DNA of 36,239 bases from an uncultured SAR86 cluster bacterium (GTDB lineage Bacteria > Pseudomonadota > Gammaproteobacteria > Magnimaribacterales > D2472). The translations under genes were made by a program, and so were the position numbers. The DNA lies in NCBI GenBank assembly GCA_902631785.1, contig CACOZT010000005.1, positions 1-36,239 of the forward strand, read 5' to 3'. The notes below the pieces were generated by a model. The model was not told where the DNA came from, did not search any database, and saw only the letters and a list, made by a program, of their open reading frames with translations. The stretch's first letter is position 1; each line of letters opens with the position of its first letter. Below are positions 1-36,239 of this stretch, piece after piece.

Positions 1-543
<543 letters not shown>

Positions 544-544
<1 letters not shown>

Positions 545-1482
545 TAGACAAATCACATAAATCAATAGTATTTCTTTTTGGGCCAACAGCATCAGGAAAA
601 TCAGATTTAGCAATAAATTTAGCAAAAAAATATCCTATAGAGTTGATTAGTGTCGACTCGGTCATGGTTTATAAAGACTGCAACATAGGTTCTGCAAAAC
701 CTTGTAAAAATATACTTGAGAAACATCATCATCATTTGGTCGACATTGTTACTCCGGATAAAGTCTTTACGGTTGCAGATTTTTACAAACATTCAATAAA
801 AATAATCGAAGAAATTCACAATAAGAACAAACTACCGGTATTTGTAGGGGGTTCTATGATGTATTTTAAATCTTTATACACAGGAATAAATGATTTACCA
901 GAAAGAGATCAAAAATTTAGAGATAGTATGATTAAACTTAAGTTTGATAGCGAGGACTTTTTTTTGCATAAAAAGCTAAATCAAATAGATCCTGATTATG
1001 CTAATAAAATTAACAAAAATGATGAAGTGAGGATCATTAGAGCTCTAGAGGTATATAAAAAAACTGGAAAAAAAATGAGTGAAATTTTTTCTGATGACAC
1101 AAAAAATAATCTATCAGATAAATTTAACGTTGTTCAATATTGCATTTCTGTTGATAGAGATATTCTCCATACTAGAATTGAAGCTAGATTAAAAAAGATA
1201 ATTGAACAAGGTTTGGTGGATGAGGCAAAGAATATACTAAATAAATATAATATTGATCTTTATCATCCTCTAAGAAAATCAATTAACTACAAACAAGCAT
1301 TTGATTACATTGAAAAAAAGTATGATCACGATACTTTTTTTAAAAAAGCACTTTACGCAACTAGACAGCTAGCAAAAAGACAAACTACATGGATAAGAAG
1401 TTGGGATAAATTTAAAGAAATTGAATTAAACAAGTTTTCAATGCTCGAAAATGACATTAAAAAATTAATTACGGCACTTTAA
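544..1482 (+). CDS. miaA: tRNA dimethylallyltransferase MiaA, apparent ATA start
   Basis: Transfers dimethylallyl from DMAPP to A37 of tRNAs that read codons beginning with U. Family landmarks are present: P-loop GPTASGKS at residues 13-20, DSVMVY (family DSxQVY), VGGSMMYF (VGGTxLY), VRIIRALEVY and TRQLAKRQTTW. The frame is open from a stop at 529-531 and contains no ATG, GTG or TTG before the P-loop. The first usual start, TTG at 643, would delete the P-loop. The best candidate is ATA at 544, which overlaps the glnB stop and lies 9 bases after AGGA (531-534). It gives 312 residues, close to the E. coli length of 316. Function is very likely; the start is unusual and uncertain. The next gene is hflK, with no hfq or hflX between. 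Confidence 0.9.
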
Positions 1483-1509
1483 ATGTAATAATAAGTCCCA
1501 ACATACGTT

Positions 1510-1515
1510 TATAAT
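1510..1515 (+). promoter_or_regulatory. Possible -10 box of an hflK-hflC-purA promoter
   Basis: A perfect TATAAT lies in the 61-base gap between miaA and hflK, 28 bases before the hflK GTG. The region about 17 bases upstream (near 1487-1492) has no good TTGACA match, so the promoter may be weak or the match may be chance in AT-rich DNA. AGGT at 1530-1533 is a plausible ribosome binding site for the GTG at 1544. Confidence 0.4.
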
Positions 1516-1543
1516 ATAAGTTTCAAATGAGGTAACACAAAAA

Positions 1544-2582
1544 GTGAATTGGGAAAATCAAAATAAAGACCCTTGGGGCAATAAAAATGACGCACCAGAT
1601 TTTGATGAGTTAATGAAAAAATTTTCATCTATTCTAGGAGGTAAAAAATCATCTAACAATGGATCAGGCGATAGCGGAAATGGCGGGGGATTTAAGTTCC
1701 CTTCATCAAGAATGCTTATGTATGCTTTGTTTGGATTTTCGATTGTGTATGCATCTCAATGTATCTATCAATTAGATGCCTCTGAAAGAGCAGTAATATT
1801 AAGATTAGGTAAGTTTTATGAAGAACAGGAAGAAGGCCTTAACTTCAGATTAGCTGGAATAGATGAAAGATATATTGAGAATGTGTCTCTCACAAGAAGA
1901 TATACGCAAACAAACAGCATGCTAACAAAAGATGAAAATATCGTTGATGTAACAGTTTCAGCTCAATATAGAATTGCAAATTTAAAAGATTTTGTTCTTA
2001 ACGTTAAGGATCCTGAAGGCAGTCTACGAAATGCAATAGAAAGTGCATTAAGGCATGTGGTTGGAGACAACACATTAGATCAGACATTAACGGTTGGAAG
2101 AGAAAATATCGCTCAAGAGGTTCAAACAAGACTTCAATCGTACTTAGATATTTATCAAACTGGTTTGATCGTTCAACAAGTCAATATTGAAAAAACTGAT
2201 CCACCAGCTGCTGTAAAGAATGCTTTTGATGACGTTGTTGCAGCTAGAGAGGATAAAGAAAGGTTACAAAACGAAGCTGAAAGATATGCGTTATCAATCG
2301 TTCCTGAGGCTAGAGGTCAAGCTCAAGCGAGGATTAGAGGCGCTGAAGCTTATAAAGAAGAAGTAGTTGCTAAAGCCGAAGGGGAAGTTGAAAGATTTAA
2401 TCAGCTCCTTATGGAATATTCAAAGGCTCCTGAAGTTACAAGAGATAGATTATATCTAGATGCATTGCAATCAGTTTTATCTAATTCGACAAAAATCATG
2501 GTCGACGTTGAAGGCGGCAACAATCTCTTATACCTGCCTCTTGATAAAATAATGGAAGAAAATAAAAAGAAAGGTGATGATG

Positions 2583-2590
<8 letters not shown>
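1544..2590 (+). CDS. hflK: HflK, SPFH/prohibitin-family regulator of FtsH
   Basis: 348 residues. With HflC it forms the large inner-membrane HflKC assembly around the FtsH protease and modulates degradation of membrane proteins. Order of parts: a hydrophilic cytoplasmic N-terminus containing DPWG and PDFDELMKK (typical HflK), a Gly/Ser-rich linker at about residues 33-50, one membrane helix at about 57-75, the SPFH domain starting at SERAVILRLGKF, then a helical Ala/Glu-rich coiled coil (EARGQAQARIRGAEAYKEE). Start is GTG with AGGT 10 bases upstream. It overlaps hflC by a few bases, the usual arrangement. Confidence 0.95.
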
Positions 2591-4675
<2,085 letters not shown>

Positions 4676-4678
4676 CTT

Positions 4679-5092
4679 TTAGATATTTTTTTTTACAATT
4701 TTATCCAAAGCAGCATTTAAAAACTTATAAGAATCTGGACTTGAAAATTTCTTTGCTAATCTTATCGATTCGTCAATGATAATTGGTTTGTCTATAGAGC
4801 CATACACCATTTCATTAATTGCAAAAATAAGAATTGACTTGTCAATTAACTCGATACTTGAGTCTGAGATATTTAAAGATTTAATTATTGATTCAATATT
4901 TTTTTTATTTTTTTCAATTGACTTTAGTGATGTTGAAAACATTTTAAAATCTACTTTTTTATTTTTATGTTCGTTCTTGAACTGAGTTATTATCTTTTCA
5001 ATACCATCATTACTAAATAACATTTGATATATAGCTTGAATTAAATACTCTCTTGTTTTAATTATTATCTTGAAGTTAGATAGATTTTTCAT
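4679..5092 (-). CDS. nusB: Transcription antitermination factor NusB
   Basis: 137-residue all-helical protein that binds boxA RNA with NusE (S10) in rRNA antitermination. Family signs are the N-terminal TREYLIQAIYQMLFS (R-x-x-A-x-Q-x-L-Y-Q type helix), the central Asp-rich helix ending in NEMVYG, and the C-terminal IIIDESIRLAKKFSSPDSYKFLNAALDKI, which matches the family INEAVELAKxF ... YKFVNGVLDK. It is the last gene of the nth-to-nusB minus-strand run and overlaps ribH by 17 bases. The ribH-nusB pairing is the classic gammaproteobacterial order. Confidence 0.9.
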   Translation of the reverse strand: MKNLSNFKIIIKTREYLIQAIYQMLFSNDGIEKIITQFKNEHKNKKVDFKMFSTSLKSIEKNKKNIESIIKSLNISDSSIELIDKSILIFAINEMVYGSIDKPIIIDESIRLAKKFSSPDSYKFLNAALDKIVKKNI

Positions 5093-5480
5093 TGATGAGA
5101 TGTATTAAAGCATTTGAATTATTTTCAGTATTTTTTTCCAATCTCTCAATAAGTTGCTTTTCATTTTCAACACATAAAACATTATTAATTATTGCAACAT
5201 CAAAATATTTTTCTGCAAGTGAACCAATAGATCTAAAGGTTTCCTGAGTGACTAAATCATAATGACTTGTTTCACCTCTTATTATGATGCCTAAAAAGAG
5301 TACACCAACATAGTTATTCTTATTTAATTTACTTTTTGCAAGAGCAGCAAGTTCAATCGCACCAGGGGCTTGTGATACAGAGCACTTAAATTCACCATCT
5401 AAGATATCTCTGGAAACTTTAAGCATATTAGAAATATAATTTTCGTACCAAGATGTATGAACTATTAATATATCATTCAT
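5076..5480 (-). CDS. ribH: 6,7-dimethyl-8-ribityllumazine synthase
   Basis: Condenses 5-amino-6-ribitylaminouracil with 3,4-dihydroxy-2-butanone 4-phosphate, the penultimate riboflavin step. Motifs: QAPGAIELA (family PGAxExP), LGIIIRGETSHYDLVTQ (GxVIRGxTxHF, with the catalytic His) and NNVLCVENEKQLIER (family VLTxxxxEQAxxR). At 134 residues it is about 20 shorter than E. coli RibH (156), trimmed mainly at the N-terminus. It overlaps ribBA by 8 bases upstream and nusB by 17 downstream, so translation of the three is probably coupled. Confidence 0.92.
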   Translation of the reverse strand: MNDILIVHTSWYENYISNMLKVSRDILDGEFKCSVSQAPGAIELAALAKSKLNKNNYVGVLFLGIIIRGETSHYDLVTQETFRSIGSLAEKYFDVAIINNVLCVENEKQLIERLEKNTENNSNALIHLINEKSI

Positions 5481-6552
5481 TTACAAATCCCGTTATTTCA
5501 ATATCAAAACCAGAAACTGCATTATATTTTGTCGGAGTACCAAGAACAGTTATTTGTTTAAGATTTAATGCCCTGAGAATTTGAGATCCAACTCCAATTA
5601 CCCGCCTGTTACTTTTTGGTTCTATTTCCTTTTCTTCAAGCTTATTAAGCCAATAACTTTTTGCGTCTCTGTGATTAATAAGAACAAGCAATCCAGTACC
5701 TTCATCAGAAATTCTTTTTAATGAATTTCTAATTGACCAATTTTTACCTAGCTCGTCAATTCCAAGCAGATCTTGAAGTATGCTTTGAGTTTGAACTCTC
5801 ACGAGGGGAGAATCCTTTTCATGTAAATTACCCATTGAAAGAGAGAAGTGATATTCATCATAAATTTTATCTCTCCAAACATTAAGTTTAAATTCACCAA
5901 ATTCATTTTTTACATCTTTATCTAAGACAGATTCTATAGTTGCTTCCATCGAGAGTCTGTAATCAATTAAATCTGCAATCGTTCCAACTTTAATTTCGTT
6001 TTCTTTACCAAATTTAATTAAATCATCTCGTCTTGCCATGGTTCCATCTTCATTCATAATTTCACAAATTACCCCAGCAGGTTGAAGACCTGCTAGTTTT
6101 GCTAAATCACATGCAGCTTCAGTATGACCAGCTCTGCTCAAGACACCACCTTTCATAGCCTTTAATGGAAAAATATGACCTGGTTGAACAATATCTGATG
6201 GAATTGAATTTTTATTAACTGCTGTTTTTATTGTATGAGCTCTATCTGCAGCTGAAATGCCTGTCGTGATTCCTTCAGCAGCTTCAATTGATACTGTAAA
6301 TGCTGTTTTATTAGCGGCTCTATTATTGTTAGTCATCATTTGTAAATTATATTTATCACAAAGTTTTTTGCTCATTGGAAGGCATATTAAACCTTTTCCC
6401 TTAGAAGCCATAAAATTAACAATTTCTGGTGTTACCAAATCAGCAGCACAAACTAAATCTCCTTCGTTTTCCCTTGATTCATCATCAACAATAATAACCA
6501 TTTTTCCAGATTTAATATCATCAATAATTTCTAGAATGTTACTTTTATCCAT
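5473..6552 (-). CDS. ribBA: 3,4-dihydroxy-2-butanone 4-phosphate synthase with degenerate GTP cyclohydrolase II domain
   Basis: 359 residues in two parts. Residues 1 to about 200 are an intact DHBP synthase (RibB): DDESRENEGD acidic loop at 23-32, GLICLPM, the RAGHTEAACDLAKLAG region and the metal-binding end of the domain. It makes the four-carbon riboflavin precursor from ribulose 5-phosphate. The C-terminal part has the RibA fold pattern (LVRVQTQSILQDLLG ... NHR ... GVGSQILRALNL) but has none of the three zinc-binding cysteines of RibA (CxxGxxxxSxxCDC is replaced). Cyclohydrolase activity is therefore unlikely. RibBA-like proteins with a dead C-terminal domain are known in proteobacteria. 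A separate RibA is expected elsewhere in the genome. Confidence 0.93.
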   Translation of the reverse strand: MDKSNILEIIDDIKSGKMVIIVDDESRENEGDLVCAADLVTPEIVNFMASKGKGLICLPMSKKLCDKYNLQMMTNNNRAANKTAFTVSIEAAEGITTGISAADRAHTIKTAVNKNSIPSDIVQPGHIFPLKAMKGGVLSRAGHTEAACDLAKLAGLQPAGVICEIMNEDGTMARRDDLIKFGKENEIKVGTIADLIDYRLSMEATIESVLDKDVKNEFGEFKLNVWRDKIYDEYHFSLSMGNLHEKDSPLVRVQTQSILQDLLGIDELGKNWSIRNSLKRISDEGTGLLVLINHRDAKSYWLNKLEEKEIEPKSNRRVIGVGSQILRALNLKQITVLGTPTKYNAVSGFDIEITGFVNE

Positions 6553-7555
6553 TTTTTTTAAATATTTCTTTTAGATCGGTTTCAATTTTATAGGAGGATT
6601 CTAATTTAAAACCATAATTTTCAATAGCATTATTTTCCTTAAACCAACTTATTGCTTTATTACCAAGTTTTGCATTCGAAGTATATGCAATAATTTCATC
6701 AATGAGATCAAGATTTAAAAAAGAATTTGCTAGCTTAGGTCCTGCTTCGACTAAAATTGAACAAATCTCTTGATCTTTAAATGAATTTATTATCTTTGTT
6801 AGATCTTGATTTTTAAAAATTTGAACATTGTTTTCTTTAAAAAAATTTAGTTCCTTATCATACTCTTTACTTGTTAATAATATTTTTTTGGGTTGATTGG
6901 TTGGAAAACTTACTCTTGCGTTCATTCTAGGATTATCATTTATCAGCGTATTACCTCCAGTAAGAATCGCATCACATGAAGCTCTCAATATTTGAACATC
7001 CTCCCTTGAAGCTTTCGAAGTGATAATTGTTCTCTCATCACCTTGCATGTGAGATTTTCCATCCAACGAAGAGGCAATTTTTAGAATTATATAAGGTCTA
7101 TTATTGGTATGTTTGAAGAAAAAATATTTATTCTGATTTTTGACAATATCTTCATGTATACCAACAACAACATCAACACCATTCTTTTTTAAAATTTCGA
7201 TACCTTTACCAGCAACTTTTGGATTAGGATCGATTGAACCAATTACGACTTTTTTAATTCCAGTGCTTACAATTTTTTTTGCACATGATCCAGTTTTACC
7301 AACATGACTACATGGCTCAAGAGTGCATATTAATGTTAACTCAGAAAAGTTATCAAATTTCTTTCCCAGAAATTTCTTAGCATCAGAAATCGCATTTATT
7401 TCGGCATGATGACTACCATAAACCTCATGATAACCCTCTGAGATAATTTCATTACCATTCCATAAAATTGCACCTACAACAGGATTTGGCTTGGCAGTAT
7501 ATTTAAAAGACTCCGCATTAGTTAAAGCACGAAGCATAAGTTCTTCGAAATTCAT
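6545..7555 (-). CDS. ribD: Bifunctional riboflavin biosynthesis deaminase/reductase
   Basis: 336 residues. The N-terminal cytidine-deaminase-like domain has zinc ligands in HAE (His50-Ala-Glu52) and PCSHVGKTGSC (Cys82, Cys91). The C-terminal dihydrofolate-reductase-like domain starts near RPYIILKIASSLDGK. It carries out the pyrimidine deamination and the NADPH-dependent side-chain reduction that follow the GTP cyclohydrolase II step. It overlaps nrdR by 4 bases upstream and ribBA by 8 downstream. The gene usually placed next, riboflavin synthase (ribE), is missing from this position. Confidence 0.95.
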   Translation of the reverse strand: MNFEELMLRALTNAESFKYTAKPNPVVGAILWNGNEIISEGYHEVYGSHHAEINAISDAKKFLGKKFDNFSELTLICTLEPCSHVGKTGSCAKKIVSTGIKKVVIGSIDPNPKVAGKGIEILKKNGVDVVVGIHEDIVKNQNKYFFFKHTNNRPYIILKIASSLDGKSHMQGDERTIITSKASREDVQILRASCDAILTGGNTLINDNPRMNARVSFPTNQPKKILLTSKEYDKELNFFKENNVQIFKNQDLTKIINSFKDQEICSILVEAGPKLANSFLNLDLIDEIIAYTSNAKLGNKAISWFKENNAIENYGFKLESSYKIETDLKEIFKKNG

Positions 7556-8031
7556 TTTTTAGATTTTTTTCTCTTTGGTTTTTCTTTTGCTAAAGAGCTA
7601 ATTTCTTCTGAGAAATCTTTAATGTCCTGAAAGTCTCTGTAAACAGATGCGAATCTCACGTAAGCTACTGTATCAACTTCTTTAAGGGCATTCATCATTA
7701 TTTCACCAATCTCAATTGACTTAATTTCACGTACACCCCTAACTCTTATTTCTTTTAATATTTTTCCAAATACTATGTCAATTTCTTCAATAGAGAGTGG
7801 TCTCTTTTCTAAAGCCCTAAGCATGCCTTTTTTTAATTTAGACCCATTAAAAGGCTGTCTTTCACCATTACTTTTTATAACTCTTGGAAGAGCTAAGTCA
7901 GGTGTTTCAAATGTTGTAAATCTTGAATGACATACTTCGCATTCTCTTCTTCTTCTTATTTGAGAACCATCTGCGACCAACCTTGAATCAATTACCTTCG
8001 TATCTTCTGCTTGGCAAAAAGGACAGTACAT
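7552..8031 (-). CDS. nrdR: Transcriptional repressor NrdR (ribonucleotide reductase regulator)
   Basis: 159 residues. The N-terminal zinc ribbon has Cys3, Cys6, Cys31 and Cys34 (CPFC ... CEVC) with the RRRREC basic stretch; an ATP-cone domain covers about residues 49-139. NrdR senses dATP/ATP through the cone and represses nrd genes at tandem palindromic boxes. It starts directly after the glyA stop (TAGATG) and overlaps ribD by 4 bases, the conserved glyA-nrdR-ribD arrangement. Two NrdR-box-like palindromes are present in this window at 23499-23545, upstream of scpA. The 16-residue tail is Lys-rich. Confidence 0.96.
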   Translation of the reverse strand: MYCPFCQAEDTKVIDSRLVADGSQIRRRRECEVCHSRFTTFETPDLALPRVIKSNGERQPFNGSKLKKGMLRALEKRPLSIEEIDIVFGKILKEIRVRGVREIKSIEIGEIMMNALKEVDTVAYVRFASVYRDFQDIKDFSEEISSLAKEKPKRKKSKK

Positions 8032-9312
8032 CTATAAATTATATACTGGAAAATTACTCGTAAGTTTATGGACGTCTTCTTTGATAGTGTTGAGTAATTC
8101 CTCGTTATCAAAATTATTAATAATATCTGATATCCAATTAGCTACCTGAACAATTTCCTTTTCTTTAAATCCTCTTGTTGTGGCTGCAGGTGTCCCAATT
8201 CTTATTCCTGATGTGACAAATGGTGAAGCAGGATCATTTGGTACAGAGTTTTTGTTTACAGTTATATTTACTGATCCGAGGACTCTTTCAAGATCCTTTC
8301 CAGTAATCCCCTTACTTCTAAGATCTACTAATATTATGTGATTCTCAGTGCCATTGGAAACAATATCTATACCATTTGACATTATTGTTTCAGCCATAGT
8401 TTTTGCATTATCCATCACTTGTTGTATGTATATTTTAAATTCTGGATCTAAAGCTTCTTTAAAACATAGAGCTTTCGCTGCAACGACATGCATTAAAGGA
8501 CCGCCTTGAGAACCAGGAAAGACAGCAGAGTTTAATTTTTTTTCTATCTCTTCATTAGCTCTTGCAAGAATAATCCCTGATCGAGGACCTCTTAACGTTT
8601 TATGAGTAGTAGATGTAACAACATCTGCGTATGGAACTGGAGAAGGATATAAGTCAGCAGCAACCAGGCCAGAAACATGAGCCATGTCTACAAGAAAATA
8701 AGCGCCAACTTCATCAGCTATTTCTCTAAATTTTTTCCAATCAATTATTCCAGTAAATGCAGAAAAACCTGCAATTATTAATTTAGGCTGATGTTCCTTG
8801 GCAAGAGACCTTACTTCATCATAATTGATATCATGAGTTTCGGGATGCAGCCCGTACTGGACACTTTTATAATTTCTTCCAGAAAAATTAACTTTTGAAC
8901 CATGAGTTAAATGACCACCATGATCAAGACTCATACCAAGAATAGTATCATTCGGTTCTAAGAGTGCTAAATATGCTGCAGCGTTTGCTGATGATCCTGA
9001 ATGAGGTTGGACATTTGCATAGTCTGCTTTAAAAAGCTCTTTTGCTCTATCTATAGCAAGATTTTCTGCAATATCCACATTTTCACAACCACCATAATAT
9101 CGTTTAGAGGGATAGCCTTCAGCGTATTTATTGGTCAAAAGAGATCCTTGAGCCTCAAGAATTCTTTTTGATGCATAATTTTCTGAGGCTATTAATTCAA
9201 TATGATCCTCTTGTCTTTCAGCCTCATATTCAAATGATGCCCATAATTCGGTGTCATAATCTTTGATAGTATTATTATTCGAAAAAATATTGTCACTTCT
9301 TGATGCTTTCAT
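8032..9312 (-). CDS. glyA: Serine hydroxymethyltransferase
   Basis: PLP enzyme converting serine + tetrahydrofolate to glycine + methylene-THF. 426 residues, about 10 longer than E. coli GlyA at the N-terminus. Visible: [10 protein letters not shown] near residue 38, the PLP lysine Lys238 in [27 protein letters not shown] and the C-terminal [14 protein letters not shown]. The ATG at 9312 is the only start giving the whole N-terminal arm. The 51 bases between it and nth are very AT-rich, with no clear -35. glyA then nrdR is conserved synteny. Confidence 0.97.
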
Positions 9313-9363
9313 AATTGTTTTATATAAATTTTAAAAAAAGAATTTGTAGTAATTTTATATTAT

Positions 9364-10017
9364 CTAAGGTCTTTTGTGCACAAAACGTTTCTTTCTTTTT
9401 GGGTAACATGATTTACAAATTTTACACTCAATTCCATAACAAGCTTTTGCCATACAATATTCTCTTCCCCAAAAAATTATTTGTAAATGTAGCTTATTCC
9501 AAGATTCTTTAGGAAATATTTTTTTTAGATCTTCTTCAGTTTTTTTTACATTTTTACCGTTAGTAAGACCCCACCTTTGTGCAAGCCTATGAATGTGAGT
9601 ATCAACAGCGAATGCAGGAACCCCAAAACCTTGACTCATAACAACAGAGGCAGTTTTATGTCCAACTCCAGGTAATTTTTCTAAGTCAGTAAAATTATTT
9701 GGAACTTTTCCTTTATATTGTTTAACTAATATTTTAGATAATTTAGATATGGCTTTCGATTTTTGTGGACCCAATCCACAAGGTTTAATAATTTTATATA
9801 TCTTGTCTATAGACAGCTTAGACATTTTTTGAGGATTTGATGCAAGCTTAAACAAAGCAGGAGTTATTTGATTAACTCTTTCATCAGTACATTGTGCAGA
9901 TAATAAAACAGCAATAAGCAAAGTAAAATTATCTTTATGATTTAAAGGTACTGGCGTTTCAGGATATTCCTTATCCAAAATTTTTTTTATTATGATAGCC
10001 CTTTCAGATTTAATCAT
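9364..10017 (-). CDS. nth: Endonuclease III (DNA glycosylase/AP lyase) with atypical Cys cluster
   Basis: 217 residues. Removes oxidised pyrimidines and cuts abasic sites. The helix-hairpin-helix LPGVGHKTASVV carries the catalytic lysine, and VDTHIHRLAQRWGL carries the catalytic Asp. Near the C-terminus, E. coli Nth has a [4Fe-4S] loop with spacing C-x6-C-x2-C-x5-C. Here five cysteines follow the pattern C-x4-C-x4-C-x2-C-x2-C (YCMAKACYGIECKICKSC), so the cluster may be altered. First gene of the minus-strand run down to nusB. The 32-base gap to the divergent gene at 10050 must hold both promoters. Confidence 0.93.
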   Translation of the reverse strand: MIKSERAIIIKKILDKEYPETPVPLNHKDNFTLLIAVLLSAQCTDERVNQITPALFKLASNPQKMSKLSIDKIYKIIKPCGLGPQKSKAISKLSKILVKQYKGKVPNNFTDLEKLPGVGHKTASVVMSQGFGVPAFAVDTHIHRLAQRWGLTNGKNVKKTEEDLKKIFPKESWNKLHLQIIFWGREYCMAKACYGIECKICKSCYPKRKKRFVHKRP

Positions 10018-10049
10018 GTAAATAAATGTAGCATAATATTTTTGAATAT

Positions 10050-10361
10050 ATGAATACAGATCAAATTAAGAAAAATTTATTAAAACTCAAAGATTCTTTT
10101 TTAGAAGAAACTGAGGAAAACAAAAAGATGTTAGACATTTATATAAATTATATTGAAGGAAATGCCACAGATGATGATATCGATAACGCAAATAAACAGC
10201 TAAAACAAATTTTTAAAAGTCTAGGACTTGGTATTTTAGTTGTTTTGCCATTTAGTCCAATCTCGATTCCATATGTTCTAAAAAAAGCAAAAGAGCATGA
10301 TATAGACCTCATTCCTGATTGGTATAAGACTTTAAGTAAAGATGAAGATAGAATAGAATAG
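10050..10361 (+). CDS. Small protein of unknown function with one membrane-type segment
   Basis: 103 residues, not assigned. A charged, probably helical N-terminus (residues 1-55) is followed by a hydrophobic stretch at about 57-76 (LGLGILVVLPFSPISIPYVL), then a short conserved-looking tail with KEHDIDLIPDWYKTL. The hydrophobic segment with Pro-Phe-Ser-Pro followed by IDLIPDW faintly recalls the C-terminal part of LETM1-like membrane proteins. That is a loose resemblance, not an assignment. It is divergent from nth and 22 bases upstream of the thiolase, so probably in the same transcript. CATAAT at 10032-10037 could be its -10, although it is close to the ATG. Confidence 0.7.
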   Translation: MNTDQIKKNLLKLKDSFLEETEENKKMLDIYINYIEGNATDDDIDNANKQLKQIFKSLGLGILVVLPFSPISIPYVLKKAKEHDIDLIPDWYKTLSKDEDRIE

Positions 10362-10383
10362 TTAAGCTTAAATTGGAGAAATC

Positions 10384-11571
10384 ATGAAAAATGTAGTTAT
10401 TGTAGATAGTGTTAGAACAGGATTAGCAAAATCTCATAGAGGCGGCTTTAATATGACAAGGCCTGACGAAATGCTAGCGCATATTATAGATGCTATGTTG
10501 GATAGGAATCCTAACCTTCCACCTGAAGAGGTAGAAGATATTATTATGGGTTGTGGAAATCCTGAGGGAGCTCAGGGTCATAATGTTGGAAGAAACGCTG
10601 CAGTTCTATCTAAATTACCAATAACAACTGGCGGCACAACTATAAATAGATATTGCTCTTCTGGACTTCAGTCAATATCAATGGCAGCTGGCCAAATTAT
10701 GGCAGGTTCATATGACACAGTTATTGCTGGCGGAGCAGAAACTATTTCTATGATGAATATGAATATGGATAACTTTGTTAATGAAAGACTGGCTGAGGAA
10801 GTTCCTGGAATTTATTTCCCAATGGGAATGACCGCAGAAGTAGTTGCAAAACGATATGAGGTTTCTAGAGAAGCACAAGATGAATATGCGTTTGAGAGTC
10901 AAATGAGAACTGCTGCAGCTCAACAATCTGGTGGCTATGATGACGAGATTATACCTATGGATACTAAAATGCTTCTTACTAACAAAGAAACAGGTGAATC
11001 AAAAGAAATTGAATATACAGTTGATAAAGATGAATGTAACAGGCCGGAAACAACTCTTGAAGGCTTAGCTTCTCTAAAACCAGTTTTCGATCCGGAAAAC
11101 GGATCTGTAACTGCAGGTAACTCCTCGCAATTGTCAGATGGTGCATCAGTAACACTTGTAATGTCTGAAGATAAAGCCAAGGAACTAAATTTAAAACCTT
11201 TAGCATATTTTAGAGGTTTTACTACCATGGGTTGTGAGCCAGATGAGATGGGAATTGGACCAATTTACTCTGTTCCTAAGCTATTAAAAAATTATAATCT
11301 TTCAATTGACGATATTGATATATGGGAGCTTAACGAAGCATTTGCAGTTCAAGTAGTCTATTGCAGAGACAAGCTTGGCATATCAATGGATAAACTTAAT
11401 CTTGATGGTGGTTCAATTTCAATAGGGCACCCATTTGGCATGACTGGTTCAAGACAAGTTGGGCACCTTGCAAGACAGCTTCAAAATTTAGATAAGCAGT
11501 TTGGCGTAGTAACAATGTGTGTTGGCGGTGGAATGGGAGCTAGCGGATTGTTTGAAAGATATCCTTCTTGA
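10384..11571 (+). CDS. Thiolase (acetyl-CoA acyltransferase, FadA/AtoB type)
   Basis: 395 residues, full-length degradative-type thiolase. The nucleophile is Cys91 in NRYCSSGLQ. Other catalytic parts are ELNEAFAVQ, the His of GGSISIGHPFGMTG and the second Cys in CVGGGMGAS near the C-terminus. It cleaves 3-ketoacyl-CoA or condenses two acyl-CoAs; sequence alone does not fix chain length. There is no fadB/fadJ partner next to it, so I give no symbol. Start ATG has GGAG (10375-10378) just upstream, one of the clearer ribosome binding sites here. Its TGA overlaps the TTG start of thiL (TTGA at 11568-11571). Confidence 0.93.
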   Translation: MKNVVIVDSVRTGLAKSHRGGFNMTRPDEMLAHIIDAMLDRNPNLPPEEVEDIIMGCGNPEGAQGHNVGRNAAVLSKLPITTGGTTINRYCSSGLQSISMAAGQIMAGSYDTVIAGGAETISMMNMNMDNFVNERLAEEVPGIYFPMGMTAEVVAKRYEVSREAQDEYAFESQMRTAAAQQSGGYDDEIIPMDTKMLLTNKETGESKEIEYTVDKDECNRPETTLEGLASLKPVFDPENGSVTAGNSSQLSDGASVTLVMSEDKAKELNLKPLAYFRGFTTMGCEPDEMGIGPIYSVPKLLKNYNLSIDDIDIWELNEAFAVQVVYCRDKLGISMDKLNLDGGSISIGHPFGMTGSRQVGHLARQLQNLDKQFGVVTMCVGGGMGASGLFERYPS

Positions 11572-12458
11572 TATCAGAATCAGCAATTTTAAATTGCTTT
11601 CAGCATTTAGTTGATCATAAGCAAGATGATACTGTATTGGTTGGATCTGGAGATGATGCAGCAGTAATAAAATCTCAAGATAAAGATCTTGTTCATTCGA
11701 TTGATATATCAAAAGTTAATTCTCATTTTCCTGAAGATTCTTCACCACAGGATATTGCATACAGATCCATTGCAGTTGCTTTGAGTGATTTAGCAGCCAT
11801 GGGAGCATATCCATCGTTTATATCAATTGGATTGACATCAAATAATACAGATTTAGATTGGTATAAAAAATTCACTAGCGGAGTTGAGAAAATATTAAAT
11901 GAATATCAAATAAAATTAGTTGGAGGAGATATCACTAATGGAGAGATCAGCGTATGTGTTAACGTTTTTGGATACGCTTATGAAAATAATATTTTAAGAT
12001 CAACTGCAAAAGTCGGAGATTTAATATTTATAACTGGCCCATTGGGAGAAGGTAGAAGGGGATTAGAAGATTGGAAAAATAATAAAAAAACTGAATTCGT
12101 AAAAAAGTTTTTTAATCCTAAAGTAGATTTTGACAAAAGTAAGTTCATTTCTAAATATGCCAATAGTTGCGTTGATATTTCAGACGGATTAATAAAAGAT
12201 CTAACAAGCATATGTGAATCCTCAAAAGTTGGTGCTGAAATAATTTATGAAAATATACCTATGACCAATGATTTTGATGATCTATCTTATGGAGATGACT
12301 ATAAATTGTGTTATACATGTTCACCAGAATTTAAAGATAGCGAACTTACTTTAGAAGACTTTTGTATTGGTGAAATCAAGTCAAATAAAGAAATAATTAT
12401 TAAAAAAGATAATTCGGTAATCGACTTTAAAACGCATGGATGGGATTCCTTTGAGTAA
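11568..12458 (+). CDS. thiL: Thiamine-monophosphate kinase
   Basis: 296 residues. Phosphorylates thiamine monophosphate to the cofactor diphosphate. ATP-binding and metal motifs of the ThiL/PurM superfamily: VGSGDDAAVI near residue 25, the ALSDLAAMGA segment, VGGDIT, VDISDGLIKDL and GDDYKLCY (family GEDYELLF). Start is TTG, overlapping the thiolase stop by 4 bases. The ORF has no alternative start before the GDD motif. In E. coli thiL lies between nusB and pgpA. Here nusB is about 6.5 kb away on the other strand, and a flavoprotein gene sits between thiL and pgpA. Confidence 0.92.
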   Translation: MISESAILNCFQHLVDHKQDDTVLVGSGDDAAVIKSQDKDLVHSIDISKVNSHFPEDSSPQDIAYRSIAVALSDLAAMGAYPSFISIGLTSNNTDLDWYKKFTSGVEKILNEYQIKLVGGDITNGEISVCVNVFGYAYENNILRSTAKVGDLIFITGPLGEGRRGLEDWKNNKKTEFVKKFFNPKVDFDKSKFISKYANSCVDISDGLIKDLTSICESSKVGAEIIYENIPMTNDFDDLSYGDDYKLCYTCSPEFKDSELTLEDFCIGEIKSNKEIIIKKDNSVIDFKTHGWDSFE

Positions 12459-13497
12459 AAAAATTGGAATAATTGGAGGTGGAATTACTGGTCTAATAGT
12501 AGGCATTTTTTTGGCAAGAGAAGGTCATAAAGTATCAATTTTTGAAAAAAATACTTTACTAAGTGAGACAAGTTCCAAAACTACAAAACTTTTACATGGA
12601 GGGCTAAGGTATCTAGAGAACTTTCAATTTAATGAAGTTAAAAATGGTCTAAATGATAGATCATGGTGGTTAGAAAATTTCCCAATTCATACAAGAAAAT
12701 TACAGATATATATACCTTTCAAAAATATGTTTTCTTTAGTGCTAATGAAGTCTTTCTTTGGAATTAAGTTATATGAATTCTTAGCAGGTTCAAAAAATAT
12801 TGGTACAAGCTCTATATCACAGCAAATTGATAATCATAATCTTGGTATAAAAGATAACTATAAAACCTACCTGTCATTTTTTGATGGGGGTATGGATGAT
12901 GATTCTCTAGGAAGAGAGCTAATTAAAATTGCTAGAGAACTTGATATAGAAATATTAGAAAATAATGAAGTTAAAGAATTTGATCCTCAAGGTAATATTG
13001 ATGAAAATCATTTTGACAAAATAATATTAGCAGTAGGTCCATGGTCGAAAATATTACTCGAACAAAATAATATTAAAAGTTTAAAAGATATCGATTATAT
13101 AAAAGGAAGCCATTTAATCATCAATAGAACATTGGAGTCAGGATTGATGTTTTCAGATAAAAATAATTCAAGATACATTTTTGCTCTGCCATATAAAGAT
13201 AAGGTTTTGTTGGGAACAACTGAAGAAAAAGTTTCCCATCCTGAGTTTCCTGAGATAACTAATGATGAAATTGAATACCTTATTGATAGTTTTAATCGAC
13301 TATTAAATGAGCCTATTTCAAAATCAGAGATAATCAGTACATATTCTGGAGTTAGACCACTAATAAAATCAAAAGATAACTTTCACAAGTCCACTAGAGA
13401 TTTTTTTATCCAAGAAAATGATTCGCTTTTAACTATTTTTGGTGGCAAGTGGACGACATCGCCTTCTATTGCAAGAAAAATTGTTACAATGATTTAA
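12436..13497 (+). CDS. FAD-dependent oxidoreductase, GlpD-like but lacking the C-terminal domain
   Basis: 353 residues, closely patterned on the FAD/substrate part of aerobic glycerol-3-phosphate dehydrogenase GlpD. Visible: dinucleotide fold IGIIGGGITGLIVGIFLAREG, then LLHGGLRYLENFQF (GlpD KLIHGGLRYLEHYEF), AVGPWSK, IKGSHLII, LLGTTEEK, TYSGVRPL and FGGKWTT. E. coli GlpD has 501 residues. This protein stops just after the FGGK(L/W)TT motif, so the helical C-terminal domain is absent and pgpA follows one base later. Start is ATG 12436 or, with GGATGGGA just upstream, TTG 12451; it overlaps the end of thiL either way. Oxidation of glycerol 3-phosphate is plausible but not certain. Confidence 0.85.
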   Translation: MDGIPLSKKIGIIGGGITGLIVGIFLAREGHKVSIFEKNTLLSETSSKTTKLLHGGLRYLENFQFNEVKNGLNDRSWWLENFPIHTRKLQIYIPFKNMFSLVLMKSFFGIKLYEFLAGSKNIGTSSISQQIDNHNLGIKDNYKTYLSFFDGGMDDDSLGRELIKIARELDIEILENNEVKEFDPQGNIDENHFDKIILAVGPWSKILLEQNNIKSLKDIDYIKGSHLIINRTLESGLMFSDKNNSRYIFALPYKDKVLLGTTEEKVSHPEFPEITNDEIEYLIDSFNRLLNEPISKSEIISTYSGVRPLIKSKDNFHKSTRDFFIQENDSLLTIFGGKWTTSPSIARKIVTMI

Positions 13498-13498
13498 C

Positions 13499-13993
13499 AT
13501 GCAAAAGTTTCCATATTTAAAAAATCCATATCATTTTTTAGCAACTTTGGGTGGTCTTGGTCTATTTCCAATAGCACCGGGAACTGTCGGAACAATATTT
13601 GCTTGGCTTATGTTTATAGTCTTGTCACATTTTATTAATGCAATTACTTTAGTCATTGTTTCAGTATTTATGATTATATTTGCGGTTTATATATCAAGTG
13701 TTGCTACTAAAGATCTTATTGAGAAAGATCATAAGTCAATCGTAATTGATGAGTTGGCCGGTATTTGGTTCTCTATGATTCCTGTGCTTTTTATAGCGTC
13801 AACACAATATGAAAGATCTTTTTATGCTTTATTAGTATTAGTATTATTTAGAATATTTGATATTTTTAAGCCTTATCCAATTTCATACATAGACAAAAAT
13901 ATTAAAAGCGGATTCGGAGTTGTTCTTGATGACTTAGTTGCTGGAGTTTTTGCAGCAGTATTTGCATCAATTACAATAATTTACTTAATTTAG
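13499..13993 (+). CDS. pgpA: Phosphatidylglycerophosphatase A
   Basis: 164 residues, integral membrane. Dephosphorylates phosphatidylglycerophosphate to phosphatidylglycerol. Family motifs: GLGLFPIAPGTVGT near the N-terminus, IVIDELAGIW, FRIFDIFKPYPISYIDKNI and GFGVVLDDLVAGVFAA. There are about four hydrophobic segments. It starts one base after the GlpD-like gene. Its last 23 bases run into the 3' end of dxs on the opposite strand. Confidence 0.95.
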   Translation: MQKFPYLKNPYHFLATLGGLGLFPIAPGTVGTIFAWLMFIVLSHFINAITLVIVSVFMIIFAVYISSVATKDLIEKDHKSIVIDELAGIWFSMIPVLFIASTQYERSFYALLVLVLFRIFDIFKPYPISYIDKNIKSGFGVVLDDLVAGVFAAVFASITIIYLI

Positions 13994-15839
13994 ACCTGAT
14001 ACTTTCAATATCTAATCCAGCTTCAATCAACATTTCCTCTCTTGAGGCATGTTCGATAAATCTGTCAGGTATTCCAAAAAGAATTGATCTAACCTTTAAA
14101 TTTTCATTAGATACAAATTCTTGAACTGCACTTCCAGCGCCTCCCATAATTGAACCGTCTTCTATAGAAATAAAAACCTCAGCCTTTTTAAGTAGTTTCT
14201 TCAATAACTTTTCATCTAAAGGTTTTACAAAACGCATATCAACTAAGGTTGCTTTAAGTTCCTTCGAAATTTTATTTGCTTCTTCTAAAAGAGTCCCAAA
14301 GTTCAAAATTACAATTTCAGAACTTTCCTCATTTATTATATTTGCTTCTCCAATACTTAAAGGTTTAAGATCTTTATCAACTTTACTATTAGGTCCAGTA
14401 CCTCTTGGATACCTGACAGAGGCTGGTCCGTTATGTAAGTACGCTGTTGTTAACAATTTTCTTGTTTCATTTTCATCTGAGGGAGTACATATCACCATGT
14501 TTGGTATACACCTCAAATAAGCAATATCATAATTACCTGAATGAGTAGGACCATCTTCACCAACAAGACCAGCTCTATCCAATGCAAATGTGACATCAAG
14601 ATTTTGAACAGCAACGTCATGTATTAATTGATCGTAACCTCTTTGTAAAAAAGTAGAATATATTGCTAAGACAGGTTTCTTTTTTTCTACGGATAAACCT
14701 GCGGCAAATGTTACAGAATGCTGCTCCGCAATTGCAACATCAAAATATCTATCAGGAAATTTTTTACTGAATTCAACGAGTCCTGATCCTTCTCTCATAG
14801 CAGGAGTAATTCCAATGAGATCCTCACTAACTTTGGCCATATCTATAATCCATTCACCAAATATATCTTGATATTTTTTTTGTTTAGATTGTTTATCTTT
14901 GATTGATTTAATCTTCCCAATTGCATGGAAACCAATTCTATCCGCTTCAGCTGAATCCAAACCTGCGCCTTTTTTTGTGATTACATGTAAAAATTGAGGG
15001 CCATCAAATTCTTTTAGGTTCGAAATAACATCATTTAATTCTTTAAGATTATGCCCATCAATTGGCCCAATATAATTTAAACCAAGTTCCTCAAAAATGG
15101 TTCCTGGTGCTACCATAGCTTTCATTTGTGTCTCTACTTTTCTAGCTAAATGATATGCTTGTGGTAAAGGTTTCAAGAAACTAGAACCACTCTTTTTAAT
15201 TCCTTTATAAATTTTTGATGCCCATATTCTTGAAAAGTAATTAGATAAGCCACCAACATTTTCTGAAATAGACATATCATTATCATTTAAAATAATTAAC
15301 AAGTTGGGTTTTAAATGTCCAATGTGACTTAGTGCCTCAAAAGCCATACCCGCTGTCATAGCTCCATCTCCAATTACAGCAACATGTTTCTTATCGGGAC
15401 TAGATTCTTTTGTTGCAATTGCCATACCTACAAGAGCGCTCAAAGAAGTGCTTGAGTGACCGACACCAAAAGCATCATATTCACTTTCCGATATCGAAGG
15501 GAAGGGCGCCAAACCATTTTTCTTTCTAATTGTAGTAATTTTATCTTTTCTTCCTGTAAGGATTTTATGAGGGTATGCTTGATGACCAACATCCCATACT
15601 AAATTATCATATGGAGTGTTATACAGATGGTGAAGTATTATTGTTAGCTCAACAACACCAAGCCCACCACCCAAATGTCCACCACTTTGACCTACTGAAT
15701 ATAGTAAAAATTCCCTTAACTCATTTGCTAGAGTTTCTAGTTCATTTATTGAAAATGATCTTAAGTCAGAGGGAAAAGTCACTGAATCTAGCAAAGGAGT
15801 TTTTGGCAGTTCAGTAGGTATTTCTTTAAAGATTTTCAA
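13971..15839 (-). CDS. dxs: 1-deoxy-D-xylulose-5-phosphate synthase
   Basis: 622 residues, full length. TPP enzyme that condenses pyruvate and glyceraldehyde 3-phosphate, the entry to the MEP isoprenoid pathway. Motifs: SGGHLGGGLGVVELT, WDVGHQAYPHKILTGR, TPP/metal region GDGAMTAGMAFEALSH through NDNDMSISENVGG, and the catalytic-Glu region VAIAEQHSVTFAAGL in the second domain. Start is TTG, one base after the ispA stop, with only a weak AGAG upstream; no better start exists. Last gene of the minus-strand run beginning at aroG. xseB-ispA-dxs is conserved synteny. Confidence 0.97.
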   Translation of the reverse strand: MKIFKEIPTELPKTPLLDSVTFPSDLRSFSINELETLANELREFLLYSVGQSGGHLGGGLGVVELTIILHHLYNTPYDNLVWDVGHQAYPHKILTGRKDKITTIRKKNGLAPFPSISESEYDAFGVGHSSTSLSALVGMAIATKESSPDKKHVAVIGDGAMTAGMAFEALSHIGHLKPNLLIILNDNDMSISENVGGLSNYFSRIWASKIYKGIKKSGSSFLKPLPQAYHLARKVETQMKAMVAPGTIFEELGLNYIGPIDGHNLKELNDVISNLKEFDGPQFLHVITKKGAGLDSAEADRIGFHAIGKIKSIKDKQSKQKKYQDIFGEWIIDMAKVSEDLIGITPAMREGSGLVEFSKKFPDRYFDVAIAEQHSVTFAAGLSVEKKKPVLAIYSTFLQRGYDQLIHDVAVQNLDVTFALDRAGLVGEDGPTHSGNYDIAYLRCIPNMVICTPSDENETRKLLTTAYLHNGPASVRYPRGTGPNSKVDKDLKPLSIGEANIINEESSEIVILNFGTLLEEANKISKELKATLVDMRFVKPLDEKLLKKLLKKAEVFISIEDGSIMGGAGSAVQEFVSNENLKVRSILFGIPDRFIEHASREEMLIEAGLDIESIRSKLSKLL

Positions 15840-15840
15840 T

Positions 15841-16710
15841 TTATTTTTCTCTGTATGAAATATATTTTGCTAATTCTATCAATAAATCAATTTCACCTGA
15901 TTCAATATTTCTTAAATCATTAATTGCAGATTCACACAAACTTTTAGATCTTTGAATGGATTCATCAAGACCAAAAATATTAACGTATGTAGCCTTACAA
16001 TTTTTTATATCTGAATTAATATTTTTTCCTAAAGTTTTCTCATTTGAAGTGATTTCGAGAATATCATCTGTTATCTGAAATGCTAATCCAATTTTCCTTC
16101 CAAAGTTGGCCATATGATTTTTTTCTTCGGAAATTTCATTACCTATTTGCCCCAACATGACAGAGCATTCTATAAGTTTGCCTGTTTTTAGAATGTGAAT
16201 ATTTTCAATGAGTTGCTTATCTATTTTTTTTGTTTCTGAATTTATATCCAAATGTTGACCGTATACCATACCATTTTTGCCACATGCCTTACTTATCATT
16301 CTTATTGCTTCAACTTTATAGCTATCTTTTAAAGAACTTTCATCACAAATAATCTCATAAGCAAGAGTTTGAAGCGCATCCCCAGCAAGAATTGCATTTG
16401 CCTCACCAAATTTAATATGACTTGAATCCTGTCCTCTTCGTAAATCGTCATCGTCCATCGATGGAAGGTCATCATGGATTAACGAATAAGTATGAATGAG
16501 TTCTACTCCTGTAGCCATGGTTATAAGACCAACATCAGAGATTTTTTTATTGATCTTTCCAGATGCAATAATTAGAGCTGCTCTAATCATTTTACTCTCA
16601 CCCAAAGCTGAGTAAGACATAGCCTTTTCAATTAGATTAGAATTACCAATTGATTTGTCAATATTTTGAGAAACTTGATGTCTCGTTTGAGATAGAAAAT
16701 CTTCCAACAC
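15841..16710 (-). CDS. ispA: Farnesyl diphosphate synthase (short-chain polyprenyl synthase)
   Basis: 289 residues. Builds FPP from IPP and DMAPP/GPP. The first Asp-rich motif, from Asp80 (DDLPSMDDDDLRRG), is nearly identical to that of E. coli IspA, as is the FGEANAILAGDALQTLA segment. The second Asp-rich motif is in FQITDDILE. The usual IPP-binding GGKRLRP is changed to GESKMIRA (Lys40 and Arg43 kept, one Arg and the Pro lost). It lies between xseB (5-base gap) and dxs (1-base gap), so all three are probably co-translated. It also supplies precursor for ubiquinone and undecaprenyl phosphate. Confidence 0.95.
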   Translation of the reverse strand: MLEDFLSQTRHQVSQNIDKSIGNSNLIEKAMSYSALGESKMIRAALIIASGKINKKISDVGLITMATGVELIHTYSLIHDDLPSMDDDDLRRGQDSSHIKFGEANAILAGDALQTLAYEIICDESSLKDSYKVEAIRMISKACGKNGMVYGQHLDINSETKKIDKQLIENIHILKTGKLIECSVMLGQIGNEISEEKNHMANFGRKIGLAFQITDDILEITSNEKTLGKNINSDIKNCKATYVNIFGLDESIQRSKSLCESAINDLRNIESGEIDLLIELAKYISYREK

Positions 16711-16715
16711 TTTAT

Positions 16716-16940
16716 TTATGTGTTATCAATTTCAGAAGCAGAACCATCATCTAGAAGTTTTTTAATTTTTAATTCTGCTGATTGAAGTTGTTTTTGACAT
16801 TCCTTTACAAGATTTACGCCTTTTTCAAATGACTTTACGGAGTCTTCTAAATTAATATTTTCATCTTCTAATTTTGAAACAATACTTTCAAGTTCTTTAA
16901 GAGATGACTCAAAATCTATTTTTTTATCTTCTTTAGCCAT
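16716..16940 (-). CDS. xseB: Exodeoxyribonuclease VII small subunit
   Basis: 74 residues, two helices, typical XseB: FESSLKELESIVSKLEDENINLEDSVKSFEKG then LVKECQKQLQSAELKIKKL. It caps the XseA subunits of the single-strand-specific exonuclease. ATG start, 3 bases after the RND pump stop and 5 bases before ispA. Confidence 0.95.
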   Translation of the reverse strand: MAKEDKKIDFESSLKELESIVSKLEDENINLEDSVKSFEKGVNLVKECQKQLQSAELKIKKLLDDGSASEIDNT

Positions 16941-16943
16941 AAT

Positions 16944-19900
16944 TTATTGTATGCCATCCACTTGTGTTTTAAAGAATTTTTTGTATTCATTTTTTAATGC
17001 GAAGGGTAATGATAAAACTGCCGGAGTAAGTATTAATGTCATAAAGGTACTAAATCCAAGACCCCATACAATTGATACTGCAAGATTTGACCACCAATCT
17101 ACAACTCTACTTCCAATGACGACGTCTCTAGAAATAATATCTACACTCACGCCCATTGCCAAAGGCAATAAACCAAAAATTGTTGTAAGTGATGTAAGGA
17201 TAATTGGTCTTAATCTTTGCTTGCATGCATTTATGATATGAATTGATTGATCAATTTGAGGAGACTCCTCTTTTAATTTATTAAAAGTATCAATCAATAC
17301 TATATTGTTATTCACAACAATTCCTGCAAGAGTAACTATCGATATGCCTGTCATAGTTGTACTGAAAGACTTACCAGTAATGAGAAGGCCTAATAAAACT
17401 CCTACAAATGATATTGTAACCGCGGACAAAATAATGAAAGATTGATAAAAACTATTAAATTGTGTGATAAGCATCAATAGCATCATAAATATTGCTGTAA
17501 TACCAGCAACAAGTATAAATCTATTTACGTCTTCAGTTTCTTCAGCCATTCCACTAAATTTATAATTAATGTTTGGTCCTAAATCAGTAGTCTCTAGCCA
17601 ATCACTTAATTGGTTAATTTTTTCAGAGACCTTTGATTCATCCTCAGTTCCAGCTCCAATTTCTTGAAAATATTTGCCATTCTTTCTGTTAACTGTTTGA
17701 CGATTCTCTTTAGGTACAACTTGAACAAAAGAACTTACCGGCACAGTACCCTGTCTAGTAACAACGTTTAAGTCCCTTATTCCGGTAATAGTTCTATCAG
17801 AGTCTGGAAATCTAGCCCTTATTTCAACTTCGTCTTTAGCATCATCTGGTCTATATTCACCTACTTTAAATCCGGAAGTTAACATTTGAACCAAGGCACC
17901 AACATCGCTCACACTAACACCTAATTGAGCAGCTTTTTGTTTATCTACTTCAACGCTCCATTCAACAGACGGATATGCTTTGGATGAAAAAATATTATTT
18001 AAACCGCTCATATCATTACGCATATGATTTTCAATTTTGGTTACTGCCTCATTAACTTGTTCTTCTGTATCTCCGAAAACATCTAATTCAATAGGTGAAT
18101 CAAATGATGGTCCTCCTTCGTCTGCTTCTACTTCGACAGCTATTCCTGGCATGTCATTAGTTGATTCTTTTAAAAGATCCATAATTTCAAAGCCTGAAAT
18201 TTTTGTTTGAGAGGGTTCTAATGTCTCTATAAAACCACCTCCAACTCTATCAGAGCCTGACTCCCACCAATTCGAGCCAGATCTTAGGTATACATTTTTT
18301 ATGCCTTCAACCTCAAGAAATCTTTCTTCAACTTGTTCAATAATTTCTTTTGCTTCTAGCGCAGAAAAGTTACCCCTCGCTTTTATAGTTACATTGGCCT
18401 GGATTGGGTCAACAATTGCAAAATAAATTGTACCCATACCAGATATGGAATAACTCATAATTATTATTAGCAGAACGGATACGACTGCTGTTACAGTTTC
18501 AATTGGATTTCTAACAAACCTTTTTATGTATTTTCCGTACCAGTCGGTTAATTTTACAAAAATTGAGGTATGACCATCATCATTATTTAGAGCAGATTCT
18601 TTTTGTCCGAAGTAAGCCCCAAGAACAGGTATTACAATTAGTGAATAAAATAGCGATGCTGACAAAACAAAGAAAATTGTTATGGGGAGATATTTCATAA
18701 ACTGGCCAGTAAATCCTGGCCAAAACATCATTGGTATGAAAGCGGCCAATGTTGTTCCAGTTGACGCAATTATTGGATAAAACATTCTTTTTGAGGCTAA
18801 TGTATAACCTTCAACACGGGAGAGACCTTCTGCAATTTTTTTATCCGCATATTCTGTTATGACAATTGAGCCATCAATAAGCATTCCCATGCCAAGAAGC
18901 AACCCCATCATTACAAGGAAATTTACTTCCATATTCAAACTGTACAAAATTAAATATGTCATTAAAAAACAAAAAGGAATTGAAAGGCCAACTAACATTG
19001 AAACCCTTGTTCCCATACTCGCTATTACAAGCACCATAATTAAAACTACTGCAGCGATTATGTTTCCGTTTAGTTCTTTAACCATCAAACTTGCATATAT
19101 CGTATCGTCATTAGATACGACGATATCAAGGTTATTTGGAAGGGTTTTTTCAAAGCTTGATAGTATTTCCCTAATTGCATTTGATGCATCTATAGCATTG
19201 GCACTTTCCCTTAAAGAAATTTCCAATGTTACAGCATCCTCTCCATTTACTCTTGCATACGATGTGAAATCTTTGAATGTTCTCTTAATAACAGCTATAT
19301 CACCAAGAGTTACAATTGCATCTTTTGTAACTTTGACAGGAATTGCATATACATCTTTTGCAGATTCAATAATACTCGGAACTTCAATATTAAAACTTCC
19401 TCTTCCAGTATCTTGCTTACCTCCCGGAATTATCACATTGTTATTTGAAACAGAATAATAAATATCAGATAGAGTCACGCCATACGACTCCATTTTTGCT
19501 TTATCTATAACTCCTTCAAGAACTTCTTCAGGAGCACCTGTCATTCTAACTTCAAGAATTTGCTCAATAGGTTCAATTAAGTCTTTCAGCTCTCTGGCAT
19601 AAAAAACTTTTTGCCTAACCGAACTGCCACCAACAATACTAATGTTCATTACAGGAAAACTGGCTTCACTATATTCCTGGATCTGAGGATCTTCAGCCTC
19701 AAGCGGCAATTGATATTTAATTTCTTCTACTCCTTGTTTTACATCTACCAAGGCTTTATCAATATCAAAACCAACTTCAAATTCTAGGAATACCCTCGCA
19801 TAACTTAGATAGCTTGTGGATCTTATACTTTCTACTCCAGTAATTGTTTTTAATCTATTTTCAAGTGGTCTTGCTATTAGTCTAGATGTATCACTTGGAG

Positions 19901-20066
19901 ATGCGCCATCAAGAAAAACTGATACAGTTATAAACGGAAGTTGTACATTTGGCGATGCAGCAATTGGTATTTCTTGCCTTGCATACGATCCCGCAATAAT
20001 CACCATAAATGCGATGAGAAGAGTTGTTTTTGCTTTTTTTATTGCAAAGTCAATTATTTTAATCAT
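16944..20066 (-). CDS. RND-family efflux transporter (AcrB/HAE-type inner-membrane pump)
   Basis: 1040 residues, full RND architecture: TM1 at the N-terminus, a first periplasmic loop to about residue 325, a TM2-6 bundle, a second periplasmic loop at about 555-850 and a TM8-12 bundle. It exports substrates from inner membrane/periplasm with an adaptor, here the next gene upstream (ATGA overlap). In TM4 the usual Asp-Asp pair (AcrB D407-D408) reads Asp398-Gly399 (GMLIDGSIVI). In TM10 the position of AcrB Lys940 is Asn919 (GIVVNNNIVLID). One proton-relay Asp remains. No outer-membrane TolC-like gene is present. The substrate cannot be told from sequence. Confidence 0.95.
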   Translation of the reverse strand: MIKIIDFAIKKAKTTLLIAFMVIIAGSYARQEIPIAASPNVQLPFITVSVFLDGASPSDTSRLIARPLENRLKTITGVESIRSTSYLSYARVFLEFEVGFDIDKALVDVKQGVEEIKYQLPLEAEDPQIQEYSEASFPVMNISIVGGSSVRQKVFYARELKDLIEPIEQILEVRMTGAPEEVLEGVIDKAKMESYGVTLSDIYYSVSNNNVIIPGGKQDTGRGSFNIEVPSIIESAKDVYAIPVKVTKDAIVTLGDIAVIKRTFKDFTSYARVNGEDAVTLEISLRESANAIDASNAIREILSSFEKTLPNNLDIVVSNDDTIYASLMVKELNGNIIAAVVLIMVLVIASMGTRVSMLVGLSIPFCFLMTYLILYSLNMEVNFLVMMGLLLGMGMLIDGSIVITEYADKKIAEGLSRVEGYTLASKRMFYPIIASTGTTLAAFIPMMFWPGFTGQFMKYLPITIFFVLSASLFYSLIVIPVLGAYFGQKESALNNDDGHTSIFVKLTDWYGKYIKRFVRNPIETVTAVVSVLLIIIMSYSISGMGTIYFAIVDPIQANVTIKARGNFSALEAKEIIEQVEERFLEVEGIKNVYLRSGSNWWESGSDRVGGGFIETLEPSQTKISGFEIMDLLKESTNDMPGIAVEVEADEGGPSFDSPIELDVFGDTEEQVNEAVTKIENHMRNDMSGLNNIFSSKAYPSVEWSVEVDKQKAAQLGVSVSDVGALVQMLTSGFKVGEYRPDDAKDEVEIRARFPDSDRTITGIRDLNVVTRQGTVPVSSFVQVVPKENRQTVNRKNGKYFQEIGAGTEDESKVSEKINQLSDWLETTDLGPNINYKFSGMAEETEDVNRFILVAGITAIFMMLLMLITQFNSFYQSFIILSAVTISFVGVLLGLLITGKSFSTTMTGISIVTLAGIVVNNNIVLIDTFNKLKEESPQIDQSIHIINACKQRLRPIILTSLTTIFGLLPLAMGVSVDIISRDVVIGSRVVDWWSNLAVSIVWGLGFSTFMTLILTPAVLSLPFALKNEYKKFFKTQVDGIQ

Positions 20067-20941
20067 ATACGATTAGTTATAACTTCCTGACCGTCTTCAA
20101 CGAAACCCTGACCTTGAATAATTATTTCAACTTCTTCTGGAATGCCAGTAACCCAAAGTCCTTCCTCAGAATCCTCTAATATTTCGATTTCAATGAACTG
20201 TGCAAGGTTTCCAATATTTACTATCCTGATACCTAATTTTCCTTCATCATTTAACAGAAGAATTGAAGGAGATATTTTGTGTGCTTTCACTTTATCAATT
20301 TCAATACTTATTTCTGCTGTAAGACCATCTTTGATTAATCCATCAGGATTGTTTATTTGAGACTCTACGTTGAATGTTCTTGTATCTGGAGAAGCACTTT
20401 TAGATACAAATGTAAGTTTCCCCTCAATAGTCTGCCCAGTAACTAAATCTACATAAACACTTTGATCGATTCTAACTTTGTTAATATCGTATTCTGGGAC
20501 TCCTGCTACTAGTGATATCGGATCTAATTGAATAATTGTTGCACATACCTGACCTCTCTCAAGAAAATTTCCAGGCTTTACAATTTGCTCAATGTATCCT
20601 GAGAAGGGCGCCTTAACTTCTGTTCTATTTAGCTCAACTACACCCAAACTACATAAAACAGTATCTTTTTGAACAAATCGTCCTTGTACAGCTCCAATTT
20701 GAACCACTTCACCAGATGTTTTTGCTTTTACATTAATTCTTTTTTCAGACTTAGTAGTGGCTTTAAGTTTTATATAAGGTTGATATTCTTTTGCAACGCT
20801 TAAAACTGTTTGAACATTGAATAGCTCGGATGATTGAATTGGTTCTTGAGGCGAATCATTTTTAAATAAACCAGAAATCATCCACAAAAGAATTGGAATA
20901 AGAATGTACAAGGATATTCTGATATTTTTTGTTAACTTCAT
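20063..20941 (-). CDS. RND periplasmic adaptor (membrane fusion protein) without alpha-hairpin
   Basis: 292 residues; most adaptors of this family have about 350-400. N-terminal membrane anchor at about residues 9-25, no lipobox Cys. The first lipoyl half (about 69-99, VKAKTSGEVVQIGAVQGRFVQ then KDTVLCSL) is followed after only about six residues by the second half (NRTEVKAPFSGYIEQI). The coiled-coil hairpin that normally separates them and docks on TolC is therefore absent. Beta-barrel and membrane-proximal parts follow (SLVAGVPEYDINKV to the C-terminus). Overlaps the RND gene by 4 bases. The spirochete adaptor BesA is a known hairpin-less case. Confidence 0.9.
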   Translation of the reverse strand: MKLTKNIRISLYILIPILLWMISGLFKNDSPQEPIQSSELFNVQTVLSVAKEYQPYIKLKATTKSEKRINVKAKTSGEVVQIGAVQGRFVQKDTVLCSLGVVELNRTEVKAPFSGYIEQIVKPGNFLERGQVCATIIQLDPISLVAGVPEYDINKVRIDQSVYVDLVTGQTIEGKLTFVSKSASPDTRTFNVESQINNPDGLIKDGLTAEISIEIDKVKAHKISPSILLLNDEGKLGIRIVNIGNLAQFIEIEILEDSEEGLWVTGIPEEVEIIIQGQGFVEDGQEVITNRI

Positions 20942-20981
20942 ATTATTAGAATAAAACTACTTTATTAAACTATTAATAGTT

Positions 20982-21626
20982 TTAAACCTTATGTTTTTTT
21001 CTTAACTTTTCAAACAAGTCTTTATTAAGAGGTTTTCTAGTTTTAAGTTGTGTATTATCTTTTATTTCAAAATTTTTTCCATTAATAACTTCATTTTTTA
21101 AATTATTAAATATTTTTTTAAATGCATTAAAGTTTTCTTTTGTATCTTTTTCATTAAGACTATTCCAACCAATTTTTTTTCCGGTGAAATAAACAATAGG
21201 ATGTGACCAATTAAATTCAATTCTAGGCTGGTATGATTTTCTAGCCTCTATGTATGCTTCTTCTGGTGTTGGGAAGCCGTCCATTTTGTTTATTTCTTCA
21301 CATGCCTTCATTAGATCAGTTAATGTTGGCAGATATGACTGAGATGTTATAACTTTCTCAACTGCAGCTAGAATAATTTCTGGAGACTCATTTTTTAATG
21401 ACATAGCCCATAGTTTCTTTCCTTCTTTGAGCTTTTCATCAGTTCCAAAAACTTTATAAAATTGATAGTGATAGGCTAACTCAAGCTTTAGAAACATATC
21501 ATCAATAGATTTTACAAAATGTTCTTTAGTCGAGATTGATTTCTTTTGCCCAAGTGTTGTCATTTTTTCTTGTTTTGAAGTCTTTTGTATATTTTCCTGG
21601 TTCAGAATATTTTTTATTTTCTTCAT
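20982..21626 (-). CDS. Phage lambda P-like DnaB helicase loader
   Basis: 214 residues from ATG 21626; GTG 21629 is also possible, and AGGA lies just upstream. The layout follows lambda replication protein P. KLWAMSLKNESPEIILAAVEK parallels P's RQWVLAFRENG, and YLPTLTDLMKACEE parallels FLPSPGQFVAWCREE. Then come GFPTPEEAYIEA, a WSHPIVYF segment, and a basic end KPLNKDLFEKLRKKH parallel to P's RPLNRAQALAKIAEIKAKFG. P delivers DnaB helicase to origins. The gene before it encodes a DnaT-like protein, the same pairing as dnaT-dnaC in E. coli. No phage genes surround it. Similarity was judged by eye; a profile search is needed. Confidence 0.72.
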   Translation of the reverse strand: MKKIKNILNQENIQKTSKQEKMTTLGQKKSISTKEHFVKSIDDMFLKLELAYHYQFYKVFGTDEKLKEGKKLWAMSLKNESPEIILAAVEKVITSQSYLPTLTDLMKACEEINKMDGFPTPEEAYIEARKSYQPRIEFNWSHPIVYFTGKKIGWNSLNEKDTKENFNAFKKIFNNLKNEVINGKNFEIKDNTQLKTRKPLNKDLFEKLRKKHKV

Positions 21627-22311
21627 CACTTCCTATTTCATTACTCATTATGTGACGCCTTTTCACATGCTCAATGAATTTTGAATTCCATGTTGTAAAT
21701 GCAGAGCCCTTATCTTTCCAATATAAGATAAACTCTCTTAGATATTTTAACGCAGAATCTTTATTTATTTCTGATAGATTAAGAATATCAAACACATCAT
21801 CATCAGGATACCAGTTTTCATCAATAACATATGGAACAGCTTTCTTTGAATTAGTTTCTTTTGCCCATTCACGTCTTATAAAATCAATAAATGTTGAATT
21901 CCAGTTATTCTTTTTTTGACCTCTCTCTATCCAGTAAATCTTAAATTCTTTGAGCTTTAGATTGAAGAAATCATCTGTGATTTCAGTCATATTTAAGACC
22001 TCATTAACCTCAGGGGAAGGAGTCCATTCAATATCAAGCTGACATGAATCCATGCTTTTTTTTGGTTCTTTTAGTTTGTATGTTTTTCTACTGGTACTAA
22101 TTAGTTGAAATTTAATTAGCGTATTAATAGATTCTTTAATTTTTTTTTCATCAAGAAATCTTAAATTCTTTTTCGTAGAGTCAATTAAACCAGTTATAGA
22201 TGCGGTGTCCTCTAACAAGTTTTCATTATATTGACTGAGAATAAGTGCACACTCAATGCCAAGTGTTTCAGCTACTTCACTTGAAAAGGATAAGTTATCT
22301 TCATTACTCAA
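21526..22311 (-). CDS. Primosomal DnaT-like protein with two DnaT domains
   Basis: 261 residues. Residues 1-80 look like a small winged-helix-type domain (LGIECALILSQYNEN ... INTLIKFQLI). Two copies of a DnaT-like DNA-binding domain follow, at about 94-150 and 166-221. Each has the pattern W-x-P ... L ... I ... (K/R)EF-x-x-YW-x-(E/D)-(R/K)G ... W-(N)S-x-F-I-x-x-(I/V)-(K/R)-R. DnaT binds single-stranded DNA and helps DnaC place DnaB during primosome assembly. Start is TTG, 5 bases after the aroG stop; there is no earlier start. The C-terminal 33 residues are charged and overlap the next gene by 101 bases in another frame. Confidence 0.8.
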   Translation of the reverse strand: MSNEDNLSFSSEVAETLGIECALILSQYNENLLEDTASITGLIDSTKKNLRFLDEKKIKESINTLIKFQLISTSRKTYKLKEPKKSMDSCQLDIEWTPSPEVNEVLNMTEITDDFFNLKLKEFKIYWIERGQKKNNWNSTFIDFIRREWAKETNSKKAVPYVIDENWYPDDDVFDILNLSEINKDSALKYLREFILYWKDKGSAFTTWNSKFIEHVKRRHIMSNEIGSDEENKKYSEPGKYTKDFKTRKNDNTWAKEINLD

Positions 22312-22316
22312 TTATA

Positions 22317-23366
22317 TTATTTACCTCTTTTTGAATTTATAGCATCATTCAGCTTATTTAAACATATCAAAGTATCTTCCCAGCCCATACATGCATCAGT
22401 AATGCTTTGCCCATAATTTAGTTTTTCAGTAATTTTCTGATTACCTTCATTTAAATGACTCTCAATCATTACACCTTTTATATTTTTATTGCCCACAGCA
22501 ATTTGTTCTGATATCGAATCAATCACTGGAATTTGTTGTTTATATTTCTTTTGACTATTTCCATGACTCGCATCAATCATTATTGACTCATTAACCTCAG
22601 CTTCTTTTAAAGCAGTTAAAGTACTCTCCACTGATTCTTTATCAAAATTTGGCACTTTTCCACCTCTTAAAATTATATGAGCATCATTATTACCAGCTGT
22701 TTTGAGCATGGCTATGTCAGCTTCCTTTGTTGCACCTAGAAAGACATGAGAGTGATTTGCCGCCTGTATGCCATCAATTGCAGCTTTTAGACCACCGTCT
22801 GTGCCGTTTTTTATACCAATTGGACAAGAAAGACCAGAGGCGAGTTCTCTATGAATTTGGCTTTCCGCAGTTCTCGCTCCGATTGCACCCCAAGAAATAA
22901 CATCAGTCACATATTGTGGAGAAATTGGATCTAAGAATTCTGTTCCTGCAGGCAATCCTAGCTCTGCAATTTCGATGAGCAATTTTCTAGCCATTTCAAC
23001 TCCTTTAGCAATATTGTATGTTTCATTGATATCGGGATCATTTATTAGCCCTTTCCATCCAACAGTTGTTCTTGGCTTTTCAAAATAAACTCTCATTATT
23101 AATAAAAGATTTTCACTAAAATTTTTGTGTTCAATTGATAGTCTCTCTGCATATTCAAGTGCGCTTTTTGGATCATGAATTGAACAAGGTCCAACTACAA
23201 CAAATATTCGATCATCTTTATCATGAAGAATTTGACTAATTTCATTTCTTGTACCATACACAAGCTTCGATATTTCATCATTTATAGGATATTTGTTGAC
23301 CAGCTCGTAAGGTGCTGGGACCTTTTTCCTATCAATAATTCTTGTGTTATCAGTTGAATAATTCAT
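22317..23366 (-). CDS. aroG: 3-deoxy-7-phosphoheptulonate (DAHP) synthase, class I AroG/F/H type
   Basis: 349 residues. Condenses PEP and erythrose 4-phosphate, the first shikimate step. Motifs: VVVGPCSIHDPKSALEYAERL, MRVYFEKPRTTVGWKGLINDP, AGTEFLDPISPQY, GARTAESQIHRELASGLS, GIKNGTDG, ILRGG, DASHGNS and MIESHLNEG with the metal-binding His/Glu. E. coli has three isozymes (F, G, H); sequence by eye does not assign feedback type, so the symbol is generic. First gene of the long minus-strand run; a promoter probably lies at 23408-23436. serC, pheA and tyrA at the right end of the window use its pathway product or related steps. Confidence 0.95.
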   Translation of the reverse strand: MNYSTDNTRIIDRKKVPAPYELVNKYPINDEISKLVYGTRNEISQILHDKDDRIFVVVGPCSIHDPKSALEYAERLSIEHKNFSENLLLIMRVYFEKPRTTVGWKGLINDPDINETYNIAKGVEMARKLLIEIAELGLPAGTEFLDPISPQYVTDVISWGAIGARTAESQIHRELASGLSCPIGIKNGTDGGLKAAIDGIQAANHSHVFLGATKEADIAMLKTAGNNDAHIILRGGKVPNFDKESVESTLTALKEAEVNESIMIDASHGNSQKKYKQQIPVIDSISEQIAVGNKNIKGVMIESHLNEGNQKITEKLNYGQSITDACMGWEDTLICLNKLNDAINSKRGK

Positions 23367-23407
23367 ATCTTTATATTTTATAACTCTATTTTGAGAAATG
23401 GCCTCAT

Positions 23408-23436
23408 ATTATTAAATTAATATTTGTTAATGAAAA
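23408..23436 (-). promoter_or_regulatory. Possible promoter of the aroG-to-dxs run
   Basis: On the minus strand TTTTCA (23436-23431) and AATAAT (23413-23408) are separated by 17 bases, matching 4/6 and 5/6 of the sigma-70 boxes, about 42 bases before the aroG ATG. A second AT-rich TATAAA lies closer to the gene. The DNA is so AT-rich that this is only a candidate. Confidence 0.35.
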
Positions 23437-23498
23437 CCATTTTTGTTAAGTAATTGAATTTAAAAAAATTGCTACAAATATGCATTTTTTAAGGAAAA

Positions 23499-23514
23499 AC
23501 ACTACATATTGTAT
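23499..23514. promoter_or_regulatory. NrdR-box-like palindrome, distal copy
   Basis: The 16-mer ACACTACATATTGTAT matches the published NrdR box consensus acaCwAtATaTwGtgt at 14 of 16 positions. It lies 38 bases upstream of the scpA start, and its centre is 32 bp from that of the second palindrome. Tandem boxes three helical turns apart are the usual NrdR arrangement. Inference from pattern only. Confidence 0.5.
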
Positions 23515-23542
23515 TAAAATAGCTAAAACTTACACTATATAG
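23514..23542 (+). promoter_or_regulatory. Possible scpA promoter covered by the palindromes
   Basis: TTAAAA (23514-23519) and TATATA (23537-23542) are 17 bases apart, each a 4/6 match. Initiation would fall at about 23549, so the scpA mRNA (ATG 23552) would be almost leaderless. This agrees with the absence of a ribosome binding site there. The proximal palindrome sits on the -10. Confidence 0.35.
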
Positions 23543-23545
23543 TGT
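23532..23545. promoter_or_regulatory. Perfect 14-bp palindrome, NrdR-box-like, proximal copy
   Basis: ACACTATATAGTGT is its own reverse complement and lies 6 bases upstream of the scpA ATG. Read as a 16-mer from 23532 it matches the NrdR consensus at 14 of 16 positions, though the perfect palindrome is 2 bp shorter in the middle than a canonical box. It covers the likely scpA -10. Confidence 0.6.
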
Positions 23546-23551
23546 TTAAAT

Positions 23552-24346
23552 ATGCAAAATTATAATCTTGCGCAGCTTGAAATTCCTGTTGTGATGGGAA
23601 ATCACATGGAACAGCTGCCTGATGATCTTTTTATTCCTCCAAATGCCTTAGAGATTTTCCTTGAAACATTCTCTGGACCGTTAGACCTACTTTTATATTT
23701 AATAAGAAAGGATGATATTGATATTCTTGATCTAGATATATCAAAGATAACTGATCAATATTTAGAGTATATCGAGCTGATGGATTCTTTAAAATTTGAA
23801 TTAGCAGCTGATTATCTAGTTATGGCTGCAACTCTTGCTGAAATAAAATCAAGATTAATGTTACCAAAAGAATCATTTGAAGATGAGGAAGAAGATCCTA
23901 GAGCGGCGCTTATCAAAAGGCTGCAAGAGTACAAAAGATTTAAGACGGTATCTGAAAAAATTGCTGTTTTGCCAAGAGTTGATAGAGATTTTTTTATAGC
24001 AAGTGCAAAAATTCCTAGACTACAAGAATCTATAAAAGAAGAATCTGAGATAAATATTGAGGACCTATATAGCTCCTTAGTAGCTGTATTAAATAGACCA
24101 AATTACAAAAACAGCCATTTAATCGATTTTGAGGAGTTATCAACTAAAGAGAGAATTCAAATACTTTTAGATATATTAAATAAAACAAACATTATAAGTT
24201 TCTCAAAAACACTTAAAAGGCTCGAAGGTAAAAAGGGAGTAGTAGTAACTCTTCTAGCATCACTGGAACTTGCAAAAGATGGCTATATTGAATTAATTCA
24301 AAATAAAAGCGAAGAATTATTCATAAAATCTGTGAGGAGCATCTAA
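23552..24346 (+). CDS. scpA: Segregation and condensation protein A (ScpA kleisin)
   Basis: 264 residues. Kleisin that bridges SMC heads with ScpB. The N-terminus (DDLFIPPNALEIFLETFSGPLDLLLYLIRKDDIDILDLDI) is the diagnostic ScpA signature, followed by LAADYLVMAATLAEIKSRLMLP and a C-terminal winged-helix part (VVVTLLASLELAKDGYIELIQ). The short leader before DLFIPP is typical of gammaproteobacterial ScpA and supports the ATG at 23552. Followed by scpB and rluB in the conserved order. The promoter carries two palindromes. Confidence 0.95.
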   Translation: MQNYNLAQLEIPVVMGNHMEQLPDDLFIPPNALEIFLETFSGPLDLLLYLIRKDDIDILDLDISKITDQYLEYIELMDSLKFELAADYLVMAATLAEIKSRLMLPKESFEDEEEDPRAALIKRLQEYKRFKTVSEKIAVLPRVDRDFFIASAKIPRLQESIKEESEINIEDLYSSLVAVLNRPNYKNSHLIDFEELSTKERIQILLDILNKTNIISFSKTLKRLEGKKGVVVTLLASLELAKDGYIELIQNKSEELFIKSVRSI

Positions 24347-24347
24347 A

Positions 24348-24905
24348 TTGGAACAAAAGGTCATTAATCATGTTGAAGCTCTTCTCTTTGGTTCTGGAAG
24401 ACCTATGAGACTTTCTGAAATAAAAAGCATACTTGAAAATACCGGATTAATTGTTGAGCTTAGTGAAGTTAAACGATCAATTAATGATCTAGAATTGAGA
24501 TACGAGGGCACATCCCTTGAAGTTAACGAGGTTGCATCAGGCTATAGACTTCAAATAAAAGAGGATCATAGTCAGAGCTTAAGCTCACTTTGGAATGAGA
24601 AAGCTCCTAGAGTTTCAAAAGCATTAATGGAAACAATTTCAATAATTGCATACAAACAACCAGTAACAAGAGGAGATATTGAAGACATAAGAGGGATTAC
24701 AGTTAGCACAAGAATTATTAGGTCTTTGTTGGAAAGAAATTGGATAAAAGTATCTGGCTATAGAGATGTTCCTGGAAGACCAGCTTTATATGTGACAACA
24801 AAAGATTTCCTAAATGATTTAAATCTGAAAAGTATTTCTGAATTACCTGAATTACCTGAAATCGAAGAAAACCAAGAGAAAGATCTACTGCCTCAAGCCA
24901 TATAA
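24348..24905 (+). CDS. scpB: Segregation and condensation protein B (ScpB)
   Basis: 185 residues, tandem winged helices that bind ScpA in the SMC complex. Visible: VEALLFGSGRPMRLSEI at the N-terminus, and SKALMETISIIAYKQPVTRGDIEDIRG with RSLLERNWIKVSGYRDVPGRPALYVTT, the family core. Start TTG, one base after the scpA stop, with GAGGAG at 24334-24339 as ribosome binding site. A 9-base tandem repeat (GAATTACCT twice, 24840-24857) encodes ELPELPE in the acidic tail. Confidence 0.95.
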   Translation: MEQKVINHVEALLFGSGRPMRLSEIKSILENTGLIVELSEVKRSINDLELRYEGTSLEVNEVASGYRLQIKEDHSQSLSSLWNEKAPRVSKALMETISIIAYKQPVTRGDIEDIRGITVSTRIIRSLLERNWIKVSGYRDVPGRPALYVTTKDFLNDLNLKSISELPELPEIEENQEKDLLPQAI

Positions 24906-24912
24906 TTAATTA

Positions 24913-25614
24913 ATGGCAGAGAGACTTCAAAAATTTCTTGCAAAATCTGGAATTGGATCAAGAAGGTACTGCGAGGAATTAATACAATCAAAAAAAATTA
25001 AAGTAAATGGTCACATTGCGCTCATAGGTGCCACAGTAGATCAAAATGATGTGGTTGAATATGATGGCAATGTTGTTTCTTTTATAGAGTCAGAGACCAA
25101 ATTACTAATGTTAAATAAACCTGAGGGTGTCCTATCTTCAAATAAAAAAGAAAAAAATTTACCAATAGTTTTTGACTTTCTACCTGAAGATAAATCAAAA
25201 ACAAGATGGATTTCAATTGGAAGATTGGATATTAATTCGTCGGGTTTAATGCTTTTTACAAATGATGGTACATTTGCTAATTACTGTATGCATCCCTCAT
25301 CGATGATTGATAGAGAATATTTGGTTAGGGCAAGAGGGGATTTCACAAAAGAAAAGAAAGAAAAAATGTTATCAGGAATAAAAATTGATGGCGATATTTA
25401 TAGATTTACAGATATTGTCGAAGGAGAAAAACAATCTTCAAATCAATGGTTTTCTGTTTGTCTTATGTCGGGAAAAAACAGAGAAGTAAGAAAAATATTT
25501 GATGCCGTTGGACTTGAAATTAGTAGGCTGAAAAGAACAAGATTTGGACCTATTTTTTTACCTTCATCACTAAAAAAAGGGGGGGCACATAGAATTATCC
25601 ACAAAAGAAATTGA
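24913..25614 (+). CDS. rluB: 23S rRNA pseudouridine synthase RluB-like
   Basis: 233 residues. N-terminal S4 RNA-binding domain (ERLQKFLAKSGIGSRRYCEELI ... KVNGHIA) then the RsuA/RluB catalytic domain with the active-site Asp in SIGRLDINSSGLMLFTNDG, REYLVRARG, SGKNREVRKIFDAVGLEISRLKR and RFGPI. Position after scpAB is the standard rluB location; the protein is shorter than E. coli RluB (291) because it lacks the long basic tail. RluE/RsuA specificity cannot be fully excluded. No ribosome binding site is visible before the ATG. Confidence 0.9.
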   Translation: MAERLQKFLAKSGIGSRRYCEELIQSKKIKVNGHIALIGATVDQNDVVEYDGNVVSFIESETKLLMLNKPEGVLSSNKKEKNLPIVFDFLPEDKSKTRWISIGRLDINSSGLMLFTNDGTFANYCMHPSSMIDREYLVRARGDFTKEKKEKMLSGIKIDGDIYRFTDIVEGEKQSSNQWFSVCLMSGKNREVRKIFDAVGLEISRLKRTRFGPIFLPSSLKKGGAHRIIHKRN

Positions 25615-26240
25615 TTCAATCAAAAACTATGGAATATAAACTCGCACACAAATTTTTATATGATAAAGCTGTTGAAAAAGGCTTTACAGAACTTGCAAAA
25701 CATATCGAGAAGGTTGGTCCTTTAAAAATCACAGTATCTAAAATGGATTTTGTAAGTCATCTTTCAAAAATAATTATTGGTCAACAACTTTCTGTTCAAT
25801 CAGCTGCCGCAATATGGAAAAGGACAGAAAAGATACTTAAAGAAAATAAATATAAAATGGAGAATATTAAACTTAATAAAAAGTTTAAAGATGCAGGTCT
25901 TTCAAGACAAAAGATTGAATATCTTAATGGAATTATTTTTAATAAAGACCTCTTAAATATCTCCAAAAATGAACTCAAAAGAATGAATCCTTCTGAGTAT
26001 TTTGATTTTTTGATCCAAATCAAAGGCATTGGACCATGGTCAATCGAAATGTCTAGAATATTTTATATTGGTGATCCGGATGTTTTTTCTATTTTAGATT
26101 TAGGTTTAAAAAATGCTCATTTAAAGATGTTTAAAATTGATAGTTACAATGAGTCCTTTTATGAGAATTTTAGACCTTTTAGGAGTTATATGTGTCTTTT
26201 TTTATGGAGAATACTGGAAGATGATAATGTTACTATTTGA
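25611..26240 (+). CDS. AlkA-like 3-methyladenine DNA glycosylase
   Basis: 209 residues of the HhH-GPD superfamily. IIGQQLSVQSAAAIWKR, then the helix-hairpin-helix IKGIGPWSIEMSRIF, then DPDVFSILDLGLKNA with the catalytic Asp, are the AlkA-type landmarks. It would remove alkylated purines in base excision repair. The N-terminal AlkA domain of E. coli is absent, as in many short bacterial versions. Start is TTG 25611 (TTGA overlap with the rluB stop) or ATG 25629; neither has a good ribosome binding site. It ends 8 bases inside the convergent dehydrogenase gene. Confidence 0.87.
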   Translation: MIQSKTMEYKLAHKFLYDKAVEKGFTELAKHIEKVGPLKITVSKMDFVSHLSKIIIGQQLSVQSAAAIWKRTEKILKENKYKMENIKLNKKFKDAGLSRQKIEYLNGIIFNKDLLNISKNELKRMNPSEYFDFLIQIKGIGPWSIEMSRIFYIGDPDVFSILDLGLKNAHLKMFKIDSYNESFYENFRPFRSYMCLFLWRILEDDNVTI

Positions 26241-26973
26241 ATTCATCAATGCCATATTCAATATAGAATTTGTCTGAAGAAGAACTCTGATCGGAAAGCA
26301 TCCATAGATAGTAATCCATAAGCTCTTGCGCATCCTTTAAAATGCTTGGATTCTCAGCAGGGTATGCAATTGATCTCATTTTAGTTCTAGTAGCTTTTGG
26401 ATCAAAGTTAAAAACTTTAATATCTGAGACTGATTCAACTTCATCAGCAATTATCTCAGATAGAGCATTCAGACCTGCTTTAGATACAGAATAAGCACCC
26501 CAAAACGCTTGGCCTTTCTTACCAACGCTAGAAGAAGTGAATATTATTCTTGGATTACATGCTTTTTTTAACAATGGTATTAAGTTTTTGGATAAGAGAA
26601 AAATACTTGTTAAATTTATCTTTAAAACTCTTTCCCAAGTTGTTAAATCATAACTTTCTATGTGCGACATCTTTTCAAGAATTGCAGCATTAAATATTAC
26701 TGCGTCAATGCCTGAGTAATTTTCATTAATAATTTTATTTATCTCTGCAGCAGTATCCTCGTTAAGCTTCTCTAAGTCACATTTAAGTATGCATGGATCA
26801 GTATTATATTTTTTAATAATCTCATCATAAAGATCATCTAGCTTTGACTCGTCTTTAGACAACATGAGGATATTTGCTCCACATTCACTTAGATATTTTG
26901 TAAGTGACTTGCCTATACCGCTTGTCGCACCAGTAATCAGTATATTTTTGTTAACTAAAAAATCTTTTTTCAT
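26233..26973 (-). CDS. yciK: Short-chain dehydrogenase/reductase, YciK-like
   Basis: 246 residues from ATG 26973 (TTG 26979 also possible). NAD(P)-binding TGATSGIGKSL, NAA (IFNAAIL), catalytic Ser in FTSSSVGKKGQAFWG, and Tyr-x3-Lys in YSVSKAGLN. The SSSVGxxGxAxWGAYxxSK segment, and the end with RTKMRSIAYPAENP ... LYLWMLSD-type wording, closely resemble E. coli YciK, whose physiological substrate is not settled. Third gene of ubiG-HAD-SDR, a gene order known from Pseudomonas. It ends 8 bases inside the AlkA-like gene on the other strand. Confidence 0.88.
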   Translation of the reverse strand: MKKDFLVNKNILITGATSGIGKSLTKYLSECGANILMLSKDESKLDDLYDEIIKKYNTDPCILKCDLEKLNEDTAAEINKIINENYSGIDAVIFNAAILEKMSHIESYDLTTWERVLKINLTSIFLLSKNLIPLLKKACNPRIIFTSSSVGKKGQAFWGAYSVSKAGLNALSEIIADEVESVSDIKVFNFDPKATRTKMRSIAYPAENPSILKDAQELMDYYLWMLSDQSSSSDKFYIEYGIDEFK

Positions 26974-26982
26974 ATTCAATTA

Positions 26983-27648
26983 TTAAATATTTAAATGCGA
27001 ATAAATTTCTGAAATATCTTTTATAAATGGATAATTAAGCTTGTTGAGGGTATCTTCATCAAGAGAATATCCATATACGCAGCCTAAAATTTTTACTCCT
27101 GCACTCAAGCCAGCCTCTAAATCATTAAGATGATCGCCTAAATAAATTGTATTTAATGGGTTGGTATTAAGTTTTTTACAAGCTAACAAGATGCCTTCAG
27201 GATCTGGTTTAGATATTTTTACATGATCAGGACAAATTAATACTTTAATATTTTTTAATTCTGAGAATGAATTGATTATAGGATTGGCAAATTTAAAAAA
27301 CTTGTTAGTAACGACTCCATATTTGATATTATTTTCGTCTAAAAAATCTACAAATGTTGTCATGCCATCAAAAAGCTTACAGTCTTTTGTCATATTCAAA
27401 TTATATTCATCTAGAAACTCAGACTTTAAGAGCTCAAATTCAGAATCATCTTCATTTATGTTAAAAAAATTTTTAATTAGTTTTGATGTCCCTTCAGAAA
27501 TATGAGGTCGAATATCAGATAAACTGACTTTGTTCATATTGTATTTTTCCAGCATAACATTTAGCGAAGATTGAAAATCAGGGGCTGTATCAATTAAAGT
27601 CCCATCTAAATCGAACAAAATAAGCTCTGTTTTATGGTTTTCTTGCAT
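26983..27648 (-). CDS. HAD-family phosphatase (phosphoglycolate phosphatase/MupP-like)
   Basis: 221 residues. HAD motifs: I, FDLDGTLIDTAPDF; II, VTNK; III, Lys of ISKPDPEGI; IV, GDHLNDLEAG. The family includes Gph (2-phosphoglycolate) and MupP (N-acetylmuramate 6-phosphate, cell-wall recycling). In Pseudomonas the gene between ubiG and a YciK-type SDR is mupP, and the same context here makes MupP a reasonable alternative to gph. Sequence alone does not decide. It overlaps the end of ubiG by 17 bases. Confidence 0.88.
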   Translation of the reverse strand: MQENHKTELILFDLDGTLIDTAPDFQSSLNVMLEKYNMNKVSLSDIRPHISEGTSKLIKNFFNINEDDSEFELLKSEFLDEYNLNMTKDCKLFDGMTTFVDFLDENNIKYGVVTNKFFKFANPIINSFSELKNIKVLICPDHVKISKPDPEGILLACKKLNTNPLNTIYLGDHLNDLEAGLSAGVKILGCVYGYSLDEDTLNKLNYPFIKDISEIYSHLNI

Positions 27649-28327
27649 ACATTAAGTAATTAACACCTAAGTCGTTATTAAGATTTGCCTTATGTGTTAG
27701 AGGATTGTAAAACATTCCTCTTGTTTCAATTAATTCAGCTTTTGCATCTCTAACATATTTAGCCAATGATGATGGTTTTATAAATTTGTCAAATTCGTGA
27801 GTTCCCTTTGGTAGCAGCTTAAATATATATTCAGCACCAACTATTGCAGTAATCCATGATCTTGGATTTTTATTTATTGTTGAAAGAAATAACAAACCGC
27901 CAGGTTTAAGCAATTGAACACATGTATTTACAAGTGACTTGGGATCCGGGACATGTTCAAGAACTTCTAAGCATGCAACGACATCATAATATTGGCTATA
28001 TTCTGTATTTAATTCCTCAGCAGTTTTTTCAAAGTATTTTATATCTTTATTATTTTCTTGAGCATGGATTTTTGCCACTTCGATTCCAGGACCAGCAGCA
28101 TCAATACCTGTAACCTCTGCACCAAAGTCATACAAAGACTCACATAATAATCCTCCACCACATCCAACATCTAAAACTCTTTTATCTTTAAGTTCGATTT
28201 TTTCTTTAATGTAATCAGCTCTTAAAGGATTTATTACATGCAAAGGTTTGAAATCTCCATCTTTATTCCACCACTCTTCTGCAATATCAGAGAACTTTTT
28301 AATTTCTTGTTGATCTATATTAGCCAT
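27632..28327 (-). CDS. ubiG: Ubiquinone biosynthesis O-methyltransferase
   Basis: 231 residues. SAM-dependent methyltransferase acting at both O-methylation steps of ubiquinone. FSDIAEEWWNKDGDFKPLHVINPLRADYI is the UbiG N-terminal signature. Motif I is LDVGCGGGLLCE; post-I is VTGIDAA; VACLEVLEHVPDP and LKPGGLLFLSTINKN follow; FIKPSSLAKYV comes later. First gene of the ubiG-HAD-SDR run; no clear ribosome binding site. Confidence 0.96.
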   Translation of the reverse strand: MANIDQQEIKKFSDIAEEWWNKDGDFKPLHVINPLRADYIKEKIELKDKRVLDVGCGGGLLCESLYDFGAEVTGIDAAGPGIEVAKIHAQENNKDIKYFEKTAEELNTEYSQYYDVVACLEVLEHVPDPKSLVNTCVQLLKPGGLLFLSTINKNPRSWITAIVGAEYIFKLLPKGTHEFDKFIKPSSLAKYVRDAKAELIETRGMFYNPLTHKANLNNDLGVNYLMYARKP

Positions 28328-28496
28328 TTACACATTTTAACTGTTTAAAATTTATTTAAGAACAAAAAAAATTTCAAATGTAGCATCACTACAAGAAAAT
28401 ACATCTATCAAATGCATAAAAATAAGATATTTGATTCAATTGACTTATTAATACTGATAAGATTAACTTCACTACAAAACTATTAATATACTTATT
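28328..28496. promoter_or_regulatory. Divergent intergenic region between ubiG and pntAA
   Basis: 169 bases with no gene. It must carry both divergent promoters. Toward pntAA, TTAACT (28463-28468) and TATACT (28487-28492) are 18 bases apart (4/6 and 5/6 matches). The sequence TCACTACAA occurs twice (28386-28394 and 28469-28477), and TCAATTGA (28436-28443) is a small palindrome. These may be regulatory but are too short to call. Confidence 0.45.
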
Positions 28497-29618
28497 TTGA
28501 TAATCACTGCACTAAAGTCTTCCGTTGATTCTGATTCCAGATCTCCCATTCATATTGATACTATTGGTAATTTATTAAATCTTGGAGTAGAAGTATTTTT
28601 TGAAGAAAATATTGGTGATGGCATAAATGTTAGCGATAAAATTTTTGAACAAAGTGGATTAAAGAAATGCTCACGAGAAGAATGCCTTAAAAATGGCGAT
28701 CTGATAATAACAAATCAACCATTAGGCGATGAAGAACTAAAATTAATCAAAAAAAATTCTACGCTGCTTGGAATGATTAATCCGTTCAGTAATCAAAAGT
28801 TAATAGAAACATGTTCTAACTTAAAAATTAATTTAGTAAGCATGGAATTTATTCCAAGAATTACAAGAGCTCAAAAGATGGATGTTTTAAGTTCACAAGC
28901 TAATCTCGCTGGATACGTTGCAGTTATAGAATCCGCAAAACATTTATCCACAGCATTACCAATGATGATGACAGCAGCTGGCACACTCAAACCGGCCAAA
29001 GTATTTGTTATAGGTGTCGGAGTTGCAGGCCTTCAAGCCATTGCAACAGCTAAGAGACTGGGAGCTAGAGTTGAGGCGTTTGATACTAGAGACGTTGTCG
29101 AGGAGCAAGTAAATTCACTCGGAGCTAAATTCGTTAAAATTGATTTAGGCGAAACTGGAGAAACTGATCAAGGATATGCTAAAGAGCTTTCTGAAGATCA
29201 AATAAAGAAACAAAAAGAGCTTCAGTCAAAAGTATGTGAAAGATCTGACATTGTAATAACTACAGCTCAGTTATTTGGCAGGCCAGCACCACTTTTAATT
29301 GATAACAATACAATAGATAGAATGATGCCTGGTAGTGTTATTTTTGATATGGCAGTTGAGTCAGGTGGCAATGTAGAGGGATCAGAAGTAGACAAGGTAG
29401 TTGAACGAAATGGAGTTAAGATTATTGGTATATCAAACTTAGCTTCTAAAGTATCTAATCACGCCTCTCTAGCATTATCCAATAATTACAATAATTGGAT
29501 TTTAGATTTTTTTGATAAAGAAAATCTAAAAGTTAATTTTGACTTTGAAGATGAGATTATTTCAAATAGTGTTTTGGTTCATAATGGCGAAATTAAAAAT
29601 GAGAGGTTTAAGAAATAA
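28497..29618 (+). CDS. pntAA: NAD(P) transhydrogenase subunit alpha, part 1 (NAD-binding domain I)
   Basis: 373 residues: soluble dI domain of the proton-translocating transhydrogenase. SMEFIPRITRAQKMDVLSSQANLAGY, VFVIGVGVAGLQAIATAKRLGARV (Rossmann), DQGYAKELS, GRPAPLLI and SVIFDMAVESGGN are dI signatures. The start is uncertain: TTG 28497 is the only usual start before the domain, and it lacks a ribosome binding site. The N-terminus is somewhat divergent from the usual KIGIPKE...ETRVA. Three separate genes, as in Rhodospirillum rubrum, rather than fused pntA as in E. coli. Stop and pntAB start overlap by one base (TAATG). Confidence 0.93.
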   Translation: MIITALKSSVDSDSRSPIHIDTIGNLLNLGVEVFFEENIGDGINVSDKIFEQSGLKKCSREECLKNGDLIITNQPLGDEELKLIKKNSTLLGMINPFSNQKLIETCSNLKINLVSMEFIPRITRAQKMDVLSSQANLAGYVAVIESAKHLSTALPMMMTAAGTLKPAKVFVIGVGVAGLQAIATAKRLGARVEAFDTRDVVEEQVNSLGAKFVKIDLGETGETDQGYAKELSEDQIKKQKELQSKVCERSDIVITTAQLFGRPAPLLIDNNTIDRMMPGSVIFDMAVESGGNVEGSEVDKVVERNGVKIIGISNLASKVSNHASLALSNNYNNWILDFFDKENLKVNFDFEDEIISNSVLVHNGEIKNERFKK

Positions 29619-29890
29619 TGGAAATTTATATTCTCTTAGGATTTGTTCTTATACTATCAATTTATTTGGGATTGGAGCTAATCTCTAAAGTTCCAAGTAC
29701 TCTTCATACACCTCTAATGTCAGGTGCTAATGCAATATCAGGAATTGCCTTAGTCGGCGCTTTAGTTCTTGGATCTGATACTCAGCTTCAACAAGCTTTA
29801 GCGTTCCTTGCAGTTATGTTTGCATCTATTAATGTCTTTGGCGGTTATCTTGTCACAAACAGAATGTTAAAAATGTTTAAGAAGAAATAA
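29618..29890 (+). CDS. pntAB: NAD(P) transhydrogenase subunit alpha, part 2 (membrane)
   Basis: 90 residues, three hydrophobic helices. LELISKVPSTLHTPLMSGANAISGI is the highly conserved PntA membrane signature. Forms part of the dII proton channel with PntB. Starts on the last base of the pntAA stop and ends 2 bases before pntB. Confidence 0.96.
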   Translation: MEIYILLGFVLILSIYLGLELISKVPSTLHTPLMSGANAISGIALVGALVLGSDTQLQQALAFLAVMFASINVFGGYLVTNRMLKMFKKK

Positions 29891-29892
29891 TT

Positions 29893-31272
29893 ATGAGTTT
29901 TTTTGAAAATATATCTTCAATTCAAAATATTATTTATATATTTTCCTCAATACTATTTATTTCAGGAATCAAGATGCTCGGAAAAGAGGATACTGCCGTA
30001 AGGGGTAACTTCTTATCTGCATTGGCAATGTTTATAGCTGTTTCTGTTACGTTTGTTAATGTAATAAATCCACTTTTAGTTTTAATTGGAATTGCCATAG
30101 GCGCAGTTATAGGTTCACTTATCGCACTTAAGGTAAAAATGACCTCAATCCCCGAGATGGTAGCACTATTCAATGGATTTGGAGGTTTAGCGACATTCTT
30201 CATCGCATGGTCTGAATTTAACTCTATACCATCAAATAATTTTCAATATTTGTTAGTAATGATTACAACTTATATCGGAGGCGTTACATTTTCTGGTAGT
30301 GTTATTGCCTACGGCAAATTATCAGAGACACTTAAGGTTGAAAAGTCTTCAATAGTTACTAAATTGTTTACAACTTTATTTTATATTTCAATTATTTATT
30401 TATTATATTCAATTGTTATAACAAAGATTTTCACACCAGGTTTTGACTTCTATACAATTTTATTGATTTTGACTTTACTTGGCGGTGTTGGATTTGTAAT
30501 TCCAATTGGAGGTGGTGACATGCCAGTTGTCATTTCACTTTTAAACTCATTTTCTGGTATTGCCGCAGCTTTTGCAGGATTGTTGCTATTAAACAATGTT
30601 CTGATTGTTGCTGGATCCTTGGTTGGAGCAAGTGGTTTAATTTTAACTATCATTATGGCTAAGGCCATGAATCGTTCAATTGGTAATATTTTGTTCGTTG
30701 GTTATGCTTCGTCATCTTCTGTTTCAAAATCTGAAGAAACTGGTGAGGTCAAACCAATAAACGTGTCTGATGCATATTTAATATTAGAGAATGCAAGTTC
30801 TGTTCTCGTAATTCCAGGATATGGTATGGCGGTTGCACAAGCTCAACATGTGGTTAGAGAGTTGGGAGAGCTCCTTGAAGCAAATGGAACTGAAGTAAGG
30901 TATGGTATTCATCCAGTTGCAGGAAGAATGCCAGGTCACATGAATGTTTTGCTCGCAGAAGCAAATGTTCCTTATGATGTCTTGGTTGAACCAGAGGATG
31001 TAAATCCATCTATGGATACTGTTGATGTTGCCGTAGTAATTGGAGCAAATGATGTAGTAAATCCATCAGCAACAGAAGAACCAGGAAGTCCAATATATGG
31101 AATGCCTATAATCGAAGTCCATAATGCAAGAACAGTTTTTGTTCTAAAAAGATCAATGTCATCTGGTTTTGCAGGCGTACAAAACCCTTTGTTTTTTAAA
31201 GAAAATACAAGAATGTTATTTGGTGATGCAAAGGAGTCAATTGGCGGCCTAGTTACTGAATTTAAAGAGTAA
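29893..31272 (+). CDS. pntB: NAD(P) transhydrogenase subunit beta
   Basis: 459 residues. The N-terminal part has about nine membrane helices (dII); from about residue 285 the soluble NADP-binding dIII follows: IPGYGMAVAQAQHVVREL, GIHPVAGRMPGHMNVLLAEA, IGANDVVNPSA and VLKRSMSSGFAGVQNPLF. Uses the proton gradient to drive NADH + NADP+ to NAD+ + NADPH. A terminator-like hairpin follows at 31299-31343. Confidence 0.97.
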   Translation: MSFFENISSIQNIIYIFSSILFISGIKMLGKEDTAVRGNFLSALAMFIAVSVTFVNVINPLLVLIGIAIGAVIGSLIALKVKMTSIPEMVALFNGFGGLATFFIAWSEFNSIPSNNFQYLLVMITTYIGGVTFSGSVIAYGKLSETLKVEKSSIVTKLFTTLFYISIIYLLYSIVITKIFTPGFDFYTILLILTLLGGVGFVIPIGGGDMPVVISLLNSFSGIAAAFAGLLLLNNVLIVAGSLVGASGLILTIIMAKAMNRSIGNILFVGYASSSSVSKSEETGEVKPINVSDAYLILENASSVLVIPGYGMAVAQAQHVVRELGELLEANGTEVRYGIHPVAGRMPGHMNVLLAEANVPYDVLVEPEDVNPSMDTVDVAVVIGANDVVNPSATEEPGSPIYGMPIIEVHNARTVFVLKRSMSSGFAGVQNPLFFKENTRMLFGDAKESIGGLVTEFKE

Positions 31273-31289
31273 TTTATCCTATAAATATG

Positions 31290-31318
31290 TTAAAATATAA
31301 CCCTATTTAGGTTATAAA
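31290..31318 (+). promoter_or_regulatory. Possible gyrA promoter nested in the upstream hairpin
   Basis: TTAAAA (31290-31295) and TATAAA (31313-31318), 17 bases apart, match sigma-70 boxes at 4/6 and 5/6. Initiation would fall near 31325, about 30 bases before the gyrA ATG. The -10 lies in the loop of the hairpin described separately. Confidence 0.4.
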
Positions 31319-31343
31319 ATTTGTGCATAAAATAGGGGTTTTT
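31299..31343 (+). terminator. Rho-independent-like terminator after pntB
   Basis: AACCCTATTT (31299-31308) can pair with AAATAGGGGTT (31330-31340), leaving one bulged G. The loop has 21 bases, and a run of five T (31339-31343) completes the terminator. It is 26 bases after the pntB stop and 11 bases before the gyrA start. The stem is short and partly A-T, so strength is uncertain. Confidence 0.55.
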
Positions 31344-31354
31344 CAAGCTATAAA

Positions 31355-33892
31355 ATGAATGATTTCGCCAAAGAAATTATATCTGTAAATATTGAGGATG
31401 AACTTAAACAATCCTACTTAAGTTATGCACTAAGCGTTATCCATGGAAGAGCACTTCCTGATATCAGAGACGGTCTAAAACCAGTTCATAGAAGAATTTT
31501 ATATGCGATGTATGATCTGAAAAATTTCTATAATAGACCTTACAAAAAATCTGCAAGAGTCGTCGGAGATGTTATTGGAAAATATCATCCACATGGTGAC
31601 TCTGCTGTATATGATGCAATGGTTAGAATGGCTCAAGATTTTTCAATGAGATATCCAATAGTTGAAGGCCAAGGAAACTTTGGATCTATTGATGGCGATC
31701 CACCTGCCGCAATGCGATATACAGAAGTAAGAATGTCCAAGATTACTGATCAAATGCTTGGCGATATTGAAAAAGAGACTGTTTCCTTTTCTCCAAATTA
31801 TGATGGAAGTGAGGATATACCAGATGTGTTACCCACAAAAATTCCAAATTTACTTGTAAATGGATCTTCAGGAATAGCAGTTGGTATGGCGACAAATATT
31901 CCACCGCATAATTTAAATGAAGTCTTAAATGGATGTATCAATTTAATAAAGAACCCAAAAATATCTATTGACGACTTAATTAAAGATATTTCTGGTCCTG
32001 ACTTTCCAACGGGTGGAACAATAGATGGAAAAGCTGGTATATATGAAGCATATAAAACTGGAAGGGGAATAATACATATTAGATCTAATACGTCTGTTGA
32101 GGAAGATAAGTCTGGTAAACAAAGTCTAATTATTAATGAAATACCTTTTATGGTTAATAAAGCAAAGATGTTAGAGAAGATTGCTGAGCTAGTTAAAGAA
32201 AAGAAAATAGAGGGAATAACTGAAATAAGAGATGAATCTGATAAAGATGGTCTAAGAGTAGTGATTGAAGTAAGAAAAGGTGATTCGGTTGATGTTCTTG
32301 AAAATAATCTTTTCGCTCAAACTCAACTAGAACAATCTTTTGGAATTAACTTCACTGTATTGTCAGAAGGCCAACCAAAAGAAGTAAATTTGAAAGAGAT
32401 GCTTCAAGCATTTGTGAAGCATAGAAAAGATATTATTACAAAAAGGACCAAATATGATTTAAGAAAAGCTAAGGACAGAGGTCACGTAGTTGAGGGCTTG
32501 ATGGTAGCGATTGCAAATATTGATCAAATAATTGCAATAATTAAAAAATCAAAAGATCCAAAGATAGCTGCCAAAGAACTTTGTAAAAAAGTATGGAAAT
32601 CTGGTCCAGTTGAAGCAATTCTAAAAAAAGTAGGAAGTGATGCATGTAAACCAAAAGGATTAAGTAAAGATCTGGGGTTGAAAGGTAAAAAATATAAACT
32701 TTCAGAGGATCAAGCAAAAGCAATACTTGAACTAAGACTTGGAAGACTTACTGGACTTGAACAGGATAATTTAGGTAAAGAGTTTTCAGAAATTGTTGAA
32801 AAGATTATTGGCCTTCAAAAAATTCTTGATGATAAGCAAACACTAACCGACTTAATGATAGGAGAGCTTGAAGAAATTATAGAAAATTTTGGTGATGAAA
32901 GAAGAACTCTTATTAATGATACGAGAAGAGGCATCACAAATGAGGATCTTATTCCTGAAGAGACAAGGGTTCTTACGGTCTCTAGAAGTGGCTATGCAAA
33001 AACTCAACCTCTTGATGAATATAGAGAACAAAGAAGAGGAGGACAAGGCAAGGCGGCTGCTTCGGTAAAGGAAGAAGATTTAATTCAAAATTTATATGTT
33101 TTAAGCAGTCATGTTCAAATATTATGCTTTACAACAAAAGGAAAGGTATTTTGGCTAAAAGTATATGAAATACCCGTAGCGTCCAGAACATCAAAGGGTA
33201 GGCCATTAGTAAATATGCTTAATTTAGACGATGATGAAAGAGTTAGTGATATTTTGCCAGTTGAGGAATTTTCAGAAGATAAATTTATTTTTATGGCAAC
33301 AAGAAAAGGTATTACAAAGAAAACAAACTTAAGCCTTTTTGCTAGAAAGTGGAAATCAGGAATCAAGGCTATAAATCTTGATGAAGATGACAGATTAATT
33401 GGCACTGCTATAACTGATGGCAAAAAAGAAATATTATTGGCATCATCTGCAGGAAAATTAATTAGATTTAATGAATCTAAAGTAAGACCTATGGGAAGAG
33501 CCGCAAGAGGTGTCAAAGGCATGAAACTTAAAAAAGATCAAAAATTGATCTCCTTAAATGTTGCTGATCCATCAAAAACTATTTTATGTGTATCAGAGAA
33601 TGGTTACGGTAAGAAGACCGAACTTGAAGATTTTCCAACTCACAATAGAGGTGGACAAGGTGTTATTTCTATTAAAACAAGCGAGAGAAACGGAATGATG
33701 GTGGCAGCAGCATTAGTTGAGGAAGAAGATGGAATAATGTTGATAAGTGATAAAGGTACTATGATAAGAACAAATGTTTCTCAAGTTCCAACTTTAAGCA
33801 GAAATACTCAAGGAGTAAAAATTATTACTCCAAAAGAAGAAGAAAAACTTATTGAGTGTGTAACAATACCTCAAGAAGAAGAACAAGATTAG
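31355..33892 (+). CDS. gyrA: DNA gyrase subunit A
   Basis: 845 residues (E. coli 875). Breakage-reunion domain with the active-site Tyr122 in [10 protein letters not shown]. The quinolone-determining region is [29 protein letters not shown] with Ser83 and Asp87, the quinolone-sensitive residues in E. coli numbering. The coiled coil and a full C-terminal beta-pinwheel follow. The GyrA box is QRRGGQG (canonical QRRGG[K/R]G), which supports gyrase over ParC, as does the full six-blade length. The acidic tail is EEEQD. Only a weak ribosome binding site. gyrA-serC-pheA is conserved gammaproteobacterial order. Confidence 0.97.
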
Positions 33893-33897
33893 TATTA

Positions 33898-34974
33898 ATG
33901 AGAAAATGGAATTTCTGTGCTGGTCCTGGAGCAATATCTGAAGAAGTTTTAGAGGAAGTTCAATCCGAATTACTTGAGTATAAAAATGCTGGAGCTTCAA
34001 TAATGGAGGTTAGCCATAGGTCAAAGTTATACTCCGCCGTTGCTGATGAGGCAAAACAAGATTTAATTGAAATTTTAAATATACCTAAAAATTATGATGT
34101 TTTATTTCTTCAAGGTGGAGCAACACATCAATTTTCAATGGTTCCTTACAATTTTTGTCACAGCTCTGGTGAGGCTGATTATATTTTATCAGGCACATGG
34201 TCTAAAAAAGCAATTTCTGAAGCATCAAAAATAATAAAAGTAAATACCATTGCTTCATCCGAAGCTAAAAATTACTCATATGCACCTGATCCAAAAACTT
34301 GGAATTTGTCTGAAAGTGCTGCATATGTTCATTACTGTCCGAATGAAACTATTCAGGGAGTAGCAATTCATGACATTCCTAGCGTAGATAAACCTATTAT
34401 TTCAGACGCATCTTCAGTAATTCTAAGTGAGCCTTTAGACGTAAATAAATTCTCACTGATATATGCTGGAGCTCAAAAGAATATTGGACCTGCTGGTTTA
34501 ACGATAGTCATAATTGAAAGAGATTTTATGGAATTAGGTAATCAAAAAATTCCTAATATTTTGAAATATTCTGAGCATTCAATTGCTGACTCAATGTTGA
34601 ATACTCCGCCAACATTTGCATGGTATATGGCTGGAAAAGTATTTAAATGGATAAAAAAGAAAGGAGGACTTGAGTTTTTTAAACAACAAAATCATATTAA
34701 AGCATCTAAATTATATGAATATATTGATAGTTCAGATTTTTATTCAAATAAAATAGATATTGAGAATAGATCAATTATGAATGTTACATTTTTTCTAGAA
34801 AATGATGAATTAGATACCTCCTTCTTGCATCAAGCTGAGGAAAATGGCCTTTTAAACCTAAAAGGGCACAGATCAGTTGGAGGAATGAGAGCCAGCATAT
34901 ATAATGCTATGCCTTTAGAGGGAGTAGAAGAGCTTATTAATTATATGCAATATTTTGAGTCAAAAAATGGCTAG
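33898..34974 (+). CDS. serC: Phosphoserine aminotransferase
   Basis: 358 residues from ATG 33898, which gives the classic N-terminus RKWNFCAGPGAI; upstream in-frame starts inside gyrA are unlikely. PLP lysine Lys194 in YAGAQKNIGPAGLT; SHRSK at 39-43 binds phosphate; GGATHQFSMVPYN, STDASS-type region and GHRSVGGMRASIYNAMP near the C-terminus. Makes 3-phosphoserine (serine pathway) and the 4-phosphohydroxythreonine used in pyridoxal phosphate synthesis. Five bases after gyrA; overlaps pheA by 8. Confidence 0.96.
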   Translation: MRKWNFCAGPGAISEEVLEEVQSELLEYKNAGASIMEVSHRSKLYSAVADEAKQDLIEILNIPKNYDVLFLQGGATHQFSMVPYNFCHSSGEADYILSGTWSKKAISEASKIIKVNTIASSEAKNYSYAPDPKTWNLSESAAYVHYCPNETIQGVAIHDIPSVDKPIISDASSVILSEPLDVNKFSLIYAGAQKNIGPAGLTIVIIERDFMELGNQKIPNILKYSEHSIADSMLNTPPTFAWYMAGKVFKWIKKKGGLEFFKQQNHIKASKLYEYIDSSDFYSNKIDIENRSIMNVTFFLENDELDTSFLHQAEENGLLNLKGHRSVGGMRASIYNAMPLEGVEELINYMQYFESKNG

Positions 34975-36070
34975 CGATATTATGAAAAATAAAAGTTTAA
35001 AAAATCTTAGAGCTAAAATTGATAAGCTTGATAAAGAAATTTATAAACTTATCCAACAAAGAGCTTCACACGCAGTGGCTATTGGAAAAATTAAGTCTAA
35101 AGTAAGTCCAAAAGAGTCTTTTTATAAACCTGATAGAGAAACAAAGATATTAAGAAATATATTAAATGCTAATAATAAAGGACTATTACCTGACTCCAAG
35201 ATTAGAGCTATTTATAAAGAATTAATTTCTGGTTGTTTATCACTTGAGGAGACTTTAAAAATTGCCTATTTAGGTCCTGAAGGAACTCATTCAGAAGCTG
35301 CTGTTCATAATCAATTTGGTTCTCAGGCTATAAGAATACCAACTGCAACAATTGATGATGTCTTCTATCAAGTAATAAATGATGATGTGAATTTAGGTGT
35401 AGTACCAGTAGAAAATTCATCTGAGGGAGTTATAAACACTACCTTAAATTGCTTGGCAGACAGCGAAGATGTAAAAATTATAGGCGAAATATATTTAAAT
35501 ATTGATCATCAACTAGCTGCAGGAAACAAATTTAAGCTTGATGAAGCATTTGCAATCGCATCTCACCCTCAAGCATTAGGACAATGTTCTAAATGGATTG
35601 AAAGAAATATAGGAAATATTAAAAGACTTGAGATGCCCAGTTCAGCTGTTGCAGCTAAATATGCAAAAGATAATAAAAATATCTTGTGTATTGTGAACTC
35701 AATGGCAGTAAATAACTATAAACTCAAGTTAATAAAGAAAAATATACAAGACTACTCAGAAAATAAAACTAGATTCCTTGTAATAGGAAAAAATAAAGTT
35801 GAAAAAACCGGTAAGGATAAGAGCTCCTTTTTAATTCAAACACCAAATAAACCTGGTTCACTGATGTCTGTTCTAACGCCTTTTGATAGAAGAAAAATTA
35901 ATTTGAGCAAAATAGAGACACGACCATCAAGAGGAAACATCAATTCGCATGATTTCTTTATTGACTGTGAGGGACATATTAAAGATCAAAAACTTCGTTT
36001 AGCAATCAATGAAGTTATAGACACTGGAGCTATAGTAAGAAATTTTGGCTCATATCCAGAATATATATGA
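34967..36070 (+). CDS. pheA: Bifunctional chorismate mutase/prephenate dehydratase (P-protein)
   Basis: 367 residues from ATG 34967 (TTG 34955 and ATG 34982 are alternatives). The N-terminal AroQ chorismate mutase is LRAKIDKLDKEIYKLIQQRA ... IGKIK. Prephenate dehydratase begins at IAYLGPEGTHSEAA and includes VPVENSSEGVIN, SHPQALGQCSKW and the catalytic TRF in NKTRFLVIG. A C-terminal ACT domain (GSLMSVLTPF ... INLSKIETRPSRG) has ETRP in place of the usual ESRP phenylalanine-binding motif. Leads from chorismate to phenylpyruvate. ATGA overlap with the next gene. Confidence 0.96.
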   Translation: MASDIMKNKSLKNLRAKIDKLDKEIYKLIQQRASHAVAIGKIKSKVSPKESFYKPDRETKILRNILNANNKGLLPDSKIRAIYKELISGCLSLEETLKIAYLGPEGTHSEAAVHNQFGSQAIRIPTATIDDVFYQVINDDVNLGVVPVENSSEGVINTTLNCLADSEDVKIIGEIYLNIDHQLAAGNKFKLDEAFAIASHPQALGQCSKWIERNIGNIKRLEMPSSAVAAKYAKDNKNILCIVNSMAVNNYKLKLIKKNIQDYSENKTRFLVIGKNKVEKTGKDKSSFLIQTPNKPGSLMSVLTPFDRRKINLSKIETRPSRGNINSHDFFIDCEGHIKDQKLRLAINEVIDTGAIVRNFGSYPEYI

Positions 36071-36239
36071 ATCTTAATGTAGAAAAAATTTTAATCATTG
36101 GCTTAGGAATGATTGGCTCTTCAATAGCATTAGCCTCAAAATCGAAAGGTATTAAAGTTTTTGGGTTTGATAAATCTAATAATTCAATAAAAGAGGCCTT
36201 GGAAAAAAATATAATTGATTCAAGCGTAGATTCCATTGA
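36067..36239 (+). CDS. tyrA: Prephenate/arogenate dehydrogenase, N-terminal end (partial)
   Basis: 57 codons before the window ends. The N-terminus EKILIIGLGMIGSSIALASKSKGI, then VFGFDKS with an acidic residue after strand 2 (NAD preference), is the start of a TyrA-type prephenate dehydrogenase. The ATG overlaps the pheA stop (ATGA). In Pseudomonas-type clusters hisC2 lies between pheA and tyrA; it is absent here. Confidence 0.85.
   Translation, partial: MNLNVEKILIIGLGMIGSSIALASKSKGIKVFGFDKSNNSIKEALEKNIIDSSVDSI

Follow-up and report, generated by a model that had tools for sequence, protein, structure and literature searches.

Does NrdR, the repressor of ribonucleotide reductase genes, also control chromosome-organising genes in the marine SAR86 bacteria? 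The question is raised by two palindromes at 23499–23545 of a 36,239-nucleotide stretch of DNA from an uncultured SAR86 bacterium (the window), which the original prediction took for tandem NrdR boxes on the promoter of scpA, scpB and rluB. The window is contig 5 of an assembly of 1.03 Mb in 18 contigs that is 75.5% complete. Assemblies of the SAR86 order range from 0.8 to 1.8 Mb, and bacteria of this kind would presumably have retained few regulators. We compared 60 genomes of the order, including the own one. They belong to the window's own family (f1), two further families (f3 and f4) and a basal family (f2).

The box pair upstream of scpA

The proposed target scpA (23552–24346, + strand; PF02616, 94 bits) encodes the kleisin subunit. 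It is followed on the same strand by scpB (24348–24905; PF04079, 164.5 bits) and by a gene for an rluB-like pseudouridine synthase (24913–25614; PF00849 and an S4 domain), which shares the scpAB operon as judged by spacing. The end of rluB is overlapped by a possible further member of the operon, a gene with weak similarity to HhH-GPD DNA glycosylases (25611–26240, + strand; PF00730 with 22.9 bits, below the curated cut-off, which is 26.2). On the other side lies a divergent gene for an aroF/aroG-like DAHP synthase (22317–23366, − strand; PF00793, 304 bits), which is not a likely target.

Boxes were compared with the 16-bp NrdR consensus, which we take to be ACACWATATATWGTGT (source: Rodionov and Gelfand 2005). 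Box 1, ACACTACATATTGTAT (23499–23514, + strand), has 14 of 16 matches and terminates in GTAT instead of GTGT. The second site contains the perfect 14-bp palindrome that had been predicted, ACACTATATAGTGT at 23532–23545, and two 16-mer registers, offset by 2 bp, are possible for this palindrome. Read as 23532–23547, it also reaches 14/16. In the register 23530–23545 (+ strand), with the sequence TTACACTATATAGTGT, it reaches 13/16, with C in place of A at position 6. The latter register keeps C4 and G13 in 29/29 f1 genomes with a spacer of 15 bp (21 genomes) or 16 bp (8 genomes), whereas the alternative keeps them in 26/29 with a spacer of 17 or 18 bp. We therefore prefer 23530–23545 for box 2, which would leave a spacer of 15 bp (23515–23529, + strand) and place the box centres 31 bp apart. 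With this placement, the original description of two sites of 14/16 each stands for box 1 and has to be lowered to 13/16 for box 2, and the centre distance of 32 bp has to be corrected by 1 bp.

As the spacer of an NrdR operator we accepted 14–17 bp, usually 15–16 bp, with three helix turns between the centres; 15–16 bp is also the usual spacing in PMC12051234. C4 and G13 are retained in both boxes of all 42 scpA regions examined in f1, f3 and f4. PMC9110341 describes conserved G-C pairs at probe positions 9/18 and 40/49, which in our reading correspond to box positions 4/13. Every f1 pair, at scpA and at nrdA alike, has one box that deviates from the canonical 16-mer. We also observed that one box per f1 pair forms a 14-bp palindrome, perfect or nearly so (23532–23545 in the window; G000:C3:14918-14931).

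The pair lies close to the start of scpA. Box 2 ends 6 bp before the ATG in the window, and both boxes fall within 53 bp of it. Between box 2 and the following ATG there are 2–6 bp in 29 f1 regions and 0 bp in 5 f4 regions; if translation begins at that ATG, the start would be leaderless or nearly so. For f3, our script found an ATG in 5 of 8 regions, 32–37 bp after box 2, and inspection by eye showed a TATAAT after box 2. By eye, box 1 of f1 and f4 overlaps a −35-like TTGTAT or TAGTAT, as the right half of box 1 in the window may do, and box 2 overlaps a −10-like TACACT or TACAAT, with 16–17 bp in between. A consensus promoter scan at scpA remained at chance level (3 found against a shuffle mean of 2.1); going by this layout, the boxes may cover the scpA promoter.

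Conservation of the boxes

Palindromes that are not conserved upstream of scpA in relatives would have refuted the original prediction; this outcome was not obtained. ScpA was matched in 51 of the 60 genomes (29 f1, 8 f2, 8 f3 and 6 f4); 7/36 f1 and 2/8 f4 genomes were without a match, and one of the matched f4 genomes (G053), with a fragment only, was left out of the box counts. The pair is present upstream of scpA in 29/29 f1, 8/8 f3 and 5/5 f4 regions, and in each region 0/200 dinucleotide shuffles scored as high. Thus, all 42 examined regions of three families carry it. The best two-box sum is 26–29 of 32 in 29/29 f1 regions. In f4 the spacer is 16 bp in the C4/G13 register, and for f3 a C4/G13 pair with the spacing limited to 15–16 bp exists in 8/8 regions. 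The weak f3 pairs are those of G037, with a sum of 24, and of G058, where two pairings tie at 25.

Conservation within f1 (n = 29) is concentrated in the boxes. Columns conserved to at least 95% make up 13/16 of box 1 and 11/16 of box 2, against 4/15 of the spacer and 12/85 of the upstream intergenic sequence. No other part of the measured intergenic region is as conserved as the boxes. A TTTTTAAGGAAA-like stretch directly 5′ of box 1 (23485–23498, + strand), which most f1 genomes retain, has 5/14 columns at this level.

The basal family f2 differs, as a consensus pair was found upstream of scpA in 0/8 regions, despite the presence of NrdR in 7/8 genomes and of nrdA boxes in 6/6 examined. A tree of ScpA and ScpB, built from 21 rows within the order plus 8 from elsewhere, groups f3 with f1 and f4 to the exclusion of f2 (97/90) and joins f4 to f1 as its sister (98/96); the f4 branch is long (1.29), and one f4 row spans just 148/264 ScpA columns. 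As f2 branches outside f3, f1 and f4, a single gain of the boxes after the f2 split suffices.

We also scored scpA regions from other members of the class. ScpA was found in 102/114 genomes of the class sample, two of them from the SAR86 order, and 60 of the other 100 were taken. One region was cut by a contig end, leaving 59. The scan covered 360 bp, counted from a start that was set by the ScpA match; boxes farther upstream would escape it. One of the 59 regions (L200) passed the loose threshold, with a score of 22 that was reached by 2/200 shuffles, and about one is expected by chance. With the strict criterion (C4/G13 and a sum of at least 24) the count was 0/59. The box pair was therefore rejected as a class-wide feature, and the proposed link between NrdR and scpAB does not reach beyond a part of the SAR86 order: f1, f3 and f4 have the pair and f2 does not.

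The box-pair regular expression published in PMC12051234 matched 4/29 f1, 7/8 f3 and 5/5 f4 scpA regions, 36/50 nrdA regions and 0/59 regions of other class members. Because it also matched 4/8 f2 regions without a consensus pair and missed 14/50 nrdA regions, this expression discriminates poorly here. Upstream of smc, the box pair was found in none of 10 genomes examined.

The nrdAB operator and the NrdR protein

A comparison is provided by the classic target. The original prediction expected the same tandem motif upstream of nrdAB and took a different motif there as the refuting outcome. The nrdA and nrdB genes lie on contig 3 of the own genome (PF02867, PF00268), and the same motif precedes them as ATACACTATATTGTGT, 15 bp and TCACAATATATTGTGT, about 150 bp upstream of nrdA. 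The operator at scpA therefore matches the genome's own nrdAB operator. The nrdA pair is present in 50/50 regions examined (33 f1, 6 f2, 4 f3 and 7 f4), with sums of 24–29 of 32 and 0/200 shuffles as high in each region; the first box is weak (10–11 of 16) in some f3 and f4 regions. These 50 come from 56 genomes with an nrdA match, the omitted ones being G017, G042, G043, G046, G052 and G059.

Two side observations concern the nrdA intergenic region. A divergent FGGY sugar kinase gene shares it (G000:C3, L003:6740-7002). In addition, an exact DnaA-box-like TTATCCACA lies beside the nrdA boxes in 33/33 f1, 4/6 f2, 1/4 f3 and 2/7 f4 regions, which would fit control of nrdAB by DnaA as well as by NrdR. 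Among 50 scpA regions of the order, the exact TTATCCACA occurred in none and a one-mismatch version in 7.

Throughout the own assembly, we found only four sites with at least 14/16 matches, and all of them are in the two pairs upstream of nrdAB and scpAB. Single 16-mer sites with up to 3 mismatches numbered 21, compared to 22 for a reversed-pattern control, and 14-mer sites with up to 2 mismatches numbered 4, compared to 6. Thus, single boxes are not commoner than chance, and the pairing is the unlikely part: two pairs were observed where chance would give about 0.0016 per genome, the estimate being a simple one for 21 random sites and a 14–17 bp spacer that ignores the overlap of registers. 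Among the matches listed, which cover the own genome in full, G037, G034 and part of G015, 2-mismatch single sites of G015 and G034 fall within long open frames, and none of four weaker single sites (G000, G034 and G037) has a partner. The G034 site has a 10/16 partner 15 bp away in the same frame, with a sum of 24 (L254), which is a chance pair in a coding frame and equals the sum of the weak G037 pair at scpA. As the own assembly is incomplete, further NrdR targets may exist.

The proposed repressor is encoded in the window as predicted, by nrdR at 7552–8031 (− strand; PF22811 and PF03477), with Zn-ribbon and ATP-cone domains. Solved NrdR chains, 9fvr among them, align with the protein along 147 residues (E ~2e-56). 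Reading of the protein sequence showed D15, R17, R26–R29 and R37, which are among the DNA contacts named in PMC9110341; the R12 contact of PMC9110341 is K12 in the window protein, as in the 9fvr chain. The NrdR Zn-ribbon model matched in 56/60 genomes of the order and in 23/23 of those with at least 90% completeness. The nrdR and scpA genes are linked, with about 15.5 kb between them in the window; one f2 genome (G039) has them about 31.5 kb apart.

Proposed regulation of scpAB

According to three studies (PMC9110341, PMC12176259, PMC12051234), NrdR binding is absent or much weaker with ATP alone, whereas with dATP and ATP a tetramer binds; high affinity needs two boxes, and their centres should be separated by whole helix turns. 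The two-box operators known from ribonucleotide reductase genes (E. coli nrdHIEF, nrdDG and nrdAB; S. coelicolor nrdRJ and nrdAB) are alike in having two 16-bp palindromes 15–16 bp apart, and the motif stands on the own nrdAB as well. In contrast to these operators, the downstream genes here are scpA-scpB-rluB and no ribonucleotide reductase.

Judging from the sequence, 23499–23545 is quite likely an NrdR operator by which NrdR, loaded with dATP and ATP, puts scpAB under the same repression as nrdAB. At high dATP, NrdR with ATP and dATP would form a tetramer that binds both boxes and kinks the DNA, and the bound tetramer would block RNA polymerase at the scpA promoter, as at nrdAB. Once DNA synthesis drains dATP, NrdR would release, and nrdAB and scpA-scpB-rluB would be expressed together. 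The supply of ScpA and ScpB would thereby be coupled to the demand for dNTPs, i.e. to chromosome replication. The suggestion that NrdR links nucleotide supply to SMC-complex genes thus appears to be borne out at the level of sequence, by the same motif on nrdAB and by conservation in 42/42 regions. A conserved two-box scpAB operator would extend NrdR to chromosome organisation and would offer a direct route from nucleotide supply to SMC loading.

NrdR might also bind the scpA boxes as an activator or fine-tuner rather than a repressor. Precedent comes from topA of P. aeruginosa, a DNA-topology gene and, like scpA, a non-reductase gene; in PMC4409342, it is added to the reductase genes as NrdR-regulated, with a single box and activation by NrdR. 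However, the topA mechanism is disputed and termed questionable in PMC12051234, and the scpA site has two boxes in 42/42 regions, like the repressed nrd promoters, and lies within 53 bp of the ATG in the window. We consider activation unlikely.

The region that holds the boxes is common to scpA and the DAHP synthase gene in the window and in three f4 rows inspected, and one could suppose that the boxes control the latter, with scpA as a bystander. In three f2 and three f3 rows inspected, however, a same-strand frame lies upstream of scpA instead. A Pfam search confirmed DAHP synthase in one f4 row and NAD synthase (nadE) in one f3 and one f2 row, the rest being assigned by eye. The three f3 rows have the boxes despite this different neighbour, and therefore the boxes go with scpA; with a single gain, they would then have outlasted a switch of the neighbour from NAD synthase to DAHP synthase. 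Distances agree: on the scpA side the ATG follows the boxes after 2–6 bp (29 f1) or 0 bp (5 f4), whereas in the window 132 bp separate them from the start of the DAHP synthase gene. We rejected DAHP synthase as the target of the boxes, since f3 keeps them beside the NAD synthase gene, and regard such a role as very improbable.

Just as improbable is a different regulator with a similar palindrome that binds both nrdAB and scpAB. The off-canonical box in each f1 pair, at scpA and nrdA, would fit such a protein, and binding by NrdR is something we infer. Yet this motif with 15–16 bp between the boxes is characteristic of NrdR, which has nrdAB as its classic target and occurs in 56/60 genomes, and the window copy has the known contact residues. 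Finally, chance palindromes in AT-rich intergenic DNA, an idea in line with single sites being no commoner than in the control (21 vs 22; 4 vs 6), are refuted by the retention of the pair in 42/42 regions of f1, f3 and f4, by box columns far more conserved than their surroundings and by the expectation of 0.0016 chance pairs, and their probability is practically nil.

We then placed the proposed repression of scpAB by NrdR beside the literature. NrdR is described as a repressor specific for ribonucleotide reductase in PMC9110341 and PMC12051234. PMC5343134 counts 186 proteobacterial NrdR regulons, and scpA is absent from its main text. Besides topA, the non-reductase target encountered was ribX: the nrdA or ribX promoter regions are mentioned as NrdR substrates in PMC4898720, the main text of which does not contain the words segregation and mukB, and ribX serves as a negative control in PMC12176259. 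Our literature search found no report of scpA as an NrdR target, and three papers carry a single mention each of NrdR and scpA; further targets may be listed by Rodionov and Gelfand (2005) or RegPrecise. It also found nothing joining NrdR with SAR86 or SAR86 with ScpA, and nothing on an scpAB link in literature on NrdR with replication genes. Among the matches listed, 'segregation and condensation protein' appeared in none of the NrdR literature, NrdR in none of the SMC-complex literature and ScpAB in none of the nrdAB literature.

A broader idea, which we offer as possible and somewhat doubtful, is that NrdR serves as a replication-phase switch in f1, f3 and f4. The dATP/ATP ratio would turn on the dNTP enzyme and the ScpAB of a short-Smc condensin as a tiny regulon, and loop-extruding complexes would be assembled mainly during DNA synthesis. 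In eukaryotes, the S-phase regulons of E2F and MBF place ribonucleotide reductase and chromosome-organising genes under one regulator. If true, the SAR86 switch would be a bacterial counterpart of these regulons, differing from them in that the signal would be the nucleotide pool, sensed by an ATP-cone repressor.

As a separate observation, the Smc proteins of SAR86 are unusually short. The own assembly contained no match resembling the Smc of relatives, perhaps due to its incompleteness, and no hinge domain was listed for the single SAR86 Smc scanned. Smc frames measure 732–745 aa in 7 f1/f4 genomes (for example, L249:1450-3648(-) and L251:172-2370(+)) and 815–843 aa in 3 f2/f3 genomes, compared to 1171–1242 aa in 8/8 other class members. 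Both ATPase ends are present in the SAR86 Smc proteins that were read.
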